The translations under genes and the position numbers were made by a program. From Neorhizobium galegae bv. orientalis str. HAMBI 540 (GTDB lineage: Bacteria; Pseudomonadota; Alphaproteobacteria; Rhizobiales; Rhizobiaceae): 64,000 bases of DNA. The notes beneath the pieces were generated by a model, which made no database searches, was not told the DNA's origin, and worked only from the letters and a program-made list of their open reading frames with translations. Shown here piece by piece: positions 1 through 64,000 of the stretch. The stretch spans positions 1,736,001 through 1,800,000 of the forward strand of contig NZ_HG938354.1 of NCBI RefSeq assembly GCF_000731315.1. Direction: 5' to 3'. Every line of letters starts with the position of its first letter. Position 1 is the first letter of the stretch.

Positions 1-676
1 GATCCGGATAGAGGTTCTTGTAGGATCCATCCGCCTGGCGATGCTCGAACTCCAGATAGAAGGCCATGTGGTTGATGCCGGCCGAGCGGTAGCGGATTTC
101 CTCATAGGGAATGTCGAGGTCATGCGCCAATTCCATTGCCGTGCCCTGCACCGAGTGGCAGAGGCCGACCTGCTTGATCGCGGGATATTTCTCCGAAATC
201 GCCCAGATGTTGATCGCCATCGGGTTGACGTATTGCAGCATGATCGCCTCGGGGCAAACGGCGAGCATGTCCTCGCAGATCTTCCACAGATGCGGCACGG
301 TGCGCAGGCCGCGCATGATGCCGCCGATGCCGAGCGTGTCGGCGATCGTCTGACGCAGGCCGAACTTCTTGGGGATCTCGAAGTCGGTCACCGTGCAGGG
401 TTCGTAACCCCCGATCTGGAAGGCGACAACGACGAAGTCCGCACCCGTCAGCGCCTTGCGCTGGTCGGAATAGGTCTCGGCTTTCGCCTTGGCGCCCAGT
501 GTTGAAATCAGCTTGTTGACGACGATCGCGCTTTCTTCGAGACGCTGCGGATTGATGTCCATCAGGGCGAAGGTGGCGCCCGACAACGCCGGGCGCTGCA
601 GGACGTCGCCGATGATGTTCTTCATGAAAACGGTCGAGCCTGCTCCGATAAATGCGATCCTGGGATTTCGTGCCAT
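1..676 (-). CDS. GH4 alpha-galactosidase-like glycosidase (3' end outside window)
   Basis: The first 225 residues of a glycoside hydrolase family 4 enzyme are visible; the C-terminus lies beyond the left edge. The protein starts MARNPRIAFIGAGSTVF, a Rossmann NAD-binding motif, and later shows the GH4 metal-site motif GLCHSVQG and an NPMAIN segment. GH4 enzymes hydrolyse glycosides by an NAD+ and Mn2+ dependent oxidation-elimination mechanism in the cytoplasm. It is the last visible gene of the alpha-galactoside operon, 25 bp after the transporter ATPase gene, so it probably hydrolyses the imported sugar. It is a second GH4 gene beside the one at 6862-8328. Its residues fit the MelA side of GH4, but substrate (alpha-galactoside or alpha-glucuronide) cannot be fixed without the C-terminus. 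Confidence 0.85.
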   Translation of the reverse strand, partial: MARNPRIAFIGAGSTVFMKNIIGDVLQRPALSGATFALMDINPQRLEESAIVVNKLISTLGAKAKAETYSDQRKALTGADFVVVAFQIGGYEPCTVTDFEIPKKFGLRQTIADTLGIGGIMRGLRTVPHLWKICEDMLAVCPEAIMLQYVNPMAINIWAISEKYPAIKQVGLCHSVQGTAMELAHDLDIPYEEIRYRSAGINHMAFYLEFEHRQADGSYKNLYPD

Positions 677-701
677 TATAACCTCCGGCATTCGGCAGTC
701 A

Positions 702-2369
702 TTATGCTACCTCGAAAGCGGCCTTGACGAGCCGTTCGGTGTAGGCGGTCTTGGGGTGGGATAGAACTTCGTCGACGGGACCCTCTTCGATGATCTTGCC
801 GTGCTGCATGACAATGACCCGGTGGCAGAGGGCACGCACGACCTTCAGATCGTGCGAGATGAAAAGGTAGCTGAGGCCCCGCTCGTCCTGCAGCTTGCGC
901 AAGAGTTCGATGATCTGCGCCTGAACCGAGAGATCGAGAGCCGAGGTGGGTTCGTCGAGCAGGATGAATTCGGGCTCGAGCGCGATGGCTCGGGCAATGG
1001 CGATACGCTGCCGCTGGCCGCCCGAAAACTCGTGCGGGAAGCGCGACAGGATGTTGCCCGGCATGCCAGCTGCGATGAGCGCCTCGCGCACGCGGTCGAG
1101 ACGTTCGGCCTTCGTCGCACCGAGCTTGTTGACGACAAGCCCTTCCTCGATGATTTGGCCGATCGTCATGCGCGGATTGAGCGACGAGAACGGATCCTGG
1201 AAGACCACCTGCATGCGCGAGCGCAACGGTCGCATTTCGACGCGCGAACGGCCGTGGATCGGCTGCCGGTCGAAATAGATCTCGCCGCTGTCGGTGTCGT
1301 TCAGCCGCAGAAGCGCCTGTCCGAACGTTGTCTTGCCCGAACCGGACTCGCCGACAAGTCCCAGCGTTTCATGGCGGCGAAGCGTCAGATCGAGGCTGTC
1401 GACCGCGACAAGCTCCCTCAGCTCCGGCTTGAAGAAGGTGCCGTGGCGCAGCATGAAAGAGACGCGCACGCCCTTGGCGTCGAGAATGACGTCGGAGCCC
1501 TCCGGCAGCGGATTGGCCTGGCCGCGGGGCTCGGAGGCGAGAAGGTGCTTGGTATAGGTATGCTGCGGATTGGCGAAGAGCTTTTCGGTCGTGTTGTGCT
1601 CGCACATCTCGCCATGCTGCATGACATAGACATAATCGGAGAACTGCCGCACGACGGTCAGGTCGTGGGTGATCAGGATCACCGCCATCCGCAATTCCTT
1701 CTGGAGATTGCGGATGAGGTTGAGGATCTGCGCCTGTACGGTAACGTCGAGCGCCGTCGTCGGCTCGTCGGCGATCAGCACGTCTGGATTGTTCGACAGC
1801 GCCATGGCGATCATCACGCGCTGGCGCTGCCCCCCGGAGAGCTGATGCGGATATTGCCGCAGGCGGGCTTCCGGGTCCGGAATCTGCACATGCCTCAGCA
1901 ATTCAAGTGCACGGGCCTCTGCCTGTTTCCGGCTCATCCGGCGATGCACGCGAATGGCCTCGATGATCTGGCTGCCGATCGTGTAGATCGGGTTCAGCGA
2001 GCTCATCGGCTCCTGGAAGATCATCGAGATACGATCGCCGCGCAGCTTGCGGCGCTCACGTTCGGAGAATTTCAGGATATTGGCGCCGTCATAGGCGACC
2101 GTCGATTGCGGCGACACCACGGCGCGTTTCGACAGCAGCCCCATGACGGTGCGTGCGGTTACCGACTTGCCCGATCCGGATTCGCCGACGATGGCGATCG
2201 TCTCGCCGCGGTAGAGCTGGAAGGAGATGTCCTTCACGGCCTCCACCGTGCCGTGCTCGACCTTGAAGTTCACGGCGACGTTGCGGGCATCGATGATCGG
2301 CTCTTCCGTGCGCCCGGTATGGTCGAGGCGGATGGGCGGGGCGAAGCTGTTGACGAGTGCGAGAGCCAT
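702..2369 (-). CDS. Fused ABC transporter ATPase (DppD-DppF type), alpha-galactoside importer
   Basis: A 555-residue protein with two complete ABC ATPase domains in tandem. The first has Walker A GESGSGKS near residue 62 and signature LSGGQRQR near 177. The second has Walker A GESGSGKT and signature FSGGQRQR. Each is followed by the C-terminal segment typical of peptide/nickel-type ATPases. The start at 2369 is chosen because GAGGTGG lies just upstream; an in-frame extension to 2432 would overlap the permease gene. It energises the two permeases encoded immediately upstream, presumably on the inner face of the membrane. Single-chain DppD-DppF fusions are common in rhizobial oligosaccharide importers of the Opp/Dpp class. 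A second, separate fusion of the same kind lies at 55880-57496. Confidence 0.92.
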   Translation of the reverse strand: MALALVNSFAPPIRLDHTGRTEEPIIDARNVAVNFKVEHGTVEAVKDISFQLYRGETIAIVGESGSGKSVTARTVMGLLSKRAVVSPQSTVAYDGANILKFSERERRKLRGDRISMIFQEPMSSLNPIYTIGSQIIEAIRVHRRMSRKQAEARALELLRHVQIPDPEARLRQYPHQLSGGQRQRVMIAMALSNNPDVLIADEPTTALDVTVQAQILNLIRNLQKELRMAVILITHDLTVVRQFSDYVYVMQHGEMCEHNTTEKLFANPQHTYTKHLLASEPRGQANPLPEGSDVILDAKGVRVSFMLRHGTFFKPELRELVAVDSLDLTLRRHETLGLVGESGSGKTTFGQALLRLNDTDSGEIYFDRQPIHGRSRVEMRPLRSRMQVVFQDPFSSLNPRMTIGQIIEEGLVVNKLGATKAERLDRVREALIAAGMPGNILSRFPHEFSGGQRQRIAIARAIALEPEFILLDEPTSALDLSVQAQIIELLRKLQDERGLSYLFISHDLKVVRALCHRVIVMQHGKIIEEGPVDEVLSHPKTAYTERLVKAAFEVA

Positions 2370-2379
2370 CTGGACCACC

Positions 2380-3528
2380 TCAATAAGGATCGACTGCGTC
2401 GCGCAGCCCGTCGCCGAGCGCATTGAACGCAAAAACCGTGATGAGCACGAACCCGACCGGCGCCAGGATCCAGGGATAGGTGCCGATCACGGAGTAGTTT
2501 GCCGTGTCCTGTAGCATCAGTCCCCAGGAGATCAGCGGCGGCTTCACCGCGAAACCGAGGAAGCCGAGGAAGGATTCGAGCAGCACGACGCTCGGGATAT
2601 GCAGCGTGACGGCGACGATCACGTGGCTCATGACGTTCGGAAAGATGTGCTGGAAGATGATCCGCCGGTCGGTCGCGCCGACGGCCATGGCCGCCCGAAC
2701 ATAGTCGATGCGGGCGAGCGCCAGCGTCTTGCCGCGTACCTCGCGCGACATCTGCGCCCAGCCGAGCGCCGACATCACGACGATGACGAAGCCGAGGAAA
2801 ACGTTGGTCGGCGCCGTCACTGGGATGAGCGAGGTCAGCGCCAGATAGAGCGGCAGCTGCGGAAAGGCGAGGACGATTTCGACGAAGCGTTGTACCCAGG
2901 TATCGAACGAACCGCCGAAATAGCCGGATACCATGCCGACCGTGGTGCCAATCACCGTGACGATGAAGACGACGGTGAGCGCGATCGTCAGCGAAATCCG
3001 CGAGCCGATGATGGCGCGCGACAGCACGTCGCGGCCGAACTTGTCGGTGCCGAGGAAATGCACCGGCTGGCCGGTGGTGGAACCGAAGAAATGGCGGTTC
3101 GTCGGGATCAGTCCGAACAGCCTGTACTCTGCGCCTGCCACGAAGAAGCCGAGACGGTTAGGGTTGTCGTAGTCGGGGCCGACGACCGGCTGAAACGTCA
3201 CGGGATCGAGCTCTGCGGACTCGGTCTGTCCATAGACGCGCGGCTGGAAGACGATGTTGCCGTCCTTGTCGTGGAAGCTCATTATCTGCGGCGGGGCAAA
3301 GCCCACATCCGTCGCCTTCGGATCCATCGGCGCGAAGAACTCCGCGAAGATCGCCATGATGAGCAGCAATCCGACGAGGATGAGGCCGATCATTCCGGTC
3401 CAGGAGCGCCGCAGCCGGCGCCAGACCAGCGCCATGTAGCTTTCATTGCCGTGCGGCCCGTTCTTGGCCGTCTGTTCGAGGGACATCTGCTCGTGGGGCA
3501 ATCGCGGGGAGGAGTCGAAGGCGAGCAT
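2380..3528 (-). CDS. ABC permease, DppC/OppC type
   Basis: A 382-residue inner-membrane permease. It has an N-terminal cytoplasmic segment, one membrane helix (GMIGLILVGLLLIMAIFAEF), a large periplasmic insertion, then the BPD_transp_1 domain with the EAA-like motif around VRAAMAVGATDRRIIFQHIFP. The periplasmic loop between helices 1 and 2 is about 120 residues, longer than in plain DppC, as in other oligosaccharide-type OppC homologues. The start at 3528 has GGAGGAG upstream, which overlaps the end of the preceding permease gene; only 1 bp separates the stop from the ATG, so the two are translationally coupled. It pairs with the DppB-type permease at 3530-4537 to form the channel. Confidence 0.92.
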   Translation of the reverse strand: MLAFDSSPRLPHEQMSLEQTAKNGPHGNESYMALVWRRLRRSWTGMIGLILVGLLLIMAIFAEFFAPMDPKATDVGFAPPQIMSFHDKDGNIVFQPRVYGQTESAELDPVTFQPVVGPDYDNPNRLGFFVAGAEYRLFGLIPTNRHFFGSTTGQPVHFLGTDKFGRDVLSRAIIGSRISLTIALTVVFIVTVIGTTVGMVSGYFGGSFDTWVQRFVEIVLAFPQLPLYLALTSLIPVTAPTNVFLGFVIVVMSALGWAQMSREVRGKTLALARIDYVRAAMAVGATDRRIIFQHIFPNVMSHVIVAVTLHIPSVVLLESFLGFLGFAVKPPLISWGLMLQDTANYSVIGTYPWILAPVGFVLITVFAFNALGDGLRDAVDPY

Positions 3529-3529
3529 A

Positions 3530-4537
3530 TCAGGCTCCTCCATAGGCACGGACGCGCGGGTCGAGCATCGCCAGCAGCATGTCGGCGATGATGTTGCCGA
3601 CAATGAGTGTGGCGGAAAGCACCATCATGAAGGTCGCCGTCACATAGACGTCGCCGACGGCCATTGATCCGACGATCGCCGGCCCGACGGTCGGCAGCGA
3701 AAAGATGATCGCCGTCTCGATCTCGCCGGTCAGCATGTAGGGAAGCACGACGCCCTGATACATGACGAGCGGGTGCAGGGCATTGGGTACAGCATGGCGC
3801 ATGACGACCGCACCGCCCGAAAGCCCCTTGGCCCTTGCCGTCTCGACATACTGGGCGTTCAGCGTATCGAGCAGGTTGCCGCGCATGACGCGCATGTTGT
3901 AGGCGAGCCCGCCGAAGGTGGCGATCGCGACGACCGGCCAGACGTGTTTGACAAGGTCGGCGAATTTCGCCCAGGACCACGGCGCGCCGCCATATTGCGG
4001 CGAGAAGAAGCTGCCGATTTCGGAAACGTTGAGCTGGAAGACGAGCAGGTAGACGATGATCAGCGCCATCAGGAAGCGCGGCACCGTCATGCCGAGAAAT
4101 GAGATGCCGGAGAGCAGGCTGTCGATCCAGGAATATTGCCGGGTTGCCGCCCAGATGCCGAAGCCGATGCCGAGCACCGACGCAAGGATGTGGCAGACCA
4201 GCGCCAGGAGCAGCGTGCGCGGCAGGCGTTCGCCGACGACGTCTGCCACCGGCTTGTTGTAGAACATGCTGTAGCCGAAATCGCCCTTTGTAACGATGCC
4301 CTTGATCCAGTTGAAGTACTGGATGACCATCGGCTGATCGAGGCCATGGGCGATGCGGTAGGCCCGAGCCTGTTCGTCGGCCTGTGCAAAGGACGCGCCG
4401 CTCTGGTTGATCAGCTGCGAGCGGATGTAGTCGGCATAGTCACCGGGCGGCGCCTGGATGATCGCGAAGGTCACGATGCTCAGAATGATCAGGACGGGGA
4501 TTGCGGACGCTATGCGCACGAGCAGGAATCGTAACAT
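3530..4537 (-). CDS. ABC permease, DppB/OppB type
   Basis: A 335-residue permease that begins MLRFLLVRIASAIPVLIILS, the usual first helix of DppB/OppB proteins, and continues with the PPGDYADY periplasmic loop and about five more helices. The EAA loop is visible around ETARAKGLSGGAVVMRHAVP. It forms the translocation channel of the alpha-galactoside importer with the next permease. The gene lies 113 bp downstream of the binding-protein gene; a strong hairpin occupies that gap. Family identity is clear; substrate is inferred only from the operon. Confidence 0.92.
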   Translation of the reverse strand: MLRFLLVRIASAIPVLIILSIVTFAIIQAPPGDYADYIRSQLINQSGASFAQADEQARAYRIAHGLDQPMVIQYFNWIKGIVTKGDFGYSMFYNKPVADVVGERLPRTLLLALVCHILASVLGIGFGIWAATRQYSWIDSLLSGISFLGMTVPRFLMALIIVYLLVFQLNVSEIGSFFSPQYGGAPWSWAKFADLVKHVWPVVAIATFGGLAYNMRVMRGNLLDTLNAQYVETARAKGLSGGAVVMRHAVPNALHPLVMYQGVVLPYMLTGEIETAIIFSLPTVGPAIVGSMAVGDVYVTATFMMVLSATLIVGNIIADMLLAMLDPRVRAYGGA

Positions 4538-4601
4538 CGGACGGTTCGCTTCTCCTTGCCGCCAGTCGCCCCTGTCGGTGCGGCCGGCTTGTTGATCTTG
4601 C

Positions 4602-4626
4602 CCGGCCGCGCTTCACGCGCGGCCGG
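4602..4626 (-). promoter_or_regulatory. Intergenic hairpin between binding-protein and permease genes
   Basis: A perfect 10-bp stem (CCGGCCGCGC) with a 5-nt loop lies in the 113-bp gap between the binding-protein gene and the first permease gene. There is no run of T on the transcribed side, so it looks like an mRNA 3'-end protector or partial terminator that raises binding-protein level over membrane components, as known for other ABC operons. The role is inferred. Confidence 0.6.
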
Positions 4627-4650
4627 AATCCTCGGTTGGGAGGGGAGCTC

Positions 4651-6738
4651 TTAGTTGATCGGGCCCTTTTCGCCCGGCTTGCCGGGCAGCCTTTCGGGAA
4701 ACAGCTCATATTTGCCCTGCTTGTCGGCAGCGACCCACAGGCGCTCACGGATGACGGAGTCCTCAGCCCAGTTGAACATGAAGATCGGGGTTCCTTCTGG
4801 CACGTTCGAGAAGCGCTTGTTGATGATCAGCGCACCCGGATATTCCGTCAGTCCGACCGTATCGACATTCTCGGTTGCTATCTTCTGGTATTGCTTCATC
4901 AGGTCGACGCGCTGGTTGTTGTCCTGGCTGGTCTGGAACTTGGCGACGATAGCGACCAGCTTTTCTTCGTAGGGCATCAGGTCGAGTTTGCCGTCCTTGC
5001 CGGCGCGGTGGTGCCAGCTCGTGCGCGGACCGACAGGTGCAAGCTGCTCGGTATTTTGAACCACGGAGGCAAGTTCCGGCATGTTGCGCTGGATCAGCCA
5101 GTCGAAACGGCCGCTATAATGAGCGTCGTCGCGTTTCGGACCATCGAGCGCATTGAGGATGACCTTGACCCCGAGCTTTTCCATCTGGCCGATGACGCCT
5201 TCCGCGAGGCTCTTGTCGGTCGCGTAGCCGTTGTTGACCAGAAGGACGATCTCGACGTCCTTGCCGCCGACGGTTCCGGCGGGGAAGTTCACGAAACCGT
5301 CGCCGTCGGTATCCTTGAGGCCCGCCTTCGCCAGCAGCGCCTTGGCGCCATTCAGATCGAAGGGGTAATAGACCACCGAGTTGCGGTCGTAGAAGCTGGT
5401 GCCCGAGGACAGGCCACCCGGATAGATCGCGGTGAACGGACCCTTGACCAGCGAATCGCCGATCGCCTTGCGGTCGAGACCCATGGTGATCGCCTTGCGG
5501 AAATCCTCGTTGCGGTTCAGTTCGCGAACGGCCTGGCCGCGCGCGTCTGGCTCGCCCCAGCCGTTGCCGGACAGGTTCATGCGCATGTTGTAGCCAATCA
5601 GGCGCGGGCCGAAGGCAAGACGTGCCGGGGCGGTCTTCTCGGCGGCCCGCTTCAGCGATGCCACGAAATTTTCCGGCTGCTCGAGGTTGGAAATGTCGCC
5701 GGATCCGGCAACGGCCTGCACGTCGCGGTCGGCCCAGGTCGACAGCTTGTAATGCAGTTCGTTCAGATAAGGGAGTTGATTGCCCTTCTCGTCGACCTTC
5801 CAGTAATACGGATTGCGGCGCATCACGATTATGTCGTCCGGACGGTATTCGACCGGCACCCAGCCGCCCATCACCGGCATGTTCATGAATTCCGGCGGGA
5901 ACGCATTCTTGAACTGATCGTAGGTATTTTTCGAATATTTCGGATGCTGCGGCTTCAGGATATGCGAGGGGCCAGGGCAGAAGCCCGGATAGGCCATCGT
6001 GTAGAGATATTGTTTGGGGAAAGCCTCCTTGAAGGTCCATTCGACGGTATAGTCATCGATCTTCTGAAGTGTTGTCCCCTGGCCGAACGCTTCAGGCGAT
6101 GCGCCGCCGCCGAGCGGGGAGACATTCGGGTCGATGACCTCGTCTTCCCAGTAAAACATGATATCGTCGGCATTGAAGGGAACGCCGTCGGACCATTTCG
6201 CGCCTTCGACCAGATGCATGGTGAGCTTATGGCCGTCCTTGGACCAGTCCCAGCTCTTGGCAAGGTTCGGCAGCGGCTCGGTATCCTTGGCTTCCACCTG
6301 GAAGAGCGGCGCAGTGCGCGTCAGGCACTCGGACAGACCAATATCGATGCCGCCCCAGCCCTGGGTCTGGCCGGCACCATAGTTCCAGCCTTCAGGCCGA
6401 CCGCCGATGACATGCCGCAGGGTATCGCCGTAGACGCCGGGGCCATCCACCATGTTCTCCGTCTTGAAGACAAGCGGCACCTTGGGCAGGCGGTCCTTAA
6501 CGGGCGGCAGCTTGCCGCTGTCGACGAAGTTCTTCGTCACCCAATCGGGCTCGTGATAGGTGGGCAGTGCCTTGAACTCTTCAATGGAATCCCTGGACAC
6601 GTATTTAATCTTGCCTTCCGCCGGGAACTGCGCCGGAACGGGCGGAGCACTGGGCTCGGAGGCATAGGCGCTCAAAGCCGAGACCGAGACGCTCAGCGCC
6701 AGTCCGGCAAGACTGCCAAGGTTGCGGAAATTTGTCAT
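4651..6738 (-). CDS. agpA: Periplasmic alpha-galactoside-binding protein, Opp/Dpp family (AgpA/MelB-like)
   Basis: A 695-residue solute-binding protein of family 5 (SBP_bac_5). It has a signal peptide (positive MTNFRN start, hydrophobic core, ending near residue 28 at AYA). It is much longer than DppA (about 535 residues), as are the AgpA/MelB proteins that bind raffinose-family sugars in Sinorhizobium and Agrobacterium. It contains GDISNLEQPEN and ITMGLDRKAIG segments typical of that group. The start at 6738 has GAGGGAG 5 bp upstream; the longer in-frame start lacks a ribosome site. It sits between a GH4 gene and the Dpp-type permease genes, which supports alpha-galactosides (galactinol, melibiose, raffinose) as ligands. 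The symbol is assigned by length, family and operon and is tentative. Confidence 0.78.
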   Translation of the reverse strand: MTNFRNLGSLAGLALSVSVSALSAYASEPSAPPVPAQFPAEGKIKYVSRDSIEEFKALPTYHEPDWVTKNFVDSGKLPPVKDRLPKVPLVFKTENMVDGPGVYGDTLRHVIGGRPEGWNYGAGQTQGWGGIDIGLSECLTRTAPLFQVEAKDTEPLPNLAKSWDWSKDGHKLTMHLVEGAKWSDGVPFNADDIMFYWEDEVIDPNVSPLGGGASPEAFGQGTTLQKIDDYTVEWTFKEAFPKQYLYTMAYPGFCPGPSHILKPQHPKYSKNTYDQFKNAFPPEFMNMPVMGGWVPVEYRPDDIIVMRRNPYYWKVDEKGNQLPYLNELHYKLSTWADRDVQAVAGSGDISNLEQPENFVASLKRAAEKTAPARLAFGPRLIGYNMRMNLSGNGWGEPDARGQAVRELNRNEDFRKAITMGLDRKAIGDSLVKGPFTAIYPGGLSSGTSFYDRNSVVYYPFDLNGAKALLAKAGLKDTDGDGFVNFPAGTVGGKDVEIVLLVNNGYATDKSLAEGVIGQMEKLGVKVILNALDGPKRDDAHYSGRFDWLIQRNMPELASVVQNTEQLAPVGPRTSWHHRAGKDGKLDLMPYEEKLVAIVAKFQTSQDNNQRVDLMKQYQKIATENVDTVGLTEYPGALIINKRFSNVPEGTPIFMFNWAEDSVIRERLWVAADKQGKYELFPERLPGKPGEKGPIN

Positions 6739-6818
6739 CGTTTCTCCCTCTTGTTGCGGAGCACTTTGCAAATACCCCGGTTCTCCTCAAACGATCCGGA
6801 TGCGGGCTTGCGGCGACA

Positions 6819-6835
6819 GGCTCCCTCCCGGAGCC
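6819..6835 (-). promoter_or_regulatory. Short hairpin between GH4 and binding-protein genes
   Basis: A 6-bp GGCTCC/GGAGCC stem with a 5-nt loop in the 123-bp gap downstream of the GH4 gene. It may mark an RNA processing site; no T-tract follows. Weak evidence. Confidence 0.35.
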
Positions 6836-6861
6836 CCATCGCCACCCGTCCTCCCGAACTC

Positions 6862-8328
6862 TCAGACAGCCTGCTTGAGCGCCGCCTTTTCGGCGCGCAA
6901 CTCGTCGATCGAACGGACATTGCGGCGTGCCGCCCCGGCCCAGTCGCGGGTCTTCACCGTCGATTTGGCCAGCCGCTCTTTGGCCGCAGGAATGGCATCG
7001 GCATATTGCGGCAACCAACTGGCCTGGGCGACGACCATCTCATCGACCATCTGCCAGACTTCCTCCGGAGTTGAGATGGCGCCGACCAAGGGGTCGTGCA
7101 GGACCGCCAGCTTCAGGAGGTCGATATCGCCGCTGATGGCTGCGTGCACCGACATGCGCTGCACGTTGATGGAGGCGATGCACGTCGCTGCGCAGGCTTC
7201 CGGGATCGTGATGCCGGAGACCATATTGATACCGAAGCGATCGACGAAACCGGGCGACTCGACAATCGCATCGGCCGGCAGGTTGGTGATGACGCCGTTG
7301 TTCTTGACGTTGAAGTGGCCGCGATAGACGCGGTTGGTTTCAAGCGCTTCGAGAATATGGCTCGCATGCTCGTTCGAGCGCTTGGATGGATCGATCGGTT
7401 TTTCGGCCGAGGCGAGGAACTGCGGGAATTCCGTTTCAAACCAGTTGCGCGTTTCCGTCGAGTGCCTGAGGTAACCGCCGGTCTCGCCATGGATCCAGTC
7501 GGACATGTCGATCCACCTGGTGATCTCTTCCGGCCGCTTGCGATACCAGGGCAGGTATTCGGACAGGTGGCCGTTGCTCTCCGTCGAATACACGCCGAAG
7601 CGCTTCAGGACGTCGATGCGCAGCTTTTCCTGCTGCGAGAAAACCGGGTGCGCCTCGAAGGCGGCGACGAGTTCGTCCTTGCCGATCTTTCGGCCGTTGA
7701 GGCGTAGATCGATGAACCATGTCTGATGGTTGATGCCCGAGCAGATATAGTCGAGTTCGGAGCGCGACTTGGCGCCGAGAACGTCAGCGATCTGTTCTGC
7801 CCCATGCTGGACGCCATGGCAGAGGCCGACGGTATCGACCTTCCCGTATTCGATCGCAGCCCAGGTGTTCATCGCCATCGGGTTCGCGTAGTTCAGGAAT
7901 TTCGCACCCGGTTCGGCGACCTCGCGGATGTCCTTGCAGAAATCGAGGATCACGGGGATGTTGCGCTGGCCGTAGAGAATGCCGCCGGCGCAGATCGTAT
8001 CCCCGACGCACTGGTCGATACCGTATTTCAGCGGGATGCGGATGTCGTCGGCATAAGCTTCCAGGCCGCCGACGCGAACGCAGCTGATGATGTAGCGGGC
8101 ACCCGTCAGCGCCTCGCGACGGTTGGTGGTTGCCGTCACCCTGGTCGGCAGCCGGTTGGATTCGACGACCTTGTCGAGGATCGCCTTGATCATCTGGAGG
8201 TTATGCTCGTTCATGTCCGTGAGCGCGAATTCGATATCTCTGAATTCCGGAACGCACAGGATGTCGGTGAACAGCTTTTTCGTGAAGCCGACGCTGCCCG
8301 CGCCAATGATAGCGATTTTGAAGCTCAT
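6862..8328 (-). CDS. melA: GH4 alpha-galactosidase (MelA-like)
   Basis: A 488-residue GH4 glycosidase, the usual length for the family. It begins MSFKIAIIGAGSVGFTKKLF (NAD-binding glycine motif), has the NYANPMAMNTW segment and the metal-ligand motif GLCHGVQHG near residue 170, followed by SGINHQTWF with the second metal histidine. Enzymes of this type hydrolyse alpha-galactosides such as melibiose in the cytoplasm using NAD+ and a divalent metal. It is first in the operon, is transcribed away from the AraC gene and is followed by the AgpA-like binding protein. GH4 also includes alpha-glucosidases and alpha-galacturonidases, so the alpha-galactosidase call rests on context as well as sequence. 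Confidence 0.8.
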   Translation of the reverse strand: MSFKIAIIGAGSVGFTKKLFTDILCVPEFRDIEFALTDMNEHNLQMIKAILDKVVESNRLPTRVTATTNRREALTGARYIISCVRVGGLEAYADDIRIPLKYGIDQCVGDTICAGGILYGQRNIPVILDFCKDIREVAEPGAKFLNYANPMAMNTWAAIEYGKVDTVGLCHGVQHGAEQIADVLGAKSRSELDYICSGINHQTWFIDLRLNGRKIGKDELVAAFEAHPVFSQQEKLRIDVLKRFGVYSTESNGHLSEYLPWYRKRPEEITRWIDMSDWIHGETGGYLRHSTETRNWFETEFPQFLASAEKPIDPSKRSNEHASHILEALETNRVYRGHFNVKNNGVITNLPADAIVESPGFVDRFGINMVSGITIPEACAATCIASINVQRMSVHAAISGDIDLLKLAVLHDPLVGAISTPEEVWQMVDEMVVAQASWLPQYADAIPAAKERLAKSTVKTRDWAGAARRNVRSIDELRAEKAALKQAV

Positions 8329-8481
8329 GATCCTAACCTCGATGCGATGAAAATGCCGGCGCTGGGGATGAGAAGAAGAATAGCCGCCGGGCTTGCGCCC
8401 TGCGCCAAAAAAGGCCAGAAATCCGGCTTATTCCCCTCCCCGCCGTTCCTCGATGCTGGCGGTGTTCTCTCTCTCGGGAGC

Positions 8482-8525
8482 GGATTATGCGCAAATTCGG
8501 CGGGGCCGCCAGAGAAGGATTATGC
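8482..8525. promoter_or_regulatory. Divergent control region with direct repeat GGATTATGC
   Basis: The 201-bp gap between the GH4 gene and the AraC gene must hold both promoters. It contains the 9-bp direct repeat GGATTATGC at 8482-8490 and 8517-8525, 35 bp apart, the second just before the AraC start. AraC-family regulators often bind direct repeats near their own genes, so this could be an operator. Clear -35/-10 boxes were not found. Confidence 0.3.
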
Positions 8526-8529
8526 TTTC

Positions 8530-9438
8530 ATGGGTAATTCTATGCTGCGGGATTTAATCGAGCGGGGGCCGGTCATGCGGACCGTGTCGTTGCCGCGGGG
8601 CCGGCAGACTTTGCACACGATGCCGACCAGCACCGGCTACGAAATCCGCACGGATGCAACCTACGATTGGGATGGACGCAAACGCGGTCAGACGCCATTC
8701 ACTGTGCTCCAGCATACGATCGGCGGCGCTGGCAACCTCAGATACGACAACCGTGAGCTGCGGGTGAAGGAAGGCGAAACCCTGTTGGTTCTCGTCCCGC
8801 ATAACCATCGCTATTGGCTGGAGGATGGCGGCCGATGGGAGTTCTTCTGGATCTCGATGAATGGCGACGAAGCGCTTCGCATTCACCGCTCCGTCCTCGC
8901 GGTAACCGGCCCGATCCTCAAGCTGCAGCCGCGCACCATCGAGCATCTGGCCGATTGCAGCCTGCGTCTCATCAATGGCGCGGAGACCCCAGGCCGTGCA
9001 TCGGCCATCGCCTACGAAGCGGCGATGGCGCTCTATGACGACGTCTTCGGTTCGCATCCGATCTTCAGCGAGGAATACCGGACGATGCAGCATGTCATCG
9101 GCCACATCGTGATCAATCTCGAGCATCCGCTGCCGGTCGAGGAGCTAGCCAAGGTCGCGGGCCTCAGCCGAGCGCATTTCTCACGCATCTTCGCCGCCAG
9201 CGAAGGCGTTCCGCCGGCCGAATTCGTCCTGCAAAAGCGCCTGGAGCGCGCCATCAAGCTCTTGACCAAGACCGACGGCATGCCGGTAAAGGAGGTGGCA
9301 ATCCGCTCGGGCTTCCGGGACGCAAACTACTTCTCCAAGGTCTTCCGCCGTGTCTACGGCACCAATCCCACCGAATTCCGCACGACCGGCATGTATGCGA
9401 GCGTCGGCAGGGGCGCTGACACCGCACTGCGGCGGTGA
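8530..9438 (+). CDS. AraC-family regulator of the alpha-galactoside operon
   Basis: A 302-residue one-component regulator. The N-terminal half is a cupin-like sensor (LRVKEGETLLVLVPHNHRYW). The C-terminal 100 residues hold two helix-turn-helix motifs: VEELAKVAGLSRAHFSRIF and VKEVAIRSGFRDANYFSKVF, followed by the AraC family end FRRVYGTNPTEFR. It is divergent from the GH4-led operon and is probably its inducer-responsive activator, as AraC-type regulators are for agp/mel genes in rhizobia. The ATG at 8530 has AAGGA 10 bp upstream; a second ATG at 8542 is also possible. No terminator was seen after it. Confidence 0.85.
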   Translation: MGNSMLRDLIERGPVMRTVSLPRGRQTLHTMPTSTGYEIRTDATYDWDGRKRGQTPFTVLQHTIGGAGNLRYDNRELRVKEGETLLVLVPHNHRYWLEDGGRWEFFWISMNGDEALRIHRSVLAVTGPILKLQPRTIEHLADCSLRLINGAETPGRASAIAYEAAMALYDDVFGSHPIFSEEYRTMQHVIGHIVINLEHPLPVEELAKVAGLSRAHFSRIFAASEGVPPAEFVLQKRLERAIKLLTKTDGMPVKEVAIRSGFRDANYFSKVFRRVYGTNPTEFRTTGMYASVGRGADTALRR

Positions 9439-9604
9439 CCCTCGACCTATCTTTCCGCCTCTTAGGAGAGCTTCGGATACCAGGCCGGCCCGAGTGCCTT
9501 GATCCATCCGGACGCCCACGACGTGCCGGCATCTCGAAACGGCCTTGACGGGAAACCACCTGTTTTACAGTCCTGTGACAGAAATGAAAGAAAGCTGGAA
9601 AACT

Positions 9605-9622
9605 CTGTAACCGGCCTGACAC
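9605..9622 (+). promoter_or_regulatory. Possible PHO box upstream of the phosphodiesterase operon
   Basis: The 18-bp sequence CTGTAACCGGCCTGACAC has two 7-bp half-sites spaced 11 bp apart and resembles the rhizobial PhoB box (consensus CTGTCAT-N4-CTGTCAC). It lies 69 bp before the GTG start of the phosphodiesterase gene, in a 252-bp gap that otherwise shows no gene. Three consensus positions differ, so this is a candidate only. It would fit a phosphate-regulated organophosphate importer. Confidence 0.35.
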
Positions 9623-9690
9623 GATAGCGCTCTAAGGAACCGTAAACGCCTTCGCACCTGCGGAAGGTACTTGCGAGACCGGAGACTGCC

Positions 9691-10521
9691 GTGAAGATCA
9701 TCCAGATTACCGATACCCATTTCAGCCCGGAAAAGCCGCATTTCAACGGCAATTGGGCGCCGCTGCTGAACTGGATCGAGGATACCCGGGCCGATCTCAT
9801 CATCCATACCGGGGATCTGACCGTCGATGGCGCCGATAAGCCGGGTGACATCACTTTCTGCCTGGACCTGATGCGGCAGACTTCGATCCCGATGCTGATC
9901 CTGCCGGGCAATCACGATGTCGGCCACCTGCCGGGCTCCGAGCAGCCGGTCAATGCCGAGCGCCTCAAGCGCTGGCGGGACCTCGTCGGAGAGGACCGCT
10001 GGTTCGAGGACACCAACGGCTGGCGTTTCATCGGCCTCAACTCACTCCTGCTCGGTCATGAGGACGACGAGGAGGAAGCCCAGTTCGAATGGCTGCGCGA
10101 AACCCTCGAAGAGCGTCGCGGCCGTCGCATCGCGCTGTTTGCCCACAAGCCGCTGTTCGTCGACGAGCCGCACGAGGGCGACACGGGCTATTGGAGCGTG
10201 CGCCCGGCCCAGCGCAAACGCCTCTACGACCTGATCGCCGCCCATGACGTGGCGCTCTTTGCGAGCGGCCACCTGCACTGGGCCTGGCAGGGCCGGTTCG
10301 AGAACACCGCCCTCACCTGGGGTCCGTCGGCCGCCTTCATCCTCGACAAACTGGTGCGCGAAATGCCGGGCGAGCGGCTGGTCGGCGCGGTCGTGCATGA
10401 ATTCGGCGACGGCGTCGAGAGCGAGATCGTCGCCGTGCCCGGCATGACGGCCTATGTCCTCGACGAGGTCATCGAGGAAGTCTATCCGACCAGCGCCAAG
10501 CAAACGGAGAGCGCCGAATGA
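9691..10521 (+). CDS. Metallophosphoesterase, class III phosphodiesterase (GpdQ/CpdA-like)
   Basis: A 276-residue calcineurin-like phosphoesterase with all family motifs in order: DTH (residues 8-10), TGD, PGNHD, AHKP and SGHLH. These residues bind the dinuclear metal centre. The class includes cAMP phosphodiesterase CpdA and the glycerophosphodiesterase GpdQ, which is about 274 residues. The GTG start has GGAG 6 bp upstream. The stop overlaps the next ATG (ATGA), so it is the first gene of the Ugp-like transporter operon. That linkage suggests it cleaves an imported phosphodiester rather than cAMP; this is inference. There is no signal peptide, so the enzyme acts in the cytoplasm. Confidence 0.85.
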   Translation: MKIIQITDTHFSPEKPHFNGNWAPLLNWIEDTRADLIIHTGDLTVDGADKPGDITFCLDLMRQTSIPMLILPGNHDVGHLPGSEQPVNAERLKRWRDLVGEDRWFEDTNGWRFIGLNSLLLGHEDDEEEAQFEWLRETLEERRGRRIALFAHKPLFVDEPHEGDTGYWSVRPAQRKRLYDLIAAHDVALFASGHLHWAWQGRFENTALTWGPSAAFILDKLVREMPGERLVGAVVHEFGDGVESEIVAVPGMTAYVLDEVIEEVYPTSAKQTESAE

Positions 10522-11687
10522 CCGCCCTTTCGCTTCGCGGTATCGAAAAATCCTTCTCCGGCAACCCGATCCTCAAGGGCGTCAGCCTCGATGCCGGTCC
10601 GGGCGAATTCATCGCCCTTGTCGGCCCTTCCGGCTGCGGCAAGAGCACGCTCTTACGCATCCTCGCCGGCCTCGAAAGCGCTGACGCCGGCGAAATCATG
10701 CTCGGCGACCGCGACCTGTCGCCGGTACCGGCGGCAGACCGCAACATTGCCATGGTTTTCCAGTCCTACGCGCTTTATCCGCACCTGACGGCGGCGCAGA
10801 ACATCGCCGTGCCGCTGGTCATGCGCAAGCTGACGCGGGCGCAGCGCCTGCCGCTGATCGGCCCGCTGATGCCCGGCCAGCGCAAGGCGGTCGCGGCGAT
10901 CAAACGCGACGTGCGCGAGATGGCGGTGTCGCTGAAGATCGACCACCTGCTCGATCGCAAGCCCGGCCAGATGTCCGGCGGCCAGCGCCAGCGCGTCGCG
11001 CTTGGCCGCGCCATGGTGCGCCGCCCCTCCGTTTTCCTGATGGACGAACCGCTTTCCAACCTCGACGCCAACCTGCGCGTCCATGCTCGCGGCGAGATCG
11101 TCGAATTGCACCGCCGCGCCGGCGTGCCGACGCTCTACGTCACCCATGACCAGGCGGAAGCGCTTTCCATGGCAGATCGCGTCGCCGTGATGATCGGCGG
11201 TTCGCTGCTGCAGCTCGCCTCGCCGCAGGTGATCTACGACGATCCGGCCAATATCGAGGTGGCCCGTTTCATCGGCCAGCCGCGCATCAACCTTTTCCCG
11301 TCGCAGATCGGGGCCGATGGCACGATAGCGTTCGGCGATATCCGGGTCGGATTACACCGTGAGACGGTCGCAGCCGGCGCGCCGGTGACGATCGGCATTC
11401 GGCCGGAATTCATCCGCGTGTCCCGCAGCGGCCAGCAGGGCCTGCCGGCACGCATCGACCGCATCGAGTTCCTGGGCTCCGAGATCATCCTCTATTGCCG
11501 CCTGGATGCGATCGGCGAAACGGTTGTCGCCAAGCTTTCTCCGACTGAGGGCGCCGGTCTTGCCGCCGGCATGCCGGTGCGCCTCGAGTTCTCAGCCGAT
11601 CGCCTCTTCGTCTTTGCCGAGAACGGCCGCCGCCTGCCCTCGACACCGGTCGATACCGCCACCATGCGGGAGACCGCCCATGGCTGA
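10518..11687 (+). CDS. ABC transporter ATPase, UgpC/MalK type
   Basis: A 389-residue ATPase of CUT1 importers. It has Walker A GPSGCGKST near residue 37, Q-loop FQSYALYPH, signature [15 protein letters not shown], Walker B VFLMDEPLSNLD and the switch histidine in VTHDQAEA. The C-terminal 140 residues form the regulatory TOBE domain. An insertion of about 25 residues after the Q-loop (RLPLIGPLMPGQRK) is longer than in UgpC or MalK. It is coupled by ATGA overlap to the phosphodiesterase upstream and by an 8-bp overlap to the permease downstream, so it works with the importer made by the next three genes. Confidence 0.92.
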   Translation: MTALSLRGIEKSFSGNPILKGVSLDAGPGEFIALVGPSGCGKSTLLRILAGLESADAGEIMLGDRDLSPVPAADRNIAMVFQSYALYPHLTAAQNIAVPLVMRKLTRAQRLPLIGPLMPGQRKAVAAIKRDVREMAVSLKIDHLLDRKPGQMSGGQRQRVALGRAMVRRPSVFLMDEPLSNLDANLRVHARGEIVELHRRAGVPTLYVTHDQAEALSMADRVAVMIGGSLLQLASPQVIYDDPANIEVARFIGQPRINLFPSQIGADGTIAFGDIRVGLHRETVAAGAPVTIGIRPEFIRVSRSGQQGLPARIDRIEFLGSEIILYCRLDAIGETVVAKLSPTEGAGLAAGMPVRLEFSADRLFVFAENGRRLPSTPVDTATMRETAHG

Positions 11688-12612
11688 CGCGATCGCTGCT
11701 GCACCCCCGATCGTCCGGAAACCCGCCCGTTCGGCCGCCGAGCGGCAGGAGGCACGCGCAGCACTCGTGCTGTCGCTGCCGGCTATGGTTCTCCTGTTCG
11801 TCTTCATCCTGCTGCCGGTCGCGGTGGTGATCCTGTTCGCCTTTACCGACTACGAACTCGGCTATGCGGGTTTCCGGTTCGTCGGCTTCGACAATTACAC
11901 AGAGCTCTTCACCGACCGCACCTTCCGCCGCTCGCTGTGGAACACAGCGGTCTATACCGCGATCGTCGCACCGATCTCGATCTTCATGGCGCTCGGCCTC
12001 GCGATGCTGATCGAAAGCGAGAACATCGGCCGTTCCTTCTTTCGAACCGCCTATTTCCTGCCGGTCGCCTCGCTGCTCGTTGCGATGGCGACGGTCTGGC
12101 AATATCTGTTCCATCCGACGATCGGCCCGATCAACGCGCTTCTGGCGCTCGGCGGCCTGCCGCGTCCCAACTGGCTCGGCGCCTCGACATCCGTCCTCTA
12201 CAGCCTGTCGATCATCGGCATCTGGCAATCGGTCGGCTTCAATCTCGTGCTGTTCCTGGCCGGGCTCACCGCAATCCCCCGCGAGCTCTATCACGCCGCA
12301 CATGTGGACGGCGCCCGCTCCGCCTTCGACCGGTTCCGGCTGGTTACCTGGCCGATGCTCGGACCGACGACACTGTTCGTCACCACGATCAGCATCATCA
12401 ATGCGGTCAAGGTCTTCGAGACGGTCAAGACGCTGACCGAGGGCGGGCCGAACAAGGCCTCCGAAGTGTTGCTTTTCACCATCTACCAGGAAGGGTTCGT
12501 CTACCTGAAGGTCGGTTACGCTTCGGCGATGACGGTCGTCTTCCTGATCATCCTGGTGGTGCTGATGTTCCTGCAATACCGCGTCCAGGACAAGCAGGTG
12601 CATTACTCATGA
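11680..12612 (+). CDS. ABC permease, UgpA/MalF type
   Basis: A 310-residue inner-membrane permease of the CUT1 sugar/glycerol-phosphate class. A charged cytoplasmic N-terminus is followed by about six helices; the EAA loop is HAAHVDGARSAFDRFRLVTWP. The start overlaps the ATPase stop by 8 bp (ATGGCTGA). It pairs with the permease at 12609-13445. Family membership is clear; the substrate (glycerol-3-phosphate, glycerophosphodiester or a sugar) is inferred from operon context. Confidence 0.92.
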   Translation: MADAIAAAPPIVRKPARSAAERQEARAALVLSLPAMVLLFVFILLPVAVVILFAFTDYELGYAGFRFVGFDNYTELFTDRTFRRSLWNTAVYTAIVAPISIFMALGLAMLIESENIGRSFFRTAYFLPVASLLVAMATVWQYLFHPTIGPINALLALGGLPRPNWLGASTSVLYSLSIIGIWQSVGFNLVLFLAGLTAIPRELYHAAHVDGARSAFDRFRLVTWPMLGPTTLFVTTISIINAVKVFETVKTLTEGGPNKASEVLLFTIYQEGFVYLKVGYASAMTVVFLIILVVLMFLQYRVQDKQVHYS

Positions 12613-13445
12613 ACGCTTCAGCCTTCACCCTCGCGCGTGCTGTCCGCCTGTCGATCCTGATCTTCGGGGCGGCGATCTTCCTCGCCCCCTACGTCTTCAT
12701 GATTTCGACCGCCGGCAAGGCGCAGAGCGACATCTTCTCCTCGTCGCTGTCCCTCATCCCGCAGCACTGGTCCTACATCCAGAACTTCGCCAAGGCGCTG
12801 ACGCGCGTCTCGATGACGCGGCTGCTTTTCAACGGCGTCGCCGTCTGTGCGCTGATCTTCGGTTTCCAGGTGATGATCGCCATCCCCTGCGCCTACGCCA
12901 TGGCAAAGCTCAAATTCCGCGCGGCAAAGCTGATGATGGTGCTGGTCATGCTCGGCCTGCTGGTACCGATCCATGCCACCGCCCTGCCGCTCTACGTCGC
13001 CTTCGACCGCATGGCGGTGCTCAACAGCTATTTCGCGCTGGTCGCTCCCTTCACCATCTCCGTTTTCGGCATCTTCCTGTTCCTGCAGTTCTTCCGCGCG
13101 ATACCGGACGACCTGATACATGCCGCCCGGCTCGACGGCATGTCGGAGCTCGGCATTATCGGCCGCGTGATCGTGCCGAATGCCTGGCCGGCGATCACCG
13201 CGTTCGCGATCTTCTCGGTCGTCGCGCACTGGAACGACCTCTACTGGCCGTTGATCGTCGTTTCCAACCAGGCCTATGCAACGCCGCCACTCGGCCTCCT
13301 CTATTTCCGCGCCGCCGAGGCCGGCGACGACTACGGCGCGCTGATGGCCGCCACGCTGATCATCACCACTCCCCTCGTTGCGGCTTTCCTTCTGGCACAG
13401 AAGCGCTTCGTCGAGGGCATCACCATGACCGGTCTCAAAGGCTGA
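12609..13445 (+). CDS. ABC permease, UgpE/MalG type
   Basis: A 278-residue permease with six predicted helices and the EAA loop HAARLDGMSELGIIGRVIVP. It ends EGITMTGLKG, the common C-terminus of CUT1 inner-membrane components. Its ATG overlaps the previous stop codon (ATGA). It forms the second half of the channel with the UgpA-like permease. Confidence 0.92.
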   Translation: MNASAFTLARAVRLSILIFGAAIFLAPYVFMISTAGKAQSDIFSSSLSLIPQHWSYIQNFAKALTRVSMTRLLFNGVAVCALIFGFQVMIAIPCAYAMAKLKFRAAKLMMVLVMLGLLVPIHATALPLYVAFDRMAVLNSYFALVAPFTISVFGIFLFLQFFRAIPDDLIHAARLDGMSELGIIGRVIVPNAWPAITAFAIFSVVAHWNDLYWPLIVVSNQAYATPPLGLLYFRAAEAGDDYGALMAATLIITTPLVAAFLLAQKRFVEGITMTGLKG

Positions 13446-13470
13446 CCGGCATCAACCAGGAGACTATGCG

Positions 13471-14736
13471 ATGAAGCATCTCACCAAGTTTTTCGCCGCC
13501 GCGGCGATTGCCATGACGGTGTCGCTTCCGGCCCATGCCGAAACGACATTGACCGTGCATTATCCGATGCCGGGCTTCTTCAAGGACGTGATGGACACGA
13601 TCTCGAAAAAGTTCATGGAGGAAAATCCGGACATCAAGATCCAGTTCGCCAACCCGTCCGCGACCTATGAAGAAGGCATCCAGCTCATCATGCGCCAGGC
13701 CGGCACGGCGGAAATGCCGGACCTGACCTTCATCGGCCTCAACCGGCTGCGCATGGTTCAGGAGCGCGACCTGCCGGTCGATCTCGCTCCGTTCATCGCC
13801 AAGGAAGGCGATATGGGCAAGCTCGGCTTCTCCGACAACATCCTGAAGCTCGCCCAGGTCAAGGGCAAGCAGGTCGGCCTCGCCTTCGCGACGTCAAACC
13901 CGATCATGTACTACAATGCCGATCTGGTGAAGGCTGCCGGCGGCAATCCGGACGTTCCGCCGAAGACCTGGGACGAAGTCATCGCGCTCGGCGCCAAGAT
14001 CAAGGCGCTCGGCAACGGCGTCGAAGGCATCGATTTCCGCTGGCAGGGTGACGACTGGATGTTCTCGGCACTTCTGTTCGGCGCCGGTGGCCAGATGCTG
14101 GGCGCCGACGAAAAGTCCGTCGCTTTCGCCGGGCCGGAAGGCCTGAGGGCTGTCGAAACGCTCGACCGCATGGTCAAGCAGGGCGGCCTGCCGGTGTTCA
14201 CCGCCCAGGCCGGTGAGCAGGCGTTCTTCGCCGGCAAGGTCGGCATCGAGTTCAAGACGACCGGCGGGCTGCGCAATACGATCAAGAGCGTCGGCGACAA
14301 GTTCGACCTGCGCACCGCGCAGATCCCGCTGATCGATCCGGTCAAGGGCAAGCTGCCGACCGGCGGCAATGCCGTCGTCATCCTCGCCCGCAATGCCGAA
14401 AAGCAGCAGGCCGCCTGGAAGTTCGCCAAGTTCGCCGCCGGCCCCTACGGCGCATCGGTCGTCGTCCCGGGCACCGGCTATGTTCCGAACAACGAGCTCG
14501 CCGCCAAGTCGCCGGACTATCTCGGCAATTTCTACAAGGCGAACCCGCTCTTCGTCGCTGGCCTCAGCCAGATGGATCGCATGGTTCCCTGGTACGCCTT
14601 CCCGGGCACCAACGGCGTCAAGGTCACCCAGGCGATCGTCGAGAATCTGTCGCGTATCGTCGAACAGCAGGCCACCCCGAGGCAAGCGCTGGAAGATGCC
14701 GCTTCCGAAGTGAAGGGCTTGCTGCCGCGCAGCTAA
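13471..14736 (+). CDS. Periplasmic binding protein, UgpB-like (SBP family 1)
   Basis: A 421-residue extracellular solute-binding protein with a signal peptide ending AHA at about residue 23. The mature part shows family-1 features such as PDLTFIGLNRLRMVQERD and MYYNADLVKAAGGNPDVPPKTWDEV, and a C-terminal NGVKVTQAIVENL segment. The length and fold resemble UgpB, which binds sn-glycerol-3-phosphate and glycerophosphocholine. It is the last gene of the operon, unlike the usual order with the binding protein first, and is followed by a strong terminator. Confidence 0.88.
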   Translation: MKHLTKFFAAAAIAMTVSLPAHAETTLTVHYPMPGFFKDVMDTISKKFMEENPDIKIQFANPSATYEEGIQLIMRQAGTAEMPDLTFIGLNRLRMVQERDLPVDLAPFIAKEGDMGKLGFSDNILKLAQVKGKQVGLAFATSNPIMYYNADLVKAAGGNPDVPPKTWDEVIALGAKIKALGNGVEGIDFRWQGDDWMFSALLFGAGGQMLGADEKSVAFAGPEGLRAVETLDRMVKQGGLPVFTAQAGEQAFFAGKVGIEFKTTGGLRNTIKSVGDKFDLRTAQIPLIDPVKGKLPTGGNAVVILARNAEKQQAAWKFAKFAAGPYGASVVVPGTGYVPNNELAAKSPDYLGNFYKANPLFVAGLSQMDRMVPWYAFPGTNGVKVTQAIVENLSRIVEQQATPRQALEDAASEVKGLLPRS

Positions 14737-14765
14737 GCTCCGCTCCGGGCTAACCGCACAACGAG

Positions 14766-14795
14766 CCGCCGCTTCCGATCGGAAGCGGCGGTTTT
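14766..14795 (+). terminator. Rho-independent terminator of the Ugp-like operon
   Basis: A perfect 26-bp palindrome, CCGCCGCTTCCG followed by its mirror, runs from 14766 to 14791 and is followed by TTTTCCTTTT. It lies 30 bp after the binding-protein stop and before the convergent LacI gene, so it ends the plus-strand operon and may work in both directions. Confidence 0.88.
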
Positions 14796-14814
14796 CCTTT
14801 TGTACGAAGCGTCA

Positions 14815-15795
14815 TCAGATTGCCCGCACCGTACCGCCCCGGCGCAGCATATAAGCGACATCGAGATGCCGGGCGGGCGCCGCATTCTCGGCCATGTCCA
14901 GCAGCAGCGAGGCCGCCGCCGCCCCCATGCTCGCATCCGGCATCTCTACCGTCGTCAGCGGCGGGTCCATCAGCCGTCCGATGGCGATCCCATCGAACCC
15001 TGCGACGGAAATATCGCGTGGTACGGAAAGTCCTTCGCGCCGCAGCGCACTGATGACGCCGAGTGCGAGAAGATCGTTGGAGGCGATGATCGCCGTCGGC
15101 GGTGCGGTCGCAAGCGCCGCACTGAGATCGAGCTGGTCGTAACCGTTGAGGAAGGAAATCTCGACTGCTTCCAACGGTGCAATGCCATTCTTGATCATCG
15201 CATCGCGATAACCTTCATGCCGGCGACGCGCGCGGTCGGAAGCCGCGAAATTTCCGGAGACGAACAGGATGCGTCGATGGCCGAGACCGACCAGCATCTG
15301 CGTCAGTTCGCGGCCGGCTCCGCGATTGTCCACCGTCACGGCGGCAGGAAACAGTGAGGTCGGCATGTTGTTGAGAAGCACGGTCGGCGGCAGCGAGGAT
15401 GTGAGGGCAACGCTTGTGGCGGGATCGCAGACGGTCAGGATCAGGCCGGTCGGCCGGTCGTTGAGAAGCGAGGCGACTGCGTCCGCCTCGCGTGCAGGGT
15501 CGTAGTTCGACTGGGCGATCAGCACGCCGTGGCCGGCAACCAGCATGCGGTTCTGGATGCTGGAAAGCGACGAGGCGAAGACGGGATTGGTGATGCTGGG
15601 GATCAGTACGCCGACGACCGGCCGTTGCCCGGGTCTGCCAGCCGCTGAATTTATCGGCCGGTAACCGAGCTCTGCCGCCGCGCGGCGGACCCTGCGGGCC
15701 ATGCGGTCGCTGACATTGCCGTTGCGATTGAGCGCCCGGCTCGCGGTCGCCAGCGAACATCCCGCTCTTATCGCCACCTGCTGCAATGTCGTCAT
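14815..15795 (-). CDS. LacI-family transcriptional regulator
   Basis: A 326-residue LacI/GalR repressor. The N-terminal helix-turn-helix reads LQQVAIRAGCSLATASRALN and is followed by the hinge region ending near residue 55. The sugar-binding core shows GVLIPSITNPVFASSL, AIIASNDLLALGVISALR and the dimer segment VPRDISVAGFDGI. It is convergent to the Ugp-like operon, separated only by the terminator, so it could regulate that operon by sugar or polyol availability. A clear LacI-type palindromic operator was not located. Confidence 0.9.
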   Translation of the reverse strand: MTTLQQVAIRAGCSLATASRALNRNGNVSDRMARRVRRAAAELGYRPINSAAGRPGQRPVVGVLIPSITNPVFASSLSSIQNRMLVAGHGVLIAQSNYDPAREADAVASLLNDRPTGLILTVCDPATSVALTSSLPPTVLLNNMPTSLFPAAVTVDNRGAGRELTQMLVGLGHRRILFVSGNFAASDRARRRHEGYRDAMIKNGIAPLEAVEISFLNGYDQLDLSAALATAPPTAIIASNDLLALGVISALRREGLSVPRDISVAGFDGIAIGRLMDPPLTTVEMPDASMGAAAASLLLDMAENAAPARHLDVAYMLRRGGTVRAI

Positions 15796-15953
15796 CAGAG
15801 AATGCCCTCTTCCACTTGCCCCACCTCAGGGCCCGCCGGCAGCAGGTTTCCTCCCGACATGTAAGAGTTTTATGTCAGCAACGAAGGATTTTCCCGCCGC
15901 TGCGGCGACCATTCGCGCAGAACTCGTAGAGCAGGATGCCGTTGATGGTAAGA

Positions 15954-15980
15954 AACGCAAAAAAATTACCCGTGGCGGGT
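15954..15980 (-). terminator. Probable terminator of the LysR gene
   Basis: On the minus strand a short stem ACCCG/CGGGT with a 3-nt loop is followed by AATTTTTTTGCG, about 45 bp after the LysR stop codon. The stem is only 5 bp but the T-run is good. The rest of the 229-bp gap (15796-16024) should carry the LacI promoter; no gene was seen in it. Confidence 0.45.
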
Positions 15981-16024
15981 CTCAAACGACATGGGCGAAC
16001 TGGTCCAGGTGCCAATACTCCTGG

Positions 16025-16912
16025 TTATGCGTGCAATGCTGCCGTGAGCCAGGCAACGGCTCTGTCATTGGCAACCGTTCGTCGAGCCCTGAGTGGCAGC
16101 AGGATATTATATCGCCCGTCAGCCTTGTACGTCAGATCATTTAGCGCGACCAACGTTCCGGCATCAAGAAACGCCTGAACGAGCGCGCCCCAGCCAAGTG
16201 CTACCCCCTGGCCATTACACGCGGCGAATATCGTTTCGGTATAATGGCTAAATCTCAAGGACGGCTTGAGATCGAAGGATGCTCCGATCTGGTCAAGCCA
16301 TTGAGCCCACGAAAACCACAACGGGTCGGAACTGTGAGTTTCGATATACTCGTCTGTCGAGGATAGCGGGCCTGATTGTCTGCGTTTGAGATAATCGGGC
16401 GAACATACGGGCGTTATGAAATCGTCTTTTGAAGCAATGACCGTCCCATCGTTAAACGGCGGTATTCCATAACGAATGGCAATGTTTATCTCACCGCTAT
16501 CGAGATCGATTTTTTCATCCTGGGATACGACACGCACCTGGATCCCGGGGTTTTGGGAACGGAAGTCGGCCAGACGCGGAAGCAGCCAGAAAGACGAAAA
16601 CGCGATCGTCGCGCCGATGGTGACGACATCCTGGCCGGACGTTTTGATCGCATCGACCGTCTCCGCAATATTGGAAAGGCTCTGCGCCAGCGACGCTCCC
16701 AGAATGCGACACGCAGGCGTAGGTTCGATCGCGCGATGTTTACGCACAAACATTGGCTGCCCCAATTCTTCCTCAAGCAAAGCAATCTGCCGGCTTACGG
16801 CCGCCTGTGTGACGCCGAGTTCGGTCGCTGCCGCGGTAAAGCTCTTTCTGCGCAAAACTGCTTCAAGCATGAGCAGCGCAGTCAAGGATGGCAGCCGTTT
16901 ACGAAACTGCAT
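16025..16912 (-). CDS. LysR-family regulator (GcvA-like), divergent from the Rieske gene
   Basis: A 295-residue LysR-type regulator. The winged helix-turn-helix is at residues 18-45 (SFTAAATELGVTQAAVSRQI), followed by the effector domain (INIAIRYGIPPF, VALGWGALVQAFLDAG). The pattern resembles GcvA/AmpR-type members. It is divergently transcribed from the Rieske oxygenase gene across a 112-bp gap, the usual layout for a LysR regulator and its target, so it probably activates the demethylase genes when the betaine is present. Local GC (about 53% in the one 60-bp row counted by hand) is lower than in the preceding Ugp-like operon (60% in one row). Confidence 0.9.
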   Translation of the reverse strand: MQFRKRLPSLTALLMLEAVLRRKSFTAAATELGVTQAAVSRQIALLEEELGQPMFVRKHRAIEPTPACRILGASLAQSLSNIAETVDAIKTSGQDVVTIGATIAFSSFWLLPRLADFRSQNPGIQVRVVSQDEKIDLDSGEINIAIRYGIPPFNDGTVIASKDDFITPVCSPDYLKRRQSGPLSSTDEYIETHSSDPLWFSWAQWLDQIGASFDLKPSLRFSHYTETIFAACNGQGVALGWGALVQAFLDAGTLVALNDLTYKADGRYNILLPLRARRTVANDRAVAWLTAALHA

Positions 16913-17024
16913 TGTCCCGGCCTCAATCCATTACTTTTCATTATGCCAACGTAACAATTTATGCCGTTGAACGACTTGCATGGCAAGAGCACTCTTGTCT
17001 GAAAGCAGGCAAAGAGGTTTTTCA

Positions 17025-18278
17025 ATGCTGAACAGACTTGCGTCCTCGATCTCGTCACTTTTGGACGCGCGTGCCGACGGGCATGCTCTTCCAGCGGGCC
17101 TGTATACCCGGTCAGACGTGTTCGAAGCCGATATGGACGTCTTCTTTCGTCGGCACTGGATCTGTGTCGGACTTGAATGCGACGTGCCCGAGCCCGGCGA
17201 CGCTGCGGTTATCGACATCGGCAAAACCAGCCTCATCCTGCTGCGCGACGATGACGGCGAAATCCGCGTCGTGCACAACGTCTGTCGCCACAGGGGCTCG
17301 CGCCTCCTCAATCCCGGCAAGACGATCGTCTCGAAGCTGGTCTGTCCCTATCACACCTGGACATACGAGCTCAGCGGGGAGCTGAGTTATGCACCCCATA
17401 TGGGCAAGAGCTTCGACAAAGAGTGTCACAGCCTGAAGCCCGTGAACTTCAAGTCGATCAGCGGCCTCATCTATGTTTGCCTTGCCGACAATCCGCCGAA
17501 GGACATTGCTCGGCTCGAGTTGGCGATGACCGAGCGCCTGGCACCCTACGATGTTCCTAACTCCAAAGTCGCATTTGAAACCGATGTGATCGAGCACGGC
17601 AACTGGAAGCTGACGATGGAGAACAATCGTGAGTGTTACCATTGCTCGGCAAACCACCCGGAACTTTGCGTCTCTTTCGTCGATCTGGATTTCGGTTTCG
17701 ATCCCGAGACACTTAGCCCGGAGGACAGGGCGCAGGCCGGAGAGCATCTTGCTCTCTATGAAGAGCGCATCCTTCAATGGACAGCAGACGGCTACCCATC
17801 CGCCGCCATCGAACAACTCGTCGATTGCGAGACCAATTTCAGGACGCAGCGCCTTATCATTTCCGGTGCGGGCGAATCCCAGACCCCGGACGCCACGGCG
17901 GCATCATCCAAACTTTTAGGAACGATGACCCGCAAGGACCTCGGCGATATGCATCTCTGGGGCCATAACAGCTGGAACCACTTCATGGGTGACCATGCCA
18001 TCGTGGCGATAGTCATTCCAATTTCGCCCGACAAGACTCTGGTGCGCACGAAGTGGCTCGTTCACAAGGACGCCGTCGAAGGCGTGCACTACGATCTTGA
18101 GAAGTTGACGAACGTCTGGGTGGCGACCACGGATCAGGACGCAGAACTCGTCGCGCGCTCCCACGCCGGCGTGGAAGACCCTGCCTATGTGCCCGGTCCC
18201 TATTCGCCATTCTCGGAGACGAATCTCGACAAGTTCGCCACCTGGTACATCGATCGGATGCGTGCGCATGGATATTAA
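17025..18278 (+). CDS. Rieske non-haem iron betaine demethylase (GbcA/Stc2-like)
   Basis: A 417-residue ring-hydroxylating-type oxygenase alpha subunit. The Rieske cluster ligands are C87-x-H89 and C107-x2-H110. The mononuclear iron site follows in NRECYHCSANHPEL (H206, H211). In this family GbcA removes a methyl group from glycine betaine and Stc2 removes one from stachydrine (proline betaine), releasing formaldehyde. The ATG at 17025 has GAGG 9 bp upstream. The stop overlaps the start of the cognate reductase by 11 bp, so the two are co-translated. Nearby StcD-like, ProC-like and ProXWV genes support a quaternary-amine substrate; which betaine is not determined by sequence alone. Confidence 0.85.
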   Translation: MLNRLASSISSLLDARADGHALPAGLYTRSDVFEADMDVFFRRHWICVGLECDVPEPGDAAVIDIGKTSLILLRDDDGEIRVVHNVCRHRGSRLLNPGKTIVSKLVCPYHTWTYELSGELSYAPHMGKSFDKECHSLKPVNFKSISGLIYVCLADNPPKDIARLELAMTERLAPYDVPNSKVAFETDVIEHGNWKLTMENNRECYHCSANHPELCVSFVDLDFGFDPETLSPEDRAQAGEHLALYEERILQWTADGYPSAAIEQLVDCETNFRTQRLIISGAGESQTPDATAASSKLLGTMTRKDLGDMHLWGHNSWNHFMGDHAIVAIVIPISPDKTLVRTKWLVHKDAVEGVHYDLEKLTNVWVATTDQDAELVARSHAGVEDPAYVPGPYSPFSETNLDKFATWYIDRMRAHGY

Positions 18279-19353
18279 GAGCGCTTTCGCATCTGTCGAT
18301 CAGATCGAGAAAACTGAATTCTGGAACCGGGATTTGGACGAGGATCTGGTTTGCATCGACGTCCACCAGGAAACGCACGATGTTAAAACATTCACGTTCG
18401 CGTCTTCCCTTGGGAAAAGGTTCGCCTTCAAGGCCGGGCAGTATTTCCTGTTCGATCTCGAAATTGGCGCAGAGCCCGAAAGTCGCTGCTACAGCATATC
18501 CTCCTCGCCGCAGCGTACCAACGCGTTTTCAGTCACCGTGAAACGTGTGCCAGGGGGTAAGATTTCCAACTGGTTTCATGACAACGTCACAGCTGGCTCA
18601 ACGATGAAGGGCAATGGACCGCTCGGACATTTCATCCGGTCCAATGCCAAGAAACTGCTGCTTCTGTCTGGTGGATCGGGGATCACGCCAGTCATGTCGA
18701 TGATACGCGAACTGGCGGATACCTTTGAACCCATCGACGTCGTGTTCATGCATGCGGCGCGAAGCCCCAAAGACTTGATCTTTCGGGAGGAACTCGCCTG
18801 TCTGGCGAATAAAGGAAAGCAGCTCCGCCTGCATTTCCTACCTGAGATCACCGCCGGCGAAGCCCATTGGCCTGGCCTTACCGGGCGCATCTCGGCAGAC
18901 TACATGAAGCTGGCCGTGCCTGACATTGCAGAGCGTGTCGTCATGTGCTGCGGCCCAGCGCCATTCATGGCTGCTGCCCGCGGGATTGCCGCAGAGCTCG
19001 GCGTTCCGTCGTCCAATTACATCGAGGAGAGCTTCGACGCTGCCGTCATCGACGACATCGACCTTCCGGTTGTCCAGGAAGCCGCCACGAGAATGTTCAC
19101 GGTGGAGTTCGCCAAGCAAGTTCGTAAGATCGATGTCTCAGGCGAGCAGACCATCTTGTCCTGCGCGAAAAAAGCTGGCGTGAAACTGCCCTCTTCATGT
19201 TCCAACGGAGTGTGTGGCACCTGCAAATCAAAACTGGTGACCGGATCCGTCGACATGAACCACAATGGCGGGATCCGCCAGCGGGAGATCGATGCCGGGT
19301 TATTCCTGCCCTGCTGTTCGAAGCCACTCAGTGACCTCGTGGTCGACCGATAG
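18268..19353 (+). CDS. Ferredoxin-NAD reductase partner of the Rieske demethylase (GbcB-like)
   Basis: A 361-residue electron-transfer protein with three parts: an FAD domain (RCYSISSSPQR), an NAD(P)H domain (LLLLSGGSGITPVMSM and CCGPAPFMAA), and a C-terminal plant-type [2Fe-2S] ferredoxin with CSNGVCGTC and a later CC. It passes electrons from NAD(P)H to the Rieske oxygenase encoded immediately upstream. The ATG lies inside the last codons of the upstream gene. The arrangement matches GbcAB and the stachydrine demethylase pair in rhizobia. Confidence 0.88.
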   Translation: MDIKSAFASVDQIEKTEFWNRDLDEDLVCIDVHQETHDVKTFTFASSLGKRFAFKAGQYFLFDLEIGAEPESRCYSISSSPQRTNAFSVTVKRVPGGKISNWFHDNVTAGSTMKGNGPLGHFIRSNAKKLLLLSGGSGITPVMSMIRELADTFEPIDVVFMHAARSPKDLIFREELACLANKGKQLRLHFLPEITAGEAHWPGLTGRISADYMKLAVPDIAERVVMCCGPAPFMAAARGIAAELGVPSSNYIEESFDAAVIDDIDLPVVQEAATRMFTVEFAKQVRKIDVSGEQTILSCAKKAGVKLPSSCSNGVCGTCKSKLVTGSVDMNHNGGIRQREIDAGLFLPCCSKPLSDLVVDR

Positions 19354-19403
19354 GGCTTTAAACAATAGCGGGGATGACCGAAGAAACTATCGATCACCTT
19401 ACA

Positions 19404-20009
19404 TCAATGTTTCCGCTGGTCGGGCAAAAGTGCCCAGAATGCGAAGAGAGGCTCCTCGCCCGAGCGCATCGCGTGCCGGATTCCAGGTGGATTGTAGAAG
19501 GAGCCACCCATGCCGGGCGTGAACCAACCGGAATCGCCCTGCATGAATTCGCCATCCGAGAGGACAAGATAGATTTCCTCCGGTGCATGATCGTGGTCCG
19601 GATACCGCACGTTCGGCGCCATCAGGGTCGCGCCAAGCCACACGTCCGAACGGTCCTCCAGGCCGCCCGGCCCGACAATCATGGTATTGGCGTGGCTCAT
19701 CGGGAAATTTGCACTGGCCGAATTGTCATAGGTCGAGCGACCGTTCCATTCGAGCTGCGCCTCCAACGCTGCGAAGCGCCGGAGCAAGATGTTCAACGAG
19801 GGTTGCTCCGCCTTTGCAGCCAAGACACCCTCCAAATACAGGCCGCAAACCGGAAGCCGCTTTGCGATATTCACCCGCTGCGGCAGCGATGTTTGCAGGT
19901 GCGCAAATATCTGCGTCAGTGACTGCCGGCCCCGTGAATCCTCGGCAAGCTGATCGAACGCGACGAACGCGGCATTCAGAAAATCCTGCAAGGCTTCGCT
20001 GCGAGCCAT
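19404..20009 (-). CDS. Cupin protein of the DMSP-lyase-like family (DddQ/DddL-like fold)
   Basis: A 201-residue single-cupin protein. The cupin metal motif is RYPDHDHAPEEIYLVLSDG (H139, H141, E145, Y147) and the second motif is NPPGIRHAMRSGEEPLFAFW (H179). The layout of metal ligands, the long helical N-terminus and the FWALL end match the dimethylsulfoniopropionate (DMSP) lyase superfamily. The start codon lies 4 bp after the StcD-like stop, so it forms one operon with that flavoprotein. DMSP lyase activity cannot be assumed: many family members act poorly on DMSP, and the neighbours suggest a betaine of nitrogen rather than sulfur. The real substrate is unknown. Confidence 0.72.
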   Translation of the reverse strand: MARSEALQDFLNAAFVAFDQLAEDSRGRQSLTQIFAHLQTSLPQRVNIAKRLPVCGLYLEGVLAAKAEQPSLNILLRRFAALEAQLEWNGRSTYDNSASANFPMSHANTMIVGPGGLEDRSDVWLGATLMAPNVRYPDHDHAPEEIYLVLSDGEFMQGDSGWFTPGMGGSFYNPPGIRHAMRSGEEPLFAFWALLPDQRKH

Positions 20010-20012
20010 GGT

Positions 20013-22049
20013 TCAAATATCCTTGGCAAGCCGCAATGCGTCATAGATCGCTGCATGCGTGTTGCGAGCAGCGACCGCGTCGCCAATCCGAAAGAGCTGA
20101 TAGGTGCCAGCGGGATTGCGCTCGGTCGTTTGCGGCGCGCCGGAAATTAGCTGGTCGTAGGAAACTTCACCGAGGTTCTTCGAGCCGGGCTTCATCTCGA
20201 AATAAAGGTCGTCCAATGGGATCGTACCGTGATTGATGACGATCTGGTCGATGGTCCGTTGCTTTTCAACGCCGCCGTAGTCGCTGCCGACATGGGCAAT
20301 GATCTGGTTGCCGCTCTTTTCGGCCGATTGCAGCCGGTAGGTAACGGTGAAGGTGACGTCGAGTTTCTGCAGCGAGCGCATGTAGGGAACAAGGTTCATC
20401 GCCATGACCTCCGGCGCGAAGGAGCGGTCGGGCGTCATGATCTCGACCCTGGCCCCTGTCTTGGCGATGAATTCCGCGGCCTGCAAGCCGGCATGGTCGC
20501 CCGCGTCGTCGAAGATCAGCACATTGCTGCCCGGCTTGACGTCGCCCGAAATGATATCCCAGGAGGAAACGACAAGCTCATTTCCCTTCGACAGAACCTC
20601 GGTATGCGGTAGTCCACCTGTCGCGATGATAACCACATCGGGCTCTTCCGCCGCGATCACATCGGCATCCGCCCAGTTGTTGAAATGGAACGTGACACCA
20701 AGCTTCTCGCATTGGCTCATCCGCCAGTCGATGATGCTGATCATCTCACGGCGGCGTTCGCTCTGCGCGGTGAGGCGGATCTGCCCGCCGGGATTGTTGG
20801 CCGCCTCGAAGACCACGACCGCATGACCCCGCTCGGCGGCCACGCGCGCCGCTTCGAGGCCAGCCGGCCCGGCTCCGACAATGACCACCCTCTTGCGGGT
20901 GTCGGCTTTTGCAATGGTATGCGGCATGGTCTGTTCGCGACCGGTTGCGGCATTGTGGATGCAAAAAGCCATCCCGCCCTGGTAGATGCGGTCGAGACAG
21001 TAATTCGCGCCGACGCAAGGGCGTATGTCCTCCTCGCGCTTTTCGATAATCTTGCGAACGATGTGCGGATCCGTCATGTGGGCGCGCGTCATTCCGACCA
21101 TGTCCACTTTGCCCGCGGCAATGGCGTGCCGTGCCGTCGCGACATCCGGGATTTTTGCCGCATGAAAGGTCGGAAATTGGGTTGCGGCGCGGATTTCACC
21201 GGCAAAATCGAGATGTGGCGAGTTCGCCATGCCCTGGATCGGAATGACGTCCGTCAGGCCGGCATCCGTGTCGATGTGACCTCGGATCACGTTCAGATAG
21301 TCGATCAGACCGCTGTCGCGCAGCCGTCGCGAGATCTCGATACCGTCAGCTTTTCCAGTACCTCCGGGGAGACATTCGTCGGCCGTGTAGCGAACGCCGA
21401 GGATGAAATCGTCTCCGACGCGCTCGCGCATCGCCTTGAAGACGTCGAAACAGAACCGCATGCGATTTTCGAGCGAGCCCCCATATGGCCCGTCCAGTTC
21501 ATTGGTGAGCGGCGAATTGAACTGATCGATCAGGTGACCGTAAGCCTCCAGCTCGACTCCGTCCATGCCGCCCGCCTTCATACGCTCGGCTGCGTCCGCG
21601 AAGTCTCTGATGATGCGCTCGATGTCCCAATCCTCCATCTTCTTCGGGAAGGATCGGTGCGACGCTTCACGATGATGGGACGGCGCGACCACCGGCAGCC
21701 AATCGCCCTTGTCCCAACGGGTGCGCCGGCCGAGATGGGTCAGCTGGATCATGATAGCCGCGCCTTCTTCGTGCACGGCATCGGTCATTTCCCGGATCCA
21801 GGGAACGATCTCGTCCTTATAGGCGAGCAGGTTATTAAAGACCGGTGGACTGTCTTTCGACACCGCTGCCGATCCCGCCGTCATTGTCAGCGCAACGCCC
21901 CCTTTCGCCCGCTCCACGGTATAGGCTCGGTAACGTTCCTTCGGCATGCCGTCCTCAGGATAGGCGGGCTCATGCGATGTAACGATGATACGGTTGCGTA
22001 GGGTCAGATGCTTCAGTGTGTAGGGCTGAAGGAGGGGATCGTTCGACAT
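20013..22049 (-). CDS. stcD: N-methylproline/dimethylglycine demethylase-type flavoprotein (StcD/DgcA-like)
   Basis: A 678-residue Old Yellow Enzyme-type oxidoreductase with an FMN TIM-barrel (residues 1-335), an iron-sulfur segment (C345, C351, C363) and a C-terminal dinucleotide domain starting VVIVGAGPAGLEAARVA near 388. The architecture matches trimethylamine dehydrogenase relatives; StcD and DgcA act in demethylation of N-methylproline and dimethylglycine. It would carry out the step after the Rieske enzyme. The iron-sulfur motif reads CVGANYC, without the second cysteine seen in the classic CxxCxxxC form. It is divergent from the TetR gene. StcD is favoured over DgcA because a ProC-like gene is present, but this is not decisive. 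Confidence 0.72.
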   Translation of the reverse strand: MSNDPLLQPYTLKHLTLRNRIIVTSHEPAYPEDGMPKERYRAYTVERAKGGVALTMTAGSAAVSKDSPPVFNNLLAYKDEIVPWIREMTDAVHEEGAAIMIQLTHLGRRTRWDKGDWLPVVAPSHHREASHRSFPKKMEDWDIERIIRDFADAAERMKAGGMDGVELEAYGHLIDQFNSPLTNELDGPYGGSLENRMRFCFDVFKAMRERVGDDFILGVRYTADECLPGGTGKADGIEISRRLRDSGLIDYLNVIRGHIDTDAGLTDVIPIQGMANSPHLDFAGEIRAATQFPTFHAAKIPDVATARHAIAAGKVDMVGMTRAHMTDPHIVRKIIEKREEDIRPCVGANYCLDRIYQGGMAFCIHNAATGREQTMPHTIAKADTRKRVVIVGAGPAGLEAARVAAERGHAVVVFEAANNPGGQIRLTAQSERRREMISIIDWRMSQCEKLGVTFHFNNWADADVIAAEEPDVVIIATGGLPHTEVLSKGNELVVSSWDIISGDVKPGSNVLIFDDAGDHAGLQAAEFIAKTGARVEIMTPDRSFAPEVMAMNLVPYMRSLQKLDVTFTVTYRLQSAEKSGNQIIAHVGSDYGGVEKQRTIDQIVINHGTIPLDDLYFEMKPGSKNLGEVSYDQLISGAPQTTERNPAGTYQLFRIGDAVAARNTHAAIYDALRLAKDI

Positions 22050-22092
22050 GCGACGGGCTCCGGTTTATGGCCTTTGCGCATAAGGCTAAACA

Positions 22093-22112
22093 GGAATGTA
22101 CAGCTGTGTCAA
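22093..22112 (-). promoter_or_regulatory. Promoter/operator of the stcD-cupin operon
   Basis: Read on the minus strand the element is TTGACA-N4-TGTACATTCC. TTGACA is a perfect -35 box; 17 bp later TTAGCC could serve as a weak -10. The TGTACATT motif sits in the promoter spacer, where a repressor would block RNA polymerase. The same arrangement occurs in the opposite direction at 22139-22158. Confidence 0.55.
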
Positions 22113-22138
22113 TATTGAAAACATCGGCGTACCTGTAG

Positions 22139-22158
22139 TTGACATTGATGTACATTTC
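22139..22158 (+). promoter_or_regulatory. Promoter/operator of the TetR-proC operon
   Basis: The element TTGACA-N4-TGTACATTTC mirrors the one at 22093-22112. ATGTACAT is itself an 8-bp palindrome. It lies 38 bp before the TetR start. The matched pair in a divergent gap next to a TetR gene suggests both promoters are repressed by this TetR protein. Confidence 0.55.
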
Positions 22159-22195
22159 ACTTGAAGTGCGGTTATGAATTTGTTAGGAAGTGCCT

Positions 22196-22825
22196 ATGGA
22201 ACAGGCGGTAAGTGACAGCGGCTGGCGTGGTTCTCAGGAGGGTTGGCTTGAAGCCGCCTATGAAGCGCTGCTTGAATCCGGCGTAGATTCAGTGAAGATC
22301 TTGCCGCTTGCCAAGAAACTGGGCCTATCGCGGACAAGCTTCTATTGGTTCTTCAAGGATCGGGAAGAACTGCTGAGCGCGCTCATATTGCGCTGGAGGG
22401 ACAAGAACACAGGCAACCTCGTAAAGCAGTCCGAGGCATATGCGGAATCTCTTGCGGAAGCGATGCTGAACGTCTTCGATTGCTGGCTCAACAAAGATCT
22501 CTTCGACTCCCAATTCGAGTTTGCAATTCGCAGTTGGGCACTGCAATCTCCGGAAATTCAGGTTGAAGTGCAGCAGGCTGATCTAGCCCGAATAGACGCT
22601 TTGAGCCGTATGTTCGTGCGGTTCGGCTTTGACGAAGGGCCTGCGGACGTTCGCGCGAGAACAACTTATTTGGTCCAGATCGGCTACATCTCCATGCAGT
22701 CCACCGAGGATATCGGACTGCGTATGAAGCGCATTCCCGAATACATCGCAATCTACACCGGTCAGATCCCGCAACAGCGAGAACTCGATCGCTTCTACGC
22801 GCGGCACGGCTATAAACAAGGGTGA
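22196..22825 (+). CDS. TetR/AcrR-family regulator of the betaine locus
   Basis: A 209-residue regulator with an N-terminal helix-turn-helix (VKILPLAKKLGLSRTSFYWFFKDREELL, residues about 34-60) and a C-terminal all-helical ligand domain. The ATG at 22196 has AGGA 8 bp upstream; a GTG at 22190 is a less likely start. It is divergent from the StcD-like gene, and twin operator-like motifs lie between them. It is followed after 7 bp by the ProC-like gene. It probably represses both directions until the betaine or a demethylated product binds. Confidence 0.88.
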   Translation: MEQAVSDSGWRGSQEGWLEAAYEALLESGVDSVKILPLAKKLGLSRTSFYWFFKDREELLSALILRWRDKNTGNLVKQSEAYAESLAEAMLNVFDCWLNKDLFDSQFEFAIRSWALQSPEIQVEVQQADLARIDALSRMFVRFGFDEGPADVRARTTYLVQIGYISMQSTEDIGLRMKRIPEYIAIYTGQIPQQRELDRFYARHGYKQG

Positions 22826-22832
22826 GAGCAAG

Positions 22833-23642
22833 GTGGAAGCTGGCAGGGGCTGGAGAATTGGCGTGATCGGCGGCAACGGCTGGCTGGGCAGCGCCCTTGC
22901 TGGCGCGGTGCTGGACGCCGGCTTCGTGAAGCCCCAGGACCTGTCGCTCTCTTATCGCAGCAAGCTGCCGGATCGTTTCGGCGAGGCTTTCTGGACATTG
23001 GACAATCAGGCCCTCGCCGACCGCTCGGATGTCGTCATTCTCTGCGTCCGCCCCGCTGACTGGCGTGACCTTAACGTCGATGTGAAAGGCAAGCTGCTGA
23101 TTTCCGTCATGGCAGGCGTTCCGTTGGACTCGCTGAGCGACCATCATCAGACCGCCTGTGTCGTTCGTTCGTTGCCGAATGCAGCGGTCGAGATCCGCCG
23201 ATCCTACACGCCGTGGATCGCGACCCCTAAGGTCAGTGAAGAAGAACGCACATTTGTCCGAGCCCTGTTCGAGACCTGCGGTGTTCAGGATGAAGTGCGC
23301 AGCGAAACCGATATGGACTATTTCACCGGCCTGTCCGGATCCGGCCCCGCCTTTCCGGCGCTTCTTGCCGACGCAATGATGCGAGATGCCCTCTCCCGGG
23401 GCATCCCCGTCGCGATGGCCCGGCGTGCCGTTAACACGCTTATCATCGGCGCGGGGCGTCTCATGGAAATGCATGAGACCTGTCCCACCGAAATCGTGCA
23501 GACCTTCCTCGATTACCGTGGCACCACGGCAGTCGCGATCGAGACAATGCGTGCTGCGGGTTTCGAAACAGCGATTGCTTGCGGACTGACGGCGGCATTC
23601 GAGAAATCGGTGAGTTTGGGAGACGCTTCCAAGCATTTGTGA
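22833..23642 (+). CDS. Pyrroline-5-carboxylate reductase-like protein (ProC family)
   Basis: A 269-residue protein of ProC length. The N-terminus has a Rossmann motif (GVIGGNGWLGSALAGAVL) and the C-terminal dimer domain has the family signature with DYFTGLSGSGPAF. ProC reduces pyrroline-5-carboxylate to proline with NAD(P)H. The GTG start lies 7 bp after the TetR stop. Placed in a betaine-demethylation locus it is more likely a dedicated catabolic or salvage imine reductase than the housekeeping proline enzyme; the substrate could be a cyclic imine formed from the demethylated betaine. This is inference. Confidence 0.8.
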   Translation: MEAGRGWRIGVIGGNGWLGSALAGAVLDAGFVKPQDLSLSYRSKLPDRFGEAFWTLDNQALADRSDVVILCVRPADWRDLNVDVKGKLLISVMAGVPLDSLSDHHQTACVVRSLPNAAVEIRRSYTPWIATPKVSEEERTFVRALFETCGVQDEVRSETDMDYFTGLSGSGPAFPALLADAMMRDALSRGIPVAMARRAVNTLIIGAGRLMEMHETCPTEIVQTFLDYRGTTAVAIETMRAAGFETAIACGLTAAFEKSVSLGDASKHL

Positions 23643-23702
23643 ATCGGGCATCCGCGGCGCCCCGCATTCCACGTCAAGCCGCTAAAAAAAGGGAACGGTA
23701 CT

Positions 23703-24704
23703 ATGAATAAGCTTTTGGCTTCGGGTTGCGTGCTAGTCGGAGTGTTCGCCGGCGCATCGGCGGCAAGTGCTGCCGGGTGCGGCCGCGTCACGATCGCGAG
23801 CATGAATTGGCAAAGCGCGGAGGTCATCTCCAATCTGGATAAGTTCATTTTAAACGAAGGTTACGGCTGCCAGGCGGAGATCACGGTTGGAGACACCGTG
23901 CCAACCATCACCTCCATGGCGGAAAAGGGCCAGCCTGATATCGCTCCGGAGGCCTGGATCGACCTGCTTCCCGACGTGGTCGCGAAAGGCACGCAGGAAG
24001 GTCGGATCGTAAAGGTTGGGTCTCCGCTGCCGGACGGTGGCAATCAGGGCTGGTGGATCCCGAAATATGTCTCGGACGCACATCCGGACATCAAGACCAT
24101 TCCGGATTTGCTGAAGCATCCCGAACTCTTCCCGGGTGAGGAAGACCCAAGCAAAGGCGCAATCCTCAACGGTCCTCAGGGGTGGGGTGGCACCGTCGTG
24201 ACAACCCAGCTGTTCAAGGCGTTCGGCGGGGAAAAGGCTAAGTTCACGCTGATCGACACCGGATCGGCAGCCGGTTTGGACGGCGCTATCGCAAAGGCAT
24301 ATGAGCGGAAGAAGAGTTTTGCCACTTACTACTGGGCGCCGACGGCACTCCTCGGCAAATACCCGATGGTGAAACTTGAGGCAGGCGTTAAAAACGACCC
24401 GGCTGAATGGAAGCGTTGCAACACAGTTGCCGATTGCCCGGATCCGAAGCCGAATTCTTGGCCGATCGATACGATCGTCACCCTGGTCGCCAAGCCCTTT
24501 TCGGAAAAAGCAGGACCCGAGGTGATGACCTATCTCGAAAAACGGTCCTGGAGCAACCAGACCATTGGCAAACTAATGGCATGGATGACGGACAATCAGG
24601 CAAGCGGTGAGGATGGCGCCAAGCATTTTCTGAAGGAAAATAAGGACATCTGGACCAAGTGGGTTTCAACGGACGCCGCCAAGAAGATCGAGGCAGCGCT
24701 CTAA
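23703..24704 (+). CDS. Glycine betaine/proline betaine-type binding protein (ProX/OpuAC family)
   Basis: A 333-residue periplasmic binding protein with a signal peptide ending near ASA at residue 23. Two cysteines near the mature N-terminus (AGCGR and GYGCQ) could form a disulfide. Aromatic stretches NQGWWIPKYV and TYYWAPTALLG supply the Trp/Tyr cage that binds quaternary ammonium groups in this family. It has GGGAACGG upstream of the ATG. It feeds the permease and ATPase encoded next, after a strong hairpin. Confidence 0.9.
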   Translation: MNKLLASGCVLVGVFAGASAASAAGCGRVTIASMNWQSAEVISNLDKFILNEGYGCQAEITVGDTVPTITSMAEKGQPDIAPEAWIDLLPDVVAKGTQEGRIVKVGSPLPDGGNQGWWIPKYVSDAHPDIKTIPDLLKHPELFPGEEDPSKGAILNGPQGWGGTVVTTQLFKAFGGEKAKFTLIDTGSAAGLDGAIAKAYERKKSFATYYWAPTALLGKYPMVKLEAGVKNDPAEWKRCNTVADCPDPKPNSWPIDTIVTLVAKPFSEKAGPEVMTYLEKRSWSNQTIGKLMAWMTDNQASGEDGAKHFLKENKDIWTKWVSTDAAKKIEAAL

Positions 24705-24713
24705 TAGGCCCTT

Positions 24714-24740
24714 GGGGCGATGTGCCAAACACATCGCCCC
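24714..24740 (+). promoter_or_regulatory. Intergenic hairpin after the betaine-binding-protein gene
   Basis: A perfect 11-bp stem GGGGCGATGTG with a 5-nt loop starts 9 bp after the binding-protein stop and lies before the permease gene. It is followed by TTCC rather than a T-run, so it is more likely an mRNA stabiliser or partial terminator than a full terminator. Confidence 0.6.
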
Positions 24741-24803
24741 TTCCGCTTGCCGTCAAAAGAAGAAAAAGACCTCACACGGCTCTTTCCAGAGAAAGGGAAC
24801 CGA

Positions 24804-25691
24804 ATGGAATGGTTTTATAAATTTCCACATATGGATGACGACGCACTTCGCAACTTGAAGAAAGCGATCGACGAGGGATTTCGGGCTTTCACCCGCGCCT
24901 ATGGCGATACGATCGAAAGCATGTTTTCGCCTCTGCAGAGCTTTCTGCTGGCGGCCGATCGCTTTATGACGCAGACCCCGTGGCCGATCATCACGGCGAT
25001 CATCCTCATTATTGCGTGGTTTGCGAGCCGAAGTGTCAAAATCGTGCTGAGCTGTCTGATCACGCTCCTGCTGATCGGTTATTTCGACATGTGGACCGAC
25101 ACGATGCGTACGGTCGCGATGATCTTTGTCTGCACCGTCCTGTCGATTGCCGTCGGTCTGCCGATAGGCATCCTCATGGCGCGCTCGAATGGCGTCAAGC
25201 GAGTCGTCAACCCGATCCTCGACGTGATGCAGACCATGCCGAGTTTCGTTTATCTCATTCCGGTCGTCATGCTGCTGGGCATCGGCCGCGTCCCGGGGCT
25301 CATCGCCGTGGTGATCTACGCCATACCGCCAATGATCCGGCTGACCGATCTCGGTATCCGCCTCGTCGACAAGGATGTTCTGGAGGCTGCCGACGCCTTC
25401 GGCACCTCGGAGACCCAGAAGCTTTTCAAGGTGCAACTGCCGCTTGCCCTGCCTACGATCATGGCGGGGATCAACCAGACGATCATGATGGCACTGGCGA
25501 TGGTGGTGGTCGCCTCGATGATCGGCGTCCAGGGGCTTGGCCAGCCGGTGCTGAAGGCAATCGCCAACCAGTATTTTACCCTCGGCGTGTTCAACGGCCT
25601 CGCAATCGTTGGAATCGCCATAATCTTCGATCGGGTCAGCCAAGCCTATGGCAAGCGGCTCCAGAAGCATCGGGAGATCGTTCATGGCTGA
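24804..25691 (+). CDS. Betaine ABC permease, ProW type
   Basis: A 295-residue permease. An N-terminal soluble stretch of about 60 residues precedes six or seven helices; the BPD domain includes DVMQTMPSFVYLIPVVMLLGIG and the EAA-like loop EAADAFGTSETQKLFKVQLP. These are hallmarks of ProW/OpuAB. The ATG at 24804 has AAAGGGAA upstream. The gene overlaps the ATPase start by 8 bp. It should import the betaine consumed by the demethylases encoded next to it. Confidence 0.9.
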   Translation: MEWFYKFPHMDDDALRNLKKAIDEGFRAFTRAYGDTIESMFSPLQSFLLAADRFMTQTPWPIITAIILIIAWFASRSVKIVLSCLITLLLIGYFDMWTDTMRTVAMIFVCTVLSIAVGLPIGILMARSNGVKRVVNPILDVMQTMPSFVYLIPVVMLLGIGRVPGLIAVVIYAIPPMIRLTDLGIRLVDKDVLEAADAFGTSETQKLFKVQLPLALPTIMAGINQTIMMALAMVVVASMIGVQGLGQPVLKAIANQYFTLGVFNGLAIVGIAIIFDRVSQAYGKRLQKHREIVHG

Positions 25692-26763
25692 GCAAGGTTT
25701 GGGCGGCATCGCAATCCGCAATCTCTACAAAATCTTCGGCGCCAACCCCGCCGCCTATGTCCATGCCGTCCGCAACGGTCTAACGAAGACAGAGCTTAAC
25801 GATGCACATGGCCATGTGCTCGGGCTGTGCGATATCAATCTGGACATCAAGTCAGGCTGTATTCAGGTCATCATGGGCCTGTCGGGATCGGGCAAATCCA
25901 CGCTCATCCGCCATATCAACCGCCTCATCGATCCGACCGCGGGTGAAGTGCTGGTGGACGGGGTGGACGTCGTTAAGATGAACAAGGACGAACTGCGAAA
26001 CTTTCGGCGTCATCAGACGGCAATGGTCTTTCAGAAGTTCGCCTTGCTGCCACACCGGAGCGTGGTCGACAACACCGTTTTCGGCCTTGAGGTTCAGGGC
26101 ATCGGCCGCTCCAAAGCGATCGACGTCGCAATGAGATGGCTGGAGCGTGTTGGGCTGAAGGGGTTCGAGCATAAATACCCCAACCAACTGTCTGGAGGAA
26201 TGCAGCAGCGCGTGGGACTTGCTCGCGCCCTATCGAACGATGCGCCTGTCCTGCTGATGGACGAAGCCTATTCCGCACTCGACCCGCTCATCCGCACGGA
26301 CATGCAGTCCGTTCTTCTCGACATCCAGAGAGAGATCAAGAAAACGATCGTGTTCATCACACATGATCTCGATGAGGCTCTCCGGCTGGGAGACCAGATC
26401 GCAATCCTGCGCGACGGCGAGGTCATACAGCAAGGTACAAGCCAGGACATCGTCCTGAGGCCGGCGGATCAATATGTGGCCAATTTCGTCAAGGAAGTGA
26501 ACCGCGGACGGGTCGTGCAGGTCGAAGCGATCATGGCTCCCTTACGTTCCCGGACCGGGGGGGAGCAGCCCACCATTCCAGCAAATGTCACGATCGAAGA
26601 AGCGATACGCACGCTGGTCTCTGCCCCTGACGGCGACGTGACCGTTGTCGATCCATCAGGCAAGCCGGTCGGAACCGTGAGTTTCCGACAACTGGCAGGG
26701 GCTATGGTCAATTCCCGTGACGTCGAGCACCGGTCTTTCGACGCGCCGGCGATCGTCGCTTAA
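25684..26763 (+). CDS. Betaine ABC ATPase, ProV type
   Basis: A 359-residue ATPase with the ProV-style N-terminus (IRNLYKIFGANPAAY), Walker A GLSGSGKST, FQKFALLPHRSV, signature LSGGMQQRVGLARAL, Walker B VLLMDEAYSALD and a CBS-like C-terminal tail (TVVDPSGKPVGTVSFRQLAG). In ProV/OpuAA proteins the C-terminal CBS region senses ionic strength; here only one short CBS-like segment is evident, so osmotic gating may be reduced, as in catabolic betaine importers. Last gene of the betaine importer operon. Confidence 0.9.
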   Translation: MAEQGLGGIAIRNLYKIFGANPAAYVHAVRNGLTKTELNDAHGHVLGLCDINLDIKSGCIQVIMGLSGSGKSTLIRHINRLIDPTAGEVLVDGVDVVKMNKDELRNFRRHQTAMVFQKFALLPHRSVVDNTVFGLEVQGIGRSKAIDVAMRWLERVGLKGFEHKYPNQLSGGMQQRVGLARALSNDAPVLLMDEAYSALDPLIRTDMQSVLLDIQREIKKTIVFITHDLDEALRLGDQIAILRDGEVIQQGTSQDIVLRPADQYVANFVKEVNRGRVVQVEAIMAPLRSRTGGEQPTIPANVTIEEAIRTLVSAPDGDVTVVDPSGKPVGTVSFRQLAGAMVNSRDVEHRSFDAPAIVA

Positions 26764-26812
26764 CCGAAGAGGTTGGGAGGCTGGTGTCAGTTAGCTTTAC
26801 GGTGCCTGAAGA

Positions 26813-27700
26813 TCAGCAGATCTGTCGCATCCGGCGCCAGGCGGCAGGCGTATCGCCGGCAATCTGCCTGAACGCCTTGGTCAAATGTGCCTGGTCGGTG
26901 AAACCCAGCTGGGCCGCGACCTCCGCGACGGCCAGATCGCTATCGACCAGCAGCTTCTTGGCTAGGTCGATGCGCCTGGCGAGCTGCCACTGCAGTGGCG
27001 TCTTGCCCGTTGTCTGCTTGAAGACATTGGAGAACCAGCTTTCGGACAGACCGACGGTCGCGGCCATCTCGGCAACGGTCAAGCGGCAATCGCTCGAGCC
27101 GTCGAAGCGCGACACCAGCTTGTTCATCTGCGCTTGAGTAAGCCTGCCATTGGCCTTTTCGGCTTCATGGTCGGGTATGTCGAGAAGGCCGGCGACGATG
27201 CTGCCCACCAGGCTTTCGGCATAGACGGCGTGCTTTGCCGGGCTCGATATCTCATCGACCAGCAGGCCCGCCAGCGTCTCTATGGCGCCGACGTCCTGAA
27301 GCTCCACCGGCCGGCGCACCGCGGCCAAGGCGGCGGAGGCCCCAACCGAGGGCGACAGGAACCGGAGCAACCGATCCCGGTGCATATGCAGGTTGAGGTG
27401 GGAAAATCGGTGCTTGGTTTCGCTGCTGGTCCACATGGGTACGCCGGCCGGGACATAGACGGCGCGGGTCATTGGACGGTAGTCCTGCGAGCCGTCCCGG
27501 TTCGACACGCGAATTCGAGACGACACGTCGTTGAAGAAAATCATGATGCGCGGGTCATCCGCCAGATAGTAGCCCGTGGCTCCCGATTGGCTTTCGGCTT
27601 CCCAGAAGACGCTCACCAATCCGTCGAAACGACGCCACTTGACCGGAGCGACAACCCTTATCCCCTCCGTATGCCAAGCCATGGAATGCCAATAACTCAA
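26813..27700 (-). CDS. AraC-family regulator
   Basis: A 295-residue AraC-type regulator. The C-terminal 100 residues carry both helix-turn-helix motifs: TVAEMAATVGLSESWFSNVF and VAEVAAQLGFTDQAHLTKAF, followed by RQIAGDTPAAWRR. The N-terminal sensor is cupin-like. The start is uncertain: a TTG at 27700 has AAGGA 8 bp upstream and gives MSYWHSMAWHTEG; an ATG at 27682 has no ribosome site. It is convergent to the betaine ATPase gene and divergent from the SDR gene, so the target could be either neighbour. Confidence 0.82.
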   Translation of the reverse strand: MSYWHSMAWHTEGIRVVAPVKWRRFDGLVSVFWEAESQSGATGYYLADDPRIMIFFNDVSSRIRVSNRDGSQDYRPMTRAVYVPAGVPMWTSSETKHRFSHLNLHMHRDRLLRFLSPSVGASAALAAVRRPVELQDVGAIETLAGLLVDEISSPAKHAVYAESLVGSIVAGLLDIPDHEAEKANGRLTQAQMNKLVSRFDGSSDCRLTVAEMAATVGLSESWFSNVFKQTTGKTPLQWQLARRIDLAKKLLVDSDLAVAEVAAQLGFTDQAHLTKAFRQIAGDTPAAWRRMRQIC

Positions 27701-27984
27701 CGCCGGGATCCTTCGCCATCTGCCATTACAAATATCATATCCACTGCCAAGGCATCGCAACCAGCTTGCTCAGGTGCCGCCTCATAACATGATAACTTTA
27801 GTCATCTATATAAAATCTCCGGGCGGATAGTAAAGGTCCGCATCGCAGAGCCCACGGACCCGCCACGGCGACACCTTGCTTCTTGACAAAGGATATTGCC
27901 GCAGTCTGATCCAGCACCTTGACCTCGTCACGATTATCTTATGGATGCCTTTCCCGGTATTCAGGCCATGCAGGAGAAATTTCG

Positions 27985-28746
27985 ATGAACGTCCAACATC
28001 CACTTTTCGATCTGCGGGGACGCCATGCCGTCCTCACCGGTTCGAGCCGGGGCCTCGGCTTTGCCATGGCACGCGGACTCGCCTCCGCCGGAGCGCGGGT
28101 CACGCTGAACGGGCGCGATGAGGCGACGCTTTCGGCCGCAGTGGACCAATTGAAGACGGAGGGGTACGAGGCATCGGGGATGGTCGGCGACATCACCAAG
28201 GCCGACGAGACGGAGGCAGCGTTCGCCGGCGTCGGCGCGGTCGATGTCCTCGTCAACAATGCCGGCATTCAGATCCGTGCGCCCTTCCTCGAGCATAGCG
28301 CCGAAACCTGGCGGCGGATGTTCGACACCCACGTGATGGGTGCAGTGCTTCCCTCGCAAGCCGTGCTGCCTGGCATGATCGAACGCGGTGGCGGCAAGAT
28401 CATCAACATCTGCTCGCTGATGAGCGAGGTCGGCCGCAGGACCGTCGTGCCCTACACGACAATGAAAGGCGCGCTGAAAATGCTGACCCGCGGCATGGCG
28501 ACGGAGCTGGCCCATCACAACATCCAGGTCAACGGCATCGGTCCGGGCTATTTCGCGACCGAGATGAACCGCGCGCTGATGGACGATCCGGTATTCGACG
28601 CCTTCGTGACGAACCGCACGCCCGCCGCTCGCTGGGGCCGGCCGGAGGAGCTTTCCGGTGCAGCGATCTTTCTGGCCTCTCCGGCGTCGGATTTCGTCAA
28701 CGGCCAGGTGCTCTATGTCGATGGCGGCATCCTGGCGGCTCTTTGA
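27985..28746 (+). CDS. SDR oxidoreductase, gluconate 5-dehydrogenase-like
   Basis: A 253-residue short-chain dehydrogenase. It shows GSSRGLGFAMA (cofactor motif), NNAG, catalytic Ser in NICSLMSEVGR and YTTMK (Tyr-x3-Lys). The N-terminus HPLFDLRGRHAVLTGSSRG resembles gluconate/5-keto-gluconate reductases (IdnO type). The ATG at 27985 has AGGAG 8 bp upstream. The 284-bp gap before it (27701-27984) contains a TTGACA at 27883 but no clear -10 and no gene. With the downstream IclR and GH105 genes it may handle a keto-sugar acid from pectin breakdown. Confidence 0.82.
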   Translation: MNVQHPLFDLRGRHAVLTGSSRGLGFAMARGLASAGARVTLNGRDEATLSAAVDQLKTEGYEASGMVGDITKADETEAAFAGVGAVDVLVNNAGIQIRAPFLEHSAETWRRMFDTHVMGAVLPSQAVLPGMIERGGGKIINICSLMSEVGRRTVVPYTTMKGALKMLTRGMATELAHHNIQVNGIGPGYFATEMNRALMDDPVFDAFVTNRTPAARWGRPEELSGAAIFLASPASDFVNGQVLYVDGGILAAL

Positions 28747-28793
28747 GCCGCTTCGCTTCCGCAGTGTCCGATGGGCGTTGAAGCCGCCAGGCG

Positions 28794-29588
28794 TTAGTTC
28801 TTTGCGGGCTGGTAGCCGAGCCCGGAAGAGGCGGTGAGCCCTGCCGTGCGCAGGAGATCGACATATTCGGATTTCCGGCTTTCATCGAAGCGGAACATCG
28901 GAAAGGAAATCGACAGCGCAGCAATCGGTTTTCCGAGGTAGTTGAAGATCGGCGCCGCCATGCATCGCACGCCCGCCTCGCTCTCTTCCACCTCTTCGGC
29001 AAACCCACGAGTGCGGGCCATCTGCAACTGGGCAAACAGTTCCTGCGGATCGGTGATGGTGCGCGGCGCGAGCTTCGTCAGCTCCATCTTGTTGATCCGC
29101 TCCCGGATCTCGTCGTCGTCGCGCCACGCAAGAAGCGCCTTGCCGAGCGAGGTGCTGTGCAGCGGATTACGCAGCCCGAGCGTCGATTTCATCGAGAGAC
29201 TGTAGGCGGAATCATATTTGTGAATGTAGACGACCTTCTGGTCGCGGTCATCGAGAATACCGAGATTGACGGACTCGCCGGTTACCCGAGAGAGCTTTCC
29301 CATCGCCTGGTCCGCAACACGCAGCAGATCCGTCTGCTCGGTCAGCGAGCGAGCGCCCAGGCTGAAGAGTTTCAGCGTCAGGCCGTATTTTTCCGTTTCA
29401 GCATCCTGCTCCACGTAGCCAAGTTCCACCATCGTCTGCAGCAGGCGATGCGCTGTGGTCTTCGACGTCATGGCTCGTTGAGCGAGATCGGCAAGGCTCA
29501 CCTTCTTTCCCTCGACCAAGGCCTCCATCACGGCAAAAACCTTGAGGACGGCGGCGACATTTTCGGTTCTTGGGTTCAACTCTGACAT
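28794..29588 (-). CDS. IclR-family regulator (KdgR-like)
   Basis: A 264-residue IclR-type regulator: winged helix at residues 10-75 (VSLADLAQRAMTSKTTAHRLL) and an effector domain with RNPLHSTSLGKALLA and EEVEESEAGVRCMAAPIF. This pattern is that of KdgR-like repressors that sense 2-keto-3-deoxygluconate or related sugar acids. The ATG at 29588 is favoured over a longer start. It is divergent from the GH105-transporter operon across 179 bp and is the likely repressor of that operon. Confidence 0.88.
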   Translation of the reverse strand: MSELNPRTENVAAVLKVFAVMEALVEGKKVSLADLAQRAMTSKTTAHRLLQTMVELGYVEQDAETEKYGLTLKLFSLGARSLTEQTDLLRVADQAMGKLSRVTGESVNLGILDDRDQKVVYIHKYDSAYSLSMKSTLGLRNPLHSTSLGKALLAWRDDDEIRERINKMELTKLAPRTITDPQELFAQLQMARTRGFAEEVEESEAGVRCMAAPIFNYLGKPIAALSISFPMFRFDESRKSEYVDLLRTAGLTASSGLGYQPAKN

Positions 29589-29727
29589 AGCGCGTTCTAT
29601 TTTTTTCGAAATCTTATTCTGGAATTTGAGAAAACCTGTGTCAAGATACAGGTGAGCATGCGGAACAGGCGCAGAGTGCAACAGAAAAACACGGTTGAAA
29701 AGCCATGGAGAGTGTGATTTCTTAAAA

Positions 29728-29750
29728 TCCGGAATATCGTTCCGAATATT
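29728..29750. promoter_or_regulatory. Possible IclR operator before the GH105 operon
   Basis: TCCGGAATAT and TTCCGAATAT stand as near-repeats, and GGAA-N6-TTCC within them is an inverted pair. The element ends 17 bp before the GH105 start, next to its ribosome site GGAGG. Position and symmetry fit a repressor site for the divergent IclR protein; no binding data are available. Confidence 0.38.
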
Positions 29751-29767
29751 TTTGGAGGACGTCCGGC

Positions 29768-30886
29768 ATGCATCCGCTGCTGCGGCAAAAGCAACATCCT
29801 ATCGAGCGCCACGATGTGTGCGGCCTCATCGATCGGCTGATCGACAACCTTGTCCATATCGAGGATCGCACCGGCGAATTCCTCCTGCGCCTCGACGACG
29901 GCCGGGTTATCGACACCAAGGGCTGGGCGGGCTGGGAATGGACCCATGGCGTCGCACTCTTTGGCCTTCTCAAATATTGGCAGCTGACCGGCAACCAGAA
30001 GGTGATGGATATCATCGTCGATTGGTTTGAAGCCCGGCTTGCTGAAGGGACCCCCACAAAGAACATCAACACCGTCGCACCGTTCCTGACGCTTGCCCAT
30101 CTCTACGAGCTGACGGGAGATCCCCGTTGGCGGCCCTACCTGGAAACATGGGCCGAATGGGTGATGCATGAAATGCCGCGTACCCGCGAAGGCGGGCTGC
30201 AGCATATCGTCTATAACAGCGTTAATGATCAGCAGATGTGGGACGACACGCTGATGATGAGCGTGCTGCCGCTTGCCAAGATCGGCCTCGTGCTCAAGCG
30301 CCCGGAATTCGTGGAGGAGGCAAAATACCAATTCCTGGTGCACGCCCAATATCTTTGCGATACGCAAACCGGCCTCTGGTTCCACGGCTGGACGTTCGAT
30401 GGCAATCATAATTTTGCCCGCGCTCGCTGGGCACGCGGCAATAGCTGGATCACCATCGCCATTCCGGAATTCATCGAGCTCCTGGACCTGGCTGAGAACG
30501 ATCCCGTCCGCCGCCATCTCGTGTCCCTGCTCGGCCGGCAGGCGGCAGCGCTGAAACTCCACCAACATCCATCGGGTCTGTGGCACACGCTGATCGACGA
30601 TACGTCGAGCTATCTTGAAGCCTCGGCGACCGCCGGCTTCGCCTATGGCCTGATGAAGGGCGTACGCAAGCGGTATCTGGGCATCGAATATCTGGAGACC
30701 GCCGAGAAAGCCATGAAAGGCGTGATCGATAACATTAGCCCCGAGGGAGAACTCCGGCAGGTTTCTTTCGGCACGGCGATGGGCGGCGATCTCGATTTCT
30801 ACCGGCAGATCAAGCTGACATCCATGCCTTACGGGCAGGCGATGGCAATGCTCTGCCTGACTGAACTTTTGCGCAGCTTCGTGTAG
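29768..30886 (+). CDS. GH105/GH88 unsaturated rhamnogalacturonyl hydrolase
   Basis: A 372-residue alpha/alpha-barrel hydrolase of the YteR/YesR group. Characteristic sites are WAGWEWTHG (residues 53-61), the catalytic aspartate in MWDDTLMM (residues 157-164) and RWARGNSW (220-227). Such enzymes add water to the unsaturated uronic acid at the end of oligosaccharides made by pectate or rhamnogalacturonan lyases, releasing a keto-uronate. There is no signal peptide, so it acts on imported oligosaccharides. GGAGG lies 11 bp before the ATG. It leads the operon with the CUT1 transporter and three Gfo/Idh/MocA oxidoreductases. Confidence 0.87.
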   Translation: MHPLLRQKQHPIERHDVCGLIDRLIDNLVHIEDRTGEFLLRLDDGRVIDTKGWAGWEWTHGVALFGLLKYWQLTGNQKVMDIIVDWFEARLAEGTPTKNINTVAPFLTLAHLYELTGDPRWRPYLETWAEWVMHEMPRTREGGLQHIVYNSVNDQQMWDDTLMMSVLPLAKIGLVLKRPEFVEEAKYQFLVHAQYLCDTQTGLWFHGWTFDGNHNFARARWARGNSWITIAIPEFIELLDLAENDPVRRHLVSLLGRQAAALKLHQHPSGLWHTLIDDTSSYLEASATAGFAYGLMKGVRKRYLGIEYLETAEKAMKGVIDNISPEGELRQVSFGTAMGGDLDFYRQIKLTSMPYGQAMAMLCLTELLRSFV

Positions 30887-30896
30887 CAAGCTGCGC
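30871..30896 (+). promoter_or_regulatory. Hairpin spanning the GH105 stop codon
   Basis: A 9-bp stem GCGCAGCTT/AAGCTGCGC with an 8-nt loop; the loop contains the GH105 stop codon. No T-run follows. It may protect the mRNA end or tune readthrough to the binding-protein gene 114 bp downstream. Confidence 0.45.
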
Positions 30897-31009
30897 CGAG
30901 AAGAATGGAGCGTGTCCGGCAGGAGGAGCCGGTACGCGACAAACCATGGAACAACCGCAACGCATCCGGCGCCGACGAGACGCTCCGGAGTTACAAGGAG
31001 GAGGACAAA

Positions 31010-32293
31010 ATGACCAAACTGACAAGGCGAACTTTATTGGGCACGATAGGAGCGGCTGCCGCCGCTTCTGCGCTTCCGGCCATGCCGGCGCTTGCTGCCA
31101 CGCGCACCATCCGCCACTATTGGTGGGGCAATCCGGAGCGCGACAAGCGCACCTTTGCCGTTATCGACGCCTTCCAGAAGAAAAACGCCGGCATCGCCGT
31201 CTCCGGCGAAACGATCGGCTGGGGCGACTACTGGACCAAGATGGCGACCCAGACCGCAGGCCGGAACATGGCCGACCTGGTGCAGATGGATTACCGGTTC
31301 CTGTTCGAATATGTCAATCGCGGGGCGCTGAAGCCTCTCGATGAATTCGCCGGCAAGAGCCTGATGATCGCCGACTTCGACAAAGGCCCCCTCGATGGCG
31401 GCAGGGTCGACGGAAAGCTTTATGCCCTCAACATCGGCTCGAACAGCCAGGTCATGGTCTACAATACGCGCGCCTTCCAGGAAGCGGGCATCGACGTAGA
31501 CCTGATCAACTGGACCTGGGACGACTTCGCCAAGGCATGCGAAAAGATTACCGCCAAGTCCGGGGGCAAGATGAAAGGCTCGGACGACCTGTCCCTGATG
31601 ATCGAAACCTTCGAATCCTGGGTTCGCCAGAACGGTCGGGAATTCTACAGCCCCGATGGCAAGGTCACGGCGACAGCCGGGGACGTTGCGAGCTGGTGGC
31701 AGATGTGGGCCGATCTGCGCAAGGCAGGGGTCGTTCGCGACAAGAACAAGACGGTCATTCTCGACCCGCCGATTGCCGAATCGGGCGTCGCCGTCGGCGA
31801 TACCGCCATGTCGCACTACTGGTCCAACCAACTGGTCGGCATCCAGTCCGTGGCAAAAGACAAGATCGGCGCCGCCATGGTGCCCCACAAGGCGGGCGGC
31901 AAGCCCGGCCAGTTCATCAAGCCGTCGATGTTCCTGTCTCTCAGCCGGGACGCCAAGGACACGGAGGCCGCAATTGCCTATATGAATGCCTGGGTCAACG
32001 ATCCCGAGATCACCGGCATTCTCGGTCTCGAGCGCGGCATTCCCTGTTCGCCAAAAATCCGTGCTGCGTTGACCCCGAAGCTCACCGAGGTCGAAAAACT
32101 CTCGGTCGACTATTTCGCAGCGATTCAGAGCAAGGTCGGCCCGCTGCCGCTGCCTGCCCCCAAGGGAGCCGGAGAGGTGCGAGACGCCTTCATGCGTGCC
32201 GGCACCGACGTCGTGCTTGGCAAGGTGGAAGTTGCGAAAGCCGCTGCCACCTTCATCGAAGACGCCCAGTCGATCGTCGAGCGCGCCCAGTAA
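31010..32293 (+). CDS. Sugar-binding protein, SBP family 1, probably Tat-exported
   Basis: A 427-residue periplasmic binding protein. The leader MTKLTRRTLLGTIGAAAA has a twin-arginine pair in a T-R-R-T-L-L context, then a hydrophobic stretch ending PALA at about residue 29, so Tat export is likely. The mature part resembles CUT1 oligosaccharide-binding proteins (NIGSNSQVMVYNTRAFQEAG). AAGGAGGAGG precedes the ATG. It serves the two permeases and the ATPase downstream. Ligand is inferred to be an oligogalacturonide or rhamnogalacturonan fragment because a GH105 gene precedes it. Confidence 0.88.
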   Translation: MTKLTRRTLLGTIGAAAAASALPAMPALAATRTIRHYWWGNPERDKRTFAVIDAFQKKNAGIAVSGETIGWGDYWTKMATQTAGRNMADLVQMDYRFLFEYVNRGALKPLDEFAGKSLMIADFDKGPLDGGRVDGKLYALNIGSNSQVMVYNTRAFQEAGIDVDLINWTWDDFAKACEKITAKSGGKMKGSDDLSLMIETFESWVRQNGREFYSPDGKVTATAGDVASWWQMWADLRKAGVVRDKNKTVILDPPIAESGVAVGDTAMSHYWSNQLVGIQSVAKDKIGAAMVPHKAGGKPGQFIKPSMFLSLSRDAKDTEAAIAYMNAWVNDPEITGILGLERGIPCSPKIRAALTPKLTEVEKLSVDYFAAIQSKVGPLPLPAPKGAGEVRDAFMRAGTDVVLGKVEVAKAAATFIEDAQSIVERAQ

Positions 32294-32310
32294 TCGGTGC
32301 GGGAATATCA

Positions 32311-32340
32311 AGGCCCCGGCAATTCCTGCCGCCGGGGCCT
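32311..32340 (+). promoter_or_regulatory. Intergenic hairpin after the sugar-binding-protein gene
   Basis: A perfect 10-bp stem AGGCCCCGGC/GCCGGGGCCT with a 10-nt loop begins 17 bp after the stop codon. It is followed by CTCTTCC, not a T-run. It separates the binding-protein gene from the first permease gene. Confidence 0.6.
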
Positions 32341-32365
32341 CTCTTCCGACAACAAGGTCGTTTCG

Positions 32366-33259
32366 ATGAGACGTTTTTTTGCCCGCAATGCACCGGCCTA
32401 TGTGTTTCTTCTCCCATGGCTGATCGGATTTTTTCTGCTCGCCCTGGGGCCGATTCTTGCGTCGCTTTATCTATCCTTCACCCGCTATGACATGGTGAGC
32501 GCACCCCGATGGATCGGCTGGGGCAATTACGAATACATGTTCACCCGGGATCGGCGCTTCTGGAAAGCGCTGCAGGTCACTTTTACCTATGTTGCGCTGG
32601 CTGTGCCCGCCCGCCTGATCATGGCCCTCGGTGTCGCCATGCTGCTCGACAAGGGCTTGCGGACGATCGGCCTGTACCGAGCCATCTTCTACCTGCCGTC
32701 CCTGCTCGGCTCTTCGATTGCAATCGCGATATTGTGGCGTCAGCTTTTCGCGGCCGACGGGGTCGTCAATCAGGTTCTGGCAATGGTGGGAATCCAGGGC
32801 GCCTCCTGGATCACCGATCCCGACACTTCGCTCTTCACGATTGTCGTGCTCGCCATGTGGCAGTTCGGCTCGCCGATGCTGATCTTTCTGGCTGGCCTTC
32901 GCGGCATTCCGCGGGATCTGTACGAGGCGGCGGAAATCGACGGCACGCCGCGTTGGCGGCAATTCACCCGCATCACCTTGCCGCTCCTTGCTCCGGTGAT
33001 CTTCTTCAATCTGGTGCTGCAGACCATCGATTCCTTCAAGACCTTTTCCAGCGCCTTCATCATCTCCAACGGCACCGGCGCCCCGGCGGACAGCCTCCTG
33101 TTTTACACGGTCTACCTGTTCAACGAGGCCTTCAAATTCTTCCGCATGGGTTATGCATCGGCGCTTGCCTGGTTCCTGTTGGTCATCATAGCGACCTTCA
33201 CCGCGATCGCATTCTTCACTTCCAAATATTGGGTGCACTATGAAAACGAGCGCGACTGA
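32366..33259 (+). CDS. CUT1 sugar ABC permease (MalF/UgpA type)
   Basis: A 297-residue permease with six helices and EAA loop EAAEIDGTPRWRQFTRITLP. The ATG at 32366 has AAGG upstream. It overlaps the next permease gene by 20 bp. It forms the channel with the product of 33240-34157. Confidence 0.92.
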   Translation: MRRFFARNAPAYVFLLPWLIGFFLLALGPILASLYLSFTRYDMVSAPRWIGWGNYEYMFTRDRRFWKALQVTFTYVALAVPARLIMALGVAMLLDKGLRTIGLYRAIFYLPSLLGSSIAIAILWRQLFAADGVVNQVLAMVGIQGASWITDPDTSLFTIVVLAMWQFGSPMLIFLAGLRGIPRDLYEAAEIDGTPRWRQFTRITLPLLAPVIFFNLVLQTIDSFKTFSSAFIISNGTGAPADSLLFYTVYLFNEAFKFFRMGYASALAWFLLVIIATFTAIAFFTSKYWVHYENERD

Positions 33260-34157
33260 TCTGGAAATCGCCATCCAGATGGATGAGGCCGCGCGCGTCG
33301 CTCATGAGCTTCGGCTGAAGCGGGACAAACGCGATCGCAACGGCCGGATCCTGAAGCACATCTTCCTGATCATCGTGTCATGCGTGATGCTCTATCCGCT
33401 GTTCTGGCTGCTCGCTTCCTCGTTGAAGCCGGAAAACGAGATTTTCGGCAGCCTGACGCTTTGGCCTTCCGAATTTCGGTTCGAGAACTACACGAAAGGC
33501 TGGTACGCGCTGCCGATATCCTTCACGGTCTTCTACGTGAACTCGGCGATCGTCACGAGCCTGTCGGTGATCGGCAATCTGGTCTCCTGCTCGTTCGCGG
33601 CCTATGCCTTTGCACGGCTGAACTTCACCGGGCGTAGCTTCTTCTTCGCGCTGATGATGATGACCCTGATGATCCCCTATCACGTGGTTCTCATCCCCCA
33701 ATATGTTCAGTTCCTGAACCTCGGCTGGGTCGACACCTATCTGCCCCTCGTGGTGCCGCGCTTCCTCGCCTCCGATGCCTTTTTCATCTTTCTGATGGTG
33801 CAGTTCTTTCGGCAACTGCCCCGCGAGCTGGACGAAGCTGCGATGATCGACGGCTGTTCGCCCTTCAAGATCTATTGGGCAATCATATTGCCGCTTTCGT
33901 TGCCGGCCATGGGCACGGCGGCGATCTTTTCGCTGATCTGGGTTTGGGAGGATTTCCTCGCCCCGCTCATCTACCTCAACGACATCAAGAGCTACACCGT
34001 GCCGCTGGCGCTTCGCCTCTTCCTCGATCAGGAAGGGCAGTCCGCCTATGGCCAGATGTTTGCGATGTCGGTCCTTTCGCTGGTCCCGGTCGTCATCTTC
34101 TTCGTCCTGTTCCAGAGACTCATCGTGCGCGGCATCGCCACCTCCGGAATGAAATAG
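33240..34157 (+). CDS. CUT1 sugar ABC permease (MalG/UgpE type)
   Basis: A 305-residue permease. A charged cytoplasmic N-terminus of about 38 residues precedes six helices; the EAA loop is DEAAMIDGCSPFKIYWAIILP. It ends GIATSGMK, typical of this class. The ATG lies within the end of the previous gene, so the two are coupled. Confidence 0.92.
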   Translation: MKTSATDLEIAIQMDEAARVAHELRLKRDKRDRNGRILKHIFLIIVSCVMLYPLFWLLASSLKPENEIFGSLTLWPSEFRFENYTKGWYALPISFTVFYVNSAIVTSLSVIGNLVSCSFAAYAFARLNFTGRSFFFALMMMTLMIPYHVVLIPQYVQFLNLGWVDTYLPLVVPRFLASDAFFIFLMVQFFRQLPRELDEAAMIDGCSPFKIYWAIILPLSLPAMGTAAIFSLIWVWEDFLAPLIYLNDIKSYTVPLALRLFLDQEGQSAYGQMFAMSVLSLVPVVIFFVLFQRLIVRGIATSGMK

Positions 34158-34169
34158 GGAACAAGACGC

Positions 34170-35264
34170 ATGGCAGGATTGACGCTTCGAAACGTCGGCA
34201 AGCGCTATGGGGCGCTGTCCATCATCCAGGGGCTGAATCTGGACATCCACGACGGCGAGTTTCTTGTTCTCGTCGGTCCATCGGGCTGCGGAAAGTCGAC
34301 GCTCCTGCGCATGATCGCAGGCCTCGAAGACATCAGCGAAGGAACGATCTCGATCGGCGGAAAGGTCGTCAACGACTTGCCCGCCTCCAAGCGCGAGCTT
34401 TCCATGGTCTTTCAAAGCTACGCTCTCTATCCTCATATGAGCGTGCGAAAGAACCTGGCTTTCGGCCTTCAGAACTTCAAGGTATCGCGCGCCGAGGTGG
34501 AGCGGCGGGTGGCGGACGCCGCGCGCATCCTGCAGATCGAGCAGCTTATGGACCGCAAGCCGCGCCAGCTTTCGGGCGGCCAGAAGCAACGCGTCGCCAT
34601 CGGCAGGTCGATCGTGCGCGAGCCGCAGCTTTTCCTGTTCGACGAGCCGCTTTCCAATCTGGACGCGGAACTGCGCGTGCAGATGCGCGCGGAACTGGCC
34701 TCGCTTTACGCCCGCCTCGGCACCACCATGATCTACGTGACCCATGACCAGGTTGAAGCGATGACCATGGCAAGCCGGATCGTGGTCCTGCGCGGTGGCA
34801 AGATCGAACAGCTCGGTACGCCGCAGGAACTCTATACACGGCCGCAGAACCTCTTCGTAGCGGGCTTCATCGGCTCTCCGAAGATCAACATGCTACAGGC
34901 AAGAGCAACCCGCGGGTCCGGAAAGACCACTGTGTCGGTGGCCGGCATGCCCGACTTTTCGATTGCCGAGCTTCCGACCGAGGATCCGGCGCTGACGTTA
35001 TGCGTGCGGCCTTCGTCTTTGGGTGTCGGCAATGGCGACGTCACGGGCGAAGGCACGATCCGGCTGGTGGAATATCTTGGTAGCGAGACCTTGCTGCATA
35101 TCGCGCTGTCTTCAGGCCAGGTGCTGCTGGCCAGCGACAACGGACGGACGCCCTACCGGATGGGCGATCCGGTCACCATCGGATTCGACCTCTCCGAACT
35201 CCACTATTTCGATGGCGCAGGCAAGCGCATCGAACCCATCCAGAAAGAAAGCCAAGCACAGTGA
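34170..35264 (+). CDS. CUT1 sugar ABC ATPase (MsmX/UgpC type)
   Basis: A 364-residue ATPase with Walker A GPSGCGKST, FQSYALYPHMSV, signature LSGGQKQRVAIGRS, Walker B LFLFDEPLSNLD and switch VTHDQVEA, plus a C-terminal TOBE domain. It starts 12 bp after the second permease gene. Its stop overlaps the GTG of the first oxidoreductase (GTGA), linking transport and catabolism in one transcript. Confidence 0.92.
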   Translation: MAGLTLRNVGKRYGALSIIQGLNLDIHDGEFLVLVGPSGCGKSTLLRMIAGLEDISEGTISIGGKVVNDLPASKRELSMVFQSYALYPHMSVRKNLAFGLQNFKVSRAEVERRVADAARILQIEQLMDRKPRQLSGGQKQRVAIGRSIVREPQLFLFDEPLSNLDAELRVQMRAELASLYARLGTTMIYVTHDQVEAMTMASRIVVLRGGKIEQLGTPQELYTRPQNLFVAGFIGSPKINMLQARATRGSGKTTVSVAGMPDFSIAELPTEDPALTLCVRPSSLGVGNGDVTGEGTIRLVEYLGSETLLHIALSSGQVLLASDNGRTPYRMGDPVTIGFDLSELHYFDGAGKRIEPIQKESQAQ

Positions 35265-36556
35265 AGATCGCCATTGTTGGATGCGGCTCCCGGCATCAGA
35301 TGTTCCGCAATTCCGTAGTTGAAGATTATGCCGATAAACATGAGATCGTTGCCCTTTGCGACAGCAATGCGCATCGCCTTGGCGAAGCGGCGCAGGCGGC
35401 CTCAAAGCCCGGGACGAACGGCGTCGCGACTTACCTTGCCGCCGATTTCGACCGCCTGATCGCCGAACAGAGGCCGGATACGGTCGTCGTCGCAACGCCG
35501 GATTTCCTGCATGCCGACTACATCGTTCGTGCCTTCGAGGCCGGCTGCGACGTCATTTGTGAAAAGCCGCTGACGATCGATCTCAGCCGTCTCAAGCAGA
35601 TCGTCGATGCCCAGGCGCGCACGGGCCGAAAGGTCACCGTGACCTTCAACTACCGCTATTCGCCGGCACGCACCCAAATCAAGGAGCTGATTTCATCAGG
35701 AGCGATCGGCACCGTGACGGCGGTCGATTTCCGCTGGCACCTCGATCGGGTTCACGGTGCCGATTATTTCCGCCGCTGGCACCGCCAGAAGGAGAATTCC
35801 GGCGGGCTCCTGGTCCACAAATCGACCCACCATTTCGATCTTCTCAACTGGTGGCTGGGGACCGCGCCGACGGAGGTCCTCGCCTCCGGCCGACGCGTCT
35901 TTTATCGCCCGGAAATGGCAGTGGAGCTTGGCCTCGCGGGTCGTGGGCCACGCTGCAGCGACTGTCCCGTCGCCTATAAGTGCGATTTCCGCCTCGACCT
36001 TGCGGCCGATGAGAACCTGCGCAAGCTCTATGTGGAAGCTGAGCAGGAAGACGGTTATTTCCGCGATCTCTGCGTATTCGACGAAGAGATCGGCATCGAG
36101 GATACGATGCAGGCGCATATCCGCTACGCTTCGGGCGTCACCGCCAACTACACCCTGACTGCCTATTCGCCTTGGGAAGGGCTGGAGATCAAGTTCCAGG
36201 GTACCAAGGGCGACATCACCCATCGCCATGTCGAGGTTCATGGGGTTTTCGGCGGCAAACGCGCCCATGCGGACGAAGATGCGATCACCACGGAACTCCA
36301 CCTGGCCGGCGAGCCCCCGCGCCAGCTTGCCGTTCCGAAGGCGACGGGGGATCACGGCGGCGCGGATCCGGTCATGCTGGGTTATATCTTTGATCCGGAA
36401 AGCATGCAGCCCGATCCTTATGGTCGTGCCTCCGATCATGTTGCCGGCGCCTGGTCCATCCTCACCGGCATCGCCGCCAACGCTTCCATAGAAACGGGGT
36501 CGTTGGTCAACATACAATCCATGCTTCGCGCTCGCGGCATCCACCTGAAAAGGTAG
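35261..36556 (+). CDS. Gfo/Idh/MocA oxidoreductase 1
   Basis: A 431-residue NAD(P)-dependent oxidoreductase. The N-terminal Rossmann part starts MKIAIVGCGSRHQMF and carries CEKPLTIDL (the EKP motif). The C-terminal sheet domain carries GGLLVHKSTHHFDLLNWWLG, with the family catalytic His region. A CSDCPVAYKC segment near residue 230 could bind a metal. GTG start, overlapping the ATPase stop. Such enzymes oxidise or reduce sugars and sugar acids; here probably a product of pectic oligosaccharide breakdown. It is longer than the two paralogues that follow. Confidence 0.85.
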   Translation: MKIAIVGCGSRHQMFRNSVVEDYADKHEIVALCDSNAHRLGEAAQAASKPGTNGVATYLAADFDRLIAEQRPDTVVVATPDFLHADYIVRAFEAGCDVICEKPLTIDLSRLKQIVDAQARTGRKVTVTFNYRYSPARTQIKELISSGAIGTVTAVDFRWHLDRVHGADYFRRWHRQKENSGGLLVHKSTHHFDLLNWWLGTAPTEVLASGRRVFYRPEMAVELGLAGRGPRCSDCPVAYKCDFRLDLAADENLRKLYVEAEQEDGYFRDLCVFDEEIGIEDTMQAHIRYASGVTANYTLTAYSPWEGLEIKFQGTKGDITHRHVEVHGVFGGKRAHADEDAITTELHLAGEPPRQLAVPKATGDHGGADPVMLGYIFDPESMQPDPYGRASDHVAGAWSILTGIAANASIETGSLVNIQSMLRARGIHLKR

Positions 36557-36561
36557 TTCCC

Positions 36562-37584
36562 ATGGCTTTTAACCTTCGCATCGGCGTCATCGGCATAGAC
36601 CACGGACATATCTACGGCATGATCAACGGCATGTTGGATGCCGGTGCCACGCTCGTTGCATGGACGACCGGCGAGGAGACGCCGGAGGCGGTCCGCAAGG
36701 CTTTCCAGAAAACCTATCCGGATCTGCCGGCTCGGCCGATGCAGGCCATCCTCGACGATGAAAGCATTAGCCTTGTCCTCTCGGCCGCAATCAACAGCGA
36801 GCGCGCCGATATCGCGGTGGCGGCAATGGTGCACGGCAAGGACGTTCTGGTCGACAAGCCCGGCTGCACCAGCCTGGAACAGCTGGCAGATATCCAACGC
36901 ACCGTCGCGGATACCGGGCGACGCTGGACCGTGTCCTTTTCCGAACGTGTCTCCGTCGAGAGCGCCACCCTGGCGGACCAGCTGATTGGCCAAGGTCGGA
37001 TCGGCAAGGTGGTTCAGACGGTCGGTCTCGGACCGCATCGCTTGAATGCGCATCTGAGGCCGGATTGGTTCTGGGACAGAGCTCGCTGCGGCGGGATTCT
37101 TGCCGATATCTGTGCCCATCAGTTCGACCAGTTCCTCCATTATACCGGATCGATCGAGGCCCGCGTTGTTTCCGCCCATGTGACCAATGTCGCAAATCCG
37201 GATCGGCCCGGATTTCAGGATTTCGGCGAGGTGCTGCTGGAAGGCAATGGCGGCCGGGGTTATGCCCGCGTCGATTGGCTGACGCCCGACGGTCTTCCCG
37301 TCTGGGGCGACGGCAGGATGACCATTCTGGGGACGGAAGGTTATATCGAGCTGCGCAAATACATCGATATCGCCGGCCGGGACGGCCAGGACCACGTCTT
37401 CCTGGTCGACAAGTCGGGTGTACAGCGGTTCGAGGCAAGCGGCGCCGGAAAGCCGTTTTTCGCCCACCTGGCCGCCGACGTGGAAAGGCGAACCGAGACG
37501 GCCATGGGCCAGTCTCATGCGTTCCTCGCGACGCGGTTGGGGCTGCAGGCACAACTTATCGCGGAAGAGAAAACAGACCGATGA
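36562..37584 (+). CDS. Gfo/Idh/MocA oxidoreductase 2
   Basis: A 340-residue family member. It starts MAFNLRIGVIGIDHGHIYG, where the usual glycine motif GxGxxG is altered to GVIGIDHGH, and has VDKPGCTSLEQL in place of the EKP motif. The C-terminal domain carries GGILADICAHQFDQFLHYTG. The atypical cofactor loop and DKP variant are seen in some members and may change cofactor preference. It has AAGG upstream and starts 5 bp after oxidoreductase 1. Confidence 0.82.
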   Translation: MAFNLRIGVIGIDHGHIYGMINGMLDAGATLVAWTTGEETPEAVRKAFQKTYPDLPARPMQAILDDESISLVLSAAINSERADIAVAAMVHGKDVLVDKPGCTSLEQLADIQRTVADTGRRWTVSFSERVSVESATLADQLIGQGRIGKVVQTVGLGPHRLNAHLRPDWFWDRARCGGILADICAHQFDQFLHYTGSIEARVVSAHVTNVANPDRPGFQDFGEVLLEGNGGRGYARVDWLTPDGLPVWGDGRMTILGTEGYIELRKYIDIAGRDGQDHVFLVDKSGVQRFEASGAGKPFFAHLAADVERRTETAMGQSHAFLATRLGLQAQLIAEEKTDR

Positions 37585-38651
37585 CGGAGCGTGTCCGGGT
37601 CGCCGTCATCGGCGCGGGTATAGGCAAGGCGCATATCGCGGCCTATGCCGAATTGGCCGATCTGTTCGACGTCCGTTACGTCTGCGATCTCAACCTGCCT
37701 CGGGCCGAAGACGCGGCGCAACAGGCGCCGGGCAGCCGCGCTGTTCCCGACATCAACCAGGTCTTCGCCGATCCCCTCGTGGATCTGGTCGACATCTGCC
37801 TGCCGCCTCAACTGCATGCGCCGATGACACTTGCTGCCCTGAAAGCAGGAAAGCACGTCGTCTGCGAGAAACCGCTTGCCGGTTCGATAACCGAGGTGCG
37901 CCGGATCGCCGACCTTTCCGAACGAAGCGGGCGACAGGTCTTTCCCGTATTCCAGTATCGTTATGGCGCCGGCTACCGAGCGGCACACGAACTGAAGGTC
38001 CGGGGACTTTTGGGTCGGCCTTACGTGGTGGCGCTGGAAACACATTGGCAGCGCGGACCTGATTATTACGCAGAACGCTGGCGGGGCACCTGGAAAGGCG
38101 AACTCGGCGGCGTACTTGTCAGCCATGCATGTCATATCCACAATCTGACGACTCATCTCGTCGGAGATGTCGTGGAGGTTGCCGCCTTCCTCGACACCCG
38201 CGTCAATCCGATCGAGACCGAAGATTGCGCGGTGCTTTCCATGCGCACCGCGCAGGGCGCCTTGATCACGTCCTCGGTCACCTTGGGTGCGGCTGGAAAC
38301 AGTTCGCGGTTGAGGATGTGTTTCGAGCACGTCACGGTCACGTCGGGCGCAGAGGCCTATCAGATAGGGGCGGGACCGTGGAAGTTCGAAGCCACCGATC
38401 CTTCGCGGCAGCCCGAGATCGACGCAGCAACGCAAGAAGCGCCCGACGTTCTTCCACGATTTCCGGGACTATTCGCGGATGTCCATGCACGTCTCATCGG
38501 CAAACCGGACCTCTATCTGCCATCGCTTCAGGAAAGCTATCACTCGATCGAGCTTGTTACGGCAATCTACGCATCGGCAAGACAAAGCCAGATCGTACGC
38601 CTGCCGCTTTCCGCAGATCACCCCCTCGCCGCGGGGTGGCTGCCGGTCTGA
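37581..38651 (+). CDS. Gfo/Idh/MocA oxidoreductase 3
   Basis: A 356-residue family member with VAVIGAGIGKAHIAAYAEL, CEKPLAGSITEV and the C-terminal GGVLVSHACHIHNLTTHLVG. Its ATG overlaps the previous stop (ATGA). Three consecutive members of this family at the end of a transporter operon suggest sequential oxidation, epimerisation or reduction of one sugar, as in inositol or keto-sugar pathways. It is the last gene of the operon; the convergent kinase gene ends 49 bp away. Confidence 0.85.
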   Translation: MTERVRVAVIGAGIGKAHIAAYAELADLFDVRYVCDLNLPRAEDAAQQAPGSRAVPDINQVFADPLVDLVDICLPPQLHAPMTLAALKAGKHVVCEKPLAGSITEVRRIADLSERSGRQVFPVFQYRYGAGYRAAHELKVRGLLGRPYVVALETHWQRGPDYYAERWRGTWKGELGGVLVSHACHIHNLTTHLVGDVVEVAAFLDTRVNPIETEDCAVLSMRTAQGALITSSVTLGAAGNSSRLRMCFEHVTVTSGAEAYQIGAGPWKFEATDPSRQPEIDAATQEAPDVLPRFPGLFADVHARLIGKPDLYLPSLQESYHSIELVTAIYASARQSQIVRLPLSADHPLAAGWLPV

Positions 38652-38683
38652 ACAAGGCAGATATCTGGTTGCGAAAAATCGTA

Positions 38684-38702
38684 GAGCCCGAAAGGGGCGC
38701 TC
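38684..38702 (-). terminator. Possible terminator at the end of the REC-HK-REC gene
   Basis: On the minus strand a GAGC/GCTC stem with GAAA-type loop overlaps the stop codon and is followed by ACGATTTTTCG. The stem is imperfect. It lies in the 49-bp gap between convergent genes. Confidence 0.35.
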
Positions 38703-40377
38703 AGGCGGCCGACGCCCGCTCGGCCACCGCGCGATGGACTGCCGTCTGAAGTTGCTCTTGAGTGAACGGTTTCGTCATCCGCGGGAGATCTGAAAGCCCG
38801 TGATCTTCGTGTAGTTCAACATATCCGGAGGCGAGGATCACCGGCAAGCTCGGATAGGACCCGATGATCAGGCGCGCCAGCTCCGCCCCCGTCATCCCCG
38901 GCATGGCGTGGTCCGTGATGACGAGGTCGAACCTCTGGCCAGAGTTGAGGATTTCCAGTGCGGCAGCGGCCGAGGACGCCTCCGTGGTGACATGGCCAAG
39001 ATCTTCCAGCATTGCCGAGGTTCCCATGCTGACGAGCGCATCGTCATCGACCACAAGTACCGTCAGCGCATTCGGCATATTGGGGGCAACATCCTGCGGT
39101 GCGGCCTCCGGCGACGGCGCCGTCGTCACGACATCTTCGGCGATCGGCAGCCACAGGGAGACGGTCGTTCCCTCTCCCTTGACGCTCGACAGGTCCAGAA
39201 TACCGCCCGATTGGGCCGCCAGACCGTGTACCATGGAAAGCCCCAGACCGGTTCCTTTCCCAGGTCCTTTCGTCGTAAAAAAGGGCTCAGCCGCACGCGT
39301 CACCGTGGCTTCGTCCATCCCCTCTCCGGTGTCGGAAACCGAGAGCCGCACGTAGCGACCGGCGGTCAAGCTGCTGGCCCGCGTGACGTCTTTTTCCTCT
39401 GCGGACACCATGATCGTGCCGCCCCCGGTCATGGCATCCCGGGCGTTGACGAACAGATTGAGGAGGGCAAGCTCGAGCTGATTGCTATCGACCAGCAACT
39501 GCGGCAGCCGTGGCGGAATGTCTTTCCTGATATCCACCCCAGGTCCGAGCGCCTTGCTCAGGAGGTCCTGAATGTTTTCGAAGAGCTCGGCGAAATCGAC
39601 CGCGTGCGGCTTCAATTCCTGGCGGCGCGCGAATGCCAGCAACCGCTGGGTTAAAGCCGCGCCACGCTCGGCCGCCTGTATCGCATTGGCGACCAGCCGC
39701 TCGCTCTTCTCATCGGTGGGAAGCCGCTTCTTCAGGAGGTTCAGGCTTCCCAGCACCGCCATCAGCAGATTGTTGAAGTCATGGGCGACGCCGCCGGTCA
39801 GCTGGCCGATCGTATCCAGCTTCTGCGCCTCGAACAGTTGAGCAAGCGCTTCTTCCCGCTCGCGTGTCCTCTGATCAATCCGTTCTTCGAGTTCTTCGTT
39901 AAGCTGACGCAATTGATTGGAGGACGCTTCGAGCTCGGCGGTACGTTCGCGAACCCTGTCCTCGAGGTCGGCGTTCAATCGCTCAAGTTCCCTCGTCTTC
40001 CGGTACAAGTCGGCGAATACCCGCACCTTGGCCCGCAGAACTTCGGGAACGATCGGTACCGAGACATAATCGACGGCTCCCGCCGCATAACCGCGCAGCC
40101 GGTCCGGTTCAGCCATCATGACGGCCGATACAAATATGATTGCCGTATGCTGGTAGCGGGGATGCTCCCGGATCATGCTGACGAGCTCGAAGCCATCCTG
40201 CTCCGGCATGCAGACATCCACCAGAATGACGGCAATATCGTTGCGCAGGAGGTGCTCCAAAGCCTCTCGGCCGGACTGGGCCTTGATCAGATTTTCACCA
40301 AGCTCCTGGAGCACGACCTCATAACTTAGAAGTTTTGCCGGCTGATCGTCCACGAGAAGGATATTGACAGGGTCCAT
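38701..40377 (-). CDS. Response regulator-histidine kinase hybrid (REC-HK-REC)
   Basis: A 558-residue soluble signalling protein. Domains in order: receiver (residues 1-120, phospho-acceptor D54), coiled coil (about 122-185), HisKA with H199 in GGVAHDFNNLL, HATPase (DTGEGMD, GKGTGLGL, about 300-412), and a second receiver (438-555, D489). No membrane segment is present, so it responds to a partner or a cytoplasmic signal. The ATG at 40377 has GGGG 8 bp upstream; it lies 11 bp after the stop of the giant kinase gene, so the two are one operon and probably one phosphorelay. Confidence 0.9.
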   Translation of the reverse strand: MDPVNILLVDDQPAKLLSYEVVLQELGENLIKAQSGREALEHLLRNDIAVILVDVCMPEQDGFELVSMIREHPRYQHTAIIFVSAVMMAEPDRLRGYAAGAVDYVSVPIVPEVLRAKVRVFADLYRKTRELERLNADLEDRVRERTAELEASSNQLRQLNEELEERIDQRTREREEALAQLFEAQKLDTIGQLTGGVAHDFNNLLMAVLGSLNLLKKRLPTDEKSERLVANAIQAAERGAALTQRLLAFARRQELKPHAVDFAELFENIQDLLSKALGPGVDIRKDIPPRLPQLLVDSNQLELALLNLFVNARDAMTGGGTIMVSAEEKDVTRASSLTAGRYVRLSVSDTGEGMDEATVTRAAEPFFTTKGPGKGTGLGLSMVHGLAAQSGGILDLSSVKGEGTTVSLWLPIAEDVVTTAPSPEAAPQDVAPNMPNALTVLVVDDDALVSMGTSAMLEDLGHVTTEASSAAAALEILNSGQRFDLVITDHAMPGMTGAELARLIIGSYPSLPVILASGYVELHEDHGLSDLPRMTKPFTQEQLQTAVHRAVAERASAA

Positions 40378-40388
40378 GGCCATATCCC

Positions 40389-46688
<6,300 letters not shown>

Positions 46689-46876
46689 CGAAGCCCCCTG
46701 CCTTAGAGTGCCATTTAATCTAGCGCAGGATTTCAAAAAGACTACTGGCCGGGCGCACTCCGCCTCCGGCGTCAACAAGCAAATTCCGCTCGCTTATGGG
46801 ACGCTAATTGCAGCAAGTGAAGGCCCGGAAAAATACGACCCAACCGGTCGATCCGGCACGCGAGCCATGGCTAAAT

Positions 46877-46907
46877 TTGTCAAATACCGCAGTTATACGA
46901 TTGACAA
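46877..46907. promoter_or_regulatory. Inverted TTGTCAA/TTGACAA pair before the DUF1537 kinase gene
   Basis: TTGTCAA (46877-46883) and TTGACAA (46901-46907) form an inverted repeat with a 17-bp spacer. The second copy includes a -35-like TTGACA. The 257-bp gap 46689-46945 carries the promoters of the kinase operon (minus) and the DUF1537 gene (plus) and becomes AT-rich toward the latter. No gene was seen there. The pair could be an operator of the GntR regulator encoded next. Confidence 0.35.
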
Positions 46908-46945
46908 TACGAGCAAATTTCGCTCAAAAAAGATAACAACAGATC

Positions 46946-47986
46946 ATGTGGTCTAATATGCTGGTTATTCTCGCCGACGACCTGACTGGCGCGCTTGATT
47001 GCGCAGCACCGTTTGCCGGCAGGGGTTTGCATACTGAAATCGCGTTGAGCGCCGAGGCTATCGAGTGGGCCCTGCAAATGAGGCCCGCGGTTCTTTCAAT
47101 CAACCTCGGATCTCGCGAAGTCGGGGCGGAGGCTGCGCGGCAGGCGACTGGTGCGGCCTTGTCGTCCCTGCCATCGGACATCGTGCTGTTCAAGAAGATC
47201 GATTCCCGCCTCAAGGGCAATATCGCCGCCGAGCTCGACGCCACGCCTTTTCACCTGATGCTAGTCGCTCCCGCGATACCTGATTTCGGACGGAATGTGC
47301 GAACCGGACATGTCGAAGGTTTCGGCCTGGACAAGCCGCTGAATGTCGCCGATGCGCTTGGCGTTCATGCCGAACGCGCCATCATTCCCGATACCCTTTC
47401 ACAGGAAGACATGTCCGCGGCTCTGGCAATTGGTCGCGAGGCCGGGGCCGATCTTCTTGTCGGCGCCAGGGGTCTCGCCGAGGCGCTGGCATGTCATATG
47501 ACCGGCCGTCAGGCCGCCGAACCGGCCCTGCCTAAACCGGGCCCTGCCCTTTTTGTCATCGGCTCGAGAGATCCGATCACGCTTGCGCAAGTCGAGGAAC
47601 TGCGCCAGGCGGTGGTGCTTGACTATATTGCCGCGCCGAACGGACGTCTGAAAGGGGTTCTTCCACCCCAGCATTCCGTGACACTGGTTCAGGCCACGCC
47701 GGATGGAAAGGACGATCCGCCGCTTCTGGTATCGGACAGGATGGCGGCGAGCATAGTCCCGGGCATGACCGCACCAGCCGCCACTCTGCTTCTGTCGGGC
47801 GGGGCGACTGCCGAGGCTGTCCTGAAGGCAATGAATGTCTCGAGATTCCAGCTTCTCGGCGAATGTCTGCCGGGCCTTGGCTTGGCTTATATCGATGGCC
47901 AATGCATCATCGCCAAATCCGGCGGATTCGGCACGCCGGGCACATTGTGCGAGATAGCAAGAATAGCCAAGGGCGAGAAGGATTGA
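46946..47986 (+). CDS. Four-carbon acid sugar kinase family protein (DUF1537, DtnK/OtnK-like)
   Basis: A 346-residue protein with ILADDLTGALDCAAPFAGRG at the N-terminus (sugar-binding domain), FKKIDSRLKGNIAAELDA, and the C-terminal nucleotide-binding part LLLSGGATAEAVLKAM and KSGGFGTPGTL. Members phosphorylate D-threonate, D-erythronate or related acids at the 4-position. The partner dehydrogenase PdxA2 is encoded nearby at 49885-50832, matching the known kinase plus PdxA2 route to dihydroxyacetone phosphate. It is shorter than many members (about 420 residues). The start could be 46946 or 46958; neither has a clear ribosome site. The GntR gene follows after 3 bp. Confidence 0.85.
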   Translation: MWSNMLVILADDLTGALDCAAPFAGRGLHTEIALSAEAIEWALQMRPAVLSINLGSREVGAEAARQATGAALSSLPSDIVLFKKIDSRLKGNIAAELDATPFHLMLVAPAIPDFGRNVRTGHVEGFGLDKPLNVADALGVHAERAIIPDTLSQEDMSAALAIGREAGADLLVGARGLAEALACHMTGRQAAEPALPKPGPALFVIGSRDPITLAQVEELRQAVVLDYIAAPNGRLKGVLPPQHSVTLVQATPDGKDDPPLLVSDRMAASIVPGMTAPAATLLLSGGATAEAVLKAMNVSRFQLLGECLPGLGLAYIDGQCIIAKSGGFGTPGTLCEIARIAKGEKD

Positions 47987-47989
47987 ACG

Positions 47990-48694
47990 ATGGGGCTTGA
48001 GAGCGGCACTGCCCGCAAGGGCCTTCCCGATATCGTCTTTGAGCGGATGTTGCGCGCGATCAAGTCGGGGGCGTACAAGCCGGACGAACGGTTGCCGACC
48101 GAACACGAGCTGGCCAACGAATTCGAAGTGTCGCGGCCGGTCATCCGGGAAGCGCTGAGGCGGTTGCGCGAGCAGGGACTGATCTATTCGAGACGCGGTG
48201 CCGGCAGCTTCGTGCGTGCGCTCGGCCTGCGTGAACCGCTCGGATTCGGCCAGCTGGAAAACGTCGCCGATCTCCTCAACTGTTATGAATTTCGCATGAC
48301 GCTTGAGCCAGCGGCAGCGGCAGCGGCGGCAGCGCGTCATGACAAGGAGAGCCTGGCGGCGATAAAACGGGCTCTGGAATTGCTGCGCGATGCCACGAAC
48401 CGCCAGGCCCATCGGGAAGATGCCGACTACCAGTTCCATCTGGCCATCGCGCGTGCGGCTCAGAACAACTACTTCTCGACGGCGATGGAAGCCCTGAAAG
48501 ACCACATTGCCATGGGCATGAAATTCCACGGAGCCTCCGTCAAAAGAGAAGCCACCGGACTGGCGAAGGTGTTCGGCGAGCATGAGGCAATCGCCGATGC
48601 GATCACTCGCAGAGACCAGGAAGGGTCGCGGCAATTGATGCTGGACCACTTGAAGGGTTCACGCGAGCGACTGTTTCAGTCGTCGCACCGATAA
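47990..48694 (+). CDS. GntR-family regulator (FadR/FCD subfamily)
   Basis: A 234-residue regulator: winged helix at residues 12-75 (RLPTEHELANEFEVSRPVIREALRRL, wing RRGAGSFV) and a helical FCD ligand domain with metal-type residues (RMTLEPAAAAAAA, DYQFHLAIARAAQN, EHEAIADAI). FCD members sense small carboxylates or sugar acids. It is coupled to the DUF1537 kinase gene (3-bp gap, ribosome site GAAGGA) and probably controls that gene and the convergent/divergent acid-sugar operons around it. Confidence 0.9.
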   Translation: MGLESGTARKGLPDIVFERMLRAIKSGAYKPDERLPTEHELANEFEVSRPVIREALRRLREQGLIYSRRGAGSFVRALGLREPLGFGQLENVADLLNCYEFRMTLEPAAAAAAAARHDKESLAAIKRALELLRDATNRQAHREDADYQFHLAIARAAQNNYFSTAMEALKDHIAMGMKFHGASVKREATGLAKVFGEHEAIADAITRRDQEGSRQLMLDHLKGSRERLFQSSHR

Positions 48695-48719
48695 AACCTG
48701 GATGCGTCATCTGGAAATC

Positions 48720-48749
48720 GGCCATCCGGCAGCATACCGCCGGATGGCC
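48720..48749. terminator. Bidirectional terminator between convergent genes
   Basis: A perfect 11-bp stem GGCCATCCGGC/GCCGGATGGCC with an 8-nt loop lies between the GntR stop and the end of the alcohol dehydrogenase gene. Short T-rich stretches follow on both strands (GTTCCTTC and GATTTCC). Position and symmetry fit a two-way terminator. Confidence 0.65.
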
Positions 48750-48755
48750 GTTCCT

Positions 48756-49874
48756 TCAAAATGCCGCCTCGTAGATTCCCAGCACATCCTGGACACTCAT
48801 TTCGGCCGGGTTGTTATCCATCAGCCGACGGATGGCATGCGCCTCCGAAGCGTAGAGGGAAAGTTCCTCCTGCTTGGCGCCATGAGCCGCCAGCGACATC
48901 TGGATGCCAAGCCCTCCGCAGAAATCGTAGGCTGAAGAGCGCAATTCGTCCGAGGAGAGGTGATCGCCAAGGCCCAATGCTGCAGCCACTTCCGCAGTCT
49001 TCGCGGCAACGACCGGCTGATTGAAAGCCAGGACATGCGGGAAAACGATGGCATTCGCCAGGCCGTGCGGCAGGTTGAGACGCGTGCCCAGCGGATAGGC
49101 GATCGCATGGCCGGCCGCCGTATTGACCGGGCCGAGGCAAATGCCGCCGTAATAGGAAGCAAGCATCAGCCCTTCGCGGGCCTCCGTATCGTGCCCGTCC
49201 TTCACCGCCCGCGCCAGATACCGGCCGACCAGCCCAAAACCCATGCGGGCAAAACCGTCGATCATCGGATGGGCACGGCGGTTGGTGAAGGCCTCGACGC
49301 AATGCGCCATGGCATCGACACCCGTAGCAGCCGTCACAGCCGGAGGCACCGAATAGGTCAGCTCAGGATCGAGCACCGCGAAATCGGCGATCATGTGCGG
49401 GCTCTCCACCGCGATCTTGGTCCGCTTGACCGGATCGGTGATAAGCGAGCGGATACCCGCCTCCGAGCCGGTACCCGCGGTGGTCGCGACCTGGACAAGC
49501 CGCGTGCGGCGACCGGCGACGCGATTGGGACCGGCAACGTCCTCAAGCGTCTGCTCGGAATCCCACAGCGCTGCAACCAGCTTGGCGACATCCAATACCG
49601 ATCCACCACCAAGTCCGACGATCATTTGCGGGCGGGTCTTGCGGGCGGCCTCCAGCGCAGCATCCAGCGTTGCGGTATCCGGCTCGCCTGGAATGGCGTC
49701 GAATACGGAAAATCGGCCAGGTAACTGCAGACGGTCAACGAAGCCTGCCGTAATCGGCGTGGCAATGACCAGGGTCGAGGCGACATCTTCGGCCCAGGGG
49801 CCAACCTGGCTGATCGTGCCGGCACCGACGGCGAGGCGCAGCGGCTGGTGGAGTGTGATGGGTGCAATGGCCAT
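48756..49874 (-). CDS. Iron-containing alcohol dehydrogenase (group III)
   Basis: A 372-residue Fe-ADH/maleylacetate reductase-type enzyme. It shows GLGGGSVLDVAKLVA (cofactor loop), TTAGTGSEAG, and metal-ligand regions GVDAMAHCVEAFTN, AAGHAIAYPLG and LPHG. Substrates in this family include lactaldehyde, hydroxyacids and maleylacetate. It follows PdxA2 by 10 bp with its ribosome site AAGGA overlapping the PdxA2 stop, so it shares the operon with PdxA2 and the BNR protein and probably oxidises or reduces an intermediate of the same pathway. Confidence 0.87.
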   Translation of the reverse strand: MAIAPITLHQPLRLAVGAGTISQVGPWAEDVASTLVIATPITAGFVDRLQLPGRFSVFDAIPGEPDTATLDAALEAARKTRPQMIVGLGGGSVLDVAKLVAALWDSEQTLEDVAGPNRVAGRRTRLVQVATTAGTGSEAGIRSLITDPVKRTKIAVESPHMIADFAVLDPELTYSVPPAVTAATGVDAMAHCVEAFTNRRAHPMIDGFARMGFGLVGRYLARAVKDGHDTEAREGLMLASYYGGICLGPVNTAAGHAIAYPLGTRLNLPHGLANAIVFPHVLAFNQPVVAAKTAEVAAALGLGDHLSSDELRSSAYDFCGGLGIQMSLAAHGAKQEELSLYASEAHAIRRLMDNNPAEMSVQDVLGIYEAAF

Positions 49875-49884
49875 GACGCGTTCC

Positions 49885-50832
49885 TTATCGGACCCCCACC
49901 ACGAGCTTGCGCGCGTAGGCGATGGCAGAATTCATGTTGCCGTGATTGGCGATCCCCTTGCCGGCGATATCGAACGCGGTGCCGTGATCGACGGAGGTGC
50001 GATCGATCGGCAGATCGACGGAAACGTTGACGGCCGTATCGAAGGCCACGAGCTTGATCGGGATATGGCCCTGATCGTGATACTGCGCGACGACCAGATC
50101 GAAGGTGCCGGAATAGGCGCGGTGGAAAACCGTATCGGCTGAAATCGGGCCTTGAACCTCGATACCTTCGGCGCGAGCGGCCACGACGGCCGGCGCGATC
50201 TGATCGTCATCTTCTGTGCCGAAGAGGCCGTTTTCGCCGCAATGGGGATTGATGCCGGCAACTGCAATGCGCGGACGTTGATAACCGATGCGCTTCAGAT
50301 GCGCGTCACCGGCGCGGATCGTCGCCAGAACCCGTTCCGTCGTGGCGCGCCGGATGGCCTCCTGCAGGGAGACATGCGTGGAGACATGGATCACCTTCAG
50401 GCGGTCGGACGCCAGCAGCATATATGCCGCTGCCGAACCGGTGAGGCTGCGCAACATACCCGTATGGCCATCATAGTGATGACCTGCAAGGTTGAGCGCT
50501 TCCTTGTTGATCGGCGCGGTGACGATGCAGCCGATCGAGCCGGCCTCGGCATCGCGCACGGCACGCTCGATGAAGCGGAACGCCGCATCGCCGGCGACCG
50601 CCGACAGCTGCCCCCAGGGCAAAGGCGCTCCCTCCACCGGAAGGTCGACGACGTAAGGTGTGAGATCGAGCGTGACCCCCACCGCATCACGAGCCGCCTC
50701 CAGCGTCGCAAGATTGCCATAGACCCGCGTTGCGGACCGATCGGCGTCGGACATTTCGGCGAGGGCCTTGACGGTTATCTCCGGACCAACGCCACAGGGA
50801 TCTCCCATGGTGATGCCAATGATATTGCTCAT
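49885..50832 (-). CDS. pdxA2: 4-phospho-D-threonate/erythronate dehydrogenase (PdxA2-like)
   Basis: A 315-residue PdxA-family oxidoreductase: [14 protein letters not shown] at the N-terminus, [45 protein letters not shown] and [12 protein letters not shown], which supply the phosphate site and metal histidines. PdxA itself makes pyridoxine precursor; the PdxA2 branch decarboxylates 4-phosphothreonate or 4-phosphoerythronate to dihydroxyacetone phosphate. The catabolic role is preferred because a DUF1537 kinase is encoded 3 kb away and no vitamin B6 or housekeeping gene is near. Its ATG overlaps the stop of the BNR gene (4 bp). Confidence 0.85.
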
Positions 50833-52025
50833 CCAATTCTCCCGTCAGTCGCGTCTGCCCAGCCCGAAGCCAGGCTGACATATTTGATTGCCCGCCTGTG
50901 GTAGGTATAGGCGAGGTGCAGTGTCCCGTCCGGCGCTTCCAGTAGCGACGGATAAGACATTTCCTTGTTCCGGCCATCGGTGGAATCGTTGGACAGGCAG
51001 GTGCCCGGCCCGTCTTCGATCAGGATACGGACTGGAAAACTAAGCCCACCATCATCCGAAATACAGACACAGACCGGCGCGCGCGGCACGCCCCAGACGG
51101 GCACGCAACCACCTGTGGGATCCGCATCCGGCCTTTCGTCGCTCTCGCCAAGCTCGTCGTAAAGCGAAGCCCGGCGATCACCGGACTGAGCCGCGTTTAC
51201 CGGGTTGCAGATCATCGCAAGCCGACCGTCCTTCAACCGAATAACCGCGATGGAGGAGTTGTTGTTCGGCACATTCGTAGCCTCGGGCACCGACCAGGAT
51301 CGGCCGTCATCGGCGCTTTCGCTCCGGTATACGAAATCCGCCTGCCTCCGGCGGAAAAACGCCGCATGACCGCCTGCGGGCAAGGCGACGGGGCTCATGT
51401 GGACGCAGCCGGTCGATTGCGGCAATTCTTCAAGGCGCCAGGTTTTCCCGGCATCTGTCGATATCCCGACCGCCGCCGTATCATGGCTTCCGTTCCACTT
51501 CTGGCCCGGCCGCTGAACGCAACGGAAGATCGGCAGAAGCCATGCGCCGTCATTCCGCACCGTCAGCGGAGCCCGGATAAAACATCCTTTCGGCAGATCG
51601 AGATAACCGCCCGTCTCCGCTGTCAGCCTTGTCGTGTCGCTTTGATCGCGCCGGATCTCGGCCATGCGGATACGGCATTCGTCCTGGTTACCGGAAGGCT
51701 GTGACGTATGGAAAAGCCAGAGCCGGCCATCGGGCGCGGTAAACAGAACCGGGTTCTGCTCGGAATGCGCGTCATCGAAACTCAGCCTCTGCGGCGGACC
51801 CCAGACGTCCGAGCCCGGCACGACGACGGACGCGAAAATGGATATGTCAGACTTGCCTTCCAGCGAACCACCGAACCAGGCGCAGATCAACGTGCCGTCG
51901 GCCAGGAGATGCAGGAAGCTTGCATGGTTCTGAACCATGGGGGAAGGCAGGAAGGCTTCGCGCCTGCCGGTGGCCACCATCCGTACCGTGCCAGTCATTG
52001 CTGACGCTATTTCATCAGGGCTCAT
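50829..52025 (-). CDS. BNR-repeat sialidase-like protein, cytoplasmic
   Basis: A 398-residue beta-propeller of the neuraminidase-like (BNR_2) type. Asp-box repeats are visible at [16 protein letters not shown] and SDDGGLSF. The N-terminal [25 protein letters not shown] and the [20 protein letters not shown] segment are typical of this subfamily. There is no signal peptide, so it should act on an imported compound. True GH33 sialidase activity is not supported: the FRIP arginine motif is absent. It leads the operon with PdxA2 and Fe-ADH; GAGGAG lies 6 bp before the ATG. Role: unknown hydrolase or lyase of a glycoside containing an acid sugar (inference). Confidence 0.75.
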
Positions 52026-52457
52026 AAAGCTCTCCTCTAAGCCCCGAGAATTACCAGAAACACAAAGTTGTCAAGTTTTATAAAATACACAAGTCCTAGA
52101 TTCTGGAGACTTGCAGAGCATCAACATACTGTAAAATAACAATAATTTTACGCGAAAATTTTCCTCAAAAAATAACATCGCAAAACAATTTGACAAACTG
52201 CGCGCGACAGAACATGGTTTGGGGGAGAATAGCACAGGAGGAGTAGGCGATCGCGGTGCAGCGAAATATGTGGCCCTGCCGTTGGGAGGAAATTTGGTCC
52301 AAGGTCCGAACGCCCCACGATAGAGCCTCGAAATCGCCATCGGTCTTCCTTCACGGGTCGGCTCGCCAATCACCAAATCAGCCGTTCATCCACCGGGCCA
52401 CGGCAGGTCGATCGAACGGTGTCTGACCAATTTATATTCACTTGGGAGGTGAACCAC
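52026..52457. promoter_or_regulatory. AT-rich divergent control region, 432 bp
   Basis: This gap separates the BNR operon (minus) from the Dpp-type importer operon (plus). The first 180 bp are strongly AT-rich. Minus strand: TTGACA at 52069-52074 as -35 for the BNR operon, preceded by the palindrome TTTTATAAAA (52076-52085). Plus strand: TTGACA at 52190-52195. Both boxes lie in matching contexts (AACTTGACAACT and AATTTGACAAACT) in opposite orientation about 120 bp apart, suggesting shared control. No convincing gene was seen; short reading frames here lack ribosome sites. Confidence 0.5.
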
Positions 52458-53954
52458 ATGAAGAAGATGCTGATGACCGCGCTGATCCTCGGATCTGCGC
52501 TTGCCCCGGCTTACGCAGGGTCCGGCCCTATCAAGATCGTGCTGCCTGAAGAAGCCGATCTGCTGGAGCCGTGCATGGCGACCCGTTCCAATATCGGCCG
52601 TATCATCATGGAGAACGTCAGCGAAACGCTGACCGAGCTCGATGTTCGCGGCAAGAAGGGCGTCATGCCGCGCCTGGCCGAAAAATGGGAGCAGACCCAG
52701 GACGGCAGCTGGCGGTTCCATCTCCGCCAGGGTGTCAAGTTCTCCAACGGGACGACGTTTGACGCCAAGGATGTGAAGCACAGCTTTGACCGCGTGATGA
52801 GCGACAAGAACGCCTGCGAATCCCGCCGCTATTTCGGCGGCATGAAGATCGCCGCCAATGTCGTCGACCCCTACACGATCGATTTCAAGGCCGATCCGGC
52901 CCAGCCGATCCTGCCGCTGCTGATGTCGCTGGTCACAATCGTTCCGGAAGAAACCCCGCTCGCATTCATTCGCGAGCCGATCGGCACCGGCCCCTATGCG
53001 CTGAAGAACTGGACGCCAGGCCAGCAGATCGTGCTTGCTGCTCGCAGCGATTACTGGGGTGCCAAGCCGCAGGTGACCGAGGCCACCTATCTGTTCCGTG
53101 CCGATCCGTCCGTACGTGCGGCAATGGTGAAGGCCGGAGAAGCCGACCTTTCTCCGTCGATCTCGCAGCTCGATGCGACCGACCCGAAGACTGACTTTTC
53201 CTATCTCGACAGCGAGACGGTCTATCTGCGCCTCGACCACAACATTCAGCCGCTGAACGACGTGCGGGTTCGCAAGGCGCTCAATCTTGCCATCGATCGC
53301 CAGGCGTTTCTCGGCACGCTGGTGCCCCAAGGAGCCGTGCTCGCGACGGCGCTGGTGCCGCCGACCACGCAGGGCTGGAACCCGGACGTCAAGGTGTTCC
53401 CCTATGATCCGGAAGGCGCCAAGAAGCTTCTCGCCGAGGCAAAGGCCGCCGGTGTGAAGGTCGATACGCCGATCACGCTGATCGCCCGCACGGCAAACTT
53501 CCCGAACGTCACCGAAATCATGGAAGCGGTTCAGTCGCAGCTCCAGGAAGTTGGCTTCAAGGTCGATCTGAAGTTTGTCGAAGTGGCCGAGCACGAGAGC
53601 TACTATTCCAAGCCCTTCAAGGAAGGTCGTGGCCCGATTATCGTCGCCGCCATGCACGACAACTCCAAGGGCGACCCGTCCTTCACCATGTTCTTCAAAT
53701 ATGCCTCGCAGGGCACCCAGTCGGGCTTCTCCGATCCTAAGGTCGACGACCTGATCAAGCGCGCTTCGGCGGCAGTCGGTGACGAACGTGCGAAGCTCTG
53801 GTCGCAGCTGATCGCCTACCTGCATGACGACGTGGTTGCCGACGCCCTTCTCTTCCACATGGTCGGCTTCTCGCGCGTTTCGCCGCGTATCGACTTCAAA
53901 CCGACCATCGCCACAAATTCGATGCTGCAATTGTCGGAAATCGGCATCAAATAG
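52458..53954 (+). CDS. Periplasmic binding protein, DppA/OppA family (SBP family 5)
   Basis: A 498-residue binding protein with a signal peptide ending AYA at residue 20. The mature protein has the SBP_bac_5 layout: LAEKWEQTQDGSWRFHLRQGVKFSNG near the N-terminus, VRKALNLAIDRQAF in the middle, and C-terminal YLHDDVVADALLFHMVGFSRVSPRIDF. GGGAGGTG lies before the ATG. It serves the importer encoded downstream. The family carries peptides but also many sugars and opines; neighbouring acid-sugar genes favour a non-peptide ligand. Confidence 0.9.
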   Translation: MKKMLMTALILGSALAPAYAGSGPIKIVLPEEADLLEPCMATRSNIGRIIMENVSETLTELDVRGKKGVMPRLAEKWEQTQDGSWRFHLRQGVKFSNGTTFDAKDVKHSFDRVMSDKNACESRRYFGGMKIAANVVDPYTIDFKADPAQPILPLLMSLVTIVPEETPLAFIREPIGTGPYALKNWTPGQQIVLAARSDYWGAKPQVTEATYLFRADPSVRAAMVKAGEADLSPSISQLDATDPKTDFSYLDSETVYLRLDHNIQPLNDVRVRKALNLAIDRQAFLGTLVPQGAVLATALVPPTTQGWNPDVKVFPYDPEGAKKLLAEAKAAGVKVDTPITLIARTANFPNVTEIMEAVQSQLQEVGFKVDLKFVEVAEHESYYSKPFKEGRGPIIVAAMHDNSKGDPSFTMFFKYASQGTQSGFSDPKVDDLIKRASAAVGDERAKLWSQLIAYLHDDVVADALLFHMVGFSRVSPRIDFKPTIATNSMLQLSEIGIK

Positions 53955-53995
53955 TCAGCGGAAACCGGCTGCCGGATTTCCAATCACGACCCAAA

Positions 53996-54019
53996 GGCGG
54001 CGGGTACCCATCCGCCGCC
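53996..54019 (+). promoter_or_regulatory. Intergenic hairpin after the Dpp-type binding-protein gene
   Basis: An 8-bp all-GC stem GGCGGCGG/CCGCCGCC with an 8-nt loop lies in the 83-bp gap between binding-protein and permease genes. No T-run follows. Confidence 0.58.
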
Positions 54020-54037
54020 ATAATAGTCGAGGGCGAC

Positions 54038-54952
54038 ATGCTCAGTTTTATTCGTAAGCGCTCCGTGGCGAGCTTGATTTCACTGGCAGGGCTGCTTGTG
54101 CTGGTGTTCTTCCTGTCCCGCCTCACGGGCGATCCGGCCGCTCTTTTCCTGCCCGTCGAAGCTTCGGCCGAAATGAAGCAGCAGTTCCGCGAACTTCACG
54201 GCTTGAACGACCCGCTGATGGTGCAGTTCGGACGCTATGTCGGCGACGTGCTGACCGGAAATCTCGGTGAATCGCTGCGCAAGGCGCGGCCGGCGCTGGA
54301 CGTGGTGACAGAAGCGTTCGTGTGGACGCTCTGGCTTGCGGTGATCACCATGTCGCTCGTCACGGCCGCTGCCATCGTCGTCGGCTCGCTTGCCGCTTTT
54401 CGCTCCGGCGGCTTCTTCGACCGGCTCTCCTCGATGATCTCGCTGGTGGGCGCATCGGTGCCGGACTTTTGGCTGGCAATCGTCGCGATCGTCGTGTTTT
54501 CCGTAAACCTCGCATGGCTGCCGACATCCGGCACCGGGTCGATCCTGCACTGGATCCTGCCGATCGGCGTCCTGTTCGTCCGTCCCTTCGGCATCATCGT
54601 CCAGGTGGTGCGCGGCGCGATGATCGGCGCCCTATCCTCCGCCTATGTGAAGACGGCCCGCGCAAAAGGCGTCAAGGCCGGTCCGATCATCTTCATCCAT
54701 GCCCTGCGCAACGCCATGCTGCCGGTCATCACCGTCATCGGAGACCAGGCGGCGAGCCTCTTGAACGGCGCCGTCGTGGTCGAGACGATCTTTGGTTTCC
54801 CCGGTGTCGGCAAGTTGATGATCGATTCGATCCTGCAACGGGATTTCAACGTCGTCCTGGCCGCGATCCTGGTGACCGCGCTGGCGATCTTCCTCATGAA
54901 CCTGCTGATCGACCTTGCCTATGCGCTTCTCGATCCGCGCATCCGTCATTGA
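54038..54952 (+). CDS. ABC permease, DppB type
   Basis: A 304-residue permease. The first helix is SVASLISLAGLLVLVFFLSRLTGDPAALFLP, followed by five helices and the EAA loop KTARAKGVKAGPIIFIHALR. It ends LAYALLDPRIRH, the usual DppB/OppB C-terminus. It pairs with the DppC-type permease that starts 11 bp downstream. Confidence 0.92.
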   Translation: MLSFIRKRSVASLISLAGLLVLVFFLSRLTGDPAALFLPVEASAEMKQQFRELHGLNDPLMVQFGRYVGDVLTGNLGESLRKARPALDVVTEAFVWTLWLAVITMSLVTAAAIVVGSLAAFRSGGFFDRLSSMISLVGASVPDFWLAIVAIVVFSVNLAWLPTSGTGSILHWILPIGVLFVRPFGIIVQVVRGAMIGALSSAYVKTARAKGVKAGPIIFIHALRNAMLPVITVIGDQAASLLNGAVVVETIFGFPGVGKLMIDSILQRDFNVVLAAILVTALAIFLMNLLIDLAYALLDPRIRH

Positions 54953-54963
54953 GGAGCGCAACG

Positions 54964-55887
54964 ATGAGTGTTTCCACCTCCGATACGACGATCGTGCACG
55001 AGCCCTCCTTCCCGGTCCGCATGGCGCGGATGCTATGGGCCGACAAATTCGCGCTCTGCGCAGTGATCTTCCTGCTCGTCATCATTGTGCTTGCCCTGAT
55101 CGGGCCGTCCTGGCTCGGCGAACTCGCTACCAAGCAGAACCTCCGCGGCCGCAACCTCGCGCCCTTCGACTGGAGCCGTGAATGGGTGTGGTGGATGGGG
55201 GCGGACGCTCTCGGCCGGCCATTGCTCGCCCGCATCATCGTCGCGACGCAAAACACGCTCATGGTCGCCGCCGGCGCGGTGATCCTGTCGTCGGTCATCG
55301 GCACGCTGCTCGGCCTCGTCGCCGGCTTTTCCTCACCGCGCGTTGGGCAGGTGATCATGCGCCTGGCAGACGTGATCATGTCCTTTCCCTCGCTGCTGAT
55401 CGCGGTGATCGTCCTTTATCTCCTGGGCTCCTCGATCCTGAACCTGGTCGCCGTCCTGTCGATCACCCGCATCCCCGTTTACCTGCGCACCACCCGCGCC
55501 GAGGTGCTGGAGATCCGCGAGCGGATGTTCGTGCAGGCGGCGCGGGTGATGGGCGCTTCGCAGAACCGCATCCTGTTCCGTCACATCCTGCCGGTCGTTT
55601 TCCCGACGCTCACCACGCTGGCGACGCTGGACTTCGCCTATGTCATGCTTGCCGAAAGCGCGTTGTCCTTCCTCGGCATCGGCATCCAGCCGCCGGCGAT
55701 CACCTGGGGGCTGATGATTTCCCAAGGGCGCCAATATCTCACCAATGCCTGGTGGCTCTCGTTCTGGCCCGGGCTGGCGATCATCATGACCACCTTGTCG
55801 CTCAACCTTTTGTCGAACTGGCTGCGCATCGCGCTCGACCCCGTTCAGCGCTGGCGCCTGGAAATGAAAGGCCGAAAGAATGGCTGA
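54964..55887 (+). CDS. ABC permease, DppC type
   Basis: A 307-residue permease with the DppC features: an N-terminal helix, GADALGRPLLARIIVATQNTL at the start of the transport domain, and the EAA loop VQAARVMGASQNRILFRHILP. The ATG at 54964 has GAGG upstream. The stop overlaps the ATPase start by 8 bp (ATGGCTGA). Confidence 0.92.
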   Translation: MSVSTSDTTIVHEPSFPVRMARMLWADKFALCAVIFLLVIIVLALIGPSWLGELATKQNLRGRNLAPFDWSREWVWWMGADALGRPLLARIIVATQNTLMVAAGAVILSSVIGTLLGLVAGFSSPRVGQVIMRLADVIMSFPSLLIAVIVLYLLGSSILNLVAVLSITRIPVYLRTTRAEVLEIRERMFVQAARVMGASQNRILFRHILPVVFPTLTTLATLDFAYVMLAESALSFLGIGIQPPAITWGLMISQGRQYLTNAWWLSFWPGLAIIMTTLSLNLLSNWLRIALDPVQRWRLEMKGRKNG

Positions 55888-57496
55888 GCACCTGCTGGAA
55901 GTCCGCAACCTCTCGGTCGAGTTCCATACGGCCGCCGGCGTCGTGCATGCCGTGCGCAACATCTCCTACCATCTCGACCGCGGCGAGACGCTGGCGATCC
56001 TCGGCGAAAGCGGGTCCGGCAAGTCGGTTTCGTCAGCGGCGATCATGAACCTCATCGACATGCCGCCCGGGCGGATCAGTGCCGGGCAGATCCTGCTCGA
56101 CGGCAAGGACCTGCTGACCATGTCGCCCCAGGCGCGCCGCGAGGCAAACGGCCGACGGATCGCCATGATCTTTCAGGACCCGCTCAGCCATCTGAACCCG
56201 GTCTATACCGTCGGATGGCAGATCCGCGAGGCGATGACGACCCACGGCATGCCGGCCGGACAGGCCAAAAGCGAAGCCCTGCGCCTGTTGACGCGCGTCG
56301 GAATTCCGGACCCGGGAGGCGCCATGGGCAAATATCCGCACGAGTTTTCCGGCGGCCAGCGTCAGCGCGTGATGATTGCGATGGCGCTTGCGCTGCGCCC
56401 CGACCTGCTGATCGCCGATGAGCCGACCACAGCACTCGACGTGACGGTCCAGGCCGAGGTGCTGGCGCTGTTGAAGGAACTGCAGCGGGAAACCGGCATG
56501 GGCGTGCTGATCATCACCCACGATCTCGGCGTGGTGGCCGAAATCGCCGATCGGGTGGTCGTCATGGAAAAAGGCGAGTTGGTCGAGACCGGCACGGTCC
56601 GCGATGTCTACAAGAACCCCACGCATCCCTATACCAAAAAGCTGATCGGCGCTGCCCCCGGAAAGGGCGAGATGCACGTCGCGCAGCTGTCGGGCGAACC
56701 GCTGCTTAGCGTCCGGGACGTGCGCAAGCGCTACGGCTCTTTCGATGCGCTGAAGGGGGTTTCCTTCGACCTCCGGGCTGGCGAGACCATGGCGATCGTC
56801 GGAGAAAGCGGCTCGGGCAAATCGACGCTTGCCCGCGTTCTTTTGAGGCTGGACGAGCCGGACGCCGGTACGGCGCACTGGAAGGGGCGCGATCTCTTTA
56901 TGCTCTCGCCGTCGGAACTCTACAAGCTCCGGCGCGATCTTCAGATGGTGTTTCAGGACCCCACCCAGTCGCTCAATCCACGCATGACGGTGTTCCAGCT
57001 CGTATCGGAAGCATGGGCCATCCATCCTGATATCCTGCCGAAACGTCGGTGGCGGGAACGGGTCGCGGAACTGCTGGTGCAGGTGGGCCTTTCGGTCGAG
57101 CACATGGGCCGTTATCCGCACCAGTTCTCGGGCGGCCAGCGGCAGAGGATTGCAATCGCCCGTGCGCTTGCGCTCGAACCACAGCTGATCGTCTGCGACG
57201 AGGCGGTGTCGGCGCTCGACGTATCGGTGCAGGCCCAGGTCATCGCGCTTCTCGACAAGCTGCGAAGGGACATAGGCATCTCCTTCATCTTCATCGCCCA
57301 CGACCTGCCCGTCGTTCGCGACTTCGCGGATTACGTCATGGTCATGCAGAAGGGCGAAGTGGTGGAATTGGGAACGGTCCGGGAGATCTTCGAGACGCCC
57401 CGTGAAGCCTATACAAAAGCGCTCCTGGCGGCGAGCCTCGATCCGGACCCGGACGTTCAGGCCGAACACCGGGCAGCCCGTCTCAAACGTGCATGA
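55880..57496 (+). CDS. Fused ABC ATPase, DppD-DppF type
   Basis: A 538-residue protein with two ABC domains: Walker [10 protein letters not shown] and signature [15 protein letters not shown] in the first, [14 protein letters not shown] and [15 protein letters not shown] in the second. It energises the Dpp-type importer of this operon. It has the same two-domain architecture as the ATPase at 702-2369 but differs throughout, so the two are paralogues rather than a recent duplication. Confidence 0.92.
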
Positions 57497-57500
57497 CAAA

Positions 57501-57514
57501 CCGCCGAGCGGCGG
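57501..57514 (+). promoter_or_regulatory. Small hairpin between ATPase and DapA-family genes
   Basis: A 5-bp GC stem CCGCC/GGCGG with a 4-nt loop lies in the 36-bp gap, just before the ribosome site of the DapA-family gene. It could modulate translation of that gene; weak evidence. Confidence 0.3.
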
Positions 57515-57532
57515 ATAAGCGGAGTTGATTGA

Positions 57533-58414
57533 ATGACCAGAAATGCCTTTGTCGCACTCGTGACCTGCTTCAACGAGGACGAGACGATTAATTTCGAGGC
57601 GACCCGCGCCCAGGTGCGCCGGCAGGTGGCGGCGGGCAACAACATCATGTGCGCCGGCACCAATGGTGATTTCACTGCTCTCACCCACGAAGAGAAGATC
57701 CGCCTGACCGAACACGTGGTCGACGAGGTTGCGGGTCGCGCCAAAGTCATCGTCAATGCCGGGATGCCAGCCACATTCGAGACGGTGCAACTGGCCAAAG
57801 AGTTTGACCGGATCGGCGTCGACGGCATCGCCGTCATCACCCCCTTCTTCATCGCCTGCATGCAGGACGGGCTGGTCCGCCACTTCTCGACGGTCGCGGA
57901 TGCGGTCAAGACACCGGTTTATCTCTATGACATCCCCGCCCGGACCCAGAACCACATCGAGCCGGCGACGGCCGCAAAGCTCGCCGGGCACGGCAATATC
58001 GCCGGCATCAAGGATTCCGGCGGCGCTCAGGAAACTCTGGCAGCCTACCTTCAGGTCTCGAAAGAGAACCCGGGCTTCGAGGTCTATTCCGGTCCTGACC
58101 ATCTCGTTCTGTGGTCGCTGCAGAACGGTGCTGCGGGCTGCATATCGGGGCTCGGAAATGCTCTGCCGCACGTGCTCGCCGGCATCCTTGCAGCCTTCAA
58201 CTCCGGCGACATTGCGGAAGCGGAGCGTCAGCAGGCGATCTATACCGCCTTCCGCACCGACCTTTATGCGCTGGGCTTTGCGCCCGCCATGGTCAAGCGT
58301 TCGCTTTACCTTCAGGACAAATCAGTCGGCGCGAGCAGGCAGCCTGCCCTGCTTCCGGACGAGGCTCAGGACGAGAAAATAAGAGAGATCCTGAAAAAGT
58401 ACGATCTTCTCTAG
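57533..58414 (+). CDS. DapA/NanA-family aldolase or lyase
   Basis: A 293-residue TIM-barrel enzyme of the dihydrodipicolinate synthase/N-acetylneuraminate lyase superfamily. The phosphate/carboxylate loop reads CAGTNGDFTALTHEEK (classic GTTGE replaced by GTNGD), the catalytic tyrosine lies in YDIPARTQ and the Schiff-base lysine in GIKDSGG. Members cleave or form 2-keto acids. It is the last gene of the importer operon, so it probably cleaves a 2-keto-3-deoxy acid derived from the imported compound. Lysine biosynthesis is unlikely given the context, and the altered loop argues against a housekeeping DapA. Confidence 0.82.
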   Translation: MTRNAFVALVTCFNEDETINFEATRAQVRRQVAAGNNIMCAGTNGDFTALTHEEKIRLTEHVVDEVAGRAKVIVNAGMPATFETVQLAKEFDRIGVDGIAVITPFFIACMQDGLVRHFSTVADAVKTPVYLYDIPARTQNHIEPATAAKLAGHGNIAGIKDSGGAQETLAAYLQVSKENPGFEVYSGPDHLVLWSLQNGAAGCISGLGNALPHVLAGILAAFNSGDIAEAERQQAIYTAFRTDLYALGFAPAMVKRSLYLQDKSVGASRQPALLPDEAQDEKIREILKKYDLL

Positions 58415-58488
58415 GTTCTAATCCCGGCCTTGATGGTGCAATAACGTGCGTTGATTGAAGGGGCCGGTCGGCATTCGCCGCTGCAACC

Positions 58489-59553
58489 CTATTTGGTGAT
58501 CACGAAGACCGCGTCCGGCGCCCAGCTGATGCAGCATTCCTCGCCTTCCCTGATGATCACCACATCGGCACCGAGCACCCTGACGCGCATCGGAATATCC
58601 CCTGCCCGGCCGATCACGAGTGCGTTGTCGCCGTAGTTGACGATCGTCTCGACGATCATGCGGACGTTCTTGCGGCCCTCGACCGGGCTGCGCGACAGCT
58701 TGATGTGCTCCGGGCGGATCAGAAGCGTCACCTTCTGGCCGTCCGCAAGAGCATCTTCGCCAGCGTATTGGAAGGCTCCAAGCGTCGGGTTCTCGGCCGT
58801 TCTGCCGGCCCCGCTGGTAATGATTGCCGGAATCAGGTTGCTCTCGCCGATGAAGGCGGCGACGAAGGAGGTCTGCGGGCGATGGTAGATATCCAGGGGT
58901 GCTGCGACCTGCTCGATACGTCCCTTCTCGAACACCACGATGCGATCGGACATCGACATGGCTTCCGACTGGTCGTGGGTCACGAAGATGGTCGTCACGC
59001 CAAGGCTGCGCTGGATGCGCTTGATCTCGATCTGCATCTGCTCACGCAGGTTCTTGTCGAGCGCGCCGAGCGGCTCGTCGAGCAGAAGCAGCGAAGGCTC
59101 GAAAACCAGGGCGCGGGCAAGCGCGACCCGCTGCTGCTGCCCGCCGGACAATTCCTTCGGATGGCGATGGCCAAAACCCTTGAGGCCGACGAGTGACAGC
59201 ATGTCCTCTGCCTGTCTCAAGCCCTGCGAGCGGCTCACGCCACGCATCTGCAACGGGAAATAGACATTTTCGACCGCCGTCTTGTGCGGAAACAAGGCAT
59301 AGTTCTGGAACACGATGCCGATATTGCGCTCATGCGGCGCAAGCTCGGAAATCGACTGGCCACCGACTTCCACCTTGCCGCCGCTCGCCTTTTCGAAACC
59401 GGCAATGATCATCAGCGTCGTCGTCTTGCCCGAGCCGCTCGGCCCCAGGAAGGTCACGAACTCCCCCTTGTCGACCGACAGGCTCACGTCGTCGAGCGCG
59501 GTGAAATGTCCGTAGGTCTTGGTGATGTTGGAGAGTTGCAGGTAGTTCGTCAT
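58489..59553 (-). CDS. ABC transporter ATPase, PotA type
   Basis: A 354-residue ATPase of the spermidine/putrescine/iron group: Walker A GPSGSGKTT, FQNYALFPHKTA, signature LSGGQQQRVALARAL, Walker B LLLLDEPLGALD and switch VTHDQSEA, with a TOBE domain at the C-terminus. The ATG at 59553 has AAGGA upstream. Last gene of the Pot-type operon; the 74-bp convergent gap to the DapA-family gene shows no clear terminator. Confidence 0.9.
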   Translation of the reverse strand: MTNYLQLSNITKTYGHFTALDDVSLSVDKGEFVTFLGPSGSGKTTTLMIIAGFEKASGGKVEVGGQSISELAPHERNIGIVFQNYALFPHKTAVENVYFPLQMRGVSRSQGLRQAEDMLSLVGLKGFGHRHPKELSGGQQQRVALARALVFEPSLLLLDEPLGALDKNLREQMQIEIKRIQRSLGVTTIFVTHDQSEAMSMSDRIVVFEKGRIEQVAAPLDIYHRPQTSFVAAFIGESNLIPAIITSGAGRTAENPTLGAFQYAGEDALADGQKVTLLIRPEHIKLSRSPVEGRKNVRMIVETIVNYGDNALVIGRAGDIPMRVRVLGADVVIIREGEECCISWAPDAVFVITK

Positions 59554-59584
59554 TGGAAATCCTTGGGGGGAGCCCTTGGGAGGA

Positions 59585-60388
59585 TCAATGTGCGCCGGCC
59601 GGGCGGCTCGGCTTGGGAGCGCGGCTGCGCAGCGCGCTGGCGAAATAAGGAGCCGCGATGCCGACCAGCACGACGACGAAGAGCAGCGTCGAGATGACGG
59701 CAATCACCGGATCGGCCTCCTGGCGGATGCTGTCGAACATCTTGCGCGGCAGGGTCTCGGCATCGCGGCCCGAGATGAAGATCGCCACCACCGTCTCGTC
59801 GAACGACTGGATGAAGGCGAAGAGCGAGCTGATGACCAGCCCCGGTCGCAGGATCGGCAGGGTGACGTGCAGGAAGGTCTTCGTCGGGCTGGCGCCGAGG
59901 CTCTGCGCGGCCCGTTCAAGGTTTCGGTCGAAACCCTTGAGGTTGGCCGAAAGGACGAGGAAGGCAATCGGAACCGACAGGCAGGTATGCGCCAGGATGA
60001 CGCCGAGATGGCTGTGCACCAGTCCGAGATCGCCGAAATAAGAATAATAGCCGACCGCCATGACGATATGCGGCACCGCCATCGGCATCAGCATCATCAG
60101 GTCGGCAAACCCCTTGCCGCGAAACTTGTGGCGCACCAGAGCGAAGGTTGCGGGCACGACCAGGGCCATGGTGAGGATGGTGGTCGCGGTCGCGATCAGA
60201 ATGCTGTTCCAGGTGGGTATCAGCCAATCCATGCTGGTGAAATAAGCCCGATAATACCCGAGCCAGTAACCCGGCGGCGGGAATTGCAGGGAGCTCGCAT
60301 TCGAAAACGACATCGGCACGACGATGACGAGCGGGGCTGCAATGAAGAGCACGACGATGAAACCGGCCCAGCGCATGAACGTGTTCAT
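59585..60388 (-). CDS. ABC permease, PotC type
   Basis: A 267-residue permease with six helices and the EAA loop ERAAQSLGASPTKTFLHVTLP. The N-terminal MRWAGFIVVLFIAAPLVIVVPMSFS segment is typical of PotC-like proteins. It starts 6 bp after the PotB-type stop. Partner of the PotB-type permease. Confidence 0.92.
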   Translation of the reverse strand: MNTFMRWAGFIVVLFIAAPLVIVVPMSFSNASSLQFPPPGYWLGYYRAYFTSMDWLIPTWNSILIATATTILTMALVVPATFALVRHKFRGKGFADLMMLMPMAVPHIVMAVGYYSYFGDLGLVHSHLGVILAHTCLSVPIAFLVLSANLKGFDRNLERAAQSLGASPTKTFLHVTLPILRPGLVISSLFAFIQSFDETVVAIFISGRDAETLPRKMFDSIRQEADPVIAVISTLLFVVVLVGIAAPYFASALRSRAPKPSRPAGAH

Positions 60389-60394
60389 GTTCGG

Positions 60395-61243
60395 TCACCC
60401 CCAGAGTTTGTCGAGGCCGAAACGGCGGTGATAGATAGTGAGGATGATGAGTGTCACGACGAGCAGGATCATCGCCATGGCGGAGCCCAGACCGAAGGCC
60501 AGGAATTCCTCGATCTGGTGGCCGATCAGACCGGCGACCATCTGCTCACGCGGACTGCCGAGCAGCACCGGCGTCACATAGAAACCGAGGCAGATGACGA
60601 AGACGAGGACGGAACCATTGGCGATGCCCGGTGCCGTCAACGGCAGGTAGACATGCCTAAACAGCGACCACCCCTTGGCGCCGAGGCTCTCCGCCGAGCG
60701 GATCAGCGCCGGGTCGATCTTCTTCATCACCGAATAGATGTTCATGATCATGTAGGGCGCCAGGATATGCACCATGGCGAGCGTCGAGGAGAACCGCGTG
60801 AAGAGAAGCTGCGGCGGCTTGTCGACGCCGATCATCTGCAGGAAGGCAATCAGCGGGCCGTTATTGCCGAGCAGGACCATCCAGGAATAGGTGCGGACGA
60901 GGAAACTGGTCCAGAAGCTCATGGTGACGAGCAGCAGGATCAGCATTGCCGTGCGCGGCTTGGAATGCGCCATCAGATAGGCCAGCGGATAACCGACCAG
61001 AAGGCAGCAGAGCGTCACAAAAGCGGCCGTCGTGAAGGTGTTCAGAAAGACGCGCTGGTAAAGCGCTCCGGTCAGGACCTTCTGGTAGTTGGCGAGCGAG
61101 ACCTTCGGTTCGGTAAAGCTCATGATCGCCACTTCGGCAAGCGGCACGGCGAAGAAGACGAGCATGTAGATGCCGAGCGGCGCCAGCAGCAGCCAGGGCC
61201 ATATATTCGTCTTTTCCGTCAGTTTTGAAAGGCTGATGCCCAT
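60395..61243 (-). CDS. ABC permease, PotB type
   Basis: A 282-residue permease. After a short cytoplasmic start, PWLLLAPLGIYMLVFFAVPLAEVAIMSFTEP forms the first helix, and five more follow; the EAA loop is RSAESLGAKGWSLFRHVYLP. The ATG at 61243 has AAGGGGAA upstream; an upstream in-frame start lacks one. Confidence 0.92.
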   Translation of the reverse strand: MGISLSKLTEKTNIWPWLLLAPLGIYMLVFFAVPLAEVAIMSFTEPKVSLANYQKVLTGALYQRVFLNTFTTAAFVTLCCLLVGYPLAYLMAHSKPRTAMLILLLVTMSFWTSFLVRTYSWMVLLGNNGPLIAFLQMIGVDKPPQLLFTRFSSTLAMVHILAPYMIMNIYSVMKKIDPALIRSAESLGAKGWSLFRHVYLPLTAPGIANGSVLVFVICLGFYVTPVLLGSPREQMVAGLIGHQIEEFLAFGLGSAMAMILLVVTLIILTIYHRRFGLDKLWG

Positions 61244-61277
61244 TGCCGTTCCCCTTTTATGGCAGGCAGGGTCGCTG

Positions 61278-61308
61278 CGGCATCGCGCGGTCGTTCCGCG
61301 CGATGCCG
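61278..61308 (-). promoter_or_regulatory. Intergenic hairpin after the PotD-type gene
   Basis: A perfect 13-bp stem CGGCATCGCGCGG with a 5-nt loop lies between the binding-protein stop and the PotB-type start; a further CGCTG/CAGCG pair extends it with an internal loop. No T-run follows on the minus strand. Confidence 0.62.
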
Positions 61309-61340
61309 GCCAGCGGGTCAAGTTGATCCAGGAGAGAGGA

Positions 61341-62381
61341 TCAGCTCGCGACCCACTCCTCGAAACGTTCGGCGAGCTCCGCCGGGTCTATGCCCAAATT
61401 CGCCATGTCCTGCTCGAAAGTCAGCTTGTAGTTGTCCGGCGAGGTCGGCATGCGCTTGGCATCCGCCGGATCGACGAACTGGTTGGAAGCCGGGTTGAGC
61501 GCGCCGTAGTCCGCAGCCTTGGAGAAGCCGGCGAGCGGTTTCGCACTGGTCGCGAATTCGACGAATTTCCTGGCGTTCTCGAGGTTCGGCGTCTTTTTGG
61601 CGACAACCCAGTAGGCGCGTTCGATTTCGCCTTGGTTCCAGGTCATGGCAACTGGAGCACCAGCCTTCTCGGCCTCGAAATAACGGCCGTGCCAGATGCC
61701 GATCATGTCGATCTCCCCGTCACGCAGGATCTGTGTCGACTGGGCGCCGGCAGTCCACCAGACGCGGATATGCGGCTTGATCTTGTCGAGCGACTTGAAG
61801 GCCCGGTCCACATCGAGGGGATAGAGATCCTTGACCGCGACGCCGTCGGCCAGAAGCGCGATCGGGATGACGCGCGATGCATAACGCTGCAGCGACCGTC
61901 CGCCGGGAAACTTCTCGACGTTCCAGAAATCGGCCCAGGTCTTCGGAGTGTCCTTATATTTATCCCTGCGCCAGGCCATGACGGTCGCGAACGCATGCGA
62001 CGCGACGCCGTTTTCGAAGAGGCCGCCTTTGTAGGGCTCGGTGAGCTTTTCGATGATGCCGGCCTGGTTCGCACGAACCAATTCGCCGCCGCCGAGCGTG
62101 GTGACGTCGAATTCGTAGGTGCCGGTCTTCACCTGCTGGGCGAGCTTGGCAAAAGAGACCGGGGAAACCGTCTTCACCTGGATGCCGGTTTCGGCGGTGA
62201 ACGGATCAATGAGATGCGCCTTTGCGGCAACCTCCCAGGGACCGCCCCAGGTATTCACGTAGAGGATCTTCTCCTGCGCGCGAGCAAGATAGGGAGCCGC
62301 AAGCGAAGCGGTCACCGCAGCGCCGGCCGTCTTCAGGAAACGGCGGCGGTCAGGCATGAGAAATGTCTTCATTCCAGTCAT
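61341..62381 (-). CDS. PotD-type periplasmic binding protein, Tat-exported
   Basis: A 346-residue binding protein. The leader carries DRRRFLKTAGAAVTASLAAPYLARA, a textbook twin-arginine signal (RRRFLK), so it is exported folded. The mature part (ILYVNTWGGPWEVAAKAHLIDPF) is of the spermidine/putrescine-binding type, a family that also includes opine and amino-acid derivative binders. GAGGAGAA lies before the ATG. It follows the M19-family gene by 15 bp. Confidence 0.88.
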   Translation of the reverse strand: MTGMKTFLMPDRRRFLKTAGAAVTASLAAPYLARAQEKILYVNTWGGPWEVAAKAHLIDPFTAETGIQVKTVSPVSFAKLAQQVKTGTYEFDVTTLGGGELVRANQAGIIEKLTEPYKGGLFENGVASHAFATVMAWRRDKYKDTPKTWADFWNVEKFPGGRSLQRYASRVIPIALLADGVAVKDLYPLDVDRAFKSLDKIKPHIRVWWTAGAQSTQILRDGEIDMIGIWHGRYFEAEKAGAPVAMTWNQGEIERAYWVVAKKTPNLENARKFVEFATSAKPLAGFSKAADYGALNPASNQFVDPADAKRMPTSPDNYKLTFEQDMANLGIDPAELAERFEEWVAS

Positions 62382-62396
62382 TGCAGTTCTCCTCTT

Positions 62397-63368
62397 TTAT
62401 GATTTTCTGAAGGTGGCTTCGTAGAGCCGCAGCCAGTTCTTGTGGGTGATCTTCGCGACTTCTTCCTTCGAGAAGCCCACAGCGCGCAGACCGTCCGGGA
62501 TCACCCTGATGTCCTCGACCTTCTGGAACCATTCCGGCGGCGCGGCCTTGAGCGGCTTGCCGGCGGCGCTGGCGCCATAGTCCTCGCCACGGGTCCAACG
62601 GCCCTTGCGCATCCAGGCGTAATCGGGAGCAGTGAAATTGTGGCTCTTGTCGGTGCCGATCGCGACGGAGTCGATGCCGGCAATATCCACCGTGCGGGCA
62701 ACCATCGTGCACCAGGCTTCGATCGAAGCGCAGAATTCGTCACCGGTGATGTTGCGATAGGCGGCGCAGCCGATCACGCCGCCGGTATCCTTCAGCGCCC
62801 GGATGACGTCGTCCGACTTGTTGCGCTTGTGCATGAACAACGACTGGGCGTTGGCGTGGGTGACGGCGATCGGCTTTTCGGAAACCTTGATCGCGTCGAG
62901 CGTCGTGCGGTCGCCGACATGGCTGCAGTCGACCAGAATGCCGGCGGCATTCATCTCGCGCACCACTTCCTTGCCGAAGCGGGCAAGGCCCGAATCCTCG
63001 GCCTCGTAGCAGGAGCCACCGAGTTCGTTCTGGTTGTTGTAGGTGAGTTGCACGACGCGCACGCCGAGTTCGGCAAACAACTCCACAAAGCGGATCCGCC
63101 CTGCGAAGAGATTGGCGTTCTGGAAACCCATGATGACCGCGAGCTTGCCTGCGCTGGAAATACGGCTGATGTCGTCTGCGGTAAGGGCGATCTCGGCGAT
63201 ATCGGAGTTTTCACGCACCAGGTCACGCCAGCGACCGATTGAATCCATCGACTCGACGGTGCCCTCCCAGAATCCGCAGGTGTTGACGACCCCGCCGACA
63301 TTCCCTGCCCTCAAGGATTCAAAGGCGGCGCGATCGAAATGCCCGCATTGCAAACCGTCGATGATCAT
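62397..63368 (-). CDS. M19 membrane-dipeptidase family protein
   Basis: A 323-residue protein of the renal dipeptidase (M19) family. Conserved pieces are DCSHVGDRTTLDAI and AVTHANAQSLFMHKRNKSDDVI, which supply two zinc histidines, and the C-terminal GVxFSKEEVAKI-type end. The N-terminal HxD motif (DGHND in the family) is changed to DGLQCGHFD, and the bridging-Glu segment reads MGFQNANL, with Gln in its place. No signal peptide is visible, so it is cytoplasmic. It lies between an unknown gene (4-bp overlap) and the Pot-type importer, suggesting it hydrolyses an imported dipeptide-like or lactone-like compound. Confidence 0.8.
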   Translation of the reverse strand: MIIDGLQCGHFDRAAFESLRAGNVGGVVNTCGFWEGTVESMDSIGRWRDLVRENSDIAEIALTADDISRISSAGKLAVIMGFQNANLFAGRIRFVELFAELGVRVVQLTYNNQNELGGSCYEAEDSGLARFGKEVVREMNAAGILVDCSHVGDRTTLDAIKVSEKPIAVTHANAQSLFMHKRNKSDDVIRALKDTGGVIGCAAYRNITGDEFCASIEAWCTMVARTVDIAGIDSVAIGTDKSHNFTAPDYAWMRKGRWTRGEDYGASAAGKPLKAAPPEWFQKVEDIRVIPDGLRAVGFSKEEVAKITHKNWLRLYEATFRKS

Positions 63369-64000
63369 GATCTCGCGCCCTCTTTCATACGTTCGGAAAT
63401 GCTGGATGACAGGAAGGAGACATCGGTCTCGTCGTCATTGTCCTTGCGGCCGATGACGGTGCCGTCCTCGTTGACGATCATCGGGCCGGCATGACGGCGC
63501 GAGACGATGCTATCGGTCGCAAGCGCCTGTTTTGCCAGGTGATAGATGCGCCACCAGAGATCGCTCTCGATTTCAGCACCGCTTTCCAGAAGCGACCAGA
63601 GAAGCGGATCGTCTTTTTGAACGTCGCTGGTGACCGCTGCCGGAACCGCCTTCAGCACATTGCCGAATACGGAAATCGAGAGCCCCGATCGACCGCCGAG
63701 ACGCGCGGCCATCGCGAGTTCCTCGGCATCCGTGGCCCCTGTCACAGTCAGTTCCGCCGACCCGAACCGGGTTGTCAGCTCACCGAGAAGATCGATCGCC
63801 GTCGGCAGCACGAACCAGGCGTGTTCGCCGCAAGCATCGAGCGTCAAGCGGTGGCCGTTTTCGGAAGCAATCGCGATACGGGCGGGAGCCGCCGACTTGA
63901 AGCTCTCGAACCGCTGCTCGAACAGTTTGAAGCCACCAAGACCAAGCTTTTGCGAATACATCGGGATGTCGCCGATAGTCAGGAAGAAACCCTTGGGCAG
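63365..64000 (-). CDS. Unrecognised protein, 5' end beyond the window
   Basis: The last 211 residues of a longer reading frame that runs through the right edge; an ATG at 63961 exists but the frame continues upstream without a stop. The visible part has HAWFVLPTAIDLLGEL, a WWRIYHLAKQAL segment and a polar tail GRKDNDDETDVSFL. No catalytic motif or membrane segment was recognised. The tail pattern (Trp, helix, small loop, acidic DND) faintly recalls DUF3726-type proteins, from memory only. It overlaps the M19-family start by 4 bp, so it is in the same operon and probably the same pathway. Confidence 0.6.
   Translation of the reverse strand: MPKGFFLTIGDIPMYSQKLGLGGFKLFEQRFESFKSAAPARIAIASENGHRLTLDACGEHAWFVLPTAIDLLGELTTRFGSAELTVTGATDAEELAMAARLGGRSGLSISVFGNVLKAVPAAVTSDVQKDDPLLWSLLESGAEIESDLWWRIYHLAKQALATDSIVSRRHAGPMIVNEDGTVIGRKDNDDETDVSFLSSSISERMKEGARS

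Follow-up and report, generated by a model that had tools for sequence, protein, structure and literature searches.

The window analysed here is a stretch of 64,000 nucleotides from Neorhizobium galegae bv. orientalis str. HAMBI 540, located on the second of the two contigs of this 6.46-Mb genome. A gene for a cupin resembling DMSP lyases lies between a Rieske-type gene pair and a flavoprotein gene, and the following features surround it (positions in the window):

16025-16912, minus strand: LysR-type regulator by profile matches, divergent from the Rieske pair
16980-18278, plus strand: Rieske oxygenase, GbcA-like by profiles; top matches among solved structures 4qup, 3vca and 3n0q
18187-19353, plus strand: GbcB-like reductase that partners the Rieske oxygenase; the ORF as listed runs into the oxygenase gene, and its true start probably lies further downstream
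19404-20009, minus strand: DMSP-lyase-like cupin, 201 aa (ORF list, Pfam, residue alignment and structural alignment)
20013-22049, minus strand: flavoprotein of the OYE type, 678 aa, by similarity an N-methylproline demethylase of the StcD/HpbA type; its gene ends 3 nt ahead of the cupin start
22095-22112, minus strand: flavoprotein-proximal operator-like site in the tetR-flavoprotein gap, TTGACA-N4-TGTACATT
22139-22156, plus strand: second, inverted copy of the operator-like site, on the tetR side of the gap
22190-22825, plus strand: TetR-family regulator, divergent from the flavoprotein-cupin pair, presumed binder of the twin site
22833-23642, plus strand: ProC-like reductase with a P5C-reductase fold (161.4 bits, under the proC equivalog cut-off of 196.75)
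23703-24704, plus strand: ProX-like betaine-binding protein (OpuAC, Pfam profile)
24720-25691, plus strand: ProW-like permease (Pfam and NCBIfam profiles)
25648-26763, plus strand: ProV-like ATPase (Pfam and NCBIfam profiles)

The Rieske demethylase-type pair and the ProXWV importer that the first-pass annotation had placed next to the cupin were both found, at 16980-19353 and 23703-26763. The Rieske proteins matched the NCBIfam GbcA and GbcB models strongly (406.7 and 318.2 bits), at scores under the equivalog cut-offs (670 and 500), so the pair falls short of the equivalog level for glycine betaine monooxygenase. The flavoprotein gene ended 3 nt before the cupin start on the same strand. The annotation had taken the two genes as co-transcribed; the gap and the shared strand make a common transcript very likely.

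Alignment of 32 tetR-flavoprotein gaps revealed two conserved boxes, AATGTACA-N4-TGT and TTGACA-N4-TGTACATT, which were inverted copies of each other. Across the whole genome, the 18-base pattern occurred without mismatch at only two places, both of them in this gap, and one mismatch added one further place on the other contig. The pattern was present without mismatch in 46 of 223 compared loci (duplicates included). No copy was detected before the Rieske pair at up to three mismatches, and this pair had its own LysR neighbour. The simplest reading is a divergent unit under TetR control, with the flavoprotein and cupin genes on one side and tetR, the proC-like gene and proXWV on the other, in which the TetR protein would bind the putative twin site.

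The sole Pfam match of the cupin at E <= 0.001 was PF16867 (DMSP_lyase), at 180.7 bits (cut-off 27), and no NCBIfam model matched it. The signature described for the superfamily comprises two histidines and a glutamate in motif 1, a histidine in motif 2 and two motif-1 tyrosines (in parts of PMC4437653 and PMC5395565); in DddQ the equivalent tyrosines are also described as essential (PMC4437653, in part). All six residues were present in the cupin: H139, H141 and E145 in motif 1, H179 in motif 2, and the tyrosines Y136 and Y147 in motif 1. The metal-ligand layout proposed in the first-pass annotation was thereby confirmed. These six residues were also kept in 17 cupins linked to OYE-type flavoproteins and in the seven nearest relatives of the tree set, and they were invariant across an alignment of 61 sequences. 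Structural comparison (VIA-align) assigned the protein to the DddQ-type fold, with 17-22% identity to DddQ on the structural alignment. Residues and fold place the cupin in the DMSP-lyase-like superfamily and predict that its catalytic site is intact; it did not fall among unrelated cupins, the phylogenetic outcome that the annotation had named as counting against its idea. Its nearest named relatives came from Neorhizobium. A close relationship to DddQ proper was not found: in a phmmer search of the PDB the best DddQ scored 32.3 bits and R. pomeroyi DddQ gave E 6.7e-07, compared with the E below 1e-30 used in a survey of DddQ with another database and set-up (PMC5395565, in part).

The flavoprotein was 75.1% identical over all 678 aa to a Paracoccus aminophilus protein annotated as N-methyl-L-proline N-demethylase HpbA. 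So close a match to a named protein along the whole length places it in the StcD/HpbA group, and it is predicted by similarity to be an N-methylproline demethylase of this type. StcD is described as an N-methylproline demethylase of stachydrine catabolism, encoded on pSymB (PMC12239276, in part). In S. meliloti 1021, pSymB carried one full-length homologue of the flavoprotein (87% identical), which would be the StcD gene by elimination, not by direct identification. The cupin lay directly behind this homologue, with tetR and proX divergent. A divergent tetR was shared by the window, the StcD locus and the Paracoccus HpbA locus, and P. aminophilus also had a proC-like gene. However, P. aminophilus had no cupin beside hpbA, and S. 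meliloti 1021 had no proC-like, proW or proV match within the 19.5-kb stretch. In S. meliloti R14 pSymB (L037), the flavoprotein and tetR genes were each split into two frames; both were single frames in S. meliloti 1021 (L155).

A search of 218 genomes of the family with the cupin (E <= 1e-40) gave 18 places in 16 genomes. At 14 of these (13 genomes) the cupin, truncated in one case, immediately followed the flavoprotein in the same orientation. The other four places, with 40-49% identity, lacked this arrangement (G744 twice, G774 and G844). The conserved stcD-cupin adjacency for which the annotation had suggested a genome search was thus recovered, beyond chance. In the reverse direction, the flavoprotein at >= 80% identity was found at 40 places in 39 of the 218 genomes, with a cupin behind it at 14 and none at 26, of which 18 were checked on retrieved sequence. 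Most cupins thus followed a flavoprotein, but most flavoproteins had no cupin, and the cupin is therefore a specific but optional partner. Gene order and strand were identical in all 29 loci with both genes, which were chosen for holding both (the window, L002-L004, L034-L039, L070-L074, L078, L130, L155, L176-L185 and L196). They were drawn from Rhizobiaceae and families f50 and f112, and included near-duplicates (L037/L155 and L038/L196) and the split flavoprotein of L037. These data support a genuine conserved embedding of the cupin in a predicted StcD/HpbA-type demethylation locus.

The seven nearest relatives of the cupin in the tree set (L075, L076, L077, L079, L081, L133 and L135) had no flavoprotein within their retrieved stretches. 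No constant substitute gene was found behind the flavoprotein in 22 cupin-less loci (crude gene calls). A second flavoprotein-cupin copy in L178 (G878) gave a partial cupin match covering residues 1-134. In L160 (G848), a cluster like that of Ensifer adhaerens lacked the cupin, the ETF genes, and frmA between the flavoprotein gene and gfa, and retained the importer, the proC-like gene and the Rieske pair; this arrangement looks like a deletion.

The neighbouring genes differed between flavoprotein loci with and without the cupin. The ProC-like gene was found in 12 of 14 loci with it vs. 6 of 21 without it (Fisher 0.0016), and ProX in 13 of 14 vs. 6 of 21 (Fisher 0.0003), relatedness being ignored and the counts made by eye in both comparisons. 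The 21 cupin-less loci comprised 18 at >= 82% identity from the family sample, G561 and G337 from the class sample, and G744. In G844, a ProC-like gene lay ~33 nt before the cupin relative and the 9.5-kb contig contained no flavoprotein; the arrangement in G774 was similar. In G264, the cupin relative followed proXWV and preceded DHDPS-family and DAO-family genes, with a ProC-like gene ~26 kb away on the same contig. In G295, which belongs to the same genus, the ProC-like gene was behind a proline-racemase-family gene in a hydroxyproline-type operon.

Longer clusters, in A. tumefaciens 1D1609, R. leguminosarum WSM1325 and R. johnstonii 3841, also contained glutathione-dependent formaldehyde genes and genes for ETF subunits, which is what release of an N-methyl group as formaldehyde would predict. 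Strains WSM1325 and 3841 further added genes for DHDPS, an aldehyde dehydrogenase and an FAD oxidoreductase, and in strain 3841 there were also a gene annotated as 4-hydroxyproline epimerase, a Rieske pair and putA. An enolase-superfamily gene (MR_MLE) shared locus L182 with the cupin, and weaker MR matches occurred in L036, L071 and L073. Epimerase-type genes, in L182 and near the 3841 cluster, thus coexist with the cupin, and a role for the latter as a simple replacement of the HpbD epimerase was therefore not supported. The Ldh_2 proteins of L133 and L038, considered as pyrroline-2-carboxylate reductases, best matched malate/lactate/ureidoglycolate or sulfolactate dehydrogenase models and were therefore not counted as evidence.

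The 17 OYE-linked cupins formed one clade in a quick tree of 96 rows (SH-aLRT 95). In a more careful tree of 38 rows, 14 of them grouped together (92/93) and the other three were placed without resolution. A single origin of the OYE-linked cupins is likely on these trees. The cupins of G264 and G844 also grouped together in the careful tree (96/89). H106, N108, E118, R120 and R135 were present in all 17 OYE-linked cupins and the seven near relatives of the aligned set. In the next group of 14 cupins, 10 or 11 had H106, N108, E118 and R120, and one had R135. The remaining groups were mostly aromatic at 106 and 108 and hydrophobic at 118; three DddQ proteins had F, F and Y at 106 and C, W and Y at 108. 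Residues 106 and 108 shared one strand in the predicted model of the cupin and may line its pocket.

The annotation had offered as one option that the locus also handles DMSP, which our comparison did not support. A genuine DMSP (or DMSOP) lyase would make DMS and acrylate from DMSP imported by ProXWV as a betaine analogue. ProXWV-type importers could accept DMSP, and the Pfam match, the six catalytic residues and the fold match to DddQ would all agree with such an enzyme. However, the cupin scored only 32.3 bits against the best DddQ in the PDB and was set apart from the three DddQ proteins by a very long branch (100/100; careful tree). It differed from DddQ of Ruegeria and Roseovarius in its low identity, in its His, Asn, Glu, Arg and Arg at 106, 108, 118, 120 and 135, the first two of which are mostly aromatic in other groups, and in its link to an N-demethylase and a betaine importer. 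No PrpE-like or MDR-reductase-like gene was detected at E <= 1e-10 in the 29 flavoprotein-cupin loci, some of which were short contigs (including L074, L078, L180 and L181), with queries taken from L075 and L079 rather than from reference PrpE or AcuI. The complete cluster is present in the sequenced R. leguminosarum strain 3841, since renamed R. johnstonii, and we take R. leguminosarum J391 to derive from this strain. J391 served as host for a DMSOP-lyase screen, and Rhizobium is stated in part of that paper to be a bacterium that "cannot catabolize DMSOP" (PMC10686828); an uninduced operon would look alike. Taken together, this evidence makes a DMSP lyase in the window unlikely. Its near relative in L075 (7069-9585) adjoins, in convergent orientation, a propionyl-CoA-synthetase-like gene (AMP-binding, ACAS_N). 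This neighbour, which counts for lyase activity and could fit acrylate use, makes the L075 cupin a candidate true DMSP lyase.

That no PrpE-like or MDR-reductase-like gene was detected in the 29 loci also argues against an amine-releasing lyase acting on a beta-betaine. Such an enzyme might split beta-alanine betaine into trimethylamine and acrylate, which would be the nitrogen counterpart, and an exact chemical analogue, of DMSP cleavage. The neighbouring demethylase, however, is of the N-methylproline type by similarity. Cupins of two other groups, in L149 and L099, were found near MTTB-type methyltransferase and OYE genes, which would favour a beta-betaine lyase, but several of these genomes hold many MTTB genes and the link is therefore weak. 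MTTB matches lay near the cupin in 7 of 88 loci (L092, L098, L099, L111, L117, L122 and L149), in 3 of 20 further loci (L205, L209 and L210), and in L203, which was picked because coordinates suggested proximity. In genomes with MTTB counts, a rough hand estimate gave ~0.6 expected vs. 2 seen. A general link between PF16867 and MTTB methyltransferases was kept as a lead only, as genomes hold up to 11 or more MTTB genes. A beta-betaine lyase thus appears the least probable of the readings considered.

Other branches of PF16867 showed further arrangements. In L149 (3806-10850) and L099, the cupins were near an MTTB-family methyltransferase, an OYE paralogue and an MmgE/PrpD protein; L149 additionally had a CoA-transferase, and L099 a DAO oxidase. 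These genes may represent another betaine-type demethylation unit. In a divergent branch (22 rows of the 96-row tree), the cupin of L083 (7486-10723), its sole annotated locus, was beside enolase-superfamily and SBD_N/NBD_C genes, which makes the DMSP lyase label doubtful there too.

In published accounts of the SAR11 DMSP/DMSOP lyase DddK, as far as they are cited here, the metal holds the carboxylate, a tyrosine takes the C-alpha proton, and the sulfur group is then expelled from C-beta. Its H56/H58/E62/H96 and Tyr64 correspond to H139/H141/E145/H179 and Y147 of the cupin. In stachydrine, N-methylproline and glycine betaine the nitrogen sits on the alpha carbon, and their amine is therefore unable to depart in the DddK manner; trigonelline has no proton of that kind alpha to its carboxylate. 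Only beta-substituted substrates, such as 3-hydroxyproline types, carnitine and beta-alanine betaine, are open to this elimination. The annotation's other option was an unrecognised elimination on a nitrogen betaine or a demethylated product. The DddK-type elimination does not fit stachydrine, glycine betaine or trigonelline. The best idea of what the cupin may do is still an unrecognised reaction on a compound derived from a betaine.

The retained catalytic residues, together with an amine that is unable to depart, point to one of two outcomes: loss of a group that the substrate carries on C-beta, or reprotonation. We therefore propose, with a probability of roughly 0.55, that the cupin serves a TetR-controlled unit for the catabolism of proline betaines (stachydrine type) by dehydration or epimerisation. 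The metal at H139/H141/E145/H179 would bind the substrate carboxylate and Y147 would remove the C-alpha proton, as Tyr64 does in DddK, to give an enolate. The enolate could lose a C-beta group, most simply the OH of 3-hydroxyproline or its betaine, to give a pyrroline that the ProC-like protein would reduce to proline. Alternatively, it could be reprotonated on the other face, an epimerisation at C2 that would give the demethylase its right isomer. Dehydration, itself a tentative assignment, is placed slightly ahead of C2 epimerisation, which we consider rather improbable. The ranking follows from the link with ProC and from the occurrence of other-family epimerases in some loci: the 4-hydroxyproline epimerase of strain 3841 and the enolase-superfamily gene of L182 make a C2 epimerase less needed. 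Epimerisation or dehydration of hydroxyprolines or proline betaines is described for other protein families (parts of PMC5144071, PMC4113996 and PMC11961199). The proposed chemistry on a proline-type substrate resembles that of the hydroxyproline betaine 2-epimerase HpbD and of the 3-hydroxyproline dehydratases LhpI, LhpJ and LhpL; however, these are described as members of the enolase, aconitase-X and proline-racemase families, not cupins.

Several observations weigh against the proposed role. The cupin is dispensable for the unit, as 26 of 40 close flavoprotein places and P. aminophilus hpbA have none, and none of its seven nearest relatives has a flavoprotein within the retrieved stretch. 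The L160 cluster likewise has the importer, the proC-like gene and the Rieske pair but no cupin. The ProC-like protein scored under the proC cut-off, and the 3-hydroxylated substrate is a conjecture.

In a few operons a second, degenerate cupin was observed (L038:14337-15032, L070:6504-7319, L176:6541-7254 and L196:16441-17136, the last identified by position and annotation only). It lacked E145, Y147, H179 and Y136, and in L038 and L070, but not L176, also H141, whereas H106, E118, R120, R135 and W192 were kept. It is likely a pseudoenzyme partner or a binding protein.

The cupin of the window might likewise have no turnover of its own in the pathway, acting as a ligand binder, in flavoprotein protection or repair, or on an unrelated metabolite. 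Its absence at the 26 flavoprotein places would fit this, as would the degenerate cupin of R. leguminosarum-type operons, which has lost most metal ligands and both tyrosines and keeps H106, E118, R120, R135 and W192; some family members may therefore act by binding. The strict retention of the six catalytic residues in the 17 OYE-linked cupins, their seven nearest relatives and the 61-sequence alignment speaks against it, and we regard a cupin without turnover as improbable, about on a par with a DMSP lyase.

Among the matches listed in the openly licensed literature, no report of the flavoprotein-cupin pair was found in titles and abstract openings. The fold, the family and the pathway are already known. 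New are the conserved place of the cupin in the stachydrine pathway, where it shares a control region, and the reaction implied by that place. A root-nodule bacterium carries a relative of marine DMS-making enzymes that is apparently tied to the breakdown of a plant nitrogen compound, which suggests that the DMSP-lyase-like cupin family has a terrestrial function that has gone unrecognised.

Databases often label PF16867 proteins from soil and root-nodule bacteria as DMSP lyase, and 62 of 297 sampled genomes of the order Rhizobiales matched PF16867 over the family cut-off. It is conceivable, at somewhat less than even odds, that terrestrial cupins of the DMSP-lyase superfamily are new enzymes of quaternary-ammonium (proline-betaine) catabolism, in which metal- and tyrosine-assisted alpha-deprotonation would serve a dehydration or epimerisation new to the family. 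Marine DMSP lyases, for which millimolar Km values are described (PMC5395565, in part), would in that case have branched off from enzymes acting on nitrogen betaines. Two model strains open to testing, S. meliloti 1021 and R. johnstonii 3841, carry the cupin gene. Should plant proline betaines prove to be the substrates of the rhizobial branch, the DMSP lyase names would lead estimates of terrestrial DMS production astray, and legume symbionts would have one more enzyme in their stachydrine pathway.
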